This document shows positions 1-62,686 of a DNA stretch of 62,686 nt, one piece after another. Source of the stretch: a virus; the IMG/VR virus record IMGVR_UViG_3300015262_000286, positions 1 through 62,686 of that record, one strand, 5' to 3'. The notes below the pieces were generated by a model. That model did not search any database, was not told where the DNA came from, and was given only the letters and a program-made list of their open reading frames with translations. The first letter of the stretch is position 1. Every line of letters begins with the position of its first letter. Position numbers and translations under genes: made by a program.

Positions 1-5
1 AAATT

Positions 6-341
6 TTATGCGGATCGATTCGCTTTGGACGCCCGACCGGAGTTCGACGCCTGGCGGGCTGGACTTGTTTGTTCCCATTTTGCTACCCATTCTTCTACTG
101 CCGGCAGGTTGATCCACAGCCGGCCATCCACAATTTTGCATTGATTGCCGTCGAGCCACTTGCCAGCCTTGCGGCGGGCCTGCACGGAATCGACGGAATC
201 ACCTGATATTTCGACGTAGCGCTCCAGCTTCACCCAAGCCAGAGGCTGACGCTCTGCCTCTGCCTTGGCGGCCGCCGCGCGCGCATTGCGCTCGATGGTC
301 TCAACCAGCTTGACTACCATGTCGTGCTCGGCCATGTTCAT
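6..341 (-). CDS. Excisionase-like small DNA-binding protein
   Basis: A 111-residue basic protein. Its middle part (about residues 38-90) has the layout of small phage excisionases: a short helix-turn-helix-like segment, then a WLDG motif, then a strand ending RLWINLPAVEEWV. This resembles DUF1233-type excisionases, which bend DNA and direct the integrase to excise the prophage. The ATG overlaps the stop codon of the upstream gene and is preceded by GGGAGC. It is the last gene of the left operon, where lambda-like phages keep xis and int. No integrase follows because the window ends here. The family call rests on pattern and position, not on an alignment. Confidence 0.6.
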   Translation of the reverse strand: MNMAEHDMVVKLVETIERNARAAAAKAEAERQPLAWVKLERYVEISGDSVDSVQARRKAGKWLDGNQCKIVDGRLWINLPAVEEWVAKWEQTSPARQASNSGRASKANRSA

Positions 342-1501
342 TGCGTGCTCCCGGCTGGCAAGTCGCCGGCATGCCCACTACCGCCGCAAGCGGGGCAGTC
401 CAGCTCGCCGCTGCCTGGCTCGGCGCCGTTGTTCAAAAAGACCAGGCCGCCCGGCGTCGCCGCGATGGTCTGGCCGGCGGCGCGCGCGGCCGCGATGGCT
501 TGCAGCGTCTCGGGCGAGAGCGGGGCGCGGCGACGCACGAGCTGGGCTTCCAGCTGCGCAATGCGAGCATCGCGCTCCCGCACCACGTTCTGGAATGCTG
601 GCGCTTCACAACTGCGCGCACACGGCGCCGGGTGCTTTCCTTCGGCTTGCTCGTCCAACACAGCGCGAACTGTGCCAAGTGCAGCTGTCCAGATAACCGG
701 GGAATGGGGCAGGTTCAGCTTTTGATAATGACCATAGATATGTTCATCGCTTGGTACTGGGAACGCCGGCGCATTCGGCATAGCCACGTTCTGCACCGGG
801 GCAGCTGCGATCGCGGCTTGCTCGCGGCCAGCAGCAACCAGCACGCGGAACACGTCGCTGTTGCGCAGCAGCGCGCCTGGCTCATTCAAGCCCCACAGGA
901 CAGGCAGCGCCGATATTTGATCCATCAACCGCCCGATGATTCGCTGGGGTGCTGCCGCCGGCAGCGGTGAGTGCTTCGGCTTTGCCGCTTGCTTGGCACG
1001 GATAGCCTCGACCTTCGTCCAGATCCTGGCCAGCTCTGTCTCGCCGGCGGCGTGCATGTCGAGGCCTTGGGCCAGGCACAGCGCCGCCAGTGTGACCATG
1101 ACTCCGCCAACTTCCTGCTCGCGCTCACCGACCGGGCGGCCGTACACATAGTCGACCAGCTGGTGCGCCTCGCTGGCCGTGCAGCCGCACGCCTGCACCA
1201 GTTCCAGCGATTCTTCCAAGAAGCGGTGATTGCGCTCAGCGCCGTCGGCCGCGATTTCAGCGCCGAAACACGCCATCATCCAGGGCTGCACGCGGCTCTG
1301 GAAGGAATCGGCGGGCGCTGCGTCGGCAGTCACGCCCAGCAAGGCCAGGCCATCGCCGGTATAGCCGCGCTCTACGCAAGCCTGGCGCACGCTGGCCAGC
1401 AGTGGCGAGCCTTGGCTGCAGGGGGAGGGGTAGTGCTTGTTTTCGGCAGCGCGCGCCGCAGCGGCGGCAATGCTGCGGACAAGGTCTAAGAGGTCGATCA
1501 T
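338..1501 (-). CDS. MazG-like nucleotide pyrophosphohydrolase domain protein
   Basis: A 387-residue protein. The middle (about residues 70-155) contains an EESLELVQACG segment followed by EREQEVGGVMVTLAAL, the spaced acidic EExxE/ExxD-like helices of all-alpha MazG-type NTP pyrophosphatases, which cleave NTPs to NMP and pyrophosphate. The C-terminal half is unrelated and ends with a single CPACGGSG motif, half of a DnaJ-like zinc site. The chosen ATG at 1501 has GGAGC just upstream; a longer in-frame extension would run through two neighbouring genes and was rejected. Such proteins are common in phage early operons and may alter nucleotide pools. Confidence 0.65.
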   Translation of the reverse strand: MIDLLDLVRSIAAAAARAAENKHYPSPCSQGSPLLASVRQACVERGYTGDGLALLGVTADAAPADSFQSRVQPWMMACFGAEIAADGAERNHRFLEESLELVQACGCTASEAHQLVDYVYGRPVGEREQEVGGVMVTLAALCLAQGLDMHAAGETELARIWTKVEAIRAKQAAKPKHSPLPAAAPQRIIGRLMDQISALPVLWGLNEPGALLRNSDVFRVLVAAGREQAAIAAAPVQNVAMPNAPAFPVPSDEHIYGHYQKLNLPHSPVIWTAALGTVRAVLDEQAEGKHPAPCARSCEAPAFQNVVRERDARIAQLEAQLVRRRAPLSPETLQAIAAARAAGQTIAATPGGLVFLNNGAEPGSGELDCPACGGSGHAGDLPAGSTQ

Positions 1502-1731
1502 TGCGGTTGCTCCAGTATGGTTATTTCGGATGGCTCGACAGGCTCGGCCAATCCCTCGATGTACACGGTCATTTCGGCATCGCCCTTGTGCCAGCAGAAT
1601 CCGGCGATAAAGCAATTCAGGCCTTGGTAGCTCACTTGCCTGGCCAGCTGCTTCGCGCGGTGAATGCGCAAGTCGTGCTGGTCGGCCAGCTCGCGCGGCG
1701 TTTCGGCCGGCGCCGGCTTGCGGGCGCTCAT
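1498..1731 (-). CDS. Hypothetical phage protein, 77 aa
   Basis: Encodes a 77-residue protein with no family I recognise. It has a basic N-terminal half rich in Arg, Lys and Gln and an acidic C-terminus. The start at 1731 is chosen because it overlaps the previous stop codon as ATGA, the usual spacing in this operon; an upstream in-frame ATG at 1758 is possible but would overlap the neighbour further. The stop overlaps the start of the MazG-like gene by 4 bases, so the two are probably translationally coupled. Confidence 0.6.
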   Translation of the reverse strand: MSARKPAPAETPRELADQHDLRIHRAKQLARQVSYQGLNCFIAGFCWHKGDAEMTVYIEGLAEPVEPSEITILEQPQ

Positions 1732-2054
1732 GCTGCCGTCGCCGGGCGGCGGGCCCATACCCAGTACGGGCCATCTTCGGAGTCGTGAATAGACAGCGTG
1801 AACCAGCCATCACCGGCCGGTTCCTCCGGATGCCAGTCGGAGACGTCCGTTCCAGCCTGGTCGAAGTAAACAATATGGGCCGGATGCGTATCATGCTCGG
1901 CTTCAAGGGTGGCGTAGGCAGTGTCCAGGCCCTGGGCAGTAAGCCATGCGAGATACTCCGCCTCATGATCTTCATCGAACTCTGGCATATCTGGATGCCT
2001 ATACCATCCCTCGGCATCGCGCACGACTGGCGCCCATTCAATAAGCTTGCTCAT
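1728..2054 (-). CDS. Hypothetical acidic phage protein, 108 aa
   Basis: A 108-residue, Asp/Glu- and Trp-rich soluble protein with no recognised motif. The ATG at 2054 is preceded by a clear AAAGGAAAG ribosome site. It overlaps the following gene by ATGA. It belongs to the run of small accessory genes between the recombination genes and the excisionase. Confidence 0.65.
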   Translation of the reverse strand: MSKLIEWAPVVRDAEGWYRHPDMPEFDEDHEAEYLAWLTAQGLDTAYATLEAEHDTHPAHIVYFDQAGTDVSDWHPEEPAGDGWFTLSIHDSEDGPYWVWARRPATAA

Positions 2055-2063
2055 ACTTTCCTT

Positions 2064-2186
2064 TCAGGTTGTCGCGGCCAGGACGCCCGCCAGGGTGGCC
2101 GCTACGTAAATCAGGATCAGGGTCGCCGCCACGCGCGCGGCGCCGGGGCTGCGTTCGCTGTTCGGCACTTCGTCGTTGTCGGTCAT
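2064..2186 (-). CDS. Small single-pass membrane protein, 40 aa
   Basis: A 40-residue ORF whose C-terminal half is one hydrophobic segment (VAATLILIYVAATLAGVLAA) preceded by a charged N-terminus. The ATG overlaps the upstream stop as ATGA, which fixes the start. The N-in or N-out topology cannot be judged. No function is suggested beyond membrane insertion. Confidence 0.55.
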   Translation of the reverse strand: MTDNDEVPNSERSPGAARVAATLILIYVAATLAGVLAATT

Positions 2187-2617
2187 GGCAGCACCTTTGC
2201 TGCTCGCCCACCGCGCCACTGCCAGCCTGGCGCAATCTGGTTGTGCCGCCACATCCCCATGCACTTGCTGGTGGTCATGCGCGGCCAAGGCTTGCCGCCG
2301 CATTCCCATTCCGGTCCTTCCCAGTAATCTGACGGCAAGCAGGCGTGGTCGTAATGGCGCTCCCAGCCGGTGCGGGAATCATGACCATCCCATTCGCCAT
2401 CGAAGTCTTGCCAGGAAACCTCTGGAATCGCGCCGATGCGCTGCCACAAGCTGTATTCTGCGGGGCGGTGCTGGCGTAGCCACTTGCCGCGTTTCCACGA
2501 AAATGGCTCATCGGTGACTCCAGGCTCGCTCGACGGCGTGTACTTCGTCGTGTCGCCATGGCTGCGCAGCAGCTGCACCGCGCGCTTGGCCTGCTTCTTG
2601 TAGATGCGCGGGTTCAT
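2183..2617 (-). CDS. Hypothetical phage protein, 144 aa
   Basis: A 144-residue protein rich in Trp, His and Arg, with an N-terminal basic stretch (MNPRIYKKQAKRAVQLL). I do not recognise a family. The start at 2617 makes an ATGA overlap with the ASCH-like gene upstream; an in-frame start at 2695 would be buried in that gene and is less likely. The stop overlaps the start of the following 40-residue membrane protein, again by 4 bases. Confidence 0.65.
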   Translation of the reverse strand: MNPRIYKKQAKRAVQLLRSHGDTTKYTPSSEPGVTDEPFSWKRGKWLRQHRPAEYSLWQRIGAIPEVSWQDFDGEWDGHDSRTGWERHYDHACLPSDYWEGPEWECGGKPWPRMTTSKCMGMWRHNQIAPGWQWRGGRAAKVLP

Positions 2618-3315
2618 GGCGTCACCCGCTTGAATTCGATCACCCACACCCATGGGTTGGATGCCCAGCTTCCGGCGCCGTTGATGGATTCCCACAAGTG
2701 GCTGAAGTGCTCGCTTGGCGTCGCATGGTAGTTATAGCTCGGGATGACGCCGTGACCACCAGGTGTGCCTTCGGCGCGGGCGTCGCCGTCGCTGATGTTC
2801 TGCAGCCGCTCGACGCGCACCGACACGATCTCCAGCAGGATCCGGCTGGCTGCGCGCGGCATGAAGATAGCAGGGCGCTTGTACCAGCCGGGCAACACGC
2901 TGCCGCGCCCGGCTGCCAGTGGCACGTCCGGTGAACCGGCGTCGTACTGGTACGCGCGGTCACATTCGACCGTCATGTCGATGAAGTGCCATTCGTCGCG
3001 ACCCTTCTTCTGGCTGTAGCGCGTCACCCAGCGGCCGTAGGCGAAGAACGTTTCGCGCACGCGCAGACCGTCGCCATGCCCTCCATGTGGGCAGGCATCG
3101 CCGGCCATGCCGTGGGCGCTAGGTGCACGCGTATCCGCAACGCTCACCATCGAGTGAAACGCGTTGCAAGGCCACTGGTAGTCACCTGGGCGGTGCGGGA
3201 CAGGTTCGGGCTGCGGCTTCATGAGGCGCCGCGTCTGCGTCTTGCTGCCGTCGAGCAGCGCGCGCACCATGGGCGCGGAGAACAGTATTGGGCGCTCCTT
3301 CAATAGATTTGTCAT
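2614..3315 (-). CDS. ASCH-like phage protein
   Basis: A 233-residue protein whose N-terminus (RPILFSAPMVRALLDGSKTQ followed by TRRLMKPQP) matches the opening of a widespread phage family with an ASCH/PUA-like beta-barrel thought to bind RNA or modified bases. The central region carries the VRETFFAYG segment typical of these proteins. Its ATG lies in an ATGA shared with the end of an open minus-strand frame that runs across the antisense gene at 3367-4044. The family identification is fairly safe; the biochemical role is unknown. Confidence 0.7.
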   Translation of the reverse strand: MTNLLKERPILFSAPMVRALLDGSKTQTRRLMKPQPEPVPHRPGDYQWPCNAFHSMVSVADTRAPSAHGMAGDACPHGGHGDGLRVRETFFAYGRWVTRYSQKKGRDEWHFIDMTVECDRAYQYDAGSPDVPLAAGRGSVLPGWYKRPAIFMPRAASRILLEIVSVRVERLQNISDGDARAEGTPGGHGVIPSYNYHATPSEHFSHLWESINGAGSWASNPWVWVIEFKRVTP

Positions 3316-4070
3316 AAGAAAGCTTCCTCCGTGGTAATATGTTGTCCAAATAATATTGGGGCGAGCATGGACACAATGACATTTATCTCTAGCTTGGCGT
3401 CTTCGTTGGCCTGGCCAATAAGTGCAGTCGCAATCGTTTGCATTTTTAAAGAGGGCATCCTTTCAAGACTCCCTGATCTTTCGAAATTAAGTTTGCCCGG
3501 AGGAATCTCAGCGGAATTCAACAAAGAGCTTGCTAGGGCGGAGGCGGCTGCACCAGCGCTTCCAGCGGTCGACCTCAACGAGTTGCCAGTCGTAGAGGCA
3601 ACGAAGCTTGAGTGCCGCGAAGAACCGGGGGACGCATATGGCCCAGTGAGCAGGCAGCCCACAATACCTACGACAACTGATTTGCGAGAGTTCTTTTCCG
3701 AGATTAGTGCGCCAAATGTTGAGGACGCGACAGCACTCAAATACCAGCCAACGGGAGTAATTATGGAATCGTGGAAGGCGCTTGAATCGGCGCTGCGAAG
3801 TTTGGCTCCGCGACCGGAAGTTACTTCTAGCGGTCGAATCAAGCGCCTTAGTGCGGCCCAAATTGTTGAACTACTTAAGGCTTCAAGTGTCTTGGACTCG
3901 ACTGATGCCGATACTGTCATGAGCCTACTCACGATGCGCAATATGGCTGCGCATTCCGAAGAAAAGATACCGCCAGAGGATGCGCGCCGATTCCAGCGCG
4001 TTGCAAAAAAGCTGGAGATTACTCTTCGTTCACGGAGCGCGTAATACCCGAAGAACGTCGAAGTATTCAC
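3312..4070 (-). other. Open operon-strand frame bridging an antisense gene
   Basis: A 252-codon open frame starts with GTG inside the stop codon of the RdgC gene (GTGA) and ends in the ATGA that contains the start of the ASCH-like gene. It lies opposite the plus-strand gene 3367-4044. The predicted product is very Ser/Ala/Arg-rich and looks like an antisense shadow, so it is listed as a possible ribosome path and not as a gene. Confidence 0.45.
3367..4044 (+). CDS. Membrane-anchored HEPN/DUF4145-like cargo protein
   Basis: A 225-residue protein. Residues about 5-26 form a hydrophobic membrane segment, followed by a short linker and a helical C-terminal domain (about 125-225). That domain has an R-N-M-A-A-H motif near residue 195, an Rx4H pattern seen in HEPN ribonucleases and DUF4145-like domains. 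The ATG at 3367 follows GGGGCGAGC; an upstream GTG at 3331 is less favoured. It is on the plus strand inside the minus-strand left operon and has less GC-rich codons than its neighbours, so it is probably acquired cargo. A defence or toxin role is a hypothesis from the motif and position. Confidence 0.6.
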   Translation: MDTMTFISSLASSLAWPISAVAIVCIFKEGILSRLPDLSKLSLPGGISAEFNKELARAEAAAPALPAVDLNELPVVEATKLECREEPGDAYGPVSRQPTIPTTTDLREFFSEISAPNVEDATALKYQPTGVIMESWKALESALRSLAPRPEVTSSGRIKRLSAAQIVELLKASSVLDSTDADTVMSLLTMRNMAAHSEEKIPPEDARRFQRVAKKLEITLRSRSA

Positions 4071-5344
4071 TTGATTGCTCCTAACTCGACCAGGACTGAG
4101 CGGTGGCCATTTGGCGTCATCGCGCTGACGACACCCTGAGCTTCCATGGACTCAAGCAGCTGTGCTGCCCGGTTGTAACCGATGCGCAGGTGGCGCTGCA
4201 CCAGCGATATCGATGCTCGCTGCTGTGTGCGGACGACTTCGACAGCCTGGTCGTACAGCGGATCGCTCGCGCTGCCGTCGCCGGGAGGCACGGCGTCGGC
4301 GGCCATGGGCTCCAGGTCGTGCATCGTGAGGCCTCGCCGTGCGAGCTGGCCGGCGATATGATCATTCAGCGATAGCAACACGCGCTGTTCGCGCACTGGC
4401 TCGTGGCCTTTGGCTGGCGCCGCGTCAACGGCCGGGCCCGGCGTCCGCGCATCTACCTCGGCCTCGCCACCCAGCGCCTCCACCAGGTCGACCAGCAGCT
4501 TGGCCAGCTCGCCGGCCATCAGGGCGAAATCGCTGTCGAAGCGCTCGTCGTCGTTGCGCACAGCGCTTTCCTTGATAATTTCCAGCGGCTTGACCGACTT
4601 GATGGCCAGGCTCTCGTCCAGCACGAAGCTGATCTTGTCGCTCCAGGTCATGGCCAGGCGGGTGCACTGCTTGCCGGCGGCGATGTGGCGGCGGATATCG
4701 TCGGCCTCCAGGGTGTGGCGCTTGTACGCCACCTGGGCCTTGCTTTCGCCCGTGGCGCGCATGATCGCGTCCTGGTCGACCGTGAAGCCGGCAGGGGATT
4801 CGTCCGCTTGCAGCCATTCCGTCATTGCGCCCACCGGCGAGCGCTGCACGCGCAGGCTTTCCAGCGGCAGCTGGTCGACGGATTTGAGCAGCAGCTTGAC
4901 CACTTCGTCCGCCTTGGCCGGGCTGGCCGCGTCCACCACCAGCCAGCCGTTGACCGGATCGATCCACACGGCCGTGGTGCTGAGAATTGCGAACGCGCGC
5001 GGCAGCAGCTCGTCGGTGACGCGCTCCTTCAGTTCCTTCATGGCCTTCTTGCCGGGCGCGAAGCCTTGGGCTTCTTCCATTTCCAGCGCGCGGGCGGCGG
5101 CTACCTGGTTGATCACGGTCGACGGCAGCAGCTTCTTCTCGGTTTTCAGCTGCAGCAGGAACTGGCCGCCGACGGCATGCACGAGCGGCTGGTCGGCACC
5201 GCGCGGCGCGGCCCAGCCCTGGCGCACCAGGTCCATGCTGGTGGCGGGCGTGAACTGCTGCGGTGCCAGCGCCTGATCGAGCACGGCGGCCGTCATGGCC
5301 CAAGGGGCAGGCAGGCGGTAAATTTGGAGGTTTTTGAAAAACAT
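4067..5344 (-). CDS. rdgC: RdgC with C-terminal FtsK-gamma-like domain
   Basis: A 425-residue protein. Residues 1 to about 300 match RdgC, the ring-shaped DNA-binding protein that restrains RecA, from the opening [15 protein letters not shown] through [18 protein letters not shown] and [14 protein letters not shown]. coli RdgC is about 303 residues, so about 120 are extra. The last 65 residues (from [11 protein letters not shown] through [19 protein letters not shown]) look like the winged-helix gamma domain that lets FtsK read KOPS sequences. The ATG at 5344 gives the conserved RdgC N-terminus. It sits with recT and exonuclease genes, implying a recombination role. Its stop overlaps the GTG that opens the bridging frame at 4070. 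Confidence 0.85.
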
Positions 5345-5357
5345 GGCGGCTGCTCGC

Positions 5358-6068
5358 TTAATCGTTGTCGTTATACGGAAAGGTGGTATCGAAGTCGTCG
5401 ACATCCGCATCCGCGTCGATGATCAAGCGCGTCTTGGCCGTGTACATCTGGAACAGGCGCTTTTCGAAATTGAAGAGAGGGCCGACGAAAATCTTGTTTT
5501 TGATGTCGGTGCCGCCGAGGCTGAGCGCCCACACTTCACCGTCGCCGCGAATACGCAGGTGGATGGCGCAGGACGAATGCCGCGCTTGGTTCGGGTCTTC
5601 ATCGATTGAAACGTCCAGGTAGCCATCACAGTTTTCGCTACGATTGATATTCAGGGTGAATTTTTCGCCGCGTAGCTCGTGCGCATTCCATGCGTCTTTC
5701 TTGCTTTCGATGAATTCATCCAGCAGCGCTTGTAGCGTGATGGAGGCCGGCACCGGCTCCAGCAGTTCGGCAATATCCTTGTCCAGTTTCTCGGTGAATT
5801 CCGTGGACATGACCGCGCCGACGCGCTTCTTGATGATGTCGCCTACCAGTTGGCGGTACGACGGCAGGTCTATCGTGTCGAGGTCGATTTCGATCAGAGT
5901 GCCGATCTTTGCCTTGAGCGTCTTACCGAAGTCGCTGTAATCGCGCAGGTGTTCATTGATGCCGGCGGTTACGGCCGCGCCGATCTGCTTATGAATTGCT
6001 TCCTCGATGGCGCCGGATGCGACTACCTTGTCAAACGCTGCGGCTACTGCCTCTTTCAATTGGTCCAT
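5358..6068 (-). CDS. Hypothetical phage protein, 236 aa
   Basis: A 236-residue protein with an N-terminal helical half (to about residue 130) and a beta-rich C-terminal half ending in a strongly acidic tail ([19 protein letters not shown]). No family is recognised. The start at 6068 is preceded by GAGGAAG at good spacing; an in-frame start at 6089 is possible. It lies 13 bases upstream of the RdgC gene and 27 bases after the DUF1367 gene, so it is probably in the same operon. Confidence 0.65.
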
Positions 6069-6095
6069 GATCTTCCTCGTTGCTGCCACTGGCGT

Positions 6096-6557
6096 TCATG
6101 TGAATGCCAGCAGCTGGTTAATTACGTTGTCCAGGTCTTGTCTGGTGTATTTGGTCAAAATCCGGGACAGGATCACGTCGATGGTCGCGCTGTACAGCGC
6201 CTCGAACTCGATCTCGTCCATCTGCGAAAACGAAATGCTTTTCGCCTCAAGGCGCACCTCGCCCTTGAGGTTCACCGTCGATTCGAAGAAACCGGCCAGG
6301 ATCGCTATGTCTTTCCTGAAACGCTCCTTGTTCTTTGCCACTGGCTGGCCCTGGTAGGTCAGGCCGCCACGCGGCTCCCACTGATCAAAGGCAAAAGTCA
6401 CCAGGGCGAAGTATTTTTTGTGAAACTGGTAGTTCCGCACCTTCTTGAAGTCGGCGCGCATCAGCCCGCCGGCCTTCATCTTTTGGATGAAGTCGGCCGC
6501 CGCCTCGTCGTGCGGCACGAGGATGTTTGCCATTTTCATGAGCACGATTTCTGTCAA
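6096..6557 (-). CDS. DUF1367 family protein (TTG start)
   Basis: A 153-residue protein of the DUF1367 family, shown by MTEIVLMK at the N-terminus and the RNYQFHKKYFALVTFAFDQW segment in the middle. These proteins occur in early regions of many lambda-like phages near recombination genes; their function is not established. The only start giving the family N-terminus is TTG at 6557, supported by GGGAG seven bases upstream. In-frame ATG codons downstream would remove conserved residues. Confidence 0.75.
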   Translation of the reverse strand: MTEIVLMKMANILVPHDEAAADFIQKMKAGGLMRADFKKVRNYQFHKKYFALVTFAFDQWEPRGGLTYQGQPVAKNKERFRKDIAILAGFFESTVNLKGEVRLEAKSISFSQMDEIEFEALYSATIDVILSRILTKYTRQDLDNVINQLLAFT

Positions 6558-6596
6558 GGCGGTGCTCCCGCAGGCTGAGATTTGGCATTCATTTAG

Positions 6597-6625
6597 TTGC
6601 TCCTTTGCATGATTGGCGATATAGT
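6597..6625 (+). promoter_or_regulatory. Candidate sigma70 promoter for the plus-strand gene at 6648
   Basis: TTGCTC at 6597-6602 and TATAGT at 6620-6625 are separated by 17 bases. Transcription would start near 6632, about 16 bases before the ATG. It points against the left operon. Confidence 0.4.
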
Positions 6626-6647
6626 CAAAACTTTAATTAGGCCTTCT

Positions 6648-6875
6648 ATGAGCACTTCTCACACGCAGCTCTCCAGTACCGAGATACTTGTTTCCGACCT
6701 TGTCTACAGTTTCGAATCGCCCCGTCAGGCTGAAGCCTTCGTGCTGTGCCTTTCCAGTGGCAGTCTTGGCGCCTGCCTTGCTGTGTGCCATGGCTTGACG
6801 CAGCAACGACCAGCAACTGATCATGAAATGGGCAACCCTGAGCCTGAGGAGGACGACAGTCCATCACCAATGTGA
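6648..6875 (+). CDS. Possible plus-strand small cargo protein, 75 aa
   Basis: A 75-residue ORF with a helical middle (QAEAFVLCLSSGSLGACLAV) and an acidic Pro-rich tail. It ends one base before the stop codon of the convergent KTSC gene. The upstream TTGCTC-17-TATAGT promoter supports it, but the ribosome site is weak. A 52-codon minus-strand frame covers 6633-6791 and is the alternative; it lacks a ribosome site. Either way the 320 bases between the DUF1367 and KTSC genes hold no conserved gene that I recognise. Confidence 0.4.
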   Translation: MSTSHTQLSSTEILVSDLVYSFESPRQAEAFVLCLSSGSLGACLAVCHGLTQQRPATDHEMGNPEPEEDDSPSPM

Positions 6876-7589
6876 TTAGCGTGGTTCGACAGCCAGGTTG
6901 GCCACGTCGATCACGATGCCGCGGCAATACGGCTCGCCGCCTTCCACGATTTCGAACGTGGCATGCGGCACGTCGGTGCGGTAAGTCCAGCAGTAGCCTT
7001 CTTCGTTGCCCCACAGGGCATCCACGGCGCGCACCTGCGGCGCCCGGGCGAAATAGTCCTTGAGTGCTTCGTCGTCGTGCTGGATATCCTCGCGGAAAGG
7101 CAGCAAGCCCTTGGCATCGAGCAGTGCGATGGTCGGCGCGCCACGCTCGTCGTCCACGAAGCCACGGAACTCCATCAGGTCGTCGCTGGCGCCGAAGATC
7201 ACGATCAGGCCGGCCGCCTTGGCCTGCTGCTCTTCTTCCTTGACCATTTCCTTACCGTATTCGCGGCCCGTCAGCAGGCCGGCCAGCAGTTCCTTGCTCA
7301 GCTTGACCGGCGCCAGCTCGACGGCCGGCGTGCCCATGTTCGTGTACGGATGTTTGTCGGCATGCGGCTTGATGTGCGCGTAGAAGTGCTTGCCGATGGA
7401 TTCGGCGCCGGCGAAGGCTGCATATTCGGCGGCGGTGACGTTGGCGTAGTGGTACACGTCCGCAGGCGCGCCCTTGCGGAAGAACTGCACGGCCAGCGTT
7501 TCGGTCGCCGGGCAGTGGCCGATGGCCGCGATCTGCGAGGATTGAATGGCTTGCAGGGTGATTTGTGGTGCTGCGACTGCTGTATTCAT
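6876..7589 (-). CDS. KTSC-domain protein
   Basis: A 237-residue protein. Residues about 17-75 form a KTSC domain (SSQIAAIGHCPATETLAVQF followed by YHYANVTAAEYAAFAGAESIGKHFYAHIK), a small fold named after the C-terminus of some lysyl-tRNA synthetases. The C-terminal half (about 125-237) is phage-specific and has conserved-looking FGASDDLMEFRGFVDDERG. The exact role is unknown. It lies 27 bases downstream of the exonuclease gene in the recombination segment of the operon. Confidence 0.75.
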   Translation of the reverse strand: MNTAVAAPQITLQAIQSSQIAAIGHCPATETLAVQFFRKGAPADVYHYANVTAAEYAAFAGAESIGKHFYAHIKPHADKHPYTNMGTPAVELAPVKLSKELLAGLLTGREYGKEMVKEEEQQAKAAGLIVIFGASDDLMEFRGFVDDERGAPTIALLDAKGLLPFREDIQHDDEALKDYFARAPQVRAVDALWGNEEGYCWTYRTDVPHATFEIVEGGEPYCRGIVIDVANLAVEPR

Positions 7590-7616
7590 TGATTTCTCCA
7601 GGTGGTGGGCGGGGTG

Positions 7617-9407
7617 TTACGCGGCTTCGGCGATCAGGCCGGCGCGCGCGGCGGCGAAGTCGAACTTGGCCAGGCGGTCGATCGCTTCGGCTGGCGTCAG
7701 GCCGAACTGCTCGAACATCACATCGAGGATGTCGCTGTCGGATGGGTAGAGGTCATCGGCAGCGGCGTCGAGCAGGTCAGGTGCTGGCGCTGGGCGGCTC
7801 GGCGCCGGCACCGGTGCGGCGGCTGCCGGCGCGCGACGGGTGGCGATAGGGGCGGTAGATTTGGGAGTCGCCACTTGGGAGACCGGCTCGGCGGCGCGCT
7901 CGGCAGCGATCTGCGAGGCTTGCTCCGCCAGTTGGCGCTGTGTGTCGGCTGCCGCGCGCTCGCGCTCAGCCTGCGCTGCCTCAGCTGCCTCAGCTGCAAG
8001 GCGGTCAGATTCGACTTGAGCCAGGCGGATCGTTTCGGCGGCTGCCTTCTCTGCCTTGACGCGCTCCTCTTCCCGGATCCGGGCCCGCTCGGCTTCAGCC
8101 TTTGCTTCCTCGGCGCGCTTGTGATCAGCGATGCGGCTGGTGATGACGAGCTGGAAGTCTTCCATGGGCTTGCCGATGATGTTGGCCATGTCCATGAACA
8201 GGAAGCCGTAGGTCGCGGCGTGCTCGCGGCACCATGCCTGCTTTGCGCGGTAGTCGGCAGCTTGCGTGTTGGCGGCAATCTTGGCATTGGCCAGCGTGGT
8301 GCTGACTGCGTCGCGCAGGCTGCCCAGGGTGCGCTTGTTCTTCATGGCGCCGGCAAAGTCCGGCTGCTGCAGTTGCAGGCGCAGCGGCGTAATTTCGGTT
8401 TCGAGCGCGGCCACGTGTGCGGTGAAGGCGTGCCGGCCTTCGTTCAGGATGGTTTCCTTGATCTGTTCCTTGCGGGTCTTGACCAGCTTTTCCAGTTCCA
8501 GGCGCTTGGCGCGGAACTGCGCCTTGATGTGGTCGACCGTGCGCATCACTTCGTCAATGGTCGCGGTCTGCGCCAGGGCGGCGGCCTTGGCCAGTTCCAG
8601 CTTGTCTTCCGCCTCGCCGCAATACCTGACGGTGTTTTCGGCATTGGCGAAGTCTTCGTCGGTTTCCAGCTTGGTGTTGATTTTGGCAATGAACTTCTCG
8701 GCGGCGGCCTTGTACGCCACGAGGTTGCTGCTGACGACCTTGCCTTCGGTCTGGACGACCAGGGCGGGCAGGGCGGCGATAGGCTCGGCAGCTGGCTTCT
8801 CGACAATGTCCACCTGCGTGTAGTTGGCGACGTCGATATCGAACTGCTCCCAGCCAGCCACGATGCGCGAAAACCATGCGGTGTCCGGATATACCCACAT
8901 CCAGACCATGTTGTCCTCGGTGCCGTCGGATGCCATGAACAGCCACTTCTCGGCGCCGGTCACCAGCAGTTGCTGCTGAATCTGCGGCTGGTGCTCTTCT
9001 GGCAGCGCGCCGGTGCCAATCGACGCGGCCAGCTCCGCGTTCCATTGCTTGTGCTCGAAGCCGATGGTCTCTGCCATGTTCAGGCCGTCACACGAGGCGC
9101 TTTCGCGGCCCAGCGACAGCGTGGCAGGGTACAGGTCGTCGCCAATGATGCGCTCTGCCAGCGGGCGCGCCAGCGCTTCGACTTCATGGCCGTAGTCCAG
9201 GATGTTTTCCTGCACCCAGTCGCTGAACTCCTTGGCCAGGCCTGTGGCCTTCATGCGCACCAGCTCGCTGCGAGTTACCTTCTTTGACAGGCCCAGCATC
9301 GCGGCCGCCTCGCTGGCGCCATGGTGATCGAAGCGGAAGGCGTGCCAGTCGTCGCTGCCCTGGAGCAGATTGTGGATTTCGCGGGTGAGAGTATTTTCGC
9401 GTTGCAT
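7617..9407 (-). CDS. YqaJ-type viral exonuclease with coiled-coil tail
   Basis: A 596-residue protein. The N-terminal 210 residues are a YqaJ/lambda-Exo-like nuclease: GSDDWHAFR near the start, then the metal-binding CDG...ETIGFEHK series and the following QIQQQLLVTG helix. Such enzymes resect double-stranded ends 5' to 3' and hand the strand to RecT. The middle is helical, and residues about 430-520 form a long Ala/Glu/Arg coiled coil. The last 45 residues resemble a UBA-like three-helix end. The ATG at 9407 has AGGACAC upstream; longer in-frame starts lack support. Pairs with recT 35 bases upstream. Confidence 0.8.
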   Translation of the reverse strand: MQRENTLTREIHNLLQGSDDWHAFRFDHHGASEAAAMLGLSKKVTRSELVRMKATGLAKEFSDWVQENILDYGHEVEALARPLAERIIGDDLYPATLSLGRESASCDGLNMAETIGFEHKQWNAELAASIGTGALPEEHQPQIQQQLLVTGAEKWLFMASDGTEDNMVWMWVYPDTAWFSRIVAGWEQFDIDVANYTQVDIVEKPAAEPIAALPALVVQTEGKVVSSNLVAYKAAAEKFIAKINTKLETDEDFANAENTVRYCGEAEDKLELAKAAALAQTATIDEVMRTVDHIKAQFRAKRLELEKLVKTRKEQIKETILNEGRHAFTAHVAALETEITPLRLQLQQPDFAGAMKNKRTLGSLRDAVSTTLANAKIAANTQAADYRAKQAWCREHAATYGFLFMDMANIIGKPMEDFQLVITSRIADHKRAEEAKAEAERARIREEERVKAEKAAAETIRLAQVESDRLAAEAAEAAQAERERAAADTQRQLAEQASQIAAERAAEPVSQVATPKSTAPIATRRAPAAAAPVPAPSRPAPAPDLLDAAADDLYPSDSDILDVMFEQFGLTPAEAIDRLAKFDFAAARAGLIAEAA

Positions 9408-9442
9408 GATGTGTCCTTGGTGATTTTTTTGTGGTCTAGCGA

Positions 9443-10381
9443 TTAGTCGTTTTCGTGCGCCCAGCTGTCGATCGTCATTTTTTGCGCCTCGGTGAAGGCC
9501 GCCCGGGTGCTGAGCATGGCAATCAGCTGCGCCGGCGTTTTCTTCTTGCTGTGGATGGTCTGGCGCCATTCCGGCGTTTTCTGCTTGAACAGCTCGTCAG
9601 TACATTCCGGCAGCTGGACGATGGTGCGGTCATCTGCAGCCGGCGCGGCCGGCGTGATGTCGCGCATTTCACGGTTCGTTTCCTCAAGCTCGTCTGGCGT
9701 GTACACGCCCAGGATTACGTCAGGGGCGTACAGGCGGCTCCAGCGCTTCACGGCGAGGTAAGCCAATTGCTGGCGTGGATCGGTCGCCCAGAGCGGCGAG
9801 TTGCGCACGGAGGCCTGGACAAGCAGCAGTTCGAGATAGCGCGGCTCGTTTTCGCCGCGCAGCGTTGCCCAAATGCGCACGCCGCAGCCTTCTTCGCTCT
9901 GCATGGGGTAATCCGGCACGCGGTATTGATAGGCTTTTTTGTAGTCTCTATCGCCCGGCTTTCCCTTGGCCGGTGCCTCGCAAACGCGTGTTTTGCCGAT
10001 GATTTTTTCCCATGGCCCGAACCATTCGTAGTTGAAGCGGTCGAGCGTGACGCCGCTGGACTGGATGGCTGCGTTCACCAGCTGGCCTTCGTAGCCGAGC
10101 GTGCCGTTCACCAGGTGCGTCTTCTGCGCCACCGCAAACGGGTTCATCTTCCACTGCATGGCCTGCATGACGACAGCTGCACAGTCGGCCGAGCTGCCTT
10201 TCAGGTGATCCGGGATGGTTGAGCGGCCCTTGGCCATGATGTCGGCCAAGCGCATGATGCTATCCATGCTCGCAACGTCGAGGATCAGGGAGGCGCTGCT
10301 TGTGCTGGCGACGGACAGATCGCCCTGTCCGTACTGCGCTGTTTGCAGGGCCGTTTGACCCTCTTGGGTTGCTGCGTTCAT
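9443..10381 (-). CDS. recT: RecT-family single-strand annealing protein
   Basis: A 312-residue RecT protein that anneals complementary single strands made by the neighbouring exonuclease. Family features include the MAKGRSTIPDHLKG and MQAMQWKMNPFAVAQKTHLV segments, the GYEGQLVNAAI motif and KRWSRLYAPDVILGVYTPDE near residue 220. The C-terminal 70 residues are less conserved. The ATG at 10381 overlaps the stop of a 38-codon ORF upstream, so the two are likely coupled. Confidence 0.9.
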   Translation of the reverse strand: MNAATQEGQTALQTAQYGQGDLSVASTSSASLILDVASMDSIMRLADIMAKGRSTIPDHLKGSSADCAAVVMQAMQWKMNPFAVAQKTHLVNGTLGYEGQLVNAAIQSSGVTLDRFNYEWFGPWEKIIGKTRVCEAPAKGKPGDRDYKKAYQYRVPDYPMQSEEGCGVRIWATLRGENEPRYLELLLVQASVRNSPLWATDPRQQLAYLAVKRWSRLYAPDVILGVYTPDELEETNREMRDITPAAPAADDRTIVQLPECTDELFKQKTPEWRQTIHSKKKTPAQLIAMLSTRAAFTEAQKMTIDSWAHEND

Positions 10382-10494
10382 GACTTTTTCCTTGTGAGTT
10401 TTATAATTTCTGCCTTCAACAGCGCCAGGCGGACGGCGTAGACGATGGCGTGGCCGGCATGCCAGTTGCGCAGGGCCTGGCTGGCCACGTCCAT
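10378..10494 (-). CDS. Small basic protein, 38 aa
   Basis: A 38-codon ORF joined to both neighbours: its ATG overlaps the upstream stop (TGATG) and its stop overlaps the recT start (TCATGA). The product has a helical Ala/Leu middle and a Lys/Arg-rich end. No family is recognised; the tight joining at both ends is the main support. Confidence 0.55.
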   Translation of the reverse strand: MDVASQALRNWHAGHAIVYAVRLALLKAEIIKLTRKKS

Positions 10495-10739
10495 CACGGC
10501 TTGGCTGACGACGTCCACTGCGCCTCCCGGTGGGCGCGGCCCAGTTGCTTCACACGCGAGGCGGATGCGTCCAGGTCGATCAGCGCTTCGATCTGCGCGG
10601 TGATCAGTTCCTTGCGCATTTCTTCCAGCCCGGCCAACTCGCGGCGCACGCCGGCCAGGCGCAACTTGTTCATGTTGTGCTGGTGCTGCGCCCGGTAGTG
10701 ACGGTGGGCTGCCAGGAGGCGGTGGAAGAGGGCGATCAT
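10494..10739 (-). CDS. Hypothetical helical phage protein, 81 aa
   Basis: An 81-residue, strongly basic, all-helical protein with a likely coiled coil (RRELAGLEEMRKELITAQIE). No function is recognised. It starts in an ATGA overlap with the GTG-initiated gene upstream and ends in TGATG with the next gene. Confidence 0.6.
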   Translation of the reverse strand: MIALFHRLLAAHRHYRAQHQHNMNKLRLAGVRRELAGLEEMRKELITAQIEALIDLDASASRVKQLGRAHREAQWTSSAKP

Positions 10740-10867
10740 TTGCGCACCATCGCCGTCACGCCCAGGGCGCCATCGTCATAGGCCGCGTCCTGCAGTGCAC
10801 CCAGGTCGCCAATGGCGGAATAGCTGCGCACGCCGTCGGCGGTGCGAATGGTGATGATGTAGCTCAC
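10736..10867 (-). CDS. Small phage protein, 43 aa (GTG start)
   Basis: A 43-codon ORF starting with GTG in a GTGA overlap and ending in an ATGA overlap with the next gene. The product (SYIITIRTADGVRSYSAIGD at the start) looks like a compact beta-strand protein. No family is recognised. GC-rich third positions match its neighbours. Confidence 0.55.
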   Translation of the reverse strand: MSYIITIRTADGVRSYSAIGDLGALQDAAYDDGALGVTAMVRK

Positions 10868-11088
10868 GATGCGCTCCCTTCACGGCCAGCCAGCAGCACG
10901 CGGATACCGTTACGTGCGGTCGTGGCCTTGGCTCCGTAGCAGGCGCCGGCCGGGATATGGTCGGTCGCGTCCAGGCAGCCGCTGTTCAGCGCCGATTCGA
11001 CGCCCGCGTCCTGGTGGGAAAAGGCAAGGGCGGCAGACACGGCCAAGCGGGACTGGCGGCCGGCGGTGACGTTGCGGGCCGCGATCAC
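10864..11088 (-). CDS. Hypothetical phage protein, 74 aa (GTG start)
   Basis: A 74-residue protein with two Cys residues and a Gly/Ala-rich sequence. The GTG at 11088 overlaps the stop of the previous gene (GTGA), and its own stop overlaps the next GTG. A longer in-frame extension would overlap the upstream gene extensively and was rejected. No function is recognised. Confidence 0.6.
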   Translation of the reverse strand: MIAARNVTAGRQSRLAVSAALAFSHQDAGVESALNSGCLDATDHIPAGACYGAKATTARNGIRVLLAGREGSAS

Positions 11089-11396
11089 GCTGCGCTCCCT
11101 GCGAAAGCTGCGGAAATACCGGCGTCTTCGCCGACCACGTAGCGCCCAGTCGTCAGGCCGCAGAACGGGCAGTGGCTGGCGACGCACGGCATTTCCTTGC
11201 CCTTGGCGTTGGTGAATCCCTTGCCGGTGCCACGGATGCGGAACGGGATATTGATCACGCTGCGCATGCTGTTGTCATCCGTCATGGCGAAGCCGGTGGC
11301 TTGGCACTCGACCTGGATGTCGCTACCGGCCTTGGCCACGATGAACGGGGCGCTGGCCAGCTTGGTTTCGATTGTTTTTACGCAGTCGCAATTCAT
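11085..11396 (-). CDS. Hypothetical phage protein with CxxC motif, 103 aa
   Basis: A 103-residue protein starting MNCDCVKTIETKL, with a beta-rich body and a CPFCG motif near residue 80 that could bind zinc together with the N-terminal Cys pair. AGAGGAGCGG precedes the ATG at 11396. The reading frame stays open for another 100 codons upstream, but that stretch contains the tRNA-like element, so the shorter start is chosen. Confidence 0.7.
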   Translation of the reverse strand: MNCDCVKTIETKLASAPFIVAKAGSDIQVECQATGFAMTDDNSMRSVINIPFRIRGTGKGFTNAKGKEMPCVASHCPFCGLTTGRYVVGEDAGISAAFAGSAA

Positions 11397-11417
11397 GTTT
11401 CCGCTCCTCTGATTAAT

Positions 11418-11488
11418 TGGCGCCCCGGCAGGGAATCGAACCCTGCTGATGCCGGCCGCACTGTCCGGCACCCAGTCCACTACGGGGC
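11418..11488 (-). tRNA. tRNA-like element with encoded CCA, no recognisable D arm
   Basis: Read on the minus strand, 71 bases fold into a tRNA-like shape. GCCCCG at the 5' end pairs with CGGGGC at the 3' end, followed by G and CCA. A perfect T arm (CAGGG-TTCGATT-CCCTG) is present. The centre is a strong 7-bp hairpin (GTGCCGG/CCGGCAT) with a 9-base loop (ACAGTGCGG). Only about ten bases lie between the acceptor strand and that hairpin, so there is no room for a normal D arm and the anticodon is unclear. It could be a degenerate tRNA, a tRNA mimic or a processing signal in the leader of the next gene. Confidence 0.5.
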
Positions 11489-11628
11489 TTTCAATCCTGC
11501 GTACGCCAGGAAGCGCGGCCGGTGCGGGTCGTAACTCCGGCGCTTGATACATCGCGTGCCCGCTGACGCAATTCATAGTGCTGGCGGCCCTGTCGATCCG
11601 TCGGGCGTGTGATTCCTGCGGCTGGTGG

Positions 11629-11721
11629 GCCGCCAACAAGGGAGGCGTTTGGTCAGACGGCGGGATTTGCTTTCGGCTCGGCCCCGCTTGCATAGTGCAA
11701 ACGCCTCTCTTGTTGGCCGCC
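11629..11721. repeat. Long inverted repeat, structured intergenic element
   Basis: Two arms of about 18 bases (right end of the left arm at 11650, left end of the right arm at 11699) can pair with a single G-T mismatch, leaving a 48-base middle that holds a second short GC-rich stem. It lies in the 370-base stretch 11397-11765 that has no convincing gene. Transcribed in the left operon, it would form a large RNA hairpin just upstream of the tRNA-like element. Confidence 0.5.
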
Positions 11722-11765
11722 GGTTACGCCGGCGAAACGGGCCAGGGCGACTGGCCGGGGTGAAA

Positions 11766-11945
11766 TTAGGCTGCCGACACCTGCGAAGGGCGGAAGCGCT
11801 GGCTTTGCGTCGAGCCGTCCAGCAGCACCTCGAGGAAGTCGCCGCGTACGCCCGGATGCTTCTTCACGAACTTACCTGGGCGCGGCAGCGGCTCGGTTTT
11901 GGTGCCCTTGACGTTCACTTTCTGGTTTTCTTTGAAATTCGACAT
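11766..11945 (-). CDS. Small basic phage protein, 59 aa
   Basis: A 59-residue basic protein (MSNFKENQKVNVKGTK at the start, ending RFRPSQVSAA). The ATG at 11945 has a good AAGGAA ribosome site nine bases upstream. Composition suggests a small RNA- or DNA-binding barrel, but no family is recognised. It is the third gene after the left promoter. Confidence 0.6.
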   Translation of the reverse strand: MSNFKENQKVNVKGTKTEPLPRPGKFVKKHPGVRGDFLEVLLDGSTQSQRFRPSQVSAA

Positions 11946-12072
11946 GCTGTATTTCCTTCAAGGTTGGTTGTGGCGCCGAGCTTCCCCGGGCGCCTGATCC
12001 TCACGAAGATCAATCGGGCCACTCTGTGCCATCGGGCAGTTAATCGGGCTGCCAGTCCTGTCCCGCCTTGAA

Positions 12073-12351
12073 CTACGGCGCGGGCGACCGCTGATCTTGT
12101 TTGGCCAGCTCGACCAGGTGGCCGAGCTCTTTGCCGTAGAAGGTGCTGCAAGGCGAGGCCATACGTGCATCCGTCAGGGCCATGGCATGCGCCACGCTTT
12201 TGTTGCGGGCGCGGACCCTGTTGCGGTACGTGCCGTCCGTGAAGCGAATCGTCACCTCGAAGTCAAAGCGCGGGGCTGGCGCTGTGGCAGCAGCCAGGTG
12301 CTGGGCCAATTCGGCTTGTAGCTGGGCGGTGTCGTGGTCGCGGGCGCTCAT
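12073..12351 (-). CDS. Hypothetical phage protein, 92 aa
   Basis: A 92-residue protein with an N-terminal helical segment and a basic beta-rich core (FDFEVTIRFTDGTYRNRVRA). No family is recognised. The ATG at 12351 lies five bases after the stop of the 29-codon ORF; longer in-frame starts run into the operator region and lack ribosome sites. Confidence 0.6.
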   Translation of the reverse strand: MSARDHDTAQLQAELAQHLAAATAPAPRFDFEVTIRFTDGTYRNRVRARNKSVAHAMALTDARMASPCSTFYGKELGHLVELAKQDQRSPAP

Positions 12352-12356
12352 GGCGA

Positions 12357-12446
12357 TTAGCCGCGCGCTGGAAGGACGATTGCCGGGATCACTTCGCCGT
12401 GGGCGATGAGGACCGCTTCGAGTGCTGCGAGCTCTGCTGGGGACAT
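12357..12446 (-). CDS. First ORF of the left operon, 29 aa
   Basis: A 29-codon ORF with a textbook AGGAG ribosome site and an ATG about 26 bases after the predicted transcription start. The product is a short helix (SPAELAALEAVLIAHGEVIP). It may be a leader peptide or a small regulator; size prevents a firmer call. Confidence 0.5.
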   Translation of the reverse strand: MSPAELAALEAVLIAHGEVIPAIVLPARG

Positions 12447-12478
12447 GTCGTACTCCTGTGTTTGCTTTCGATGGAATG

Positions 12479-12531
12479 ACTTTACCAAAAAGATAAACAT
12501 GCAGCAAGCGAAATTTACCAAAAAGATTAAT
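12479..12531 (-). promoter_or_regulatory. Left early promoter with two CI/Cro operators (OL-like)
   Basis: Two copies of TTTACCAAAAAGAT(A/T)AA lie at 12481-12498 and 12514-12531, 33 bases apart. Three more copies flank the repressor gene at 15745-15811. On the minus strand TTGCTG and TAAAGT (12479-12484) are 17 bases apart, and the first operator covers the spacer and -10 box. A bound repressor would therefore block the left operon. Confidence 0.75.
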
Positions 12532-12570
12532 TTTTTATTTTTGATGCAGTTCTTGGCAAATGAATGGACG

Positions 12571-12593
12571 AAAAAAAGCCCCGGTAAAGGGGC
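12571..12593 (-). terminator. Intrinsic terminator ending the immunity operon
   Basis: On the minus strand GCCCC-TTTACC-GGGGC is followed by seven T residues. It lies between the last gene of the repressor operon and the left operators, so it keeps lysogenic transcription from entering the left early operon. Confidence 0.8.
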
Positions 12594-12605
12594 GGGTGCA
12601 AGGCT

Positions 12606-12899
12606 TTAGAAGGGTAGTTCGGGTGGCGGTGGCGGCCGGTAGGTCTGCCACTCGATTTCGTCAGCGTTGATCTGACTGATCAGCGGTCCGATGTCGAACG
12701 TGGAGTAACTGCGCGAGAAGGCGCCGACGCGCGGCGACAGCAGCAAAATAGGCAGGCTAGGGAAGAACCGTTGTGCATGGAGTAGGGCGGCCGGGCCAGT
12801 GGATGGCCAAGTATGTTCTGGCTCGACCTGAACCACGGCCAACTGAATTTTCTTGATCTTGATGATGGCGGCGCTTAGTTGAGATTGCTTTACCGCCAA
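12606..12899 (-). CDS. Hypothetical phage protein, 97 aa (TTG start)
   Basis: A 97-residue protein with a central hydrophobic stretch (RFFPSLPILLLSPRVGAFSR) and a Pro-rich end before the stop. A TTG at 12899 is the only start giving the full frame; a GGAAT-like site lies upstream. It is the last gene before the terminator and left operators, in a position transcribed in a lysogen. The family is familiar as a small phage hypothetical, but no function is known to me. Confidence 0.6.
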   Translation of the reverse strand: MAVKQSQLSAAIIKIKKIQLAVVQVEPEHTWPSTGPAALLHAQRFFPSLPILLLSPRVGAFSRSYSTFDIGPLISQINADEIEWQTYRPPPPPELPF

Positions 12900-12951
12900 G
12901 ATATATTCCGATTAATAAGATTATTAGGATGATTTCAGTGTTTAGGCTGGA

Positions 12952-13800
12952 TTACGCATTCGCCCATAACTCTACTCTTGATGCCAAATCTCCTGGCGAC
13001 GGTTCACAGAACTGCAATATGCCAGAATCCTCAACCTCGCCTAGTAACTCGGCAGTTTTTCGGGAAATCATTGCATCGATCGATGTTCTTGCATCAGGCA
13101 ATACAACAAATAGAGCAGGCTGTGAGTTCCTCTTCGATAATCTGTGGGCGGTTGTCACCTGCAGCATTGACGTATAAATATGCCGCTCCACGGTGGAATA
13201 CGATGCATATCGAGCAGAAACGATATTTGCATAGCTCTTACCGCTATCCATTGCGATAGATAAGGTTTTATTCTCAATAGTAAGCGACCTATGCGGAACA
13301 AAGAGACTCGACCCTACATTGATTGCTGACAGTTCCCTGAGCATAGTTGAATATGCCCAGTCATCGTCCATAGTCGCTTCTTTTGTCTGCGGTTCCTGCC
13401 AAATTGCACCGGACTGCCTTTTGAGAAGACGGGTCAATTCTTTTTCTAAATCATCCGTAGAAAAATAGCCGCACTGCTCAATCCTTACGTGCGGCGTCCC
13501 ACAATCGAAATGACTAAGCGAGCGCGTGAAGGACGACCTTATTGCCAACTCAGAGCCTATGGTTAACCCGCTTACGTCAGTTGAAGTGAGGGCATCACCG
13601 TACAAACTGCTAAGGCGAGAAAAGCTTGGAAGCCACTTTAGATGTGGCGTCTCGTCGTTTTCAATAGTCGCGATAACTCCAACAGCAAATTCCTGCTGAC
13701 TGCCCAAGTCGGGGCGCAGGAAAAGGATGCCCCAATGGCCGCAAATGAGCGGCTCGGGGGCGGGGGTAGCTCGCTTCAATAACTCTGCATAATTTATCAC
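12952..13800 (-). CDS. Partner protein of the HipA-like kinase (possibly DUF3037-like)
   Basis: A 282-residue protein. Its N-terminus (CGHWGILFLRPDLGSQQEFAVG) resembles the opening of DUF3037 proteins, which often stand beside HipA-like kinases; this is a resemblance only. The rest is mixed alpha/beta without a recognised motif. The start is GTG at 13800, chosen because GGGAGG lies just upstream and the codon overlaps the kinase stop (GTGA); an in-frame TTG at 13815 is less likely. AT-rich compared with the phage core. It probably works with the kinase. Confidence 0.6.
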   Translation of the reverse strand: MINYAELLKRATPAPEPLICGHWGILFLRPDLGSQQEFAVGVIATIENDETPHLKWLPSFSRLSSLYGDALTSTDVSGLTIGSELAIRSSFTRSLSHFDCGTPHVRIEQCGYFSTDDLEKELTRLLKRQSGAIWQEPQTKEATMDDDWAYSTMLRELSAINVGSSLFVPHRSLTIENKTLSIAMDSGKSYANIVSARYASYSTVERHIYTSMLQVTTAHRLSKRNSQPALFVVLPDARTSIDAMISRKTAELLGEVEDSGILQFCEPSPGDLASRVELWANA

Positions 13801-14609
13801 ACAAGCCTCCCACAACTTTTTGCGAAATCATGGCTATTTGCGCGGTCAGACATGTAATCAATAATGGTATCTATGTGCTCTTTATCGATTATGCCGGAAA
13901 GCGAATTCTCGATTCCGGGGAGAATTTGACGCCAACTTTCCTGCGCAATTTGATATTCGATAATAGCCTCTGTCTGCCAGTTTGCAACGTGTGATGCGGT
14001 TAAATTTTTTTGCGCTAATAGTGCTAGTTCGTTAATTGGGTTCGGATCGGGCCACATAGAATGCCACGCCAATCCGCCACCGACGCAGCCTTGGTCGATC
14101 GCTAGATAATTTAAGTCATCTTTGTAAAGAAAATTTCCCTCATGCCGGTCATTGTTTCCTGTTACGTAATCGACTCCTGCTAGCAATTTACAGAATTTAC
14201 TTTTATAAAATGCTTCAGTTTGCTTTTGAGAAAAACTTGAAAGTTTCCGAATGAATTTGAACGGCTCAGCTCCTTGTTCAAAAGAAGTTGCCCAGCATGC
14301 GCATATTCCTGTTCCAGCGTCCACGTATTCATCGAGTTTCAGATTTAAGTCAGGCAGGGCGCTTTTGGGAAGCAGCAGGACAGCGCCATGTCTTGGCTGT
14401 GAGACACCTCTTGCCAAATTGGCTTCAAAGCCGATTACCTCATTGGCAATACCGCAAGTATCTTTCCGGTAAAGCTTGATAATCGCATCCTCTGGCTCGG
14501 CAAGACCTGGCCAGGTTACTCTTCCAACGAAGATAGCCTGGGCACCTTTCGTAGCACTGAGTCGAGCCAAAAAACCACTGTATGAATCTACAGTTAGTAT
14601 ATGCATCAT
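13797..14609 (-). CDS. HipA-like kinase
   Basis: A 270-residue protein with the motifs of HipA-like kinases: AIIKLY with the ATP-binding Lys at 45, an acidic helix around 56-62, the catalytic GNNDRHEGNF loop (Asp154, Asn159) and AIDQG (Asp172) in place of DFG. It is much shorter than E. coli HipA (about 440) and matches the compact HipA_2-type family. No HipB-like HTH partner is present; the neighbour is the 282-residue protein overlapping by 4 bases. It lies between repressor and left operators, where lambda keeps rexAB, so expression in lysogens and a role in excluding other phages are plausible. Confidence 0.7.
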   Translation of the reverse strand: MMHILTVDSYSGFLARLSATKGAQAIFVGRVTWPGLAEPEDAIIKLYRKDTCGIANEVIGFEANLARGVSQPRHGAVLLLPKSALPDLNLKLDEYVDAGTGICACWATSFEQGAEPFKFIRKLSSFSQKQTEAFYKSKFCKLLAGVDYVTGNNDRHEGNFLYKDDLNYLAIDQGCVGGGLAWHSMWPDPNPINELALLAQKNLTASHVANWQTEAIIEYQIAQESWRQILPGIENSLSGIIDKEHIDTIIDYMSDRANSHDFAKSCGRLV

Positions 14610-14693
14610 AAGCTCATCAACCTTTACATGGCAATATGTATCTGTTCAACCGCGATTTGGCTTTCGCCGACTGATCGTGATTACTTTGCTATT

Positions 14694-14711
14694 TAGTAAA
14701 TCAGTTTACTA
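14694..14711. promoter_or_regulatory. Perfect palindrome upstream of the kinase pair
   Basis: TAGTAAA-TCAG-TTTACTA overlaps the stop codon of the secreted-protein gene and lies 85 bases upstream of the kinase gene. On the minus strand TTGAAC-17-TAAAGG follows it, giving a possible separate promoter for the kinase pair. The palindrome could be an operator or a small hairpin. Confidence 0.35.
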
Positions 14712-15018
14712 GCCGCACACCCGAAGTCGGCGATGCAATCCCCATCAGCTTACCCTTGCGGTAGAACATGATCTCGCGCGCCGCGCCACCCAGGCACGCA
14801 TCCATATCGGCATAGGCCGTGACCATCTGCAGGCGCTTAGCCTCTGGCTGCTTTTCGATTGCATACGTCCAATGCACAGTCAGATGATCGCCCTCGATGT
14901 GCGACTTAGCGAATTCCCTGAGGCTGCGCTGAACATCCTGGGCGGCCGTCTTGTCGCATTGCGCAGCGCTTGCTTGCTGCGCAGCAAGGAGGGCAACAGC
15001 GAGAATCCATGCTTTCAT
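14701..15018 (-). CDS. Small secreted protein next to the repressor
   Basis: A 105-residue protein with a clear signal peptide (MKAWILAVALLAAQQASA, cleavage before AQCDK) and two Cys residues that could form one disulphide in the periplasm. No family is recognised. The ATG follows the repressor stop codon directly, so it is co-transcribed with the repressor and should be made in the lysogen. That makes it a candidate lysogenic conversion factor. Confidence 0.7.
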   Translation of the reverse strand: MKAWILAVALLAAQQASAAQCDKTAAQDVQRSLREFAKSHIEGDHLTVHWTYAIEKQPEAKRLQMVTAYADMDACLGGAAREIMFYRKGKLMGIASPTSGVRLVN

Positions 15019-15726
15019 TTACAGTCGATCCTTAAAGTTGCGCGGCTCGAAACGCACGACGCGGCCGATGACCTTACAATCTGCAGTCCGGCATGGCTCA
15101 TGGGGGAAGTCTGGATTTTCAGAGGTCAGATACCACTCGCGGCGCTCATATTTGAGGCGTTTTACTACCGACTCTCCTTGGAAATTCAAGGCGAACACAC
15201 CTCCGTTCACGCGGCTTATATCCTTGATGTTCACGACCGCTACATCACCTGGATACATCATTGGCACCATACTGTCGCCCTTGATTTTGATGGCGCGAAG
15301 CTGATCGGGCGAGAGGTCGTTCTCTTCAAGCCACTGGCGCGGCACGTGCAAATGTCCGCCATCCTCAAACAGATGATCCGTTTCAAAGCCTGTGATTCCG
15401 GCTCTTACATGCTCAGGAACCATGCGAATAGCCACCATTGCCGGTGCGAAATCGTCATCGTCTGTCACAGGCTTGGCGCCTGGAGCTTCAATTACTTCAG
15501 CTCGCTCAAGGTCGCGGTGCTGAACATCAAGCCACCCATCCGGTTTGTTGAATGCTTGCTCGATGCGCTTGGCGATTGAATTCCCAATGTTCTTGACTGG
15601 CGTCTTGCCAATTATTTGGCTCACCTGCGAGGGGACCATGTTGAGTGCCCGACCAAACTCCACTTGGCCGCCTGCCAGGTCGGCAAGGTTCCGGGCGTTT
15701 TCTCGTCTGATTTCTTCTCTGGTCAT
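15019..15726 (-). CDS. CI-type prophage repressor with S24 autocleavage domain
   Basis: A 235-residue repressor. The N-terminal third is a helix-turn-helix (GRALNMVPSQVSQIIGKTPV) for operator binding. The C-terminal half is a LexA/CI S24 peptidase: KIKGDSMVPMMYPGD with nucleophile Ser152, and SVVKRLKY with Lys189. An Ala109-Gly110 pair is a plausible self-cleavage site, so induction should follow RecA activation. The ATG at 15726 is chosen because the upstream in-frame extension is made of operator DNA. It is divergent from the Cro gene. Confidence 0.9.
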   Translation of the reverse strand: MTREEIRRENARNLADLAGGQVEFGRALNMVPSQVSQIIGKTPVKNIGNSIAKRIEQAFNKPDGWLDVQHRDLERAEVIEAPGAKPVTDDDDFAPAMVAIRMVPEHVRAGITGFETDHLFEDGGHLHVPRQWLEENDLSPDQLRAIKIKGDSMVPMMYPGDVAVVNIKDISRVNGGVFALNFQGESVVKRLKYERREWYLTSENPDFPHEPCRTADCKVIGRVVRFEPRNFKDRL

Positions 15727-15744
15727 CGCGTGATGGTCTTCTAA

Positions 15745-15813
15745 TTTAACAAAAAGATAAACAACCAAAAAGATAAACAAAACTACGCAGCAAGTTTATC
15801 TTTATGGTAAAGT
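15745..15813. promoter_or_regulatory. Right operators and divergent PRM/PR promoters (OR-like)
   Basis: Three operator copies lie between the repressor and Cro genes: 15745-15762 and 15761-15778 in one orientation, 15794-15811 in the other. The consensus is TTTACC-5-GATAAA, close to a palindrome. TAAAGT at 15808-15813 is the -10 of PR, the same hexamer as in the left promoter, and puts the transcript start near 15820, the A of the Cro ATG. The repressor promoter reads leftward across the first two copies. Confidence 0.75.
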
Positions 15814-15819
15814 CGCGGA

Positions 15820-16161
15820 ATGGATATGAAAAATTACCTCAAGCAAGCCGCGCCTTGCGACCGAAAAATCTTGGCCGACGCCGCTGGCACTTCGGTTGCA
15901 TACCTCTACCTGATTGGAGGAGGCCATCGCCGGGCTGGCCCCGAGCTTTGCAAGAAGCTTGTCGCAGCTGAGCCGAAGCTCACTCTCTGCGATCTTCGGC
16001 CCGATATCTGGGCGCCCAGCCATGAGGTAGCACCACGCCGCGCCACTGATCCGGTTCCTGCGCCAGGCCACGTCGGCCGCCAGCCGCCCACTACCAATGC
16101 CATCTTCGACACCGTGCCGCTGCGGGCCGCTGTCGGCATCGACGTGGGCGCGAAGCCATGA
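15820..16161 (+). CDS. Cro-like regulator
   Basis: A 113-residue protein. Residues about 5-45 form a helix-turn-helix (DRKILADAAGTSVAYLYLIG) like Cro/YdaS-type regulators; the rest is Pro-rich and probably unstructured. It is divergent from the repressor across three operators, which defines its role in the lytic switch. No ribosome site precedes the ATG; the predicted transcription start coincides with it, so the mRNA is probably leaderless. An in-frame ATG two codons later is an alternative. Confidence 0.75.
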   Translation: MDMKNYLKQAAPCDRKILADAAGTSVAYLYLIGGGHRRAGPELCKKLVAAEPKLTLCDLRPDIWAPSHEVAPRRATDPVPAPGHVGRQPPTTNAIFDTVPLRAAVGIDVGAKP

Positions 16162-16295
16162 TCCGCCTGATCCCAATTTCCCCGCCTCGTTCGGCAGACG
16201 ACTTCGTGTGCATCCCGATTTTCGAGCCGCACCAGTTGCCTCGCGGCGCGCCGCTCGAGGAGTGCGCATCGCCAGCAAGCGAGCGCCCACCGTAA
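16158..16295 (+). CDS. Small protein after Cro, 45 aa
   Basis: A 45-codon Pro-rich ORF starting in an ATGA overlap with the Cro stop codon. No family is recognised. Coupling to Cro is the main support. Confidence 0.5.
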   Translation: MIRLIPISPPRSADDFVCIPIFEPHQLPRGAPLEECASPASERPP

Positions 16296-16366
16296 AACAG
16301 CACCAAGTACCACCCTGCATTTTCGCTGTACCCAAACCCTGTAACACCGACCACCAGGAGAAAACC

Positions 16367-16654
16367 ATGAAACAGAAGCAAAAACGTACCGCACTCGTCA
16401 AGGGCTATATCACTGACGACAACAAGGATGCCTTGCAAGCCGCATGCACGGCGATGCGCAAGACCGTCAGCGACGTGCTGAACGAATGCACGATCGTGAT
16501 CATCCGCAATCACCTGGACGCCAGGCCGAAACGGAATGATACGCCGCCGTTTTCGAACGGGGCTAGACCCAAATCACGGGAAAAGCTGGGCCCACTCCAG
16601 GCGCACCGCCCCAGCTTCGGCCTGGTCCCTCGCGTCGTGCGGATGCGGGTTTAA
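16367..16654 (+). CDS. Small basic early protein, 95 aa
   Basis: A 95-residue basic protein. Residues 1-50 (KRTALVKGYITDDNKDALQA and following helix) resemble a short ribbon-helix-helix-like DNA-binding unit; the C-terminal half is Pro/Arg-rich. The ATG at 16367 has a strong AGGAG site. It lies in the early regulatory block between Cro and the HTH protein at 16964. Confidence 0.6.
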   Translation: MKQKQKRTALVKGYITDDNKDALQAACTAMRKTVSDVLNECTIVIIRNHLDARPKRNDTPPFSNGARPKSREKLGPLQAHRPSFGLVPRVVRMRV

Positions 16655-16671
16655 CGGCATGGAGGCAGCTA

Positions 16672-16887
16672 TTGAATAAACCAGCCGAGGTGACAGCCGA
16701 GGAAAAAGAGCTCGTCTTCGAGCGTTCGATGATTTACCGCCAGGCGGAGAAAAACCTGCAGGGCGCAAGGGACGGGGAGGGCGAGGTTGCCGCGAAGGCG
16801 GCACACAAGGAAGCGCGCCAGAAATGGCGCGATGCCACCGACAGGGTGGCGAAGAAATACGAGGTGCCGCGGCGCGAGCCGCCATAA
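16672..16887 (+). CDS. Helical charged protein, 71 aa (TTG start)
   Basis: A 71-residue highly charged helical protein with Lys/Glu/Ala repeats, possibly a coiled coil. The start is TTG at 16672, supported by GGAGG ten bases before it; the nearby ATG at 16660 opens only six codons. No family is recognised. Confidence 0.6.
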   Translation: MNKPAEVTAEEKELVFERSMIYRQAEKNLQGARDGEGEVAAKAAHKEARQKWRDATDRVAKKYEVPRREPP

Positions 16888-16963
16888 CGAACCCGCACCC
16901 GACAGCTACAGCATTGCACGGCCGGAATCGGCCACTTTAATCACCATCAATTAGGAATATGAC

Positions 16964-17227
16964 ATGACGCAAACAACAGCCACATCGCCGTATCGCTCGC
17001 TGGACGATGCCCACGGCAACAACGAATTGCTCGACATGCTGCTGGCCAAAGGCCCGAAGAACGATGCAGCACTGGCCCGCGCGCTGGAAGTGGCGCCGCC
17101 CGTGATTTCCAAGATTCGCCACGGCCGCCTGCCGATCGGCGCCTCGCTGCTGATTCGCATGCACGAGGTGTTCGACGTGTCGATCCGCGAGCTCAAGCGC
17201 ATCGCGCGCGCCGAGGTGACGGCTTGA
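16964..17227 (+). CDS. HTH regulator in CII position
   Basis: An 87-residue protein with a helix-turn-helix (NDAALARALEVAPPVISKIR at about 36-56) and a C-terminal dimerisation-like helix. Similar short regulators occupy the cII slot of many proteobacterial prophages. AGGA precedes the ATG. Whether it activates lysogeny or represses early genes cannot be told from sequence. Confidence 0.7.
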   Translation: MTQTTATSPYRSLDDAHGNNELLDMLLAKGPKNDAALARALEVAPPVISKIRHGRLPIGASLLIRMHEVFDVSIRELKRIARAEVTA

Positions 17228-17394
17228 CCTGGACGACATTGCGGCCGGCGCCCGGCGCAAGCACGACGCAGGGCGAGCAGGGCGGTGACGCCCAGCAAGA
17301 TCCGCACGATGGCGCGTTGCCTGTTGATCCCGGCCACGTCCGGACGCGTCAGCACTACGAAGCAATGCTCGAAGAGCAGCGCGCCAGCCAATAA
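17224..17394 (+). CDS. Possible small protein, 56 aa (TTG start)
   Basis: A 56-codon ORF beginning with TTG inside the stop codon of the HTH gene (TTGA) and ending just before a terminator. The product is Gln/Asp/Pro-rich. Coupling supports it, but the start codon is weak and no family is recognised. Confidence 0.45.
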   Translation: MTWTTLRPAPGASTTQGEQGGDAQQDPHDGALPVDPGHVRTRQHYEAMLEEQRASQ

Positions 17395-17396
17395 AA

Positions 17397-17422
17397 AAGC
17401 CCGCTTGCAGGCGGGCTTCCTT
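17397..17422 (+). terminator. Intrinsic terminator in the right early operon
   Basis: AAGCCCGC-TTGCAG-GCGGGCTT, an 8-bp stem, is followed by CCTT. It lies between the regulatory genes and the KilA-N gene, like lambda tR1, so genes further right may need antitermination or readthrough. Confidence 0.65.
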
Positions 17423-17450
17423 GAAACGCTATAAATCTTTGAGAGAATTT

Positions 17451-18200
17451 ATGAGCCAAATTGTACAACAGAAAAGCATCAGCATTGCGAATACGGCCAT
17501 TGCAACAGATCAGGCTGGCCGTTTTCGCTTGAACGACCTGCACCAAGCGGCCGGCGGCGAACGTCGTCACGAGCCATCCGCGTGGCTGATTAATCAGCAA
17601 ACCAAGGAGCTTGTTGCAGAATTGGAAACTACGGGAATTCCTGTAGTTAAATCCGAGGGCCGGACGGGCGGCACATACGTTTGCAAGGAACTGGTCTACG
17701 CCTACGCCATGTGGATCAGCGCCAAGTTCCACCTGGAAGTCATCCGCACCTTTGACGCGGTGGCCACCGGCCAGGCGCCGGCCGCCGCGCCCGCGCGCAG
17801 CGCAGTCTCGCCCGCCAAGGAATTCCGCGCCATCTTCGGCATTGCACGCCTGATCGGCCTCGACAAGAATGCTGCGGCGATCAGCGCAAACCAGGGTACG
17901 GCCGCGCTGACCGGCGTGAACATGCTGCAGCTAATGGAGCGCACGCACCTGGCCACGCCCAGCCAGGAGATTTACTACACGCCGACGGAGCTGGGCAGCC
18001 GCTTCGTCAAGAGCGGCAAGGCCTTCAACCAGCTGCTGGTGCAGGCCGGCCTGCAAGAGAACATTGCCGGGCACTGGGTGCCGACGGAGAAGGGGCGCGC
18101 GCACGCTTTCGTGGCGGACACCGGCAAGGCGCATTCCAGCGGCACGCCCATCCAGCAAGTTAAATGGCGCGACTCGGTGCTGGGCGAGGTGTCCTTGTGA
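17451..18200 (+). CDS. KilA-N domain protein
   Basis: A 249-residue protein. Residues about 10-105 form a KilA-N DNA-binding domain (FRLNDLHQAAGGE through HEPSAWLINQQ, and KELVYAYAMWISAKFHLEVI). A second domain (about 125-249) carries the YTPTELGSRF and GHWVPTEKGRAHA segments, close to phage antirepressor C-termini. It may counteract repressors or control early genes. The ATG at 17451 follows GAGAG; an in-frame upstream start at 17421 overlaps the terminator. Confidence 0.8.
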   Translation: MSQIVQQKSISIANTAIATDQAGRFRLNDLHQAAGGERRHEPSAWLINQQTKELVAELETTGIPVVKSEGRTGGTYVCKELVYAYAMWISAKFHLEVIRTFDAVATGQAPAAAPARSAVSPAKEFRAIFGIARLIGLDKNAAAISANQGTAALTGVNMLQLMERTHLATPSQEIYYTPTELGSRFVKSGKAFNQLLVQAGLQENIAGHWVPTEKGRAHAFVADTGKAHSSGTPIQQVKWRDSVLGEVSL

Positions 18201-18601
18201 ATAGCCAAACTGACAATCGCACGCGCCCGGCTTTTAGCGTAAATAAAACAAAGCGCCGCCATTCTGGCGTCACGCTCCCGAAACAGGGCTCCCGCTCGTA
18301 CGCGCTGCTGCAGGCGATGCTGGCCGGGCCCGGCACCTTCTACCAAATCTGCGAGCGCGCTGGCTTCGATATTGAAGAGGCGGGCATGGAGCACCGCCTG
18401 CGCATGATTTTTTCCCGCTTTATCCAGGGCAATGTGCGTTTGGTGGGTATTCGCTACGTGCTGAAAGACGCCTCGCGCGCATTGCTGCTGGGCGCCGAGC
18501 CAGAACAGCCTGGACATGTGGCCACGCCGCATTTTCGCGGTACGGTTGGTGTAATGCCTATCTTAGTCGTACGGCATCCAAGTGCTGGGATACGGAAATG
18601 A
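18197..18601 (+). CDS. Hypothetical early protein, 134 aa (GTG start)
   Basis: A 134-residue protein with a possible winged-helix core (SYALLQAMLAGPGTFYQICE through EHRLRMIFSRFIQG). The GTG at 18197 overlaps the KilA-N stop codon (GTGA) and has GAGGTGT upstream. Its stop overlaps an ATG that opens the bridging frame across the antisense gene at 18622-19227. Function unknown. Confidence 0.6.
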   Translation: MNSQTDNRTRPAFSVNKTKRRHSGVTLPKQGSRSYALLQAMLAGPGTFYQICERAGFDIEEAGMEHRLRMIFSRFIQGNVRLVGIRYVLKDASRALLLGAEPEQPGHVATPHFRGTVGVMPILVVRHPSAGIRK

Positions 18602-19266
18602 ACGTACCGCATTTGAGCTACTTAGCTGCGACTGAGCGCCTCAAGTCCTTTTTTGAACTCGGAACTGAAGATGGTTGCTTGATCAAGATGTTTGGTGAGC
18701 TGGGCTGCAAACGCGCCCCGGCCAGCAAATATCTCAAGAGGTGTACCCGATTCAATAAGAAGCTCCACATCAGCGAGGCATTCGATAATGTTTTGAAGGG
18801 AAACTGTCATTGCATACGAGCCGAGCTCATGCCCTGGAACGGAGATAAGAACTCTTTTTGCTTCAGCAAGTTTGATGCTGGCTATTGCTTTAAAGGCAAA
18901 GATGGACTGGTTGGTTCCGTCGTTAATCGCTTTTTGAAACGCGTCAGAGCACGAGCCAACATGAAATACCGCACGCTCCATGAGTGCGTGAACAGAGGCT
19001 CCTCGTCGAACCAGCGCCCGTTTATCGGTCTCAGTCAACAGCTTGGCGGCATGCCTGTTTTGTCTACTCATTACGAAAACTGCTACGCCCAATGCCGCGA
19101 TGGAACCGATAGCCTGCACCCAGCCAGACCAATCGGACTTGGTGAGTTCGTAGTGATTTCCCAATATGACGATATCGATGATGCCGAAAAACACGAGCAG
19201 GGCAACCGTAAGGTATGGATATTTCATGCGCTTGCCAAAAGTTGTTTGAAAGGAATCATAGCATGA
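18598..19266 (+). other. Open operon-strand frame bridging an antisense gene
   Basis: A 222-codon open frame begins with ATG in an ATGA overlap with the upstream gene and ends in the ATGA that starts the cytosine methyltransferase. It covers the whole antisense gene 18622-19227 in codon-aligned register. The predicted peptide is Cys-rich and unlike a folded protein. Confidence 0.45.
18622..19227 (-). CDS. Two-pass membrane protein, antisense cargo
   Basis: A 201-residue protein with two N-terminal membrane segments (about residues 5-22 and 35-53, the second in SDWSGWVQAIGSIAALGVAV) and a helical cytoplasmic domain of about 145 residues. This layout is common in phage-carried membrane proteins and in some defence effectors, but no family is assigned. 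An extended -10 box (TGCTATGAT at 19255-19263, minus strand) precedes it by 28 bases. It is antisense to the right early operon. Its Leu and Ser codons include no TTA, CTA or TCA, since the opposing frame is open. Confidence 0.7.
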   Translation of the reverse strand: MKYPYLTVALLVFFGIIDIVILGNHYELTKSDWSGWVQAIGSIAALGVAVFVMSRQNRHAAKLLTETDKRALVRRGASVHALMERAVFHVGSCSDAFQKAINDGTNQSIFAFKAIASIKLAEAKRVLISVPGHELGSYAMTVSLQNIIECLADVELLIESGTPLEIFAGRGAFAAQLTKHLDQATIFSSEFKKGLEALSRS

Positions 19267-21404
19267 GGCGCGACAACTTTACCCTTTCCCTTGACTTGGG
19301 AAGTGAGCTCCTCATCGACAACTTCGCTGGCGGTGGTGGCACTAGCACTGGCCTGGAGCAGGCTTTCGGCCGCCCGGTCGATATCGCCATCAACCACGAT
19401 CCCGAAGCGCTGGCCATGCACGCGGCGAACCACCCGCACACCACGCACCTGTGCGAGAGCGTGTGGGACGTCGACCCGATCAAGGTGACGGGCAATCGCC
19501 CCGTCGGCCTGGTTTGGCTGTCGCCGGACTGCAAGCATTTCAGCAAGGCCAAGGGCGGCAAACCCGTCGAGAAGCGCATCCGCGGCCTGGCCTGGGTGAC
19601 GCTGCGATGGGCGGCCAAGTGCAAGCCCCGCGTCATCATGCTGGAAAATGTCGAGGAATTCAAAACGTGGGGCCCGCTGCTGGTCGAAGCCGACGGCAGC
19701 GCTAAGCCGGATCCGGCCAAGAAGGGCAAGACCTTCGATAGCTTCATCCGCCAGCTGCGCGCGCACGGCTACACCGTCGACTACCGAGAAATGCGCGGCT
19801 GCGACCACGACACGCCCACCATCCGCAAGCGCTTCTTCCTGGTGGCGCGCCGCGATGGCATCGCCATCAAGTGGCCAGAGCCAACCCATGGCGCCCCCGA
19901 CAGCATCGGCGTGCGCGCGGGCAAGCTGCTGCCGTACCGAACGGCGGCCGAGTGCATCGACTTCAGCCTACCGTGCCCGTCAATCTTCGAGCGCGATAAG
20001 CCGCTGGCGCCGGCAACGCTGCGCCGCATCGCCAAGGGCATCATGCGCTATGTGGTCGACGCGGCCGATCCGTTCATTGTGAACACGGCAAACAGCAAAA
20101 CCACCGGCAGGGCCCCGAACGTGTGGGAGACAGCCCAGCCACTGCGCACCATTACCAGTGCGCCAGGCTTTTCCGTCGTGGCGCCTACCATCGTCCCGGT
20201 CACGCACCAGGGCGGCGACCGCACCGAATCCATCGGCGAGCCGTTCCGCACCATCACCGGCGCGCACCGCGGCGAGAAGGCGCTGGGCGTGGCTACGCTG
20301 GTGCAGGTGGGTTACGGCGAACGCGAGGGCCAGGCACCGCGCGCGCTTGACATCGAGAAACCGCTGGGCACGGTGGTGGGCGAGAACAAGCATGCGCTCG
20401 TGTCCGCGCTGCTGACCGGCGTCGGCGGCCGTGCGGGCCAAAGCCGCCCACGCGGCGTGGACGAGCCGACGGCAACGGCCACATCAAAGGCTGACGCGGC
20501 GCTGGTGACGGCTGTGCTGGTCGATGCCGCCCACGGCGAGGTGTCGCCTGGTGGTGTGAAGCGCTGGGGTGCTGGTGCGCACGACGTCGAGGCGCCGCTC
20601 GGCACCATAACGGCCAGCGGCAACAAGGCCGTGGCCACGGCATTCCTAGCCAAGCATTATACGGGCGTCGTTGGTTCCGACCTGGCCGACCCTATCGGCA
20701 CGGTCACCGCATGCGACCACCACAGCCTGGTGACGGCCTTCTTGACCGAGCATGCCAACGCGAGCAACCAGCGCGTGATGCCGGCCGACGAGCCGCTGCG
20801 CACCATTTGCGCCCAAGTCAAGGGCGGCCATTTCAGCATGGTGTCGGCGCACATCACGAAATTCCGCACCGGCGCCACCGGCAGCGACATGAACACGCCG
20901 CTGCCAACGATCACGGCCGGGCCGAAGGAAAAGCCCGCCGGCGCGCCGCATGCGCTGGGCATCGTCACCAGCAACCTGGTCAAGCTGCGCGGCACCAGCA
21001 CGGCGGCCGGTACCGACGAGCCGCTCGGCACGGTCAGCGCCGGCGGCCAGCACCACGCCGAGGTGCGCGCCTTCCTGCTGAGCTACTACGGCACCGACCA
21101 GGCGCCGGAGATCGATGGCCCGCTGGCCACCGTCACGAGTCGCGACCGCTTCGGCCTTGTGACGATTCACGGCCAGGATTACCAGATCGTGGATATCGGC
21201 CTGCGCATGCTACAGCCGCGTGAGTTGTTCCGGGCCCAAGGATTCCCCGACGATTACATCATCGGCGACGACCCGGCGCAGGGGCTGAAACTGACGAAGA
21301 GCGCCCAGGTGCGCATGTGCGGCAATTCCGTTTGCCCACCTATGGCCAAGGCGCTGATCCTGGCCAACTTCGCGCATGAGCGTGAGATTGCGAGGGTGGC
21401 GTGA
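19263..21404 (+). CDS. dcm: C5 cytosine DNA methyltransferase with repeat-filled target domain
   Basis: A 713-residue methyltransferase, far longer than the usual 330-450. Motif I is DNFAGGGGTSTGLEQAFG (about 19-36), the catalytic Cys is in SPDCKHFS (Cys90; the usual PPCQ is altered as in related phage enzymes), motif VI is ENV (128-130), and motif VIII is RKRFFLVARR. Motifs IX-X are at the end (QPRELFRAQGFP and MCGNSVCPPMA). Between about residues 290 and 635 are ten degenerate repeats of the form PLxTITA. It probably protects phage DNA from host restriction. The ATG at 19263 has AAGGAA upstream. Confidence 0.85.
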   Translation: MRRDNFTLSLDLGSELLIDNFAGGGGTSTGLEQAFGRPVDIAINHDPEALAMHAANHPHTTHLCESVWDVDPIKVTGNRPVGLVWLSPDCKHFSKAKGGKPVEKRIRGLAWVTLRWAAKCKPRVIMLENVEEFKTWGPLLVEADGSAKPDPAKKGKTFDSFIRQLRAHGYTVDYREMRGCDHDTPTIRKRFFLVARRDGIAIKWPEPTHGAPDSIGVRAGKLLPYRTAAECIDFSLPCPSIFERDKPLAPATLRRIAKGIMRYVVDAADPFIVNTANSKTTGRAPNVWETAQPLRTITSAPGFSVVAPTIVPVTHQGGDRTESIGEPFRTITGAHRGEKALGVATLVQVGYGEREGQAPRALDIEKPLGTVVGENKHALVSALLTGVGGRAGQSRPRGVDEPTATATSKADAALVTAVLVDAAHGEVSPGGVKRWGAGAHDVEAPLGTITASGNKAVATAFLAKHYTGVVGSDLADPIGTVTACDHHSLVTAFLTEHANASNQRVMPADEPLRTICAQVKGGHFSMVSAHITKFRTGATGSDMNTPLPTITAGPKEKPAGAPHALGIVTSNLVKLRGTSTAAGTDEPLGTVSAGGQHHAEVRAFLLSYYGTDQAPEIDGPLATVTSRDRFGLVTIHGQDYQIVDIGLRMLQPRELFRAQGFPDDYIIGDDPAQGLKLTKSAQVRMCGNSVCPPMAKALILANFAHEREIARVA
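20130..21170 (+). repeat. Ten degenerate coding repeats in the methyltransferase
   Basis: Ten copies of a unit built around (E/D)xPLxT(I/V)(T/S)A, followed by a variable stretch and often ALVTAFL, lie in tandem. Spacing ranges from about 25 to 45 codons. They fill the region where target recognition domains sit in this enzyme class. Confidence 0.75.
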
Positions 21405-21409
21405 CCATC

Positions 21410-21598
21410 CTATTCACGAAAAGCGGATCCGCCGATCGGGCCAGGCATTGGCTCCGCATCGCTAAATTTTGCGAGGAAATCAAACACTGTGCCGGAGTTG
21501 GACTTCAGCCATTCGGCGGCCTCGTCATGCCTGGCCTGGGTCTCAAATTTGAAAAACTGATGACCCACGAAGATCATTTTTGCTGTCTCGGTTCCCAT
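21410..21598 (-). CDS. Small antisense cargo protein, 62 aa
   Basis: A 62-residue protein (GHQFFKFETQARHDEAAEWL in the middle) with a perfect ribosome site, AAGGAG six bases before the ATG, and a strong promoter about 28 bases before the start codon. No family is recognised. It is antisense to the right early operon and should be transcribed independently, possibly in the lysogen. Confidence 0.65.
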   Translation of the reverse strand: MGTETAKMIFVGHQFFKFETQARHDEAAEWLKSNSGTVFDFLAKFSDAEPMPGPIGGSAFRE

Positions 21599-21625
21599 GC
21601 TTTGCTCCTTATTAACGATGTGCGA

Positions 21626-21654
21626 ACTTTAAGCCAAAACAAGAAAATTGTCAA
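21626..21654 (-). promoter_or_regulatory. Consensus-like sigma70 promoter of the antisense gene
   Basis: On the minus strand a perfect TTGACA (21649-21654) is 17 bases from TAAAGT (21626-21631). No operator of the repressor type overlaps it, so it should be active in a lysogen. Confidence 0.75.
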
Positions 21655-21684
21655 ATTAACCATATTTGATCAATGGAGAAAATA

Positions 21685-22116
21685 ATGATCGCTAATCCAG
21701 CCCAAATTACCCGCCACCACATGGCGAACCAGACCGCGCCCGCCTTCTCGCTGATCCGCAAGGTCTGTGCCTGCGGCAAGGCCAGCACCGCCAAGCAGCT
21801 GGCCCAGCACGGCAAATGCGCCGCCTGCGCGCTGGCGGCCGTCCGCGACACAATCATGCCCGGCGACTTCGCCAAGCTGCAACACATGCTGGGCGCCGTG
21901 CAGCAATATCCGATGTCCAAGTGGGGCTGGCGCAACTATTTTGCCGCTGGCAGCGGCCAGCAGCACGAGGCCATGCAGCGCCTGGTGGCCGCCGGCCTGG
22001 CCACGGCCGGCCGCGCATGCGGCGACATGACCTATTTCTACGCTACCCGCCTGGGCTGTAAGGCTGCCGGTCTCGACGCCGCTGGCATCAAGCGTGCGAT
22101 GGAGGATGCATCGTGA
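21685..22116 (+). CDS. Hypothetical early protein with Cys motifs, 143 aa
   Basis: A 143-residue protein. CxC and CxxC motifs in KVCACGKASTAKQ and GKCAACALAA could bind one zinc ion; the rest is helical. The ATG at 21685 has GGAG six bases upstream; an ATG at 21673 is possible. Its stop overlaps a GTG (GTGA) that opens the frame running into the PAPS-reductase-like gene. Function unknown. Confidence 0.65.
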   Translation: MIANPAQITRHHMANQTAPAFSLIRKVCACGKASTAKQLAQHGKCAACALAAVRDTIMPGDFAKLQHMLGAVQQYPMSKWGWRNYFAAGSGQQHEAMQRLVAAGLATAGRACGDMTYFYATRLGCKAAGLDAAGIKRAMEDAS

Positions 22117-22718
22117 GCCGTTGCTTTGGCCGTAATCAGCAGCGCCGGTTACGCGCCTGGAGCAGAGGGGGGATGCCGACGATAGACATCGTCCGTACTT
22201 TGACGTGCAACCTACGAATCGATTCAAATTGGGCGTTGACTCGCGAATACTTCGAAATCGCTCAACATGCTAGTGGCAGCCAAGATATGCTCATGACTTG
22301 GGCCACCTGGAGGCAGTACGTCCCAGCCATTCACCTCGCTTCCAGTCGCTCCCTGTGGGCGTGTAACAAATTTCATGCCTGGCTTAAAAAACTTATAAGT
22401 GCTAAGTCGCCTGTTGAGTTCCAGCAAGTATTCATCTTCAGTGAGGCGCGGTCGGAACTCCGGATTCGAACTTGCTGCCTTCCCACTCACTATCAGCATG
22501 GCTTTCTCCAAAGCATTTTGCACGGCTTCATCGGCAGATTTGAACGACAGAACGTCTTGCTCCTTAGACTGCCGCGACACGTCGTCCGAAATGAAAATGG
22601 TGGCGCTCCATTCTCCTTCTGGTTTTTCGCGAGCAATGGCCGTCAAGGTAAGTCCGCGGAACTTCATGGGATTTGCATGCCGCATGGTGGCCTCTATTGT
22701 CAAAAAAGGAATGTTAGC
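22113..22718 (+). other. Open frame bridging an antisense gene and running into the next gene
   Basis: From a GTG in the stop codon of the upstream gene (GTGA), 202 codons stay open across the antisense gene 22224-22685 and continue in frame into the PAPS-reductase-like gene. If translated, it would add a 202-residue extension to that protein. The first 30 residues (SRCFGRNQQRRLRAWS) could be a remnant of an older gene. Confidence 0.4.
22224..22685 (-). CDS. Antisense cargo protein, 153 aa
   Basis: A 153-residue soluble protein with a beta-rich first half (FRGLTLTAIAREKPEGEWSA) and a helical second half (LTEDEYLLELNRRLSTYKFF). No family is recognised. The ATG at 22685 has AGAGG upstream; an in-frame start at 22727 lies before the promoter and is rejected. 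An extended -10 box (TGCTAACAT) overlaps the start codon of the PAPS-reductase-like gene on the other strand. Confidence 0.65.
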   Translation of the reverse strand: MRHANPMKFRGLTLTAIAREKPEGEWSATIFISDDVSRQSKEQDVLSFKSADEAVQNALEKAMLIVSGKAASSNPEFRPRLTEDEYLLELNRRLSTYKFFKPGMKFVTRPQGATGSEVNGWDVLPPGGPSHEHILAATSMLSDFEVFASQRPI

Positions 22719-23948
22719 ATGAATCAACTCAACATTTTTTCAGCTGGCGCCCAGCGCCTGCAAATGACCGATTCCATCGATCTAACCATCCAATCCCTGC
22801 TGGCCTACGGCGCCACGCACGAGCACTGGGGTATCGCTTGGTCGGGCGGCAAAGATTCCAGCGCCACGCTGACGCTGATTATCTACCTGCTCGACACCGG
22901 CAAGATCGCGCGCCCCAAGTCGCTGACGGTGTTTTACGCTGACACGCGGCAGGAGCTGCCGCCGCTGGCTATCGCTGCGCGCCAGATCATGGACGAGCTA
23001 GGAGAGCGCGGCATTCGTGTCGAGGTCGTCACGGCGCCGATGGACAAGCGCTTCATGGTCTACATCCTTGGCCGCGGCGTGCCGCCGCCGAATAACAACA
23101 CGCTGCGCTGGTGCACGCGCCAGATCAAGATCGACCCGATGGAGCAAGCGCTGCGCGACCGCCTGGATCAGCTCGACGGCCAAATCCTGATGATCACTGG
23201 CGTTCGCCAGGGCGAAAGCGCTATCCGCGACCGCCGTATCGAAATGAGCTGCAGCAAAGACGGTGCAGAGTGCGGCCAAGGCTGGTATCAGCAGGTTCTG
23301 CCGAACGCAAAGGGTCTGCGCGGCCGCCTGTCGACGCTGGCGCCGCTGCTGCACTGGCGCGTCTGCCACGTGTGGGAATGGCTGCGCCACTGGGCGCCAC
23401 AGGCGGAATTCGGTGACTGGAGCACGGCGATCATCGCCGATGCCTATGGTGGCGACGAGGCCGAAGAGGTCAACGCGCGCACCGGCTGCATTGGCTGCCC
23501 GCTGGCGGCCGAAGACAAAGCGCTCGATACGATCTTGTTGAATCCGCAATGGGCCTACCTGGCACCACTCAAGGGCATCAAGCCGCTGTGGCGCGAACTG
23601 CGCGAGCCGCAGCACCGCCTGCGCAAAGCCGGGCGCGAGATTCTGAAAAGTGGGGCTGTGGCTGCCAATCCGCAGCGCATGGGACCACTCACGTTCGAAG
23701 CGCGCCTGATGGGGCTGGATCGCATCCTAACCATTCAGGCCGCGGTTAATGTGGTGGCGCGCGCTACTGGCCGGCCCGAGATCGATCTGGTCAACGTCGA
23801 GGAAGAGGCGCGCATCCGTGAACTGATCCGCCTGGAGACGTGGCCACAGGGCTGGGATGGTGATGAGCCGATCGCCACGACCATCATGGACACCGTTTAT
23901 GCCAACGGCGCCGTACAGCCGCGCCTGTTTTCGGAGGCAGATCTATGA
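22719..23948 (+). CDS. PAPS-reductase/DndC-like protein
   Basis: A 409-residue protein of the N-type ATP pyrophosphatase family. The PP-loop is SGGKDSS (about 42-48). RWCTRQIKI, GVRQGESAIRDRR and GCIGCPL follow, an arrangement with Cys pairs that could hold an iron-sulphur cluster, as in PAPS reductases and DndC. Phage members are common and their substrate is unknown; sulphur chemistry or DNA modification is possible. No dndBDE genes are present. The ATG at 22719 has AAGGA upstream. Its stop overlaps the ATG of the next bridging frame. Confidence 0.75.
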   Translation: MNQLNIFSAGAQRLQMTDSIDLTIQSLLAYGATHEHWGIAWSGGKDSSATLTLIIYLLDTGKIARPKSLTVFYADTRQELPPLAIAARQIMDELGERGIRVEVVTAPMDKRFMVYILGRGVPPPNNNTLRWCTRQIKIDPMEQALRDRLDQLDGQILMITGVRQGESAIRDRRIEMSCSKDGAECGQGWYQQVLPNAKGLRGRLSTLAPLLHWRVCHVWEWLRHWAPQAEFGDWSTAIIADAYGGDEAEEVNARTGCIGCPLAAEDKALDTILLNPQWAYLAPLKGIKPLWRELREPQHRLRKAGREILKSGAVAANPQRMGPLTFEARLMGLDRILTIQAAVNVVARATGRPEIDLVNVEEEARIRELIRLETWPQGWDGDEPIATTIMDTVYANGAVQPRLFSEADL

Positions 23949-24538
23949 GAATTCCGCCAAGTACGAAATATGGCCAGGTTACTTCAATTTGTCATTTTGT
24001 CGTCAATCCATTTCATTGCTCGATCCCGGATGCTTTTTGCGGCATCCTCAATCGTCGCAAAACTGCCCGCCTCTTTTCGATTTGTCGTATGGAAAGTAAC
24101 GAGGTTATGCGGGTGGTCGCCATCTTTAGGGCCGTGAATCGAAAAGTTATCGCTGTAACGGCCATCGGCTCCAGTTGCCGGTGCAGTGGTGTAGTTGAAT
24201 CCTCGGTAAAAGGCAGAGGGAACTTCCCGACACACCTGTGTTGGATTAGCTCCATCCTCAAGCAAGTACGAGAGGGTTCTGGCGTCATCCATCGCCTGCT
24301 CCGACGTGTCGCGCATTTCGGCAAGCGCGAAGTCGCAGTCTTCGTGCTCGAGAGAACTTCCGGCACAACCGATAACGCCTCTGTAACGCCCGTCGATATG
24401 GATGGCTCCCGATATGCGAGTACCGAACGACTTGAACAACTGGCGTTGATCCTCTGTGATATGTGTTTCGGTGATCGTAATAATTTTCTTGCCGTCGTCG
24501 TGATCCATGTCGGTCTCCTTATCAAAAGTGCATCATAG
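23945..24538 (+). other. Open operon-strand frame bridging an antisense gene
   Basis: A 197-codon frame begins with ATG in an ATGA overlap with the PAPS-reductase-like gene and ends with TAG one base before the ATG of the DUF1364 gene. It spans all of the antisense gene 23984-24508 in codon-aligned register. Confidence 0.45.
23984..24508 (-). CDS. Antisense cargo protein, 174 aa
   Basis: A 174-residue hydrophilic protein with an acidic middle (GSSLEHEDCDFALAEMRD) and a helical end (ATIEDAAKSIRDRAMKWIDD). No family is recognised. The ATG at 24508 has AAGGAG seven bases upstream. Upstream, minus strand, TTTAAA-17-TATGAT with an extended -10 (TGC) forms a promoter that overlaps the DUF1364 start codon. 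Confidence 0.7.
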   Translation of the reverse strand: MDHDDGKKIITITETHITEDQRQLFKSFGTRISGAIHIDGRYRGVIGCAGSSLEHEDCDFALAEMRDTSEQAMDDARTLSYLLEDGANPTQVCREVPSAFYRGFNYTTAPATGADGRYSDNFSIHGPKDGDHPHNLVTFHTTNRKEAGSFATIEDAAKSIRDRAMKWIDDKMTN

Positions 24539-24539
24539 C

Positions 24540-24989
24540 ATGAGGCGATCACCGTTTAAACCAAGCACTAACCCGCTGACACGCACGCCATTCAAGCGTA
24601 CCTCGCCCATGCCCAGCACCGGCATGCTCTCCGTGCAGTCGCACCAGCGCACGGCGCTGAAGCGCAAGGCCGGCTTGAAGTCGAACGGCCCGGTCTCGAC
24701 GCCAATCCGGCGCGCCGCGCGCGGCCAGGACTGCACGCTGCGTCTGGCCGTCTGCAACTTCGATCCTGACACCACCGTGCTCTGCCATTCGAACTTTTTG
24801 GCAGACGGGAAGGGCATGGGCCTGAAGGCGCCAGACACGGCCGCGGCATTCGGCTGCAGCGCCTGCCACGACGTGCTCGACGGCCGGCGCCCGCGTCCGG
24901 CTGATCTGTCGCTGGCCGGCCTGGAGGCGGCGTTCCGCACGGCCGTCGGCCGCACACATGAAATCCTGAAAGCTGAGGGACTCTTATGA
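24540..24989 (+). CDS. DUF1364 nuclease-like protein (YbcO type)
   Basis: A 149-residue protein. The basic N-terminus is Ser/Thr/Pro-rich; the C-terminal domain carries the DUF1364 pattern: CTLRLAVCNFDPDTTVLCH, GKGMGLKAPD and FGCSACHDVLDG. E. coli YbcO (DLP12 prophage) has this metal-binding nuclease fold. It probably acts on phage DNA during recombination. The ATG at 24540 is chosen; a longer in-frame start at 24507 lies on the promoter of the antisense gene. Confidence 0.8.
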   Translation: MRRSPFKPSTNPLTRTPFKRTSPMPSTGMLSVQSHQRTALKRKAGLKSNGPVSTPIRRAARGQDCTLRLAVCNFDPDTTVLCHSNFLADGKGMGLKAPDTAAAFGCSACHDVLDGRRPRPADLSLAGLEAAFRTAVGRTHEILKAEGLL

Positions 24990-26191
24990 CCGTAACAATA
25001 ATGATTGGCGACGTGCGCGAGCAGCTGCGCGCGTTGCCTGCCGAATCCGTGCACTGCATCGTCACCAGCCCGCCATATTGGGGTTTGCGCGACTATGGTG
25101 TCGACGGCCAGATCGGCTTGGAATCTACCCCGGCGGAATTTATCGCTGTGATGGTCGACGTTTTCAACGAGGCGCGCCGCGTGCTGCGCGCTGACGGCAC
25201 CTGCTGGATCAATATGGGCGACAGCTACGCCAGCAAGCCAAACGGCCCAGCAGGCGCTGGCGGCCACAAGGGCAACAATCCGCACGTGGCTGTGCGCACG
25301 GCGCATGCACGTCGTTTCAGCAGCATCCCTCTGGGCTTCAAGCACAAGGATCTCTGCATGATGCCGCACCGGCTGGCCATCGCGCTGCAGGACGCCGGCT
25401 GGTGGGTGCGCCAGGATATTGTCTGGAGCAAGCCAAACCCGATGCCCGAGTCGGTGCGCGACCGCTGCACCAAGAGTCACGAGTACATTTTCTTACTGAC
25501 CAAGAGCGCAAACTATTTCTATGACGCCGAAGCAGTAAAAGAGCCGGCAGTCGGCTTTGTCGACCACCCGCGCAATAGCTTTGGCACCAAGGACTATGCG
25601 GTGCCCGGCCAAAAGCCCCAGAAGCGAGCCGCTTGCGGTAATGGTGTCGGCTTCGGCCACGGCAGCGACGCTGATGGCCGCGAGCGCGGCCGTGTGCTCA
25701 AGGGCAATGCAAAATCATTCCGCGGCGGTGGAGTCTATACGGCCGGCGCCGCTTTCGATAACGATGTTGACGTCGACCGCACCACGCACGGTAACGCGCC
25801 GAACGAAACCGGCTTACGCAACCGACGTAGCGTCTGGACCATGGCCACGCATTCATTCGCCGAGGCCCACTTTGCCACATTCCCGCCTGAGTTGCCCGAG
25901 ATCTGCATTCGCGCCGGCTGCCCGCCAGGCGGCACGGTGCTCGACCCATTTTTCGGCGCCGGAACTACCGGCCTTGTCGCTGATCGGCTGCAACGCGACT
26001 GCATCGGCATCGAGTTGAACCCGTCCTACGCCGAGATCGCGCGCAAGCGCATCCAAGGGGAATCAAGCTTGCTTGCAGACGTCCAGGTGGTGGTCGGCAC
26101 GCCTGCGCCTCGTGTTGGCGAAGCGCGCTTGTCACTGATTCCTGAGGTCGACCCTCGGCAAATCACAATATTCGAAATGGAAGCAGTATGA
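24986..26191 (+). CDS. Site-specific DNA methyltransferase (N4-C or N6-A, beta class)
   Basis: A 401-residue methyltransferase of the beta class, with the catalytic TSPPYWGLRDYG motif near residue 27 and the SAM-binding LDPFFGAGTTG motif about 80 residues from the end. TSPPY is typical of N4-cytosine or N6-adenine enzymes of this order. No restriction partner is adjacent, so it is probably protective or regulatory. The ATG overlaps the DUF1364 stop (ATGA). Confidence 0.85.
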   Translation: MTVTIMIGDVREQLRALPAESVHCIVTSPPYWGLRDYGVDGQIGLESTPAEFIAVMVDVFNEARRVLRADGTCWINMGDSYASKPNGPAGAGGHKGNNPHVAVRTAHARRFSSIPLGFKHKDLCMMPHRLAIALQDAGWWVRQDIVWSKPNPMPESVRDRCTKSHEYIFLLTKSANYFYDAEAVKEPAVGFVDHPRNSFGTKDYAVPGQKPQKRAACGNGVGFGHGSDADGRERGRVLKGNAKSFRGGGVYTAGAAFDNDVDVDRTTHGNAPNETGLRNRRSVWTMATHSFAEAHFATFPPELPEICIRAGCPPGGTVLDPFFGAGTTGLVADRLQRDCIGIELNPSYAEIARKRIQGESSLLADVQVVVGTPAPRVGEARLSLIPEVDPRQITIFEMEAV

Positions 26192-26319
26192 GCAAAACAC
26201 AATCCACCGTTAAGCGGCAATGGCGTAGCAAGTACTGGATCCGCAAAGCGGGCGCTGTGGGCGATCCGCTGGTGGCTGCGCTGTTCGGCGCGGCGCGCGT
26301 GCAGGAGGGGCGGCTTTGA
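26188..26319 (+). CDS. Small basic protein, 43 aa
   Basis: A 43-codon ORF with ATGA overlap at its start and TTGA overlap at its end, encoding a basic N-terminus (SKTQSTVKRQWRSKYWIRK). No family is recognised. Position and coupling suggest a real small early gene. Confidence 0.55.
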   Translation: MSKTQSTVKRQWRSKYWIRKAGAVGDPLVAALFGAARVQEGRL

Positions 26320-27122
26320 ATTACTACAGCCATCACATCGGCGATTTTGACCGCGCGACCAGGCACCTGACGCGCATTGAGCGCAGCGTGTACCGCGATT
26401 TGCTCGACACCTACTATGACACTGAGCAACCGCTTACGCTGGACCGGGCAGCACTGTGCCGAAAAATCCTTGCACGCTCCAACGAGGAGGCAACGGCCGT
26501 TGAACAGACGTTGAACGAGTTTTTCATCGAAACGCCGACCGGCTGGTATCACCAGCGGTGCGAGGAAGAGCTGGAGGCATACCGCGCGTCGAATAGCCAG
26601 AAATCAGCAGCTGGGAAAGCATCTGCTGCTAAAAGAGCATTGAAATTGCAACAGGCGATGAACGGGAATCCAACGGTCGTTGCAACGACCGTTGAACAGA
26701 CGCTCAACGGCTCGGCAACTAACCAAGAACCAATAACCAATAACCAAAAACCAGTAAACCAAAAACCTGCGTCGGCTTCGCCTCCGGGGGGATACCCCGA
26801 GGAATTCGAAATGGCATGGGATGCATACCCACTACGCCCTGGTGCAAGCAAAAAGGATTCGCACAAGGCCTGGGCTGCGCGCAGGAGGGAGGGGGTGCCG
26901 GCCGAAGCGCTCCTTGCTGGCGTTCAGCGCTACGCGAATTACGTCCTGCTCTCGCGCACCGAGCCGCAATTCACAAAACAACCGGCCACGTTCTTCGGGC
27001 CGGGCGAGCATTACAAGGCCGACTGGGCAGTCGGCGCAACGCAAACACAGAAAGGCGTCATCCATGGAAACTTTGGCAAGCAGGATTACCACAAGGGCGT
27101 TGGGGCAGATGGCGCCTTTTGA
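26316..27122 (+). CDS. O-like replication initiator, DUF1376 (TTG start)
   Basis: A 268-residue protein. The N-terminal 90 residues are DUF1376 (NYYSHHIGDFDRATRHLTRI, VYRDLLDTYYDTEQPL), found in phage replication proteins. The C-terminal 110 residues (YPEEFEMAWDAYPLRPGAS and KKDSHKAWAARR) resemble the end of phage O-like proteins that recruit helicase loaders. The middle is low-complexity and encoded by iteron-like and AT-rich DNA, probably the origin. The start is TTG in a TTGA overlap, with GGAGGGG upstream. It pairs with the DnaC-like gene that follows. Confidence 0.75.
   Translation: MNYYSHHIGDFDRATRHLTRIERSVYRDLLDTYYDTEQPLTLDRAALCRKILARSNEEATAVEQTLNEFFIETPTGWYHQRCEEELEAYRASNSQKSAAGKASAAKRALKLQQAMNGNPTVVATTVEQTLNGSATNQEPITNNQKPVNQKPASASPPGGYPEEFEMAWDAYPLRPGASKKDSHKAWAARRREGVPAEALLAGVQRYANYVLLSRTEPQFTKQPATFFGPGEHYKADWAVGATQTQKGVIHGNFGKQDYHKGVGADGAF
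26491..26768 (+). other. Candidate phage replication origin
   Basis: Within the O-like gene, the 12-base palindrome CAACG(G/A)(C/T)CGTTG occurs at 26491, 26671 and 26683, the last two abutting as one perfect 24-base palindrome (26671-26694). An AT-rich stretch with repeated ACCAA units (26718-26767) follows. Lambda has the same order: iterons, then an AT-rich melting region inside gene O. Confidence 0.55.
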
Positions 27123-27957
27123 AGGCAAGAAGCGCTACGCCAGCGCGCAGATCGAGCGCTGCCCGATGCACGGCGAGTACACGGCAATGCTGATTCGCGG
27201 CGCCTGGTCCGGCTGCCCGGATTGCATGAACGTCGAGGACCAGGTGCGCGAGGCCGAGCAGCGCGCCGCCTGGCGCCAGGAGCTCAAGGCGCGCGAGTGG
27301 AGCGCAAAGCTCGGCCGTGCCGCTATTCCCGAGCGCTTCGCTGATCGCCGCCTCGAATCGTACCGGCCGGATTGCCCTGGCGCCGAGCGCGCGCTGGCCG
27401 TGGCCACCCGGTACGCCGAGAACTTCGAAGATGCACGGGCCACTGGCGCCTGCCTGATCTTCGCTGGGGATGTCGGCACCGGCAAGACCCACCTGGCCGT
27501 GGGCATTGCCCACCACATCATGGGGCACGGTCGCCAAGCCGTATTCACGTCGGTGATGCGCGCGGTGCGCTCCGTCAAGGAAACCTACGCCAAGGGCGCC
27601 GGCCGTACCGAGGCGCAGGCCATCCGCGACTTGGTCGAGCCGGATCTGCTAATCCTCGACGAGGTGGGCGTGCAGCACGGCAGCGACACGGAAAAGCTGA
27701 TCCTGTTCGAGATCATCAACGGCCGCTACGAGGCGGCACGCCCGACCATCGTCATCAGCAATCTGGACGCGGCCGGCCTGGAGCAGTTCCTGGGCGAGCG
27801 TGCCTTCGACCGATTGCGCGAGGGTGGCGGCAGGCTGGTGGTCTTCGATTGGCAGTCACACAGGGGGAAACGACCGAGCGTCCAGGCTGCGAATGCCGCT
27901 CAGGATTTGCCAGAGGCACCGCCGCACTGCGCAAGGGCCATGGCCGCTACGAAGTGA
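27064..27957 (+). CDS. DnaC-like helicase loader ATPase
   Basis: A 297-residue AAA+ protein. An N-terminal zinc ribbon is suggested by Cys33, His36, Cys51 and Cys54. Walker A is GDVGTGKT (135-142), Walker B LLILDE (195-200), followed by SNLDAAGL and an arginine-finger region (AFDRLREGGG). It should load the host DnaB helicase at the phage origin. The start at 27064 overlaps the initiator gene by 59 bases; a later ATG at residue 16 is an alternative. Confidence 0.8.
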   Translation: METLASRITTRALGQMAPFEGKKRYASAQIERCPMHGEYTAMLIRGAWSGCPDCMNVEDQVREAEQRAAWRQELKAREWSAKLGRAAIPERFADRRLESYRPDCPGAERALAVATRYAENFEDARATGACLIFAGDVGTGKTHLAVGIAHHIMGHGRQAVFTSVMRAVRSVKETYAKGAGRTEAQAIRDLVEPDLLILDEVGVQHGSDTEKLILFEIINGRYEAARPTIVISNLDAAGLEQFLGERAFDRLREGGGRLVVFDWQSHRGKRPSVQAANAAQDLPEAPPHCARAMAATK

Positions 27958-27993
27958 CGTACCCATCAGAAAAAACGGCTTAAAAGGCTTTAA

Positions 27994-28329
27994 ATGAAAA
28001 ATCAAGAAAACAAAATCGCAGCAAACAAACGCCTGGCCGAGCTGCTGGGCTGGTCCAGCATTGTCGAGGTGGGCGGCGCCCTGGTCGGCTCGCCGCCGAC
28101 GGGCGCCGCCGCAAGTCGCGGCCAGGCGCTGGTACCGGACTGGCTGGGCGACTGGGCGGCGACCGGGCCGCTGCTCGCGCGGTTCGAAATTTGCCCGATG
28201 TTCATGTCGACCTATGTCGGCGCAGGCGGCACCGTCGAGCTTTATTCGGTCCATGGCGGCGACCGTGACGCGGCCGTACGGTTTGCCATCGTCAAGGCGG
28301 CAATGCTTCACCTGGAGCGTGCGCAATGA
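27994..28329 (+). CDS. Hypothetical early protein, 111 aa
   Basis: A 111-residue protein with a helical start (NKRLAELLGWSSIVEVGGAL) and a beta-rich end. The N-terminal part is often seen in phage hypotheticals near replication genes; no function is known. AAAGG precedes the ATG. The stop overlaps the next gene (ATGA). Confidence 0.65.
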   Translation: MKNQENKIAANKRLAELLGWSSIVEVGGALVGSPPTGAAASRGQALVPDWLGDWAATGPLLARFEICPMFMSTYVGAGGTVELYSVHGGDRDAAVRFAIVKAAMLHLERAQ

Positions 28330-28673
28330 TGGCCCGTGGCTTGCAAGCGCTGGGCCGCCTCAAGGTTGGCGCCATGAACCAGACCGAGGCGGCCTACGCC
28401 AGGACACTGGAGCTGCGCAAGGCTGCCGGCGAGGTGGCTTGGTACAAGTTCGAAGGCCTGAAATTCCGCTTGGCCGACAACACTTTTTACACGCCGGATT
28501 TTGCTGTGCAGCTGGCCGACGGCGCGCTGGAGGCGCACGAAGTGAAGGGCTACTGGCAGGACGACGCGCGCGCGAAAATAAAGATCGCGGCCGACATGTA
28601 CCCGTTGCGCTTCGTCGCCGTGCAGGCGCTGCCGAAGAAACTGGGCGGCGGATGGAAAGTGGAGGAATTCTGA
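28326..28673 (+). CDS. PD-(D/E)xK nuclease-like protein (DUF1064-like)
   Basis: A 115-residue protein with TEAAYARTLE, TPDFAVQL and HEVKGYW, the spaced Glu, PD and ExK residues of a PD-(D/E)xK nuclease core, as in DUF1064 proteins. A Holliday junction or debranching role late in replication would fit the position. The ATG overlaps the previous stop (ATGA). Confidence 0.7.
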   Translation: MMARGLQALGRLKVGAMNQTEAAYARTLELRKAAGEVAWYKFEGLKFRLADNTFYTPDFAVQLADGALEAHEVKGYWQDDARAKIKIAADMYPLRFVAVQALPKKLGGGWKVEEF

Positions 28674-28740
28674 TGGCTGCGAACAAGAAGCCGCGCAAGC
28701 GGCACATTGATTCGCTGGTATCAGAATTTGCAGGGGGCGC
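28673..28740 (+). pseudogene. Truncated start of an early gene
   Basis: An ATG in a TGATG overlap with the nuclease gene begins a basic peptide (AANKKPRKRHIDSLVSEFAG) whose codons look like the operon up to about 28740. The frame then enters the AT-rich antisense region and stops at 28918. It looks like the 5' end of a gene cut off by the cargo insertion. Confidence 0.45.
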
Positions 28741-28752
28741 TATATTTTCTTG

Positions 28753-29076
28753 TCATCGACCAAATAGCGCATCGAGCAAAGTACCGTCAACATTGCTTCC
28801 GCGGTCCGAGGGTAAATACAGAAAATTTCCATCTTCTATCAAGTGTGCCAAGCGCTGCTGGATTAAGCTTGTAGCAAGGCAAAGCGCCTGCAGGGCGTTA
28901 AGCCCGGACCTATCTTGATACCTGCCGTCAACTCCTTCTAGCTCTGCCGCGCAATACCAACTATTCTCTAAAAAGAAAGGAGTGCCCACCCGAGCGGTAA
29001 TAGTCGATTCTGAGCCATCAGGCGCAACTCGCACCAGAGAGTCCTCGACGATAAATTTGGGGTCAGTAGTTTTCAT
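28753..29076 (-). CDS. Antisense cargo protein, DUF6968-like
   Basis: A 107-residue protein with a beta-rich first part and a helix containing GLNALQALCLATSLIQ, a pattern that recalls the DUF6968 family (uncertain). The ATG at 29076 has GGAG five bases upstream; a GTG two codons earlier is also in frame. It lies opposite to the right operon with the RHS-like gene upstream of it. Confidence 0.6.
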   Translation of the reverse strand: MKTTDPKFIVEDSLVRVAPDGSESTITARVGTPFFLENSWYCAAELEGVDGRYQDRSGLNALQALCLATSLIQQRLAHLIEDGNFLYLPSDRGSNVDGTLLDALFGR

Positions 29077-29144
29077 GTTCACTCCATTGTTGTTAAATTT
29101 TTACGAGCGAATTGAGTGGGTAGTTCGAATCGCTCGCTTTGCAT

Positions 29145-29963
29145 TTATCGATAGTAATAATTCCAAGTGTCTAGCCAGCGCCAATCACCTGTGTCACAAG
29201 AGCGCAGGCATTTGGAGTAGTACTCGGTTGCCTTACTCTTGCATAGAGCGTTGCCTCTGGGATTGGTCTCGGTGCTGCAGTACGCCATGAAGTAATTGTC
29301 TGCACCATCGCATAATTGTGCTTTGCATTGCAATGGCGTCATGCTTTTGGGAGCAGTAATTGAAACCTTTGGAAGTTCTGCACCTCCGCTGCCACCACCT
29401 GCACCGACGCCTATGCCCCCACCGCCACCTCCTCCACCGCCACCTTCTTCATCTTCATCTCGATGGCCAGGAACAAACACTGTGCACCCATTGTCATCCG
29501 CACTTTGACAGTCCGAATCTGTGTACGCGATGTCAACAGATTTTTGAAAGGCTACAGAAGAGGGTGAGTCTATCGTTCGAGTGGCGCGTGCACTCTTTGC
29601 ATCCGTCAAAACTCGAACCCGCTTTTTGTCTGTGGTGAGTTCCTCCAAACCCGCTTGACGGCTGTAGACTAAAACTACAGTTTTACCATTAGAAAATTCA
29701 ATGACCTTCAAGCGACCTGAATCGTCATATTTGTAATTTCCTATCACCCCAAATGAATCAGTTTGGGAACGTAAGACGTTATTTTCATCATAAGTATAGT
29801 GAGTTCTACCCTGACCAGTTTGCTTCACTATCACTCGATCCGCATCCAAATGCCACACAGCACGCTTATCAACGACCGAGCTCAGTTCGGTGGCCTCACT
29901 AGCGCAAGGCTTAAATACACTGAATAATAGTAAGAAAAGAGCTGCTACATTTCTTTGAATCAT
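29145..29963 (-). CDS. Small secreted RHS-like protein
   Basis: A 272-residue protein with a signal peptide (MIQRNVAALFLLLFSVFKPC and following SEA), then two or three YD/RHS-type repeats (THYTYDENNVLRSQTD, GNYKYDDSGRLKVIEFSNG), a poly-Gly linker near residue 175-190 and a Cys-rich end with six to eight Cys. Full RHS proteins exceed 1000 residues, so this is a miniature form or a fragment that kept a signal peptide. It is AT-rich cargo and may be a secreted effector or adhesin. Confidence 0.65.
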   Translation of the reverse strand: MIQRNVAALFLLLFSVFKPCASEATELSSVVDKRAVWHLDADRVIVKQTGQGRTHYTYDENNVLRSQTDSFGVIGNYKYDDSGRLKVIEFSNGKTVVLVYSRQAGLEELTTDKKRVRVLTDAKSARATRTIDSPSSVAFQKSVDIAYTDSDCQSADDNGCTVFVPGHRDEDEEGGGGGGGGGGIGVGAGGGSGGAELPKVSITAPKSMTPLQCKAQLCDGADNYFMAYCSTETNPRGNALCKSKATEYYSKCLRSCDTGDWRWLDTWNYYYR

Positions 29964-30161
29964 ACGCTTCCTCTTTTGAGTTTAGGTAAATGCTGCTTTG
30001 TCATTATCAAGTTTTACGAAGCGCCAAAACACTCAAATTGTCACAATGGATAGAATAATATGTAACTTTTTTGAGGAATAAAATTGAAAAGTGCCTGATT
30101 TCGATCCTTATCTATCGTAAATGTGTTAACGTTTTTTTTATTATTCTTAGGAGCATTGCAC
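29964..30161. other. AT-rich intergenic region between divergent genes
   Basis: Two hundred AT-rich bases separate the divergent RHS-like and Q-like genes. I see no clear operator or terminator, but promoters for both directions must lie here or further upstream. Confidence 0.4.
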
Positions 30162-30704
30162 ATGGGCTTTACAGACCGCTACATCGCAGCAATCGGTTCA
30201 AGCAACCTGATGGACGATGCGCAGCACCACCAGACGGACCCGCTGGCCGCCGCGGCGCTGGCTGGCGATATCGGTGCGCTGCTGTGCCGCGTGAAGTACG
30301 CCGACGGCACGCTCAACCGCATGTTCGAGGGCAACCAGCAGAACCTGGCGCAGCTGCTGCGCATCTGGACTGCAGAAGTCATCCGGCGCGGCCGGGCGCG
30401 GCGCTGGCTACCGGAAAACACGGCCTGGGATGCGCAGTCGGCGCAGGCGCTGTATCACCGGGTGGCCGAGAAGTCGCTGGCGCACTGGCTCGACGGCAAG
30501 TGCAAGGGCTGCAGCGGTACCGGCGTCAAGGTGCTGCTGGGGAATGGACAGTGCACGTCGTGCAAGGGAACCGGCGTGGCGCCAGTGTACGGCGTGGCTG
30601 GCCTGGAGCTGGAGCGGGTCAAGGACATGGTGAGCGAGCTGAGCGCCATTTACGACAGCCATTCTGGCCGGGCAGGCGGTCTGTTACGCGGCGGAGATAT
30701 GTAG
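30162..30704 (+). CDS. Candidate late antiterminator Q-like zinc-finger protein
   Basis: A 180-residue protein with a DnaJ-like zinc motif: CKGCSGTG and CTSCKGTG, separated by 15 residues, in the C-terminal third; the N-terminal part is helical and basic. Several lambdoid Q proteins have such a CxxC pair. The main support is position: last early gene, followed within about 25 bases by a strong promoter and then a leader terminator. AGGAG precedes the ATG at 30162. Confidence 0.65.
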   Translation: MGFTDRYIAAIGSSNLMDDAQHHQTDPLAAAALAGDIGALLCRVKYADGTLNRMFEGNQQNLAQLLRIWTAEVIRRGRARRWLPENTAWDAQSAQALYHRVAEKSLAHWLDGKCKGCSGTGVKVLLGNGQCTSCKGTGVAPVYGVAGLELERVKDMVSELSAIYDSHSGRAGGLLRGGDM

Positions 30705-30727
30705 TGCAGGTTTTCTTTAAGCCTGTG

Positions 30728-30755
30728 TTTACAAACAGTATTTCTGCGGTATACT
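30728..30755 (+). promoter_or_regulatory. Late promoter (pR'-like)
   Basis: TTTACA (30728-30733), a 16-base spacer and TATACT (30750-30755). Transcription should start near 30762 and meet a terminator about 175 bases later. Confidence 0.75.
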
Positions 30756-30908
30756 TCAGGCTCTTATTCAAGAAAATTCTTCCGGAAATCGTAATGTGCG
30801 CATCGCGCCACCGATAGCTGGAACTCGCGACAGTACCCGGCCCCAGCGCCGTATCTGCACGCCTTGAATTTGCCGCTCACCACGTACTATGGCCGTGGGA
30901 GCAAAAAT

Positions 30909-30940
30909 AAGCCACCTCATGGGTGGCTTTTCCTTTTTTC
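30909..30940 (+). terminator. Leader terminator (tR'-like)
   Basis: AAGCCACC-TCATG-GGTGGCTT, an 8-bp stem, followed by TTTCCTTTTTT. Between late promoter and late genes, it fits the tR' terminator that Q allows polymerase to pass. The 150 bases upstream hold no gene, as in the lambda 6S leader. Confidence 0.8.
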
Positions 30941-30989
30941 GTAGCGGTTCTATTGTATTGTTGATCTTCCTTAATGATTGGAGGTCAAC

Positions 30990-31463
30990 GTGATTCAAGA
31001 TAAATATCGTCATGTTAATTTGCGCCTGAATGAAGTGGCTAAGGTGTTGCATCACGCGACTCAATTTCGCAATGAAGTTGCTAGGCCCGATGTAATTCAA
31101 AGGAGTTTTGAAGGCGTAGCTGTAGCTGGCATCGAAAATTCTCTAGATTTTTTGGTAACTGCTCACCATCGACAGGCTTATCTGAAATTTAGCGAGGTAA
31201 TTATTCCCGATGCATATGGGGGTGTGCTGTCTGGCCAGTACACAATGTATTTGATTGCCAATGCGCCTTCAGAGAAAATCGAGTATGAAGCCGATCCGGT
31301 GATGACTATTCGCATTGACAACGAAGGCGATGCGCATTTCGACGGCGATTCGGTAACGTGTTGGCCACGCGCGTTTGATTACGGACTGACCGCTGCGGTG
31401 GCATGCAAGTGGATCATCAGCGCAATTCAAAGGCGAATAACTTTACCCGAAGCGCCGAAGTAA
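30990..31463 (+). CDS. Hypothetical cargo protein between twin terminators, 157 aa (GTG start)
   Basis: A 157-residue protein with a mixed alpha/beta sequence and no recognised family. GGAGGT five bases before GTG 30990 fixes the start. It is less GC-rich than its neighbours and sits exactly between two near-identical terminators, the layout of a moron: a gene that can be transcribed alone in a lysogen. Confidence 0.6.
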   Translation: MIQDKYRHVNLRLNEVAKVLHHATQFRNEVARPDVIQRSFEGVAVAGIENSLDFLVTAHHRQAYLKFSEVIIPDAYGGVLSGQYTMYLIANAPSEKIEYEADPVMTIRIDNEGDAHFDGDSVTCWPRAFDYGLTAAVACKWIISAIQRRITLPEAPK

Positions 31464-31471
31464 TATCAACC

Positions 31472-31497
31472 AAGCCACCTTAGGGGTGGTTTTTTTT
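31472..31497 (+). terminator. Second copy of the leader terminator
   Basis: AAGCCACC-TTAGG-GGTGG followed by eight T residues. It is nearly the same sequence as the terminator at 30909, suggesting duplication when the gene between them was acquired. Confidence 0.8.
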
Positions 31498-31522
31498 ATG
31501 CGCGCCCACCTTCGAGGCGGCC

Positions 31523-31690
31523 ATGTCTGAAACTACACAACCGCCACACCACTTGGCTCGCGACGAGCTGGAGCGCCGCACGGTGGCGCCCGAACCGCAG
31601 CCGACGCGGGAGGAGCTGCGCCGCGAGCTGGGCTGGGCCTTGATCGCCGCTGAACGGCAGGCACAGGCCGAGGGTGACGAACGAAACTGA
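31523..31690 (+). CDS. Small acidic/basic helical protein, 55 aa
   Basis: A 55-codon ORF with GAGG upstream, encoding a charged helical peptide (TREELRRELGWALIAAERQA). Similar short proteins precede the packaging genes in other phages. No function is recognised. Confidence 0.5.
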   Translation: MSETTQPPHHLARDELERRTVAPEPQPTREELRRELGWALIAAERQAQAEGDERN

Positions 31691-32188
31691 ACTGGCCGGA
31701 TGCGCGCGCGAACATGCCGCCGCAGGCTGGAAAAGGAGGTGCACCATGAAGTAGCGATGACCAAACCCGACCGCCTAGCTCCAATCCCGGCGCCGGCGGC
31801 GTAGAAGCGCGACGTGACTGCGCACGGGACAAAAATAGGCTGATGAGTGCTGGAGCGCCCGCCCGGCAATACTCATGGGATGCCACACATCACGAGCAGG
31901 ATAGGCAACACCCAGCCGACGCGAGTTGTAGTCGCGGCAATTCGGCGCCGGACGCTGTAACCGGCAACCACACACCAGCGACGACATCGCGCGCGATGAA
32001 TCAAAGTCCGCAGGCAATCAGACCACGAACACGCTGAGCCGCATCACCTGGCGGCCAACTACCCAAAGGTACTCGTGGAAACCGGCTGGAAACCCAGCTC
32101 GCTGTCGTGTGGTTCACTGGAATGGCGGATTGACGGTAATCCCGATGCTGCGGCAAAGGACGAGAACGGCAAGCGCCAGGCCATTATT
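31691..32188 (+). other. Gene-poor region before the tRNA, with possible gene remnant
   Basis: No convincing gene in about 500 bases. A 64-codon frame at 31843-32037 has no ribosome site. A frame open from 32000 to a TAG at 32209, inside the tRNA, encodes a protein-like end (NYPKVLVETGWKPSSLSCGS and EWRIDG) without a proper start, and may be the tail of a broken gene. Confidence 0.35.
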
Positions 32189-32262
32189 GCGGGCGTAGCT
32201 CAATGGTAGAGCAGAAGCCTTCCAAGCTTACGACGAGGGTTCGATTCCCTTCACCCGCTCCA
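32189..32262 (+). tRNA. tRNA-Gly (anticodon TCC)
   Basis: A full 74-base cloverleaf with encoded CCA. The acceptor GCGGGCG pairs with CACCCGC (one C-A mismatch). The D arm is GCTC-AATGGTA-GAGC, the anticodon loop CTTCCAA gives TCC for GGA glycine codons, and the T arm is GAGGG-TTCGATT-CCCTT. It reads with the late strand and lies before the packaging genes. Confidence 0.9.
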
Positions 32263-32266
32263 GCTC

Positions 32267-32545
32267 TCAATACCTGCCAGTGAGTGCTCGTTCGGCCTTC
32301 GCCTGCTCTTCGGCGTACCCCAGGCATGCGTAACCAATAATAAGGTATGTATTTCTTTCATTCGTGGAGGCGGCTGATTTCGATGATTCGATGCACTCGT
32401 TTCCCACCTTTTTCAGGAATTCGCTCGGGGATGGACTATTGGCGATTTCTATGAGTTTTGCAATTTTTTGTTCGATGCTCTGCGGCCTCGGACGCGGATC
32501 ACCAAGAGCCTGGATGAACGCGGCAATTATTTCTAAATCGGTCAT
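32267..32545 (-). CDS. Antisense helical cargo protein, 92 aa
   Basis: A 92-residue all-helical protein (EQKIAKLIEIANSPSPSEFL in the middle). No family is recognised. AGGAGG eight bases before the ATG is a very good ribosome site. It is opposite to the late genes, directly after the tRNA, and AT-richer than its neighbours. Confidence 0.6.
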   Translation of the reverse strand: MTDLEIIAAFIQALGDPRPRPQSIEQKIAKLIEIANSPSPSEFLKKVGNECIESSKSAASTNERNTYLIIGYACLGYAEEQAKAERALTGRY

Positions 32546-32598
32546 GATTCGAGCCTCCTAATAAGTTTCAATAAAACTAAGCTTAACTCGTAGTTCGT

Positions 32599-32619
32599 CA
32601 TACGAAAGTATGTTTTTTT
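32599..32619 (+). terminator. Weak candidate terminator in the 32546-32760 gap
   Basis: CATAC-GAAA-GTATG is followed by seven T residues. The 5-bp stem is weak. The rest of the 215-base gap shows no gene. Confidence 0.3.
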
Positions 32620-32760
32620 AGTTTATTTTGCGACTGCCAGCGCGCTCCAGTGGCAGGGCTTTGAAAACGGGCGCAGTCACCGACGCATCAAGGCCAAGAG
32701 GCTCCACCGCAGCGCATCGCGGCCCTGCTTGGCACGGGCGGTGACACATTGAAAGCAGAT

Positions 32761-32988
32761 ATGCAAACTGGAATATTTTCCTCAAGCGACCTGGTGCAAT
32801 GCTATGCGCCACCCAACTTGCTTTCTGTGATGCCCGGCAATCGCGTGATGCTGCGTTCCGGCGGTCCGGAGATGACCGTGTGCGACATGGATGGTGCCGG
32901 CCGTGCAATCTGCCAATGGCTGGTCGACGGCGAGCTGCGCAGCCATCCATTTGACCTGGAGTGCCTGACTTGCAACGGTGCTAAATGA
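32761..32988 (+). CDS. YodC/DUF2158-like protein
   Basis: A 75-residue protein with the DUF2158 pattern GNRVMLRSGGPEMTV and CQWLVDGELRSHPFDLECL, a small beta-barrel found in E. coli YodC and many phages; its role is unknown. The ATG at 32761 is chosen; a TTG four codons earlier is possible and neither has a strong ribosome site. Confidence 0.7.
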   Translation: MQTGIFSSSDLVQCYAPPNLLSVMPGNRVMLRSGGPEMTVCDMDGAGRAICQWLVDGELRSHPFDLECLTCNGAK

Positions 32989-33230
32989 ATAAAATCCAAC
33001 ACCCATCGAACAACGGCGTGTTCTGCTCGCCTGCAGGCTGGGACCAGGCCGAGTTGCCGTGTGGCGCATTGCCGATCACGCGCACGCACGTTGGCGATCT
33101 GCCCGCCGTGGTGTCGTACTGGCGCCCGAACGTCGAGGAACTGGCCGTGCTGAATTCCGGTGGCTTTATCGCACTGTGGGTGTTGGGCGCGACCATGCCG
33201 CCTGTCAATTTAAGCATCGAGAGCGGGTGA
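32985..33230 (+). CDS. Hypothetical protein, 81 aa
   Basis: An 81-residue protein with a beta-rich centre (HVGDLPAVVSYWRPNVEELA) and a hydrophobic end. No family is recognised. The ATG overlaps the previous stop (ATGA). It lies just before the paired 20-base repeats. Confidence 0.6.
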   Translation: MNKIQHPSNNGVFCSPAGWDQAELPCGALPITRTHVGDLPAVVSYWRPNVEELAVLNSGGFIALWVLGATMPPVNLSIESG

Positions 33231-33231
33231 G

Positions 33232-33323
33232 ACACTACATTTAGTATGTCGAGAGCGAAAGTGTCAAAAATCGCCGGGCTGAGACCGCCAGAATTACCGT
33301 TAAACACTACATCTAGTAGGTCG
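33232..33323 (+). repeat. Paired 20-base direct repeat upstream of packaging genes
   Basis: ACACTACAT(T/C)TAGTA(T/G)GTCG occurs at 33232-33251 and 33304-33323, 72 bases apart, with 18 of 20 bases identical. The left 14 bases resemble an NrdR box. Alternatives are a terminase binding site or an operator. Confidence 0.5.
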
Positions 33324-33325
33324 GA

Positions 33326-33967
33326 ATGAAGAAAAGCCGAAATTCCGCCGCGCCCACCTCAGCGCGCCCGTTGCCGCCTGCTGAATTTGTCGACCCGCTG
33401 AACAACCGTTACATGCCCGCGCCCGAGGTGCTCAAGTGGGCGCGCGCAACCATCCTCACCGAAGGCGGCACGCTGTACAACGAAGACCACGCGCACTTGG
33501 AATATGCCGACGTACAGTTCCTGTGGGCGCCGATGGGCTTCGTGAAAGCGGGTCGCACCGTGCTGGGCCAGTGCGAGGAAATGACGTTCCGCTGCGGGCC
33601 GTGGCAGAAAGGCCGCCAGCAACAGCAGATGGCCGACTGGTTCGGCGCGGTGCCGGACTTCCTCATTACCCTGGACGCATCATATTGCCTGACCTGCAGC
33701 GACGCCGAGTTCTGCGCGCTGCTCGAGCACGAGCTTTATCACATCGGCCAGGAGCAGGATGAATTCGGCGCGCCGGCTTTCAACAAGTACGGGCTGCCGA
33801 AGCTGTGCATGCGCGCACATGACGTCGAGGAGTTCATCGGCGTGGTCCGGCGCTACGGTGCCAGCCAGGACGTGCAGTGCATCATCGACGCAGCAAAGAC
33901 ACCGCCAGAAGTGGCGAAAATCAACATAGCGAGGGCTTGCGGAACCTGTTTGCTGAAGGCTGCATAA
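33326..33967 (+). CDS. Putative phage metallopeptidase
   Basis: A 213-residue protein with an HExxH zinc motif, EHELYH, near residue 138, followed by GQEQDEFGAP and HDVEEFIG that may complete the site. It matches the phage metallopeptidase family found next to terminases; a role in capsid maturation or host takeover is not established. The ATG is just after the second 20-base repeat. Confidence 0.7.
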   Translation: MKKSRNSAAPTSARPLPPAEFVDPLNNRYMPAPEVLKWARATILTEGGTLYNEDHAHLEYADVQFLWAPMGFVKAGRTVLGQCEEMTFRCGPWQKGRQQQQMADWFGAVPDFLITLDASYCLTCSDAEFCALLEHELYHIGQEQDEFGAPAFNKYGLPKLCMRAHDVEEFIGVVRRYGASQDVQCIIDAAKTPPEVAKINIARACGTCLLKAA

Positions 33968-33998
33968 GGTTGACCGGCCATTTACCGGAAGGCAACTC

Positions 33999-34475
33999 AT
34001 GGCAGCACTACGTGACGAGGTGAAGCTGTTTATCGTCCAAGCGCTGGCTTGTTTCGACACGCCGACGCAGGTGTCGGTGGCAGTAAAGGATGAATTCGGG
34101 CTCGACGTGCCGCGACAGCAGGTCGCCACCTACGACCCGGAAAAGTATGTGGGGCGCCAGTTGAGCGCCAAATGGAAGACTATTTTCAACGACACGCGGG
34201 CCAGGTTCCGAGAGGACACGGCGGCCATTCCGATTGCCAGCCGCGCTTTCCGCTTGCGCGCGCTGGCCAGGATGGCGCAGCAGGCCGAGGGCATGCGCAA
34301 TATCGCGCTGGCCATCGCCGTGATCGAGCAGGCAGCCAAGGAAGTAGGCGACGTCTACGTGAATCGCCGCCTCGATGCGCCAAAAGCACCAGGTGATACC
34401 GGCGAAGGCATGCCGTCCGCACCTGAATACATATTGAAGCCCGATGAAGACCTCCCCGACAGCCCGATTCTCTGA
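33999..34475 (+). CDS. Terminase small subunit (DUF2280)
   Basis: A 158-residue protein of the DUF2280 family (DEVKLFIVQALACFDTPTQV, FGLDVPRQQVATYDPEK). Its N-terminal helix-turn-helix should recognise the packaging site, and the central helices oligomerise. It overlaps the large subunit gene by 32 bases. Confidence 0.75.
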   Translation: MAALRDEVKLFIVQALACFDTPTQVSVAVKDEFGLDVPRQQVATYDPEKYVGRQLSAKWKTIFNDTRARFREDTAAIPIASRAFRLRALARMAQQAEGMRNIALAIAVIEQAAKEVGDVYVNRRLDAPKAPGDTGEGMPSAPEYILKPDEDLPDSPIL

Positions 34476-35769
34476 AGGGCCCGTCGCGCTGACGCCGAAA
34501 CAGGCGAACATTTACTGCTGGGGATGGCAAAAGAAGGCTCGGTTCCGCGATGCGGTGTGCGGCCGGCGCTTCGGTAAGACGTTCCTGGGTAAGGCCGAGA
34601 TTCGCCGTGCTGCGCGCCTGGCTGCCGAGTGGGGCGTCAGCACCGAGGACGAGATCTGGTATTGCGCACCGACGTTCAAGCAGGCGAAGCGTGTGTTCTG
34701 GAAGCGGCTCAAGCAGGCAATCCCGGCCAGCTGGCGCGCCGGCAAACCGAACGAGACGGAATGCTCGATCACGACCAAGGCCGGCCACGTCATCCGCATC
34801 GTCGGCCTGGACGCCTACGACAACCTGCGCGGCTCGGGCCTCTTCTTCGCGTTGGTCGATGAATGGGCAGACTGCGTGTACGCGGCCTGGGAGGAGGTGC
34901 TCCGCCCAATGCTGTCGACCTGTCGCTTCGTCATCAATGGCGAGGAGCGGGTCGGCGGCCACGCCCTGCGCATCGGCACGCCGAAGGGCTTCAACCATTG
35001 CTATGACAGCTACCTTGATGGCCAGGGGCGTGAGCCTGACCATAAGAGCTGGTTGTACACCTCGGTCGACGGCGGCAACGTCCCGGCCGAAGAGATCGAA
35101 GCCGCGCGGCGCAAGATGGATCCGCGCACGTTCCGCCAAGAATACCTAGCCAGCTTCGAGAACTACCAGGGCGTCATTTATTACTGCTTCGACCGGCGCC
35201 GCAACCATACCGACGACACGGTCAAGCCTGGCGACGCGCTGCACATCGGCATGGACTTCAACGTTGGTAAAGGCGCGGCGGTGGTTTTCGTGATTCGCGA
35301 TGACCTGCCGCGCGCAGTCGACGAGTTCATGGAGGTGTTCGACACGCCGGCCATGATTGAAAAGATCAAGGGCCGCTACAAGCAGACTGGGCAGCAGCAT
35401 CTGATAACGATTTATCCAGATGCGTCCGGCCAGAACCGCAAGAGCAGTGGCGCCAGCGAGTCGGACCTGTCGCTGCTGCGCACCGCCGGCTTCACGGTGG
35501 TGGTCGACCATGCCAATCCTGCGGTGAAAGATCGAATCAACAGCGTCAACGCGATGCTGTGCAACACCTACGACCAGCGCCGCATGCTGGTCAATACCAC
35601 GAAGTGCCAGAAATACACGCTTAGCCTGGAGCGCCAGATTTATGACGACAAGGGCGAGCCGGACAAGAAGGGCGGCTTTGACCACGCCAACGATGCCGGC
35701 GGCTACTTCATCACCAAGCGCTGGCCAGTGACGAGTCGCACGACGACCACCGCGCCGCTGCGCATGTAA
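34444..35769 (+). CDS. Terminase large subunit
   Basis: A 441-residue packaging motor and nuclease. Walker A is CGRRFGKT (39-46), Walker B FALVDE (136-141), with the usual GTPKGFNH coupling motif. The C-terminal RNase-H-like nuclease has Asp residues in GMDFNVGKG and YPDASG and in FDHANDAGGY near the end. It should cut and translocate DNA into the prohead through the portal. Confidence 0.9.
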   Translation: MKTSPTARFSEGPVALTPKQANIYCWGWQKKARFRDAVCGRRFGKTFLGKAEIRRAARLAAEWGVSTEDEIWYCAPTFKQAKRVFWKRLKQAIPASWRAGKPNETECSITTKAGHVIRIVGLDAYDNLRGSGLFFALVDEWADCVYAAWEEVLRPMLSTCRFVINGEERVGGHALRIGTPKGFNHCYDSYLDGQGREPDHKSWLYTSVDGGNVPAEEIEAARRKMDPRTFRQEYLASFENYQGVIYYCFDRRRNHTDDTVKPGDALHIGMDFNVGKGAAVVFVIRDDLPRAVDEFMEVFDTPAMIEKIKGRYKQTGQQHLITIYPDASGQNRKSSGASESDLSLLRTAGFTVVVDHANPAVKDRINSVNAMLCNTYDQRRMLVNTTKCQKYTLSLERQIYDDKGEPDKKGGFDHANDAGGYFITKRWPVTSRTTTTAPLRM

Positions 35770-35783
35770 CAACAAGGATTTCC

Positions 35784-37148
35784 ATGACCGATGTACGCAC
35801 ACAATCAGCCGAAGCGGCCAAGCTGAACGAGGATTGCGCGCTGATCGCCGCGCTGCTGGGCGGGACGAAGACCATGCGGGCCGCCAGCAAGAAGTATCTG
35901 CCGCAGTGGCCCGGCGAGGACGACAAGAGCTACGAGCTGCGCCTGGCCGTCGCCACGCTGTTCCCAGCTTATGCCCGCACTATCGACGTGCTGTCGGCCA
36001 AGCCATTCAGCAAGCCGGTGACGCTGGGCGAGGATGTGCCGGAACGGCTCAAGCCTTGGTTGCAAAATGTCGACCTCTCTGGCCGCGATCTGCACAGCTT
36101 CCTGTCGGAGATCACCCAAGAGGCGATGGGCTATGGCTTCGCTGGCATCTTGGTCGACTTCCCCAAGGCTGGCAACCTGGTCACGAAGGCCGACGAGCAG
36201 GCCGCCGGCGTGCGCCCGTACTTCGTCCAGGTGCACGTGCAAAACGTCCTCGGCTGGCTGCCGAAGAATGCGACCAGCCTGAACGGGCTGACCCAGTTGC
36301 GGCTGCTGGAAAGCGTGTCCGAGCCGAATGGTGACTTCGATACCAAGGAAATCGAGCAGGTGCGTGTCCTGGGGCGCGGCACCTGGCAGACCTGGCGTCA
36401 GCGTGAGACTGGCAGCAAGAAGGAATGGGCGCTGTACGAAGAGGGCGTCACCAGCCTGAAAACTATTCCTTTTGTGCCGGTCTACGGCAAGCGTCTGGGC
36501 TATATGCAGGCCACGCCGCCGCTGCTCGAGCTGGCGCACAGCAACGTCGAGCACTGGCAGAGCAAGAGCGACCAACAGAACATCCTGCACGTCGCGCGCG
36601 TGCCGATCCTGTTTGCCAAGATGCTGGGCGAGGGCGGCATCACGGTCGGTGCCGGCAGCGCGGTCAAAACCGAAGATCCTAACGGCGACCTGAAATTCGT
36701 GGAGCACGGCGGCAAGGCCATCGAGGCCGGCCGCCTGTCCATCCTCGACCTGGAAGACCGCATGCGCCAGGCCGGCGCCGAATTGCTGGTGATCAAGCCG
36801 GGCAACGTGACAGAGTCGCAGACCCTGGCCGACAACGAGCAGGGCGCTTGCGCGCTGCAGAAGATCGCGGGTAACGTCGAGGACGCTGGCGATCAGGCCC
36901 TGCAATTCATGGCTGAATGGGTGGGGGAGGCCGAAGGCGGCCATATCACCATTTTTAAGGATTTCGGTGCCGCATCGCTGGCCGCCGCCAGTGCAGAGCT
37001 GCTGTTCAAGAGTGCCGCCAGCGGGAAAATCTCGGGCGAGACGTACTTCAACGAGCTGCAGCGCCGCGGCATCTTGTCGCCGGATCTGGACTGGGAGGCG
37101 GAGCAGGAGCGCATCCAGTCGGCTCCGCCAGACCTGATGGGAGCATAA
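35784..37148 (+). CDS. Portal protein (DUF4055)
   Basis: A 454-residue protein with the DUF4055 pattern: KSYELRLAVATLFPAYARTI, GYGFAGILVDFP and EWVGEAEGG near the end. This family forms the ring portal of several siphoviruses. Position between terminase and MuF supports it. Confidence 0.8.
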   Translation: MTDVRTQSAEAAKLNEDCALIAALLGGTKTMRAASKKYLPQWPGEDDKSYELRLAVATLFPAYARTIDVLSAKPFSKPVTLGEDVPERLKPWLQNVDLSGRDLHSFLSEITQEAMGYGFAGILVDFPKAGNLVTKADEQAAGVRPYFVQVHVQNVLGWLPKNATSLNGLTQLRLLESVSEPNGDFDTKEIEQVRVLGRGTWQTWRQRETGSKKEWALYEEGVTSLKTIPFVPVYGKRLGYMQATPPLLELAHSNVEHWQSKSDQQNILHVARVPILFAKMLGEGGITVGAGSAVKTEDPNGDLKFVEHGGKAIEAGRLSILDLEDRMRQAGAELLVIKPGNVTESQTLADNEQGACALQKIAGNVEDAGDQALQFMAEWVGEAEGGHITIFKDFGAASLAAASAELLFKSAASGKISGETYFNELQRRGILSPDLDWEAEQERIQSAPPDLMGA

Positions 37149-38369
37149 ATGGGCGCGCTTGAAGAGTGGATCGCCGAGATGTTCCTCGTGCACTCCTTGA
37201 ACCTGCTGCGCTTTTCATCCGGCACGCAAGAGAAGATCCTGCTGTTGATGGCCGCCATGTCGAGGGAATTGACCGCCAAGCTGAACGAAGGCGAGATATC
37301 GGCCTACGGCAAGCAGCGCCTGGGCGCCCTGCTGCGCGAGTCGAACGCGGTGATTTCGTCGCATTACACCGGCATGCAGGCGGAAATGACCCGCAACCTG
37401 ACCGGCATGGTACGTATCGAGGCCGATTACACGGCCAAAGTGCTGACGCAGGGCCTCAAGATCGAGTTGGGCGCCAAACTGCCGCCAGCCACCTATCTGG
37501 AAAAGCTGGTCGGCGACACGCTGATCAAGGGTGCGCCATCGGCGGACTGGTGGAAGCGCCAGGCGGCGGATACGCAATTCCGCTTCGCCAGCCAGGTGCG
37601 GCTCGGTGCTGCGCAGGGTGAGACGACGTCGCAGATCGTGTCGCGCGTGCTGGGCAAGAGCGCCAGGGCGGCCGATTCACTGGCCGACAAACGTGCGTTG
37701 CCTGCCACGCCGCCAATGCCCGACTCGAAGGCGCCGCCGGCCGTGCCCGCAACGAGGCCGGGTGTACCGCCAGCTGATCCAGCCGCCAAGCCGCCTGGCG
37801 ACGCGCCGGATCCTGTTGCGCCGGGCGAGCAGGGCATCCTGAAAACGTCAGCCGCAAATGCGCGCGCGCTGGTGCACAGTTCGGTGCAGGCCGTGGCCAA
37901 CGCTGCCCGGCTGGCCTCGTTTCAGCAGAATGCGGACCTAATCGAGTGCCTGGTTTGGCTCAGCACGCTCGATTCGCATACCTGTCTGCTGTGTGCGATG
38001 CGAGACCTGCACGAGTACTCGCTGCACGACCAGGAGCCGATCAATCACACTCACGAATGGGCGGGAGGGCCCGGCGCCATTCATTTCAGCTGCCGCTGTG
38101 TCCTCAGCACGCGCACCAAGTCCTTTGCCGACCTTGGCATCGAGCTGGATGAGCCGGGCGATAGCACGCGCCCCAGCGATGGCGGCCCGGTGAGTAGCAA
38201 GATGAACTTCAAGGACTTTCTCGCCAGCAAGGGCGAGGCCTGGCGTGCCGAATACCTGGGCCCGGGCCGCGCCGAGATGTATGAGGCGGGCAAGATCACG
38301 CTGAATGACTTGATGAACTTGAAGGGCCGCAAGCTGACGTTGGAGCAATTGCGGGCGAAGTACCAGTAA
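37149..38369 (+). CDS. MuF-like head morphogenesis protein
   Basis: A 406-residue protein. The C-terminal part (about 265-335) is a MuF domain: WLSTLDSHTCLLCAMRDLH and INHTHEWAGGPGAIHFSCRC, with Cys and His in the usual places. A Pro/Ala-rich linker lies near 185-230. It begins right after the portal stop codon and is probably a minor capsid protein injected or placed near the portal. Confidence 0.8.
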   Translation: MGALEEWIAEMFLVHSLNLLRFSSGTQEKILLLMAAMSRELTAKLNEGEISAYGKQRLGALLRESNAVISSHYTGMQAEMTRNLTGMVRIEADYTAKVLTQGLKIELGAKLPPATYLEKLVGDTLIKGAPSADWWKRQAADTQFRFASQVRLGAAQGETTSQIVSRVLGKSARAADSLADKRALPATPPMPDSKAPPAVPATRPGVPPADPAAKPPGDAPDPVAPGEQGILKTSAANARALVHSSVQAVANAARLASFQQNADLIECLVWLSTLDSHTCLLCAMRDLHEYSLHDQEPINHTHEWAGGPGAIHFSCRCVLSTRTKSFADLGIELDEPGDSTRPSDGGPVSSKMNFKDFLASKGEAWRAEYLGPGRAEMYEAGKITLNDLMNLKGRKLTLEQLRAKYQ

Positions 38370-38420
38370 AATGAAAAATAGGTAATTTACCTAAAACATT
38401 GATTACTGGAAGGCGTAAAG

Positions 38421-38669
38421 ATGGCGTTCAATATATTTGTTGAGCATGATGATAAGCGGTGCGGTTACTGGGTTAAAGGTGATGGGTTCGATTTCTTCGC
38501 CTACTTTACCGCCGACGAGAAAAACGAATTCATTGAATGCGACTCGGTCCGAAGGGAGGGGAGTGACTATGCCCTCCATTTATCCATACGCCTTGGGGCA
38601 AACGGAAAAGTCGATAAAGATATTCTAGAAAGCGCCATTCAACGCGAGTTGAGCAAATATTGGCTATAA
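38421..38669 (+). CDS. Hypothetical cargo protein with its own terminator, 82 aa
   Basis: An 82-residue protein, beta-rich then helical, without a recognised family. It has GGAAGG upstream and is AT-richer than the head genes around it. It is followed by two terminators, so it looks like a moron inserted between the MuF and scaffold genes. Confidence 0.6.
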   Translation: MAFNIFVEHDDKRCGYWVKGDGFDFFAYFTADEKNEFIECDSVRREGSDYALHLSIRLGANGKVDKDILESAIQRELSKYWL

Positions 38670-38680
38670 GTTAGAAACGT

Positions 38681-38706
38681 AAACCCGTCACGGCGGGTTT
38701 TTATAT
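38681..38706 (+). terminator. Intrinsic terminator after the 82-aa cargo gene
   Basis: AAACCCG-TCACGG-CGGGTTT followed by TTATAT. Confidence 0.65.
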
Positions 38707-38713
38707 TCATTTC

Positions 38714-38746
38714 AGGCCGCCCGGGCAACCAGGCGGCCTTTTTTTA
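38714..38746 (+). terminator. Second intrinsic terminator before the scaffold gene
   Basis: AGGCCGCC, a 10-base loop and GGCGGCCT followed by seven T residues. Being inside the head operon, it must be passed by antiterminated polymerase. Confidence 0.8.
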
Positions 38747-38819
38747 TGCCGCAAGCGGACGCGACGCGGTGCACGGCCGGAAGGCCATTCACAAGGGCGG
38801 ATGCCCAGAAAGCCACCAA

Positions 38820-39599
38820 ATGAAACTCAAACTCGATGCAAATGGCAATGTCGTTGTCCAGGATGGCAAGCCAGTCTACGTACATGACGATGGGAAGGAA
38901 GTCCCGTTCGATGCGGCCGCCGCCGTGCAGAAGATCCAGGGGCTGAACGGTGAGGCAAAAACTCACCGTGAAGCAAAGGAAGCTGCCGAGGCAAAGCTGC
39001 AAGCGTTCGCTGGCATTGACGACCCTGCCGCTGCAGCGAAGGCAATCGAACTGATGAAGAACGTCGACGAAGGCAAGTTGGTCGCGGCCGGCAAGGTGGA
39101 AGAAATCAAGCTGGCAGCGAAAAAGGCAGCAGAAGAGCAGGTCGCCGCCGCCAACAAGGCCCACGCCGACGAACTGGCCCGTACCAAGACCGAATTGGAC
39201 GCCATTACCGGCAACCTGTATTCGGAAATGATCGGCGGCAGCTTCAACCGTTCGAAGCTCATCACCGACAAGTTTGCCATTCCGGTCGATCTGGTCCAGG
39301 CGCGCTTCGGCCAGGCTTTCAAGGTCGAGGCAGGCAAGATCGTGGCTTACGACGGCGCGGGCAACAAGATTTTCTCGCGCACGCGCCCGGGCGATCTGGC
39401 TGACTTCGATGAAGCGCTCGAAACGCTGGTGGATCAGTATCCCTACAAGGATCAGATTCTCAAGGGGTCGGGCGCATCCGGCGGCGGTGCGCAGCAGGGC
39501 GGTGGTGGCGGCCAAAAACAAACGGGCAATCTCGGCGGGACGCGCGAAGAGCGTGCCGCTGCTTTTGCTGCTCAATATCCCGAATTAGCGAAAGGCTAA
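38820..39599 (+). CDS. Scaffold-like head protein
   Basis: A 259-residue protein with a long Ala/Lys/Glu helix (about 40-130), as in scaffolding proteins, and a Gly-rich linker near the end. The region AIPVDLVQARFGQAFKVEAG resembles the DUF6651-type phage scaffold. It lies immediately upstream of the major capsid gene. The ATG at 38820 is chosen for the conserved-looking KLKLDANGNVVV start. Confidence 0.7.
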   Translation: MKLKLDANGNVVVQDGKPVYVHDDGKEVPFDAAAAVQKIQGLNGEAKTHREAKEAAEAKLQAFAGIDDPAAAAKAIELMKNVDEGKLVAAGKVEEIKLAAKKAAEEQVAAANKAHADELARTKTELDAITGNLYSEMIGGSFNRSKLITDKFAIPVDLVQARFGQAFKVEAGKIVAYDGAGNKIFSRTRPGDLADFDEALETLVDQYPYKDQILKGSGASGGGAQQGGGGGQKQTGNLGGTREERAAAFAAQYPELAKG

Positions 39600-39602
39600 A
39601 AA

Positions 39603-40595
39603 ATGTCTCTCTCCCAAATGCAAGTCTTCAACAAGTACATCATGCCGGCGACCATCGAAACGCTGGCGCAGATTGTAGCCAAGTTCAACGCGGCCAGTAA
39701 TGGTGCCATCCGTCTCACCACCGAAGGCTTCGAAGGCGACTTCCTGCAAGAATCCTTCTTCGCTGCGATCCATTCGGCACAGCGCCGTGTTAACCGCTAT
39801 GGCGCTAATGGTGCAGCGGCAGCCACGGATTTGACCCAGCTGAAACATAGCTCGGTCAAAGTCGCGGGTGGTTTCGGGCCGATCCGCTTCGAGCCAGCAC
39901 AAATGACCTGGCTCGAAAAGCCGACGGCTGAAGGCATCGAAGTTGCCTCGCGCAATTTCGCCGAAGCGATGCTGGCGGATCAGCTGAACACGGCTATCCT
40001 GGCGCTGGTGGCGGCCATCAGCAACAACGCCAATACGGTCAACGATGTGAGTGCGACGCGTGGTGTGGACTACATCGCCATGAATGAAGCCCACGGCAAG
40101 TTCGGTGACCACAGTGGCAATTTGGTGGCGCAGATCATGAACGGCACGACCTTCCACAAGCTGATCGGCGCCAACCTGGCCAATGCAACCCAGCTGTTTC
40201 AGGCCCAAAACGTGCGCGTGGTGGATGTGCTGGGCAAGCCGGTGGTGGTTACCGACGCGCCGGCGCTGTATTCGGCTGCCGTCGGCCCTGCGCCTGGTCC
40301 TGCGGCACCTGCCAAGCTGCGCGTGCTGTCCCTGGCCGAGGGTGCTGCAACCGTTACCGACGGCTCCGACATCATCAGCAATATCGAAACGACCAACGGC
40401 AATCAGCGCATCGAAACGACGATGCAGGTTGACTACACCTTCGGCCTGGGCTTGAAGGGCTACACCTGGGATGAAGCCGCGGGCGGCAAGTCGCCATCCG
40501 ATGCCGCACTGGGCACCGGCTCCAACTGGGACAAGGTGGCCACCAGCGACAAGCATACGGCGGGCGTGATCACCATCGGCGACGCGACCAAGTAA
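39603..40595 (+). CDS. Major capsid protein
   Basis: A 330-residue protein with the composition and position of an HK97-fold capsid subunit: an N-terminal helix, long beta-rich domains and the typical DVLGKPVVVTDAPALY segment of the A domain. It lacks the long N-terminal scaffold of HK97 gp5, consistent with a separate scaffold upstream. Confidence 0.8.
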   Translation: MSLSQMQVFNKYIMPATIETLAQIVAKFNAASNGAIRLTTEGFEGDFLQESFFAAIHSAQRRVNRYGANGAAAATDLTQLKHSSVKVAGGFGPIRFEPAQMTWLEKPTAEGIEVASRNFAEAMLADQLNTAILALVAAISNNANTVNDVSATRGVDYIAMNEAHGKFGDHSGNLVAQIMNGTTFHKLIGANLANATQLFQAQNVRVVDVLGKPVVVTDAPALYSAAVGPAPGPAAPAKLRVLSLAEGAATVTDGSDIISNIETTNGNQRIETTMQVDYTFGLGLKGYTWDEAAGGKSPSDAALGTGSNWDKVATSDKHTAGVITIGDATK

Positions 40596-40647
40596 GTAAC
40601 GACCGCGCCCTCAAACAGGGCGCGGTTTAATCCAACATGCAGAAGAA

Positions 40648-41127
40648 ATGGGGTTCCAAATGGAAAAAGTGCCGGAAAACATCTGGTATCTGGCCGGGCC
40701 GATGTTCCAGTATAACGAGGACGTCAAGGCGCTTGCGCGCCAGGCTGGCCTCAAAATCATCGATGCGAACGTGGCTGTTGGCCGCGCCAATGCCGCTGAA
40801 GACGTGCCGGAAGTTACGATCAGGGCCGAATATATTGATCAGGGAGCGGGCGAGCGCATGCCGACCGCGGCCGAGTTCATGGCTGCTCGCGCTGATCTTC
40901 TGGCTGCGCACGATGATTTGCAGCAACGCGAACGCGAGCTGGCGGCCGAGAAAGAGCGCGTTGCCAAGCAGGCGCAAGAAAATGAGCTCGTTGCCGCCCG
41001 CAACGCGGAGCAGGCCGCCGCAAATGAAGCCGAAGCCCAACGCCTGCGCGACGAAGCAGCCAAGCTGGCCGCAGTCACCCAGGCGGCGGCCGCTGAATCG
41101 AAGCCTGCCAAGGCCAAGACCACTTAA
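40648..41127 (+). CDS. Head-region protein with coiled coil, 159 aa
   Basis: A 159-residue protein with a folded N-terminal part and a long Glu/Ala/Arg coiled coil (about 75-145). No family is recognised. An ATG four codons later is an alternative start. Possibly a head accessory or decoration protein. Confidence 0.6.
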   Translation: MGFQMEKVPENIWYLAGPMFQYNEDVKALARQAGLKIIDANVAVGRANAAEDVPEVTIRAEYIDQGAGERMPTAAEFMAARADLLAAHDDLQQRERELAAEKERVAKQAQENELVAARNAEQAAANEAEAQRLRDEAAKLAAVTQAAAAESKPAKAKTT

Positions 41128-41192
41128 GCGCTGCCCACCGCCGCCCCCTTCCCAAGTCGGGGCATTCATTGATCCTCCATCCGAAAGCCGTT

Positions 41193-41708
41193 ATGCCCAT
41201 TATCATCGAAACCGGCGAAGGCCTGGCCGACGCCGAATCCTATGCCGGTGTCGCCGCGGCGGACGCGCGTTGCGCCAGCCTGGGCATGACGGGCTGGGCG
41301 GCGCTGGCCGAAGCCGAGAAAGAGATCGCTCTGCGCAAGGCGACGCTGTTTATGACCACCTACCGGACCCGCTGGGCCGGTCGCCGCGCCAATCAGCGCC
41401 AGGCGCTGGACTGGCCACGCTTCAGCGTGGCCGTCGACGGCTTCGCCGTGCCCAGCACCATCGTGCCTGCCGACGTGGTCAATGCCTGCATCGACCTGGC
41501 CGTGCGCGCTGGCAGCGGCGAGGATCTGTTGCCGGACCTTGATACCGGCTCGAACGCGATCAAGAAGGACAAGACCGGGCCGCTGGAAACGGAGTACTTC
41601 CAGAACACCACGGATGCGCGCGAGCGCTTCGTGGCCGTGGATGCGCTCCTGGCGCCTTACTTCGGCTCGGCCGGCGGCGGCAATTCGATCAAGGTGACAC
41701 GAGCATGA
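41193..41708 (+). CDS. Head-tail adaptor (DnaT-like domain)
   Basis: A 171-residue protein beginning PIIIETGEGLADAESYAGVA, with the TYRTRWAGRRANQRQALDWP segment of the phage adaptor family described as DnaT-like, which joins portal and tail. The start at 41193 follows GAAAG; a start at 41169 is also in frame. Confidence 0.75.
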   Translation: MPIIIETGEGLADAESYAGVAAADARCASLGMTGWAALAEAEKEIALRKATLFMTTYRTRWAGRRANQRQALDWPRFSVAVDGFAVPSTIVPADVVNACIDLAVRAGSGEDLLPDLDTGSNAIKKDKTGPLETEYFQNTTDARERFVAVDALLAPYFGSAGGGNSIKVTRA

Positions 41709-42076
41709 GCGCACATCCGGCAGTGAAGATCGACGGCTGTTTCGTCGCCGATAACACCTACAGTTCCGATGGAAAGGTATGGACCGTCACAAACCTGATC
41801 GCGCGCGCCAAGGATCTGGAGCCGTTCGATTTGCCGCTGGCGGCGATCTACTCCGGTACCGAGGTCTGGACGCCGGTCGGCTCGGCCTACGGCATCGCGC
41901 ACCACGTGCGCCGCGCGCTGGACGTCGACACCGAATACCCGATTATTCTGTGCCAGCAGGGCTTCATCATGGACGGCTGGCATCGCGTGCTGCGCGCCCT
42001 GATTGACGGCAAGACCACGATCAAGGCCGTGCGCTTCGTGGAGACGCCGCCGTATGACTACTTGAAAGCGCCATAG
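41705..42076 (+). CDS. ParB/sulfiredoxin-like domain protein, 123 aa
   Basis: A 123-residue protein whose second half (IILCQQGFIMDGWHRVLRAL) resembles the ParB/Srx nucleotide-binding fold. The role in the neck module is unknown. ATGA overlap with the adaptor gene. Confidence 0.55.
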   Translation: MSAHPAVKIDGCFVADNTYSSDGKVWTVTNLIARAKDLEPFDLPLAAIYSGTEVWTPVGSAYGIAHHVRRALDVDTEYPIILCQQGFIMDGWHRVLRALIDGKTTIKAVRFVETPPYDYLKAP

Positions 42077-42079
42077 GCT

Positions 42080-42454
42080 ATGACCGACTACACCAAGACG
42101 GCGGCGCGCGCTGACCAGTCCCTGCGCCGCAAGGGCGGCATCGTGGTGCTGCGCCAGGTCGTGACCGGCGAATACGACCCGGACCTGGGCGCGGCGCCCG
42201 CCATCCCCACGGATTACGAAGGCACGGGCGTGAAGATCGCCTACGAGGCCGAGAACATCGATGGCACGCTGATTCTGGCGGGCGACCAGAAGTTGCTGCT
42301 GTCGCCGCTGCAGCGCAATGGCCAGGCCATGCCGGCGCCGACGGCGGCCGACTTGGTGCTGTTCGGCGGCTCGAACTACACGGTGAAGGTCGTCGATACC
42401 ACAGCGCCGGTAGACGTGGCCGTGCTGCACACGCTGCAACTCAGGGGGCTTTGA
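42080..42454 (+). CDS. Neck protein, 124 aa
   Basis: A 124-residue beta-rich protein in the stopper/head-closure position, with DLVLFGGSNYTVKVVDTTAP typical of such proteins. Its stop overlaps the next start (TGATG). Confidence 0.6.
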   Translation: MTDYTKTAARADQSLRRKGGIVVLRQVVTGEYDPDLGAAPAIPTDYEGTGVKIAYEAENIDGTLILAGDQKLLLSPLQRNGQAMPAPTAADLVLFGGSNYTVKVVDTTAPVDVAVLHTLQLRGL

Positions 42455-42951
42455 TGGCCAACATGTCTTTTTCCATGCAGATTGCCGAGTTCATCGCCAA
42501 GACGAAGGCCAATCAGGATCTGGTGGTGCGCGATATTGTTTTCAAGATCGACAATAAAATTGTGGACAGATCGCCAGTCGGCAACGCCAAATTTTGGAAG
42601 CACGCGCCGCCGCCGGGTTACGTAGGTGGGCGCTTTCGCGCTAATTGGCAGTTATCCTTGGGATCGCCGGCTACAGGGATGTTGGATGCGGTCGACAAAG
42701 ATGGCTCCGCCACTATCGCCGCTCACGGAGCGGTGAACAAGGCTGCAAAGGCGGGCGACGTGATCTACCTGGTCAACAATCTGCCTTATGCAAAAAGAAT
42801 CGAGGAAGGCTGGTCCCGCCAAGCGCCTGTCGGCGTCGTGGCCCTGACGGTCGTGGAATTTCGCACCATCGTGGACAACGCGGTGAACGGCGTGCGCGAC
42901 GGCACCACTGCCGGCGAGTTCGCACAAGGATATTCGACATATAAATTATGA
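42454..42951 (+). CDS. HK97 gp10-like neck protein
   Basis: A 165-residue protein with VVRDIVFKIDNKIVDRSPVG and YVGGRFRANWQLSLG, the pattern of HK97 gp10-like tail completion proteins. A TTG one codon before the ATG is also possible. Confidence 0.7.
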   Translation: MANMSFSMQIAEFIAKTKANQDLVVRDIVFKIDNKIVDRSPVGNAKFWKHAPPPGYVGGRFRANWQLSLGSPATGMLDAVDKDGSATIAAHGAVNKAAKAGDVIYLVNNLPYAKRIEEGWSRQAPVGVVALTVVEFRTIVDNAVNGVRDGTTAGEFAQGYSTYKL

Positions 42952-43349
42952 GCCAACCAACAATACGCGCGGCGCTGGAAGCAGCGCTGGACAGCCTTGC
43001 GCCAGCCATCGACACGGCCTGGCAGAACGTGCCGTACACCCCAGTCACCGGCCGGCCTTATCAAGCCGCCTACCTGCTACCGGCGGAGCCGAACAACCAT
43101 TCCATGGGCGACGGCGCACGCCAGGAGCGCGGCATCTTCCAGGTCAGCTTGCTGTATCCGCCAGGGCAGGGCACCGCGACGGCCGGTGCGCGCGCCGAAA
43201 TGATCGCGGCGCTATTCAAGCGCGGCGCAAGCTTCACGAAGGGCGATGTAACCGTGCAGATCGAGCGCACGCCCGAAATCGCGGACGGCCGCGAGGACGG
43301 CGACCGCTGGATGGTGCCAGTGAAGATCCGGTATTTCTGCAACCTGTAA
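42948..43349 (+). CDS. Tail terminator (DUF4128-like)
   Basis: A 133-residue protein with ERGIFQVSLLYPPGQGTATA, matching DUF4128 tail terminator proteins that cap the tail tube. ATGA overlap with the previous gene; a terminator follows. Confidence 0.7.
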   Translation: MSQPTIRAALEAALDSLAPAIDTAWQNVPYTPVTGRPYQAAYLLPAEPNNHSMGDGARQERGIFQVSLLYPPGQGTATAGARAEMIAALFKRGASFTKGDVTVQIERTPEIADGREDGDRWMVPVKIRYFCNL

Positions 43350-43368
43350 CCCGCATCACCCCACATAG

Positions 43369-43392
43369 ATCGCCTCGGCGGTCTTTTTTTTC
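43369..43392 (+). terminator. Intrinsic terminator before the tail tube gene
   Basis: GATCGC-CTCG-GCGGTC followed by eight T residues. Confidence 0.7.
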
Positions 43393-43416
43393 GACCAAAG
43401 AAAGGCAATCCACATC

Positions 43417-44619
43417 ATGACCACTGCAAACGGCATCGACAGCCTGCTCGTTATCGCCAAACAGCCTGCGGAAGGCACGAAGGCGCTGACCGCCACCGGC
43501 CGCCTCTACCCGCGCGTCACCGCGACGTTCGACACGGACGCCGACAAGTACTCGAGCAACGAGATTGACCCGAGCCAGCAGCAGGGCGATACCCGCTTGG
43601 GCAACTTCCGCACCTCCGGCGCCATTAAGGGCGAGGCCTCGTGCGGCACCTACGCCGTGCTGCTGGCCGCGCTGCTGCGCCGCGACTTCACTGCTGGCGG
43701 CGTTACCGCAGCGCAAAACACCATCGCCTCGGGCGCAACTGGCCTGACGCGCAGCGCTGGCTCGTTCCTGGCTGACGGCCACCGCGCCGGCACTGTCGTG
43801 CGCATCGGTGGCTTCCTGACCACCGGGGCGGCCAACAATGCCAAGAACTTCTTCGTCACCTCGGCCACCGCGCTGAAGCTGACGGGCCAGTTCATGGACG
43901 GTAGCGCCATGACGGTGAAGGTGGAGGGCGATCCGGTGACCGTGACGGCAACCGGCAAGCGCTCCTTCACGCCGCTGACCGGCCATACCACCGACTGGTT
44001 CACCGCGGAAGTTCAGGATCCTGGCATTGCCGTCAACCGCTGCTTCATCGACCAGCTGGTGAGCAAGGTCGACATCGCTGTGCAGCCGAACGGCATCACG
44101 AGCATGGATTTCACCTTGATGGGCAAGCTGGAAGGCGCGACCACGCCGGCGGCCTACTTCAACGCACCAGCATCCACGCCCGGTACCGGCAAATTCTCCG
44201 GCGCCACAGCGATGCTGTCGGTGGCGGGCATCCCGTCGCAGATCTGCACCGGCATGTCGCTGTCCCTGGACGGCCAGGTCAAGATCGATCCCGTGATCGG
44301 CTCGAAGTTCGCCACGGCCGCCTCGCGCGGCAAGGTGCTGGGCAGCGGCCAGTTCACGGTCCTGATGCAGGACTCGGCATACATCGACTACTTCAAGCAG
44401 GAAGTCGAGCTGCCGCTGGCCTATGCCATGGCGGCCAGCACCGCGCCATTGGCCGAGGTCATGACCATCGCAATGGGCCGCATCAAGATCACCAGCGCCA
44501 AGGTCGATGATGGCGAGAAAAACAAGATCGTCACCTGCGCGTTCGACATCCTGCGTTATCAGGGAGCCGACGCGCAGCACGAGGCCACGACTGTGGCGTT
44601 TCAAGACACCAGCCTGTAA
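43417..44619 (+). CDS. Major tail tube protein
   Basis: A 400-residue beta-rich protein with YSSNEIDPSQQQGDTRLGNF and ISGAIKGE-like segments of the long tail-tube family (duplicated tube domains and a central insert). AAAGG lies upstream. It is followed by the chaperone pair and tape measure as in lambda (V, G-T, H). Confidence 0.8.
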   Translation: MTTANGIDSLLVIAKQPAEGTKALTATGRLYPRVTATFDTDADKYSSNEIDPSQQQGDTRLGNFRTSGAIKGEASCGTYAVLLAALLRRDFTAGGVTAAQNTIASGATGLTRSAGSFLADGHRAGTVVRIGGFLTTGAANNAKNFFVTSATALKLTGQFMDGSAMTVKVEGDPVTVTATGKRSFTPLTGHTTDWFTAEVQDPGIAVNRCFIDQLVSKVDIAVQPNGITSMDFTLMGKLEGATTPAAYFNAPASTPGTGKFSGATAMLSVAGIPSQICTGMSLSLDGQVKIDPVIGSKFATAASRGKVLGSGQFTVLMQDSAYIDYFKQEVELPLAYAMAASTAPLAEVMTIAMGRIKITSAKVDDGEKNKIVTCAFDILRYQGADAQHEATTVAFQDTSL

Positions 44620-44626
44620 CCCTCCC

Positions 44627-44653
44627 GCCCGGCTGCACGCCGGGCTTTCTTTT
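44627..44653 (+). terminator. Intrinsic terminator after the tail tube gene
   Basis: GCCCGGC-TGCAC-GCCGGGC followed by TTTCTTTT. Confidence 0.75.
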
Positions 44654-44750
44654 GGCGCAAGCGCCACCCCAGCACCGACCGGTCGCTGTCGCCTTCGTGG
44701 GCGCGGCGGCCGGCACGGGCATTGTTTATTACCCACGAAAGGCAATACCC

Positions 44751-45218
44751 ATGAATACGACCCAAGCAACCCTGAATACCGCACAAACCCTGGCCGTCGC
44801 CGGCTTCGACATCGCCAACCTGTCCGCGCCTGCCGCGCGCGTGACCTTCGACGTGCCCGTGATCTTCGACGCCGACGGCGAGCCCGTGGCCGGCATCAAG
44901 ATCGTCGGCAAGAATTCCGACGAGTACCGCAAGGAAAGCCACGCCGTGCGCGCCGAAGGCTATAAAAAGTCGGCCAAGCGCAAGACCGCCATCGACGCTT
45001 CCACCGACGAAGGCGCGGATCAGCTGGTGCACGTCATCGATGACAACCAGAAGCGCCTGGCGCTGGCCGTGGCCGTCGACTGGTACGGCTTTACCAGCAA
45101 CGGCGTCGTCGTGCCGTTCGACAAGGGCCTGATTGCCACGGCGTTCGACAAATACCCGACCTGGCAAGAGCGCGTCACGGCCGCCCTGGAAAATGACGCC
45201 AATTTTTTGAAGGTCTAA
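44751..45218 (+). CDS. Tail assembly chaperone (G-like)
   Basis: A 155-residue protein in the lambda G position. Near the end of the gene (AAT TTT TTG AAG GTC TAA) is a T6G heptamer that allows a -1 shift into the following frame. AAAGG precedes the ATG at 44751. It should coat the tape measure before tube assembly. Confidence 0.8.
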   Translation: MNTTQATLNTAQTLAVAGFDIANLSAPAARVTFDVPVIFDADGEPVAGIKIVGKNSDEYRKESHAVRAEGYKKSAKRKTAIDASTDEGADQLVHVIDDNQKRLALAVAVDWYGFTSNGVVVPFDKGLIATAFDKYPTWQERVTAALENDANFLKV

Positions 45219-45562
45219 CCCAGGCCCTGCTGCTGTACGCCGATCACTTGTTTGATCGTGCGGCAGCGGCAGGCGATGGCAATGCCAAGGGCGACCACCT
45301 GGATACGGCCCGGCAAAACCCGCTTTACCGGGCGCCCGACGCCCCAGCGGCGCCTCAAATGCCGCCTGAGCTGGCCTACATCTGGACCTGGTTTACCCAG
45401 ATGAACCAGAAGCGCCAGTGCGGTATGGCCGTGAACGCGCTGACCAGTGCCGAGATATTAGCCTGGCAGGCGCGCCACGGCGTGCGCTTCGATCCGTTCG
45501 AAGAGGGCGTGATTGATCGCCTTGACGTGCTCTTCATGCATCATCAAAACAACGGGACGTAA
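45203..45562 (+). CDS. Tail assembly chaperone extension (T-like), made by -1 frameshift
   Basis: The -1 frame is open from the TTTTTTG heptamer (45203-45209) for 119 codons to TAA at 45562. Its own first start codon (TTG at 45248) has no ribosome site. The fused G-T product would be about 272 residues. The T part ends DRLDVLFMHHQNNGT. Gene order and slippery sequence match lambda-type G-T. Confidence 0.75.
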   Translation, partial: FFEGLTQALLLYADHLFDRAAAAGDGNAKGDHLDTARQNPLYRAPDAPAAPQMPPELAYIWTWFTQMNQKRQCGMAVNALTSAEILAWQARHGVRFDPFEEGVIDRLDVLFMHHQNNGT

Positions 45563-45563
45563 A

Positions 45564-45591
45564 AAGGCCTCGCGAACGAGGCCTTGTTTTT
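45564..45591. terminator. Bidirectional terminator between chaperone and toxin genes
   Basis: AAGGCCTCG-CGAA-CGAGGCCTT, with T tracts on both strands. It can end the YoeB transcript and the tail transcript. Confidence 0.8.
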
Positions 45592-45847
45592 AGTAATGAT
45601 AACGACAAGAAATTATTTCTATCTCATCGTCTTGCACGGCGTAGACCAATCTATTGACCTCATCGATGCGGCGCGACCAAAACCCCGATAAATTCCCCTT
45701 AAGTGGTTCGGGCTTTCCGATTCCCTCGAATGGGGAGCGTTGTGCGTCCTTGATCAGCGCGTTGATCCTCTTTAAGGTTTTTTTGTCTTGCCCCTGCCAG
45801 TAGACGTAGTCATCAAAGCACTCGTCCGTAAATTTCACGTTCTTCAT
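45590..45847 (-). CDS. yoeB: YoeB-family toxin
   Basis: An 85-residue RelE-superfamily ribosome-dependent mRNA endonuclease, close in layout to E. coli YoeB (84 residues): FDDYVYWQGQDKKTLKRIN, KPEPLKGNLSGFWSRRID, RLVYAV and the final SCRYHY. The catalytic Glu (in KPEPLK), Arg (in SRRI) and terminal His-Tyr are all present, so it should be active. The gene overlaps the antitoxin by 35 bases. Confidence 0.9.
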   Translation of the reverse strand: MKNVKFTDECFDDYVYWQGQDKKTLKRINALIKDAQRSPFEGIGKPEPLKGNLSGFWSRRIDEVNRLVYAVQDDEIEIISCRYHY

Positions 45848-46121
45848 CGGGAACTTCCTCAGCTTCGGATACTTCGATTAACTCCCGATGCCGCGTTTTG
45901 CCTGCGCGTGATTGCTCGATCGATCTTGCTAAGTGCGCCGCGTTAGCAGGTGAACTGAGCAGATGAACCGTTTCAATCAAGCTATTGTATTGATCAAATG
46001 ACATAACAACAGCATTAGGCGCATCACGGCGCGAAATCACGGTTACATCAGCATCTTCAACAACTTGGTCAATGACTGACCGTAGGCTATTTCGGGCGTC
46101 GGAAAAATTGATGATTCTCAT
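45813..46121 (-). CDS. yefM: YefM/Phd-family antitoxin
   Basis: A 102-residue antitoxin. The N-terminal half is a Phd/YefM DNA-binding fold (FSDARNSLRSVIDQVVEDAD, AVVMSFDQYNSL, HLLSSPANAAHL), and the acidic C-terminus should wrap YoeB. It is longer than E. coli YefM (83). GGAG precedes the ATG. It is antisense to the tail operon, and the repeats upstream are probably its operators. Confidence 0.88.
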   Translation of the reverse strand: MRIINFSDARNSLRSVIDQVVEDADVTVISRRDAPNAVVMSFDQYNSLIETVHLLSSPANAAHLARSIEQSRAGKTRHRELIEVSEAEEVPDEEREIYGRVL

Positions 46122-46144
46122 TTTTCACTCCGTTACATGAATTC

Positions 46145-46314
46145 TTTAGTTATCAGTTTAGTTATCAGTGTCAGTTAAGTTATCAGTATTGGCTTAGTTA
46201 TCAGTATCAGTAGGTAACGTAGATTTATCAAACAGTATGGACTTAGCAATATTTGTGGACTTATGTACGGTAAGTTGTACAGGTCAATTGTATACCTGTT
46301 CAATAAGTTGTACA
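46145..46314. promoter_or_regulatory. Repeat array and TGTACA palindromes upstream of the toxin-antitoxin pair
   Basis: (T/C)TTAGTTATCAGT-like units occur four times (46145, 46157, 46175 with one extra A, 46193). Further out TGTACA, the core bound by E. coli YefM, occurs at 46276 and 46309, 33 bases apart. Around them ACAGGT and ACCTGT form an inverted repeat. The 377 bases 46122-46498 hold no convincing gene; they must contain the antitoxin promoter and the start region of the tape measure gene. Confidence 0.55.
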
Positions 46315-46498
46315 AGTGGGTTGCGTAACCGGCGAAGACTGGCCAAATTTTGCAGAGCTACAAGCTTGGAAGCTCACCTTTTTTGCGGAAGCTCCATCCG
46401 ATCAAGAAGCCTAGAAGCACCTGATGTCTAAGTTTCTTCTCACGTTTGTTACACATTGCTGCCGCCCTATGGTGGTTTTTTTTTGGGGGGGATAACGA

Positions 46499-49400
46499 AT
46501 GCCTGATATTGCACAGCTTGGTCTTTCCATCGATACGCGCCAAGTGGTTGAGGGCAGCAAAGCCCTAGACTCCCTCGGTGAAGCGGCGGTGCGCGTCGAG
46601 CAAAAGACTGTCGGTGCCACGGCCGCCGTTGACAAGTTGGGCGAAGCAAGCGCTGGAGCCAAAGCCAAGGCGACTGAGGGTGCGGCGGCTGTCGATGCGC
46701 TGGGTGATGCTGGCGCGCGCGTCGCGCCAAAAGTTGTTGGCGCAACCGCGTCCGTAGATTCGCTGAGTGCGGCGACGGCGCGCGTGCGCTCGACCTCGAT
46801 TGAAGGTGTCAGCGCGCTGGACAACTTCACCAATTCGTCGGCCGGTGTGTGGCGCCGCGGCGGCGATGCCGCAAAAAGCGTGGAAGCGCTCGGCGACGCC
46901 ACCCAGCGTACTGGTCAGCGTGCGGCGATCAGCAATGGCCAGATGGATGACACGTCCAAAATCATGCGCGCGCAGGCTGAGCAGGCGCGCCTGGCGGCCC
47001 AGGCCACGCAGGCGCTGGGGGGCTCGACCACGCAATTGACGCTGGGGCAGCAGCAACTGATCGAGCGCATGCGCGAACAGTCCGCCACGATTGGTATGAG
47101 CCGCACACAGCTGCTCGCCTACCAGGCCGCGCAGATGGGTGTCACCAAGGAAACGCAACAGGCAATCGCAACAATCAAGGCGCACGAGGACGCACTCAAG
47201 GCCGCCGCAAAGGCTAAGGAGGAGGCGTCTGCCGCATCCGGACGCCTGACTGGCGCGCTGCAGATGTTAGCTGCCGGCTTTGCACTTCTAAAAGTTGCTG
47301 ATTACGTCAAAGAGTCCACTTTGTTGGCGGCCCGATATGAAACATTGGGCGTGGTGATGAGGGTAGTCGGACGCAACGCAGGCTATACAGAAACGCAAAT
47401 GATGACCGCGACAGACGCGATTGCCCGGCAGGGCATCACGATGGTTGAATCGCGCGAGTCCGCAGTGAAGCTTGTTCAAGCCCACGTTGACTTAAAAAAT
47501 GCCACTGTCTTGGCGCGTATCGCACAGGACGCAGCCGTTATTGGGCACCTGAACTCGTCTGATGCATTCGACCGCCTGGTAAATGGTATTTCTCGGGGCA
47601 ATGTGTTGATTCTGCGAAACATCGGCATTAATGTGAATTTGCAAACAGCATATCGCCAAATGGCAGATGAGCTTGGCAAGACCACGAAGGAGCTTTCGGA
47701 AAACGAGCGCGTACAAGCCCGGCTGAACGCCGTTATTGAGCGAGGTTCCGACATTGCCGGGACCTACGAGGCTGCGATGGGTACGGCCGGAAAACAGCTG
47801 ACATCCATGCAACGTTATACGCAAGACCTGAAAACTACGATAGGCGAAACCTTTACAGAGGCTTTGACCGTGGTCGTAATGGGCTGGACTGCACACCTCA
47901 AGGATGCAAACGGGCAGGTAAGCGAACTGGCGCGCAATGGCGAGCTGCACGACTGGGGGGTGTCGCTGACAAAGGTTCTGGTCGGGGTAGCAGACACCAT
48001 CGATACGATTATGACTGGCGCCCGGATGGCCGGCGCTTGGCTGGCGCACCAATCTGCAGGGGCAGAAATCAATAAGCGCTACGACCGCGCTCCAATGAAA
48101 CTCGAAGAAGGCCAGTCCGTTTCAAATTGGGTAGCAAAACGAGATGCTCGACGCGCAACTGAGCTGGCCGAAGAAAATGTGGCTTATGAAGCCGCGCAGG
48201 CTGCCTTGGCAGGAACTGTTGGGCGCTTTGAGAGGGCTTATGAGGAGCGGCAGGCGACGCAGACCGCCAAGAGAAAGCAGGATGCCGATGCAAAGCTCAA
48301 GGTAGATGCGGATTACGCCGCAAAGTCCCAGGCGTTGATGATCGCGAATGCCGGGAAAAGCCTGAAAATTCAACAGGATGCTCAACTTGCACTTGCGAAT
48401 TCGATCTATGTGGGCACACCCACTTACCGCGATACGGAGGGCCGCGAACCCAAGCCCAAGGTCGATCAGCCGGAAAATACCCGCCTAGCTGCACAGATCA
48501 AAAGTTACGAGCGTGAAGCTGCCGAAGTGAAGCAACATTATGACGCCTTGGGTAAGTTGGACGATCTGTATTTGAAAGCAGGCGAGTTGTCGGCGGAGCA
48601 GTCGTATGAGAACAAGCGTGCGTATGCAGTTGCAACCTATGAGGCTGAGGTGGACTCGTACCAGCGTGAGCTGGCCGCACTTCAAAACCATAAAAGTGCT
48701 ACCAAGGCGGAGGAAGAAAAGCATCGGAAGGAGGCCGAGGCGATCCTCGGCAAACTTGATGCCGCCGAGGAAGCGTTTTTTACCAATCAAAAGTACCGCG
48801 ACGAGGAGGAGCGCTTGCGGAAGGCTGATGTTGTAGCTGGCTCGAACGATGCAATGAATAAATATATTTCTAGCATCAATCAGGAAGCGCAAAAGATCGA
48901 GGATTCGAATCATATCCATGAGAAGGCGCGCAGCGTCATTGAGCGGGAGGAGGTTGCCCGACTGGACTTGGCAATTGCGTATCAAAAGCAATTTATCGAA
49001 GGCCAGGCTGCAGCTGGCGCCACCGCGGAAGAGATCGCACAAGCGCCGGCCATTCTCAAGTATCTTGAGGACCAGCGTGCCGCGCGGCTTCGTTTGGCGC
49101 AGGGCCTGGACCAGCAGGATCAGGTGAAGCTGGCGCAAGCCCAGATCGAGACCAACAAAAAAATGTGGGAATCGATTGATTCCACGGCGCACGACACCTT
49201 CGTGTCGATTTTCGATTCTGGTAAGTCTGCCTTTGACCGTTTGCGCGACACCCTGAAAAACGGTCTGCTTGATTTGCTGTACCAGATGACGATCAAGAAA
49301 TGGATATTGAACATCGGCGCGTCTGTGACGGGGGCTGGCGCCACCAGTCTGGCTATGGCAGGCGATTTGGGCGCTGCTGGCGGTAGTGTTGGCGGGGGAC

Positions 49401-51700
49401 TTGGCGGTGTGGCGAATCTTGCACAAAGCGCAAAAACGGCCTACACCATTGCCACGCAAGGATTCTCTGGTGTGGCCGCCGGGATTGGCGGCAGTATTGC
49501 CACATTAGGCAATCTTTTTGGCTCATCGGCGGTATCTGCGTTCGGTACGGGCATGAGTCTGACCGCTGCGCAGGCCAGCACGGCTGCAGCGGCCTACGGC
49601 TCGGCGGGTATGGCCGGCACCGGCTCGGCGCTGACTGCCGGGGCAGCAGCTGGGCCGCTGGTTGCTGCGGCTGCCGGCATCGCTGCTGGCGTGCTGGGCG
49701 GCAAACTGATCTCCGGTCAGTATGGCAGCAATGCCACCGTGATTGGCGGCACAGGCGTTGGCGCTGTCGCGGGCGCATTCCTGGGCGGCCCTATCGGCGC
49801 GGCCATCGGCGGCGCCCTGGGCGGCGTGATTGGTGGCATTGGCAATCGCATCTTCGGCATGGGCGACAAGAAGTACGGGGAGACGGGCATTACCGGAACC
49901 CTGTCGGGCACCGGATTCTCCGGCAACGAGTACGCCAAATGGACGCAAAAAGGCGGCTGGCTGCGCAGCGACAAGTCGGACACGGACCGCAAAGCCGTCG
50001 ACGCCACGACGTCCAATGCGTTTGTGGAAACCTACGCCGCCATTCGTAACGTCTCTGCCACCCTGGCCAATACCCTGGGCATCGATACGTCCAGCCTGGC
50101 CACGCGCGCCCAGGCGCTCAACATCAACCTGACCGGCCTTACCACGGAAGCGGATCGGCTGGGCGCCGTGACCAAGTTCTTCGAAGGTGTCGGCAATGCC
50201 ATCGCCGTCGAGCTGCTGCCCAATGTCGGCCAGTTCAAGCAAGGTAACGAGGAGCTGAGCGCTACCCTGCAGCGCGTGGCCGGGAATTACGCCGGCGTCG
50301 ACGCGGCGCTGCAATTGATCGGCCGCACGTCGCAAGATGCCTTCGGCGCCGTGGGCGTGGCCACCATTGGCGCGCGCGAAAATCTGATCAAACTGGCGGG
50401 CAGCCTGGACTCGTTCACCAGCGGGACCAGCTTCTTTGCCGAAAACTTCCTGACGGAAGCCGAGCAGATGGCACCCGTGCTGTCGACCGTGGCCGATACG
50501 CTTGGCAAACTGGGCATGTCCGGCGTCAAATCGGTGGATCAGTACAAGCAAGTGGTGCTGGGCCTGGACTTGGCCAGCACGGGCGGCCAGGAAATGTACA
50601 TCAAGCTGCTTGCACTGGCGCCGGCTTTCAAGGCGGCCACCGACTACAGCAACCAGCTGGCTGCTGCGACAGGTAATTATGCTGCCGTGGTCAAGTCGGC
50701 CAGCGAAATCGCCAGCGAACGCCTGGACTTGCAAAAACAGCTCAACGAATTGACGAAAAGCGAGACGGAACTGCTGGCAATCCAGCGCGCCGGCATTGCC
50801 GATGTCAACAAGGCATTGTTCGACCAGGTGCAGGCCGCCAAAGCGGTGGTTTCGGCCAAGGACGCACTGGGAAAGGCCTACGAAAGCGAGGCGGCAGCGG
50901 CCCAGACGGCGCTGGATAAATCGAAGTCGTGGGTCACCACCCTCAACGGCCTGAACGCCAGCATGGCCCTGGGTAGCCAGTCGACGCTGACGCCGGAGCA
51001 GAAGTATGCCGAGGCGCGGGCGCAGTTCGAGAAGACCCTGGCTGCAGCGAATGCCGGCGATACGACGGCGCAGTCGGGCCTGTCGGCAGCGGAGCAGGCC
51101 TTCCTGACGGCCTCGCAGGTGGTCAACGCCTCGGATGCCAAGTACGCGGCAGATTACGCCCGCGTGGTGGCGGCCAACAACGAGGCGCTGAAATGGGCTT
51201 CGGCCCAGGTCGACGTGCAGCAGGCCAGCCTGGATGCTCTCAAGGCCCAGGTGTCGGGCCTCATCACCATCAACGACAGCGTGCTGACGGTGGCGCAAGC
51301 CATCGCCAACCTGCAAGCGGTGATGGGCACGGCGACCGGCCTGGGCGTGCGGTTCGACGGCTCCCATGCCGGCGGCCTGGCCAATGTGCCGTTTGATGAC
51401 TACGCGGCCGAACTGCATCGCGGTGAAGTGGTGGTCGACGCGCAGGCGGCAGCGGCCATGCGCCGTTACTTCGGTGGCGCACCAAGCCAGGGCGGCGGCA
51501 ATACCGATGCCCTGGTGGCCGAGATCAAGGGCCTGCGGGAGGAGGTCAAAGGGCTGCGCGCCGACCAGGACAAGCAGACCGGCGCCGCCATCCAGGCCAC
51601 CGTCGAATCGAACGACAAGGCCGCTAAAACGGTCGTGGCCGGCGTCGACAAATCCGCCAAGGCATCCGCCTGGGCGCAACAAGTGGAGTACTCCCAATGA
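46499..51700 (+). CDS. Tail tape measure protein
   Basis: A 1733-residue protein. The first 200 residues are Ala-rich repeats with VDALGDAG-like units, followed by helical tape regions, a hydrophobic segment near 260, coiled coils (about 650-860), a Gly/Ala-rich hydrophobic zone (about 940-1120) and a helical end with AGGLANVPFDDYAAELHRGE, common at the C-terminus of tape measures. Its length sets tail length. The ATG is preceded by a run of nine T and seven G (46476-46491), the G run serving as ribosome site. Confidence 0.9.
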   Translation: MPDIAQLGLSIDTRQVVEGSKALDSLGEAAVRVEQKTVGATAAVDKLGEASAGAKAKATEGAAAVDALGDAGARVAPKVVGATASVDSLSAATARVRSTSIEGVSALDNFTNSSAGVWRRGGDAAKSVEALGDATQRTGQRAAISNGQMDDTSKIMRAQAEQARLAAQATQALGGSTTQLTLGQQQLIERMREQSATIGMSRTQLLAYQAAQMGVTKETQQAIATIKAHEDALKAAAKAKEEASAASGRLTGALQMLAAGFALLKVADYVKESTLLAARYETLGVVMRVVGRNAGYTETQMMTATDAIARQGITMVESRESAVKLVQAHVDLKNATVLARIAQDAAVIGHLNSSDAFDRLVNGISRGNVLILRNIGINVNLQTAYRQMADELGKTTKELSENERVQARLNAVIERGSDIAGTYEAAMGTAGKQLTSMQRYTQDLKTTIGETFTEALTVVVMGWTAHLKDANGQVSELARNGELHDWGVSLTKVLVGVADTIDTIMTGARMAGAWLAHQSAGAEINKRYDRAPMKLEEGQSVSNWVAKRDARRATELAEENVAYEAAQAALAGTVGRFERAYEERQATQTAKRKQDADAKLKVDADYAAKSQALMIANAGKSLKIQQDAQLALANSIYVGTPTYRDTEGREPKPKVDQPENTRLAAQIKSYEREAAEVKQHYDALGKLDDLYLKAGELSAEQSYENKRAYAVATYEAEVDSYQRELAALQNHKSATKAEEEKHRKEAEAILGKLDAAEEAFFTNQKYRDEEERLRKADVVAGSNDAMNKYISSINQEAQKIEDSNHIHEKARSVIEREEVARLDLAIAYQKQFIEGQAAAGATAEEIAQAPAILKYLEDQRAARLRLAQGLDQQDQVKLAQAQIETNKKMWESIDSTAHDTFVSIFDSGKSAFDRLRDTLKNGLLDLLYQMTIKKWILNIGASVTGAGATSLAMAGDLGAAGGSVGGGLGGVANLAQSAKTAYTIATQGFSGVAAGIGGSIATLGNLFGSSAVSAFGTGMSLTAAQASTAAAAYGSAGMAGTGSALTAGAAAGPLVAAAAGIAAGVLGGKLISGQYGSNATVIGGTGVGAVAGAFLGGPIGAAIGGALGGVIGGIGNRIFGMGDKKYGETGITGTLSGTGFSGNEYAKWTQKGGWLRSDKSDTDRKAVDATTSNAFVETYAAIRNVSATLANTLGIDTSSLATRAQALNINLTGLTTEADRLGAVTKFFEGVGNAIAVELLPNVGQFKQGNEELSATLQRVAGNYAGVDAALQLIGRTSQDAFGAVGVATIGARENLIKLAGSLDSFTSGTSFFAENFLTEAEQMAPVLSTVADTLGKLGMSGVKSVDQYKQVVLGLDLASTGGQEMYIKLLALAPAFKAATDYSNQLAAATGNYAAVVKSASEIASERLDLQKQLNELTKSETELLAIQRAGIADVNKALFDQVQAAKAVVSAKDALGKAYESEAAAAQTALDKSKSWVTTLNGLNASMALGSQSTLTPEQKYAEARAQFEKTLAAANAGDTTAQSGLSAAEQAFLTASQVVNASDAKYAADYARVVAANNEALKWASAQVDVQQASLDALKAQVSGLITINDSVLTVAQAIANLQAVMGTATGLGVRFDGSHAGGLANVPFDDYAAELHRGEVVVDAQAAAAMRRYFGGAPSQGGGNTDALVAEIKGLREEVKGLRADQDKQTGAAIQATVESNDKAAKTVVAGVDKSAKASAWAQQVEYSQ

Positions 51701-53166
51701 ATGATGCGCAATTTCTGGCATGGCTGAAAAGCCCGCGCGCCATTCGCATGGTGCTGATCGAGGCGCAAGTGAATGTGGCCGGCAGCGAGGTGACGCGGTA
51801 TATCGCTTCGCGGCCGTATGTCACGGGCCCGGCGGAGGTACCGGCCAATACCGTGTATCTGCCGCTGGTCATGGGCGGCCTGGCTTTCACCGAGCAGGTC
51901 AGCCTTTCCGGCGAGGCAGGGCTGTCGGGAGGCGATATTGAGCTGGGTAACGCTGACGGCGCGCTCGACAGCTGGCTCGGCGACGTGTGGCGCAATCGCC
52001 CGATCAAGGCCTGGTCCGGCGATCCGCGCTGGCCGCGCAGCGATTTCCGCCTGGTGTTCGACGGCATCATTGCCGACATCGCCAGTGCGAACCGCGAAAC
52101 GCTCAACCTGTCGTTGCGGGACAAGCTGCAGCGCCTGGACACGCCGATTGCCGAGGCCAAGCTGGGCGGTACGTCGCCAAACAAGGATGCGACCTTGCCG
52201 ATCCCCTTCGGCGAATGCCATAACGTGGCGCCCTTGCTGACCAATCCGGCCACCCTGGAATACGGTTTTCTCGGCGCGGTGGAATCGACGTTCGAGGTGC
52301 GCACCAACGGCAAGCCGATCGCCGTGGCCTTGAATGACCAGGCGGGCCGCTTCAACCTGACGACTGATCCGTTTTCCACCACGATCACGGCAAGCGTGCA
52401 GGGCGACAAGGGTGGCGGCTATGCGCCGCGCATCGCCCCGCTGGTGCAGCGCATTGCCACCGCATACGGCAAGGCATCGGACCGCTTCACCCTGGCCGAC
52501 CTGGACCTGGCCAACCTGGCCGCCTTCGATGCCGCCCATCCGCAGCTGGTGGGCCTGTACGTTGCGGACCGGACGAACCAGGCGCAGGCCATCCAGCAGC
52601 TGGCGGCCAGCGTGGGCGCCCAGGCGATCATGTCGCGCACCGGCCAGCTGCGCCTGGTGCAGATCGCGCTGCCTGCCGCCGGCGTGCCGGTGCCTATTGG
52701 CCCCGAGAAAATGCGGGTGGGCTCGTTGCGCGTCGTGCAGCGCCTGCCCGTGGTCGCCGCCGTCAAGATCGCCTTTGACCGCAATTACACGGTGCAGGCC
52801 AGCCTGACCACCAGCATCCCACCGGCGCACGCTGACCTGTACGCGACGGAGTGGCTGACGGAAACGGCTGTCGATGCTGCGGTAAAGGCGCGGTACCGGC
52901 TGACGGACGACCCGCCGCAGATTGAAACCTGCCTCAAGACGAACGCGGACGCGCAAGCGGAAGCGGCACGGCGCCTGGCCTTGAACAAGGTGCAGCGCAC
53001 GATTTACGAATTTGATGGGGAGCCTGAATTGATGATGTTGGAACTGGGGCAGCCCGTGGTGCTGCGAGATGAACGCTTCGGCCTGCAGGACGGCGTGGCT
53101 GGCGTGGTGGTGCTGCTGTCGCACCAATGGCTGGCCGGGCGCGTGACGGTGGGAGTGCTGGTATGA
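51697..53166 (+). CDS. Tail tip protein, 489 aa
   Basis: A 489-residue beta-rich protein in the distal-tail/hub position. The opening QFLAWLKSPRAIRMVLIEAQ and the SFSGGDIELGN-like segment are typical of phage tail proteins after the tape measure. ATGA overlap with the tape measure gene. Confidence 0.65.
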   Translation: MNDAQFLAWLKSPRAIRMVLIEAQVNVAGSEVTRYIASRPYVTGPAEVPANTVYLPLVMGGLAFTEQVSLSGEAGLSGGDIELGNADGALDSWLGDVWRNRPIKAWSGDPRWPRSDFRLVFDGIIADIASANRETLNLSLRDKLQRLDTPIAEAKLGGTSPNKDATLPIPFGECHNVAPLLTNPATLEYGFLGAVESTFEVRTNGKPIAVALNDQAGRFNLTTDPFSTTITASVQGDKGGGYAPRIAPLVQRIATAYGKASDRFTLADLDLANLAAFDAAHPQLVGLYVADRTNQAQAIQQLAASVGAQAIMSRTGQLRLVQIALPAAGVPVPIGPEKMRVGSLRVVQRLPVVAAVKIAFDRNYTVQASLTTSIPPAHADLYATEWLTETAVDAAVKARYRLTDDPPQIETCLKTNADAQAEAARRLALNKVQRTIYEFDGEPELMMLELGQPVVLRDERFGLQDGVAGVVVLLSHQWLAGRVTVGVLV

Positions 53167-54746
53167 CGGCCATCGGTGGCGCGCGCGATACGCTGCTGCA
53201 GGCCACGGCGGAGCGCTTCAGCACGACGGCCGACGGCAAGGCGATTCTGCTGGCGGGCAGCACGCCGGTGTTTCGCGTGAACAGCGCCGGCGCCGGTGCG
53301 CCAGGCTCGATTGCCATCACCGCCAAGCCGGTGAACGTGGTGGGCGATATAGTGTTTTCGGTGTCTGCCGGCACGCAGCTGACCGTCAACGGCAACGTGG
53401 CCACGGTCGATTTTGCCACCATGACCACGGATACGGCCCTGGTACAGGCGCGCATCCGTGAATTCGGCGTCGACTACATCGGCAACTACATGATCAGCAA
53501 GGTCTTCGATGGCGCCGCCGGCGACACAGGCCTGGCTGGCTTGAACACGGGCCAGGCCTTCGCCTACAAGCGCGCGGCTGCCGCGCCTGGCGATTCGCCG
53601 GGCGACGTGATCTTCACCTTTGCCACAGCCGCCATCACGACGCCGGCCGGCAACGACCTGGCTAATGGCTGGTCGAAGAATATCCCGACTGGCCCGGCGC
53701 CACTATATGTGCGGGTGGCATCGGCCAGCTCGCGCAATGCCACGGACAATATCGCCGCCAACGAGTGGGCCGGGGCCGTGCTGCTGGCGAAGGATGGCGC
53801 CGATGGTGCGAACGGCAATAATGGCGTGGATGGCCTGAATGTGGCGCCGGTGCGCATCTACCAGCGCGGCGCCACCAACATCGCGCCAGCGCTGCCCACG
53901 GCCGCCTGCACCTTCACGTTTGCGACGGGCGCGCTGACAGGCCTGAACAACGGCTGGTCGACGCAGGTGCCGACGGCGGGCGGCGCCTACCTGTTCACCT
54001 CGGGCGCCACGGCTGCGTCGCGCGGCGCCTCCGATGACATTCCTGCCAGTGAATGGTCGGCGGCCGCGCGCTTGGCTGCTGATGGCGCCACCGGCCAACG
54101 CGGTACCGTGACGGTGGCGGCGCCCGGCTATTCCACCTGGTCGGATGCCTCGGCAGTGTACGAAATCGGCAAGGCCGGCTACGGCGCGCCGATTAACCGC
54201 GACGTGGTGACCTTGTACGACGCCACGCATGCGGTGACGAGGTATTTTGACAACGGCGCATGGCTGGCCCTTGGCACGGTGCTAAATGGCAATTTGCTGG
54301 TGGATGGATCGGTGGCGGCCAAGGCGGTGTCGGTGGACAAGTTGTCGGCCTTTGTTTCCAATCTGGGCAAGGTGACTGCTGGCGACCTGAGTGCCGTGAC
54401 GATTCATGGCGGCCCTGGTTATCCTACCGGCGTGTACGGCTGGCCATCAAATGGTGGCAATGGGTTCCATCTGAGCCAGGATGGTTTTCTGATGGGGAAC
54501 TATTCCCTTGGGAAATATGCTCGTTTTGATCCGAATGGAGATATCTATACGCCGCAGTTCAGGGTGGTAGGCGGTGCCGCCACCTTTAGCGGCTTGCTCT
54601 CGGGCGTGGTGGGCACCTTCGGCATCCTGCAAAGCCCTGGGCGCGCTACTGGGGCAGCCGGATACGACTTGCTCTCGACAGGCATCTACTTTTATGACGG
54701 CACGCATCCTTTGCCGTACATCGAGCTGGGAGCGGCCATTACATGA
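53163..54746 (+). CDS. Tail tip/fibre protein, J-like C-terminal part
   Basis: A 527-residue protein with repeated beta modules (YKRAAAAPGDSPGDVIFTFA and IYQRGATNIAPALPTAACTF are two copies of one unit), short collagen-like GADGANGNNGVDG linkers, and a DGSVAAKAVSVDKLSA segment typical of phage central-fibre ends. Probably host binding. The start at 53163 makes an ATGA overlap. Confidence 0.7.
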   Translation: MTAIGGARDTLLQATAERFSTTADGKAILLAGSTPVFRVNSAGAGAPGSIAITAKPVNVVGDIVFSVSAGTQLTVNGNVATVDFATMTTDTALVQARIREFGVDYIGNYMISKVFDGAAGDTGLAGLNTGQAFAYKRAAAAPGDSPGDVIFTFATAAITTPAGNDLANGWSKNIPTGPAPLYVRVASASSRNATDNIAANEWAGAVLLAKDGADGANGNNGVDGLNVAPVRIYQRGATNIAPALPTAACTFTFATGALTGLNNGWSTQVPTAGGAYLFTSGATAASRGASDDIPASEWSAAARLAADGATGQRGTVTVAAPGYSTWSDASAVYEIGKAGYGAPINRDVVTLYDATHAVTRYFDNGAWLALGTVLNGNLLVDGSVAAKAVSVDKLSAFVSNLGKVTAGDLSAVTIHGGPGYPTGVYGWPSNGGNGFHLSQDGFLMGNYSLGKYARFDPNGDIYTPQFRVVGGAATFSGLLSGVVGTFGILQSPGRATGAAGYDLLSTGIYFYDGTHPLPYIELGAAIT

Positions 54747-54771
54747 AAAGTATAAGAAATGGGAGGCCTGC

Positions 54772-55056
54772 ATGGCTGATCAGGTGTTGATCGTGCGCGA
54801 GCCTGGCACGAGCCGCATTAAATTTGATTCTCGCCTGGCAGTGGGGGGCGTGTGCCTGGGAATTTATGATGTGCCGTCTGGCGGGCGTGCCTATTCATTT
54901 CCTGGCATGGGGCCTTCGTTGACCGGGATAGTCCTGACCATCAGTGGTAACAATTTGTCGGGTATAGCATATACATACGATAACGACCTGGGCTACCCAC
55001 GGTTTATTTTCAATGTTGCAAGTATTGGTGAGCCGGTCGCGCTCTTCGTCAAATGA
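54772..55056 (+). CDS. Hypothetical tail-region protein, 94 aa
   Basis: A 94-residue beta-rich protein. GGGAGG five bases before the ATG fixes the start; longer in-frame extensions lie inside the fibre gene. The stop overlaps the next gene (ATGA). No family is recognised. Confidence 0.6.
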   Translation: MADQVLIVREPGTSRIKFDSRLAVGGVCLGIYDVPSGGRAYSFPGMGPSLTGIVLTISGNNLSGIAYTYDNDLGYPRFIFNVASIGEPVALFVK

Positions 55057-55790
55057 GTGCCCATCTTCGCATCCGCAATGGCGCGCGTGAGCTTGTGGTG
55101 ACATCCGAGGGGCGTCTGCCGTACTGCCTGGGTATGGCCACGCCGCAACCGGTCGTGCAGCCGGCTGGCGACGTGAGAAATGCTTTCCCTGGGCGTGTCG
55201 CAGGCTATCAGGACTATCGCGTCTACCACCCTGGCCCTATTTTGGTGGCTTTTGATCTGCCTCTTGGCCGCAATGTCGGTATTGTCAGTTTGACGAGCCC
55301 GGCGGCAGGAATTTGGGACATTCGCGCCTATTGTGGCGCCTCACCGGACGCGTTTGGGTTCGATACGCAATACGCGCTAGATGTATGGGCGTTCGCCCTC
55401 CCAGGCGCTACTCCAGCCTCAAAAGGGTTGGTCCTACGCGATCCAATCAGCCAAGTGATCGCTGCCGATTTCGGGCAGCATTCGCCGCTGTTTCCTCGTG
55501 GATCAGGCGTGACAGGCGGAACAGCAACTCGCGTCAACTTTCCGTTGCTGCAGCGGCCGGTCGGAATAGGGATGCCAAATTTTTGGAGCATCTCTGAATC
55601 GGCAGGCAGCAAACCTGGCATTTTCGATCACGAAGAGCGCCGCTCGAACTGGCGCCGTACTAGTGCCACCGAACTGACTGTTACAAACAACGTCATGCAG
55701 CGCTACACCATGCCGGCAGGTGATGCGTATCAGGATGTGCTGGATAGTGAAGGCGCAATTTTTATTATTGAAGGTGCAAACCTGCCATGA
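55053..55790 (+). CDS. Hypothetical tail-region protein, 245 aa
   Basis: A 245-residue beta-rich protein (GPILVAFDLPLGRNVGIVSL). Composition fits a tail or baseplate-like component. No family is recognised. Coupled at both ends by ATGA overlaps. Confidence 0.6.
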   Translation: MSAHLRIRNGARELVVTSEGRLPYCLGMATPQPVVQPAGDVRNAFPGRVAGYQDYRVYHPGPILVAFDLPLGRNVGIVSLTSPAAGIWDIRAYCGASPDAFGFDTQYALDVWAFALPGATPASKGLVLRDPISQVIAADFGQHSPLFPRGSGVTGGTATRVNFPLLQRPVGIGMPNFWSISESAGSKPGIFDHEERRSNWRRTSATELTVTNNVMQRYTMPAGDAYQDVLDSEGAIFIIEGANLP

Positions 55791-56617
55791 CAAACCTACG
55801 CATCATCTACGACAACGCCGCCGACAGGGCAGTGCTGACAGCATCGAGCCAGGCCGGTGCGCTGGGCCCGGCCAACCTGCAGCTCGAAGACAAGTTTTAC
55901 CTGCTGCGCTCGATAGGCCTGGCCCTGACCATCACGGCCACCTGGGCCTCTCCCGAGATCGTCGGCTGCGTTGCCCTTCCATTTTGTAATCTCACGCCGA
56001 CGGCGACGATCCGCGTGCGCGGCTATGTGGAGCCAGGGGATGCCGTGTCCGATTTCGACACCGGCGCCGTACCAGCATGCGAGTACGCCAGGCTGGGCAT
56101 GTGGGACTGGGGCGCGCTGCCGCTGGGCGTGAATGCCTTCAGCTATGGCGGGGGCACGTATGCGCGCTGCTGGTTCCCGATGGTGAGCATCAAGAAATTG
56201 ATTATCGAGCTGGCAGACCCGGACAATCCGGCAGGCTACATCGAGGCGGCGCGCCTGGTGGCCGGCCCTTACTGGAGCCCGGAGCAGAACGCATCGTATG
56301 GCGCCGGCGTCACCTCGTTCGATAGCAGCACCCAGTTCCGCACCGGCGCCGGCAGCCAGACTGTCGAGCGAGGCGCGATGTATCGCAAGCTGTCGCTCGC
56401 GCTCGAGCATATGACGCCGCTGGACCGGGCCGAGCTGTGGCGCATTGTGCGGGGCAATGGCCTGACGCTCCCTGTGCTGGTCAGCCTGTATCCGGACAGC
56501 GAAGACGGCGAGCTCGAGCAGGCGCACCAGGTGTACGGCCGCCTCGCCAGCAATTCCGCCATTACCACCCCGTATTACCAGGCCTATGCCACTAACATCG
56601 AAATCGAGGAACTGTAA
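55787..56617 (+). CDS. Tail-region protein, 276 aa
   Basis: A 276-residue protein starting TNLRIIYDNAADRAVLTASS, a pattern seen in tail proteins near fibres; rich in beta strands, with a helical DRAELWRIVRGNGLTLPVLV segment near the end. The stop shares one base with the next ATG (TAATG). Confidence 0.6.
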   Translation: MTNLRIIYDNAADRAVLTASSQAGALGPANLQLEDKFYLLRSIGLALTITATWASPEIVGCVALPFCNLTPTATIRVRGYVEPGDAVSDFDTGAVPACEYARLGMWDWGALPLGVNAFSYGGGTYARCWFPMVSIKKLIIELADPDNPAGYIEAARLVAGPYWSPEQNASYGAGVTSFDSSTQFRTGAGSQTVERGAMYRKLSLALEHMTPLDRAELWRIVRGNGLTLPVLVSLYPDSEDGELEQAHQVYGRLASNSAITTPYYQAYATNIEIEEL

Positions 56618-58452
56618 TGGGTGACTTTTTTTATTATGGACAGAAGGACGTCATCCGGCGCTTGAACGAGCTGGCCGGGCGCGGCGCTGTGGTGGCGTCG
56701 TATGCGCCAGCCGTGGGTATGTCGCCGCTTGGCGGGCCGAATGGCTTTATGAATCCGGCGTGGCTTGATCCGAATATCCCATTGGCTACATCAAAACCTT
56801 TGGCAGTTGGTTTTGCCAATAAGTATGGCTACTCTTATGCCACAAATGGCGGGGCAGCACGTTGGATACTCGTTGCCTCAATTCCGGCTGAAAGTACAAG
56901 TAATAATGCAAATCTGCAGATCAAAGGCATTCTTAATAACAATTGGGCAGCGCCGTCATCTTCTCCTTTTAGTATTTTCACGGGTGTGCGGGCTGCATTT
57001 TATGTGGATTGGCACTATGAGGGGTCAGTAATTCAAAAATCCCGTATCGTCATTAATCGTCGCGCAGACGGTGCTCATGATGTTTATGCGTACTTTGAGG
57101 CTGGCTCGTATTCGACAATTTCTTTTGATCTGACCGGTACAGGCGCGACTACATATGCTGTCCCTGCGGAGTCCTCGCAAACACCTGCAGGGACTATCGT
57201 ATTCGATACATCAGCTTCGATGGGGAATCCTTACTATATCGCGCCACGGTGGCGTGGTGCCACGAATTCTGCCGGCAAGGGTTTGCAAGTTAATGAGATG
57301 CTTGCGGTTGGCGACGGATCGATTACCACATCGTTTTTGGCCCCGGGCGGTGTCGATATGACTCCCGGGCAGGAACGGGAAGCCGTAAGATTTGGCGTCG
57401 GCGGGGTAGGAGGCAGCACCTACCCCGGCTGCTTTAGCTGGATAGCGTCGTCGGGCAATAACAACGGGACGCCGACTAACTTGTATAAAGACAGTTACAA
57501 GTTGACACTCAGGGCGTATGACACTCAATCAAATGCGTGGAGTGGCGATATTCTCTCCGCAAAAGGGACGGGGGCAGTTTTCATTTCCAGTCTTAAGGCT
57601 GGTGTCGATAATACTGCGCCCCAGCACTATATTGATATGCCGGGCGCACAAGGCACAGATATCTTGACTCTCGGAACCGTAGGAGGATTTAGAAAATGTG
57701 ATGGCGGCTACGGAAATACGACGAATTGCGCCCTAATATTAGGTGCAAACACCGTCACGGGGCGGAGCAGTAACAACCGTGGAACGGTTAATACTATGGG
57801 GAATGATTATGCCGAATACATTTCCAAGAACGCCACATGCGGTGTCGTCGCTCCAGGGCAAATAATCGGAATCACTGCTAATAATCAGATCACCGACCAG
57901 TGGGCCGATGCTGTCATGTTCTCGATCAAATCGACTGCCCCCTCGTTTGTCGGCGGTGACTCCTGGGCGAATGGCGTGGGGCTGCGCCCCACGGCCCAGG
58001 CCGGACCAGCACCGACTGAACCCCGCCGCCGTGAGGATGTGGTTGCCCAGCAGCCCGTGCCCGGCACCAATCCGCCGGAATATGCGGACGTGGTCACCGA
58101 ACCCGGCGACACCGACGAGGAATGGGCGGAAAAGCAGGCGACCTTCGCTGCTGCGCTGGCCACCCACAACATCGCCGTGCAGCAGGACGCCGAAGCCATG
58201 GCCGCCTTCGATGCGGCGCTGGAAGTCGAGCGCCAGAAGGTCGACCGCATCGCCATTGCCGGCCGCGTGCCGGTGAATGTGCTGGGTGCCCAGCCAGGCG
58301 ATTACATCGTGCCGCTCCAAGACGGCGCCGGCATCAAGGGCATTCCCATCAGGAAGGCGGATCTGACGCATTCAGAGTACCTCGATGCGGTCGGCCGCGT
58401 GATCTCGATTGAACCGGACGGCAGGGCCTATGTGATGGTCAAGGTCGTGTAA
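56617..58452 (+). CDS. Tail fibre/spike with G2-like autoproteolytic chaperone end
   Basis: A 611-residue protein. A short N-terminal anchor is followed by a less GC-rich receptor-binding middle (about 50-370) and a C-terminal part with NDYAEYISKNATCGVVAPGQ, DAVMFSIKSTAPSFVGGD and AIAGRVPVNVLGAQPGDYI. The end resembles the peptidase G2/intramolecular chaperone domains that fold and may cleave spikes. The changed base composition in the middle suggests exchange of host-range modules. Confidence 0.7.
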   Translation: MGDFFYYGQKDVIRRLNELAGRGAVVASYAPAVGMSPLGGPNGFMNPAWLDPNIPLATSKPLAVGFANKYGYSYATNGGAARWILVASIPAESTSNNANLQIKGILNNNWAAPSSSPFSIFTGVRAAFYVDWHYEGSVIQKSRIVINRRADGAHDVYAYFEAGSYSTISFDLTGTGATTYAVPAESSQTPAGTIVFDTSASMGNPYYIAPRWRGATNSAGKGLQVNEMLAVGDGSITTSFLAPGGVDMTPGQEREAVRFGVGGVGGSTYPGCFSWIASSGNNNGTPTNLYKDSYKLTLRAYDTQSNAWSGDILSAKGTGAVFISSLKAGVDNTAPQHYIDMPGAQGTDILTLGTVGGFRKCDGGYGNTTNCALILGANTVTGRSSNNRGTVNTMGNDYAEYISKNATCGVVAPGQIIGITANNQITDQWADAVMFSIKSTAPSFVGGDSWANGVGLRPTAQAGPAPTEPRRREDVVAQQPVPGTNPPEYADVVTEPGDTDEEWAEKQATFAAALATHNIAVQQDAEAMAAFDAALEVERQKVDRIAIAGRVPVNVLGAQPGDYIVPLQDGAGIKGIPIRKADLTHSEYLDAVGRVISIEPDGRAYVMVKVV

Positions 58453-58472
58453 CTCAGCAGCACCCCACCACA

Positions 58473-58494
58473 AACCCGCTTCGGCGGGTTTTTT
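58473..58494 (+). terminator. Intrinsic terminator between fibre and lysis genes
   Basis: AACCCGC-TTCG-GCGGGTT followed by TTTT. Confidence 0.85.
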
Positions 58495-58520
58495 CATTTC
58501 CACCACCTGAAAGGCACTAC

Positions 58521-58949
58521 ATGGCCATCGAAACGACCGCCGCTGGCGGCGCACTGATTAAAATTTTTGGCATCCCGGTCCTGGCCGGCGCTGCCGCAAC
58601 CTCACTGGGATTCATGTTCATGTGGCCAAAGACTGCCAAGGAAGCGGGCGTGCGCTTCTTCGTTACCATTCTCTTTTCCGCCCTGATGGGCCCGGCCCTG
58701 GTCGTGGTCGTGCGCAACTGGATGCCGGGCCTGTTCGACAGCGCGCGCGCCGTCGCCGTGCTGTACGGCAGCGACCCGGCCCTGGGCTTCTTGTTCATTG
58801 CCGCGCCGCTGATGGTCGCCGCCGGCTTGCCCGCCTGGTGGGTGCTGGGCGCCACGGTGCGCTGGCTCGACAAGCGCAAGGACAAGGATATCGGCGAGCT
58901 GGCGCGCGACGCGGCCGCTGTCGTCCGTGACGTGCGGGGTGGCCTGTGA
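58521..58949 (+). CDS. Holin-like membrane protein
   Basis: A 142-residue protein with three hydrophobic segments (about 12-34, 43-64, 86-110) and a charged cytoplasmic tail. Position directly before the endolysin gene indicates a holin. A cleaved signal is not evident. Confidence 0.75.
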   Translation: MAIETTAAGGALIKIFGIPVLAGAAATSLGFMFMWPKTAKEAGVRFFVTILFSALMGPALVVVVRNWMPGLFDSARAVAVLYGSDPALGFLFIAAPLMVAAGLPAWWVLGATVRWLDKRKDKDIGELARDAAAVVRDVRGGL

Positions 58950-59383
58950 ACCTGAGTCCACATTTCAGTCTGGCCGAACTGGTCGCCTCGCAGGTGGCCA
59001 CCCGCCAGGGCATCGACAACGCGCCTGCGCCCGCCATCGTCGCCAACCTCACGCGCCTGGCCGCGCTGCTCGAGCAGGTGCGCGCGCTGGTGGGCGCGCC
59101 CATCATCATTTCCAGCGGCTACCGCTCGCCGGCGCTGAACAAGGCCGTGGGCGGCGCGGCCAACAGCGCCCACGTGCTGGGCCTGGCTGCCGATATCAGC
59201 ACGGCCAAGCTGGCGCCCAAGGCGCTGGCCCTGCTGATCCGGCAAAGCGGTATCGCCTTCGACCAACTGATCTACGAGGGCACGTGGGTGCATATTGGCT
59301 TGTCGACGGGCGCGCCCCGGCGCCAGGTGCTGACGGCCAAGTTTGCCGGCGGCGGCGTCAGCTACGTAGCGGGCATCGTATGA
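58946..59383 (+). CDS. M15-family endolysin
   Basis: A 145-residue peptidase M15A. ISSGYRSPALNKAVGG, SAHVLGLAADIS (zinc-binding His and Asp) and WVHIG (third ligand) are all present. It should cut peptide cross-links in peptidoglycan. GTG start in a GTGA overlap with the holin gene. Confidence 0.88.
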   Translation: MNLSPHFSLAELVASQVATRQGIDNAPAPAIVANLTRLAALLEQVRALVGAPIIISSGYRSPALNKAVGGAANSAHVLGLAADISTAKLAPKALALLIRQSGIAFDQLIYEGTWVHIGLSTGAPRRQVLTAKFAGGGVSYVAGIV

Positions 59384-59775
59384 GCGCGCTGGGCACGTTG
59401 GCGGCCGGCGCCGTCAGCGGCATCTGGAAGGCGGTCGCCATCGTGCTAGCCGCCGTGCTGTTGCTGGTGGCCAGCTCCACCGCGACCGGCTGGTGGCTGG
59501 CCGCCAGCGACCGTGACGCCGCGCGCGCTGCGCTGGTACTGGAGCAGGGCGTCAGCGCGCAGCTGCGCAGCTCGATCACCGAGCAAAACCGCGCCATCGA
59601 TGGCATGGCCAAGGCAGCCCTGGCGGCGCAGGAGCGCGGCGCGGCGGCCCAGGCGGCCGCCGCTGCCAAGGGCAAGAAGTACGATACCGCCCTGGCGCAG
59701 ATTGCTGGCGCGCGCGCCACGGCCTGCGACGAGGCAATGCCCGCCGTGCGGCAGGTGCTGGAGTCGGTGCGATGA
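59380..59775 (+). CDS. Inner-membrane spanin (Rz-like)
   Basis: A 131-residue protein with one N-terminal membrane segment (about 14-42) and a periplasmic Ala/Gln/Glu coiled coil, the layout of Rz. ATGA overlap with the endolysin. Confidence 0.75.
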   Translation: MSALGTLAAGAVSGIWKAVAIVLAAVLLLVASSTATGWWLAASDRDAARAALVLEQGVSAQLRSSITEQNRAIDGMAKAALAAQERGAAAQAAAAAKGKKYDTALAQIAGARATACDEAMPAVRQVLESVR

Positions 59776-60056
59776 AAACACGAAAAACTTTCGATAAATC
59801 GAAATTTCGTAAGTTGGCACTTTTATGCGTCATGCTGCTCGCCGGCTGCGCGAGCGTTCCGCCGGCGACAGTTCGCGTTGAGGTGCCGGTGATGGCGCCG
59901 TGTGCGGGCGAGGTGCCGCAGCGCCCAGTCTACGAATTCGACAGGCTGCCGGCCACAGCAACGGATGGCGAAATCGTCCTGGCGCTGGCGCGGGACTGGC
60001 CGCGCGGCCGGAAATACGAGGGCGAGATGGAGGCGGTTATTGCCGGATGTCGGTAG
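59772..60056 (+). CDS. Outer-membrane spanin-like lipoprotein (Rz1-like)
   Basis: A 94-residue protein with a signal sequence ending in the lipobox LAGC (Cys26) and a Pro-rich mature part. It follows Rz by an ATGA overlap instead of being nested in it. The pair should fuse inner and outer membranes at lysis. Confidence 0.72.
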   Translation: MKTRKTFDKSKFRKLALLCVMLLAGCASVPPATVRVEVPVMAPCAGEVPQRPVYEFDRLPATATDGEIVLALARDWPRGRKYEGEMEAVIAGCR

Positions 60057-60126
60057 ATTCAGCTTCTCTTGATATAAAAGGCGCAGTATGAAAATTGATT
60101 AAAAATATTATAGAATTAACTGGGTA

Positions 60127-61035
60127 TTATAATTTAAATGGTCCTGTCGGTGAGTATAGCAAGTAATCAGTTATGTCAAACGGCTTGGGATATCCTAAGT
60201 CCTTCTCGGCGGCAAGTAGTTTTTCCTTTTTCAATATTATTGTGCCGTGCGGAGCTACATGGTTCAACTCGAATCCCAAAATGTCGTGTAAAAAAATTGT
60301 TAAGTTTGATATCTCCATAATGACTTCAGGAAAATCTATTTTTGCAAAATCTGGATATATCGCATTTGCTATTTTTTCATCTTCTGATAGATCTGATAAA
60401 TATTCTCTATTTGCTGAAATGCCAATATTTTCAAGAAAATAATCATTAAATTTCATCACTTTTTTTGCCGCATCGGTTCTTTCGGCTATATTTTCTGACT
60501 TTAAGCTTTCAGATATATTAAATAAAGTCAGGACGTGACCTTTTATATTTTCCGTGAACTTGGAGGATGTGGTGAAGTCTCCAGAAAGAGATTTTGGATA
60601 GATTGAACTATAAAGTTTTCTTTTTGATTTTATTGAAAACTCAACATTTGCTTGATTTTCGCAAAATTTCTCAAATTCCTCGATATGTTTATAATAATTT
60701 GAGAAATTATTCTGTATTTTTGTTAGATCTATTTGTTTTGTTGTGAGGCTAATTTGTTCTGATGTTCGTTCAATCTGTCGTTTTGTTTGCTCCGATCGAT
60801 GATTCGCGGCGCATAAGCCAACCAACGTAAATCCGATGGCTAAAATTGCTGCAGGAACCTTATAGAATTCAGCAAATTTATTGAATCCCTTCCCACTAAA
60901 ATCAATTGGATATTCAGTCAAATTAAAAGCAATAATTACTGATATTCCGATTGCAATGAGAGCTGATAGAGCGGCACACCAACGGACGACAGGTAGGGAA
61001 AACAAACTTTTTTCAGGCGAGAAATCTATGTCCAT
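60127..61035 (-). CDS. AT-rich membrane cargo protein with coiled coil
   Basis: A 302-residue protein with two membrane segments (about 18-38 and 60-80), then a coiled coil (QTKRQIERTSEQISLTTKQI) and a soluble helical domain starting NNFSNYYKHIEEFEKFC. The layout recalls putative phage abortive-infection membrane proteins, without firm family assignment. It is strongly AT-rich, on the strand opposite to lysis genes, and next to the DUF2971 gene. Probably expressed in the lysogen. Confidence 0.65.
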   Translation of the reverse strand: MDIDFSPEKSLFSLPVVRWCAALSALIAIGISVIIAFNLTEYPIDFSGKGFNKFAEFYKVPAAILAIGFTLVGLCAANHRSEQTKRQIERTSEQISLTTKQIDLTKIQNNFSNYYKHIEEFEKFCENQANVEFSIKSKRKLYSSIYPKSLSGDFTTSSKFTENIKGHVLTLFNISESLKSENIAERTDAAKKVMKFNDYFLENIGISANREYLSDLSEDEKIANAIYPDFAKIDFPEVIMEISNLTIFLHDILGFELNHVAPHGTIILKKEKLLAAEKDLGYPKPFDITDYLLYSPTGPFKL

Positions 61036-61090
61036 GAGAATAATTTTGTGTAGTTGATAATGAAGGAGGCGTCAATTTGTCGTAAATTTT

Positions 61091-61915
61091 TTAATAAACT
61101 GCCAATAGCTCCCTTTCAACCTGATACTTGATTTTAGAGGGTTTCGCCCTATATAAAGGGGTGCCGTTGCCCAATTTGTTCATTGTATTCCTTACGAATT
61201 TTTCATCCTCAGTGCTTGTTCTCATTCCAATTGTTACGCTTTCAATTGCATTGTGATCGAATTTGTAAAATCCAGGGCCATTGCAATCCACCATGAGTCT
61301 TTGAAACTCTTTGTCTGTATAGTATGTTGTGTCTTTTTCATATTGGCTTGCTTTTCTTTTTAAAATTCTCCATTCATCCTCATATTCCCAACATTTTGAT
61401 TTTGTTAGAAAGGTTTTGTCAATCATCGACTCTGCGCTATCTTGTGGGCGAATAATACTGGGTAATTCTTCCTGGTATATTACTTTAAATGCGATTCTGA
61501 AAAGATCTACATTACTTTTGAGTGAGACGCAAATTCCTTTATGGTGTTTTGCATAGTGCGCCCACAGAAGTAGATTATCCCAAGTTGTTGCAAGTGAGAG
61601 AATGCCAACGCTGTCTAGCAATTTTCTGATCCCGTCATACTCGTCTGAATGTGAATTTTTTTCAATTCTGGCAATGCGCTTCGCTTCAAGAATCCTCGCG
61701 CCAGGCTTCAGTGAACTGCTGGTCTTAATCCTCTTTTGAAGATACTTTCTGCCCTCCTTAGTATTAAAATCCACTTTCAACCCCGGACGCGAGTCAAAGG
61801 GATCATTAAAAGAGTCCCTTGCGGAAAACATGAGAGAGTCACCAGACAAAAAGTCGGGGAGCCAAGGCTCGATGGGGGTGTACTTATAGAACAGTGGAGG
61901 TGCTATATCTTTCAT
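61091..61915 (-). CDS. DUF2971 family cargo protein
   Basis: A 274-residue protein of the DUF2971 family: LFYKYTPIEPWLPDFLSGDS, FNDPFDSRP, LLLWAHYAKHHKGICVSLKS and WEYEDEWRILK are family landmarks. Function is unknown, though members are frequent in mobile elements. The start at 61915 gives the family N-terminus; an in-frame start at 61960 adds 15 residues. AT-rich like the gene downstream. Confidence 0.78.
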   Translation of the reverse strand: MKDIAPPLFYKYTPIEPWLPDFLSGDSLMFSARDSFNDPFDSRPGLKVDFNTKEGRKYLQKRIKTSSSLKPGARILEAKRIARIEKNSHSDEYDGIRKLLDSVGILSLATTWDNLLLWAHYAKHHKGICVSLKSNVDLFRIAFKVIYQEELPSIIRPQDSAESMIDKTFLTKSKCWEYEDEWRILKRKASQYEKDTTYYTDKEFQRLMVDCNGPGFYKFDHNAIESVTIGMRTSTEDEKFVRNTMNKLGNGTPLYRAKPSKIKYQVERELLAVY

Positions 61916-62002
61916 TAAATGGCCTTTACAATCTTTATTCCATGAGCTTCTAATCAACACAGATCCAATATCTACTTTACACGTTTTGAAGTAAAATTGG
62001 GT

Positions 62003-62686
62003 ATGTGTGCCGACTACACCCCCAGCCGTAAAGAGCAGATCGAAGAGAGCTTTCGGGCCGGATACCCTCTGCTTGACCTACCTCCGGAGGCATGGCCCGG
62101 CTACATGGCACCCGTCCTGCGTGGCTCGCACGAAGCGCCTGGCGAACTGGAAGTCGCTCCTGCCATGTTCGGAATGGTGCCCCACTGGGCTGACTATAAG
62201 CTGGCCCGCCAGACCTACAATGCCCGTACAGAGACGGTGGCCAGCAAGCCGTCCTTCCGCAGCGCCTGGAAGCGCAAGCAGTTTTGCATCATCCCGGCCG
62301 CCAATTTCTTTGAACCCAACTACGAAACCGGCAAACCCGTGCGCTGGCGCATCGAGCGCGCCGACGGCGGTCCGGTGGCTATTGCCGGCATATGGGAATA
62401 CCGGCCGGCTGATCAGCTGCTGTCGTTCTCAATGTTGACGATCAACGCCGACGGTCATCGGCTGATGCAGCGTTTCCACAAGCCTGACGACGAAAAGCGC
62501 ATGGTGATGATCCTTGACCCTGACCAGTATCAGGGCTGGCTGGACGGCTCGCTGGTGTCGGAAGAGGACGTTTATCGGCAGTATCCGGCGGACCTGCTTG
62601 TCGCGCAGCCCGACCCTATGCAACCGCGATCCCGTCCGAAAGCCCCTGCGCCGGTCGCGCCCGCAGAGCAGGGCGGGCTCTTCTAG
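62003..62686 (+). CDS. SRAP-domain protein (YedK/HMCES family)
   Basis: A 227-residue SRAP protein. The start must be ATG 62003 and not the TTG at 61997, because the family needs Cys at position 2 (MCADYTP), which forms a covalent link with abasic sites in single-stranded DNA. Other landmarks are APAMFGMVPHWA, YNARTETVASKPSFRSAWK, CIIPAANFFEPNYE and the RFHKPDDEKRM motif. It may protect phage replication intermediates. The gene ends at the window edge. Confidence 0.88.
   Translation: MCADYTPSRKEQIEESFRAGYPLLDLPPEAWPGYMAPVLRGSHEAPGELEVAPAMFGMVPHWADYKLARQTYNARTETVASKPSFRSAWKRKQFCIIPAANFFEPNYETGKPVRWRIERADGGPVAIAGIWEYRPADQLLSFSMLTINADGHRLMQRFHKPDDEKRMVMILDPDQYQGWLDGSLVSEEDVYRQYPADLLVAQPDPMQPRSRPKAPAPVAPAEQGGLF

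Follow-up and report, generated by a model that had tools for sequence, protein, structure and literature searches.

Organization of the immunity region

The window, i.e., the whole stretch of DNA analyzed here, consists of 62,686 nt of temperate phage DNA (IMG/VR record IMGVR_UViG_3300015262_000286, positions 1 to 62,686). Its immunity region encodes, on one strand, a CI-type repressor, a kinase and a partner protein, with the partner start overlapping the kinase stop by GTGA (Table 1). The pair is located between cI and the left operators, and a terminator ends the operon, in agreement with the rexAB-like position and the gene overlap that had been described from the sequence alone. The pair is not directly adjacent to cI because the gene for a 105-aa protein intervenes.

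Table 1. Genes and other features of the immunity region of the window
Feature	Position	Strand	Description
Kinase gene	13797-14609	minus	ATG start, 270 aa; HipA_2-like/protein-kinase-like; predicted toxin-effector
Partner gene	12952-13800	minus	GTG start, 282 aa; putatively DUF3037-type; predicted antitoxin/sensor
97-aa ORF	12606-12899	minus	TTG start; conserved backbone
105-aa gene	14701-15018	minus	signal-peptide-like N-terminus; conserved backbone; separates cI from the cassette
CI-type repressor cI	15019-15726	minus	S24 domain; ATG at 15726
Left operators, two	12481-12494 and 12514-12527		TTTACCAAAAAGAT, exact at both
Right operators	15745, about 15761, 15798 (span 15745-15811)		sites 15745 and 15798 differ from TTTACCAAAAAGAT by one mismatch
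Terminator-like hairpin	12593-12578	minus	GCCCC-TTTACC-GGGGC followed by T7; closes the cI operon
Palindrome TAGTAAACTGATTTACTA	14694-14711		perfect 7-4-7, in the gap ahead of the kinase; candidate operator
Exchangeable cassette	12882-14707		without DNA homology to L076/L072; both flanks 78-87% identical to L076

The repressor matches Peptidase_S24 (E 3.6e-20) and phrog_4 (E 8.9e-35); a longer, TTG-initiated version of its ORF would extend through the operators. For the operator 14-mer, 0.17 matches are expected by chance, and six were reached in none of 100 shuffles; the right side also contains a 15-nt repeat at 15750/15766. The palindrome ahead of the kinase was not found at any other locus compared. 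Promoter-like sites in front of the kinase gene do not exceed the chance expectation, and no independent promoter is evident there. The phage repressor is the only HTH protein recognized in the operon, and the partner matches no HTH family.

The two genes of the pair are AT-rich, with GC3 of 0.40 for the kinase and 0.49 for the partner, compared with 0.70-0.84 for most of the backbone genes measured. The idea that AT-rich codons mark acquired cargo here is thus supported for these two genes but not for the 97-aa ORF (GC3 0.68); the values for the 105-aa gene and cI are 0.66 and 0.58, respectively. The AT-richness of the pair is not unique, given that about 3% of equal-length windows are as low or lower.

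Several other regions of this GC-rich genome deviate in composition. An AT-rich minus-strand gene at 18622-19227 (GC3 0.51) is oriented opposite to the surrounding right-arm genes. Its product has 201 aa, includes a hydrophobic stretch at the N-terminus, and has a 56% relative in phage L072; this is a second candidate cargo gene. The region 59800-61600 is strongly AT-rich, with GC down to 0.32, contains two minus-strand ORFs of 302 and 289 aa, and is likely to represent further cargo. Two more AT-rich islands, with GC of about 0.40-0.50, are found at 28600-29900 and 45400-46100.

Relatives of the pair and the predicted family link

The kinase and the partner match no naming family in Pfam, NCBIfam or PADLOC (HipA_2, DUF3037 and PDC-M66 are all unmatched), and the PHROG families that capture the window proteins (phrog_11186, E 1.9e-9; phrog_14695, E 8.8e-7) are of unknown function. 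Patterns derived from the window kinase gave no match in IMG/VR and only one 21-residue match in genome contigs. As the window proteins by themselves led to no named family, bridging relatives were used.

The search for the same pair elsewhere, as the sequence-only reading had suggested, was productive. On two Cupriavidus plasmids and in the IMG/VR phage L008, close relatives, at 46-50% identity, are likewise encoded next to each other as a pair. Many IMG/VR contigs contain more distant pairs, as do small enterobacterial plasmids, Pseudomonas phage vB_PaeS-D14P, and Moraxella phages Mcat18 and Mcat22. Among 50 proteins of the related groups that were scanned, 17 kinases match HipA_2 (best E-value 7.4e-10) and 5 partners match DUF3037 (best 7.4e-5), and bridging members match the PADLOC models PDC-M66A/B (P0010, 20.6 bits; P0017, 28.3 bits); the matches of the relatives to DUF3037 and PDC-M66B are weak. 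HMMs of the phage pairs from which the window clade was left out match the window kinase from end to end (E 3.5e-17, Z=10000) as well as the window partner (E 1.8e-17). The window, L001 and L008 form a group in the tree that is supported at 100/100 and subtended by a branch of length 3.44. The kinase and partner distances are strongly correlated (Mantel r 0.93; none of 2000 permutations as high), and therefore the two genes travel together. Judging from these sequence comparisons, the window pair is a divergent member of the HipA_2 kinase plus DUF3037-type kind (HipAD, DS-6, PDC-M66) that is linked to it via intermediates.

On the enterobacterial plasmids L004, L005 and L006 (3.5-6.4 kb), the distant pair makes up a large share of the coding content, and L005 additionally carries CTX-M-64. 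L011 (Gordonia) has an immunity cassette with two genes resembling the kinase and the partner, but the HMM does not match its partner, and L011 was kept as a lead only.

Residues and folds of the two proteins

The catalytic residues to which the sequence-only reading had pointed (Lys45, Asp154, Asn159 and Asp172) are, together with E57, D147 and R155, invariant among 33 aligned kinases. The AlphaFold model of the kinase is confident (pLDDT 88.8, pTM 0.88), and its fold matches in the PDB are protein-kinase-like: EGFR-type kinases head the E-value ranking of the best 50 matches, of which PI4K-IIalpha reaches the highest TM score, 0.54. HipA is absent from these 50 matches as well as from the PDB sequence profile search, so the label "HipA-like" rests on the link to the HipA_2 family.

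The partner model (pLDDT 87.6, pTM 0.55) consists of two domains whose relative position is uncertain. The N-terminal domain appears to be DUF3037-like. The C-terminal domain is weakly XPF/ERCC1-like: the sole notable fold match is a weak one, to the XPF/Mus81 homologue Hef (E 0.013), with ERCC1/MUS81-EME1-type domains next. The ERKxxxD nuclease motif is not present in the partner by inspection, and our guess is, for this reason, that the partner has a DNA-binding, non-catalytic role.

Recurrent linkage to phage repressors

A phage repressor is encoded upstream of the pair, on the same strand, in at least 21 of the 27 viral clusters that hold both genes, where clusters were delineated at 70% kinase identity and loci were found by kinase and partner motifs rather than by position. 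The lower bound comprises the PHROGs-positive loci (20 of 20 proteins tested, 19 of which are inside the 27 clusters), the window, and D14P, with its annotated cI. The repressor gene mostly lies directly upstream of the pair and otherwise is a few small genes away. The exceptions are L036, with tail and lysis genes, L043 and L056; L039 and L041 are ambiguous. Given that the clusters are not phylogenetically independent, this count denotes a recurrent home of the pair, not many separate insertions. In 14 of the 21 upstream repressors, a match to the S24/CI-like C-terminal domain is lacking.

The repressors of L023, L028, L029, L048, L051, L010, L037 and others are proteins of 139-192 aa with an HTH match only, and their genes often overlap the kinase start. 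Small signal-peptide-like genes recur between cI and the pair (minus strand 14701-15018 in the window, 4789-5606 in L072, and 6803-7153 in L008); these are candidates for envelope-level exclusion genes.

Exchange of whole pairs in one slot

Two phages, L076 and L072, are closely related to that of the window. L076 shares its operators with the window, and the cI proteins are 83% identical; at the DNA level, identity is 87% in the 105-aa gene and 78% in the region of the 97-aa ORF. By contrast, positions 12882-14707 of the window have no DNA match in L076. In the same slot, with the genes ordered alike, L076 encodes a kinase with 26% local identity to that of the window (E 6.6e-6) and a partner with 41% identity over 56 residues (E 4e-11). 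The L072 pair is nearly the same as the L076 pair (98-99% aa identity), whereas the immunity of L072 differs, with another repressor N-terminus, i.e., DNA-binding domain, and other operators. Since L076 shares the immunity of the window with a different pair, and L072 shares the pair of L076 with a different immunity, pairs have been exchanged in one slot. The slot is an exchangeable cassette in which whole pairs are swapped independently of immunity specificity.

The sequence-only reading had counted the 97-residue protein as part of the system. This third component is ruled out: the ORF is 80-90% identical at the protein level in L076 and L072, is not AT-rich, and belongs to the conserved backbone. 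The 105-aa gene is likewise kept as backbone in the relatives, with a variable N-terminus. A role of the repressor as the dedicated antitoxin of the kinase is disfavored because the repressor DNA-binding domain and the pair shuffle independently.

Proposed function and alternatives

Two lines of published evidence bear on the function of the pair. The Retron-Sda1 operon requires its HipA kinase for defense but not its retron parts, and removal of the DUF3037 gene causes toxicity (PMC12548924); in DS-6/HipAD, identified with DefensePredictor, mutation of a catalytic residue abolishes defense, and the partner has been modelled to bind the kinase and DNA (PMC13092281). Furthermore, it is established that prophages carry exclusion genes downstream of cI (PMC8585504, PMC12894663). 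Because tested relatives defend and such genes are known from this location, the best reading, to which we assign a probability of about 0.74, is that of a toxin-antitoxin defense cassette of the HipAD type, borne by the phage and transcribed in the lysogen together with cI. The exclusion role that had been considered plausible thus gains from homology to the tested systems and from the recurrence and exchange of the pair in the slot, and is proposed by analogy.

Under this scenario, cI, the 105-aa protein, the kinase, the partner and the 97-aa ORF would be transcribed in the lysogen from the cI promoter to the terminator, as gene order and strand suggest. By analogy with the relatives, the partner would bind and silence the kinase, from whose message it would be translated by way of the gene overlap. 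Infection by another phage would disturb the complex, and the freed kinase would phosphorylate a cellular target, probably in translation as in the case of HipA; the resulting growth arrest would abort the infection.

An addiction toxin-antitoxin module that stabilizes the prophage, with phage defense being incidental, is an unlikely alternative that draws on the presence of the same two-gene unit on the 3.5-6.4 kb enterobacterial plasmids and on the Cupriavidus plasmids. The pair of the window, however, belongs to the cI operon and occupies a slot from which exclusion genes are known (PMC8585504); distant versions of the pair are exchanged in this one slot, and relatives have been shown to defend.

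The proximity to the repressor can also be read differently, with the kinase acting on the repressor or on host factors and tuning induction rather than excluding phages. In many relatives, the kinase gene starts within the repressor cistron or immediately next to it, and the frequent lack of an S24/CI-like match among the upstream repressors would fit such a function as well. Nevertheless, we give little credence to lysogeny control: a common cI and common operators go with very different pairs in the window and L076, a shared pair goes with different operators and repressor DNA-binding domains in L072 and L076, and the unit is also present on plasmids. Given the physical coupling, in many phages, of the pair to a repressor that lacks a match to the self-cleavage domain, it is conceivable, albeit improbable, that the pair also senses infection or damage for the prophage and feeds back on the repressor, combining exclusion and induction in one switch. 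If so, the window phage, whose repressor keeps the S24 domain, would represent the version with a freely swappable pair.

HipA proper causes multidrug tolerance, and the kinase could, along the same lines, be a phosphotransferase that alters host physiology for other ends, such as stress tolerance or persistence. Such lysogenic conversion appears very doubtful because tested relatives provide phage defense, and both the location and the cassette exchange are typical of exclusion genes. That the pair is decayed or neutral cargo is hardly credible, with both frames intact, the overlap kept, the catalytic residues invariant, and the kinase and partner distances co-varying.

The proposed defense cassette in the context of known systems

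The kind of pair described here is already known, and so is its presence in prophages: according to PMC13092281, HipAD was first reported in E. coli prophages by Brenes and Laub 2025 (pmid 40409266). As far as the tools used can show, what appears to be new is that the clade escapes detection by the model libraries used here, that the pair is so strongly linked to repressors, and that alleles have been cleanly swapped between homoimmune phages. If the proposed exclusion function is correct, HipAD-type defense extends to a clade unseen by these libraries. Many temperate phages seem to use the slot between the repressor and the left operators as a standard home for the pair. Where homoimmune relatives carry different pairs, they amount to a natural allele swap with immunity held constant, which allows a direct test of the exclusion range of each pair and of the partner as antitoxin.

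With lambda RexAB, BstA of Salmonella BTP1 and RexABpp of P. putida, the pair has in common a slot downstream of cI that holds exclusion genes expressed in the lysogen (PMC8585504, PMC12894663), whereas the proteins and mechanisms of those systems are unrelated to it; there is no family match to RexA or RexB among the window proteins, and only the position is shared with lambda. HipBA and HipBST resemble the pair in that a HipA-like kinase is, or in the window would be, controlled by one or more operon partners, but the window kinase is much smaller and the pair lacks a HipB-like DNA-binding antitoxin. The previous statement that there is no such antitoxin holds in this narrow sense; the system does not appear to be antitoxin-free, since the partner is probably of the DUF3037 type, the deletion of which is toxic in a tested relative. 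The HipA/DUF3037 module of Retron-Sda1 and PDC-M66 appear to be the same pair, and the bridging relatives match the PDC-M66 models, of which the window proteins themselves fall short; no retron components were noted near the pair. HipAD/DS-6 is likewise a two-gene system, although the window clade is too diverged for Pfam, NCBIfam and PADLOC. DS-6B is described as DUF3037 plus DUF1829, and no match to DUF1829 was obtained in any member scanned, the C-terminal domain of the window partner being weakly Hef/ERCC1-like instead. The likeness to HipAD/DS-6 would lie in the combination of a HipA_2-type kinase with a DUF3037-type partner, both predicted for the window through its relatives.
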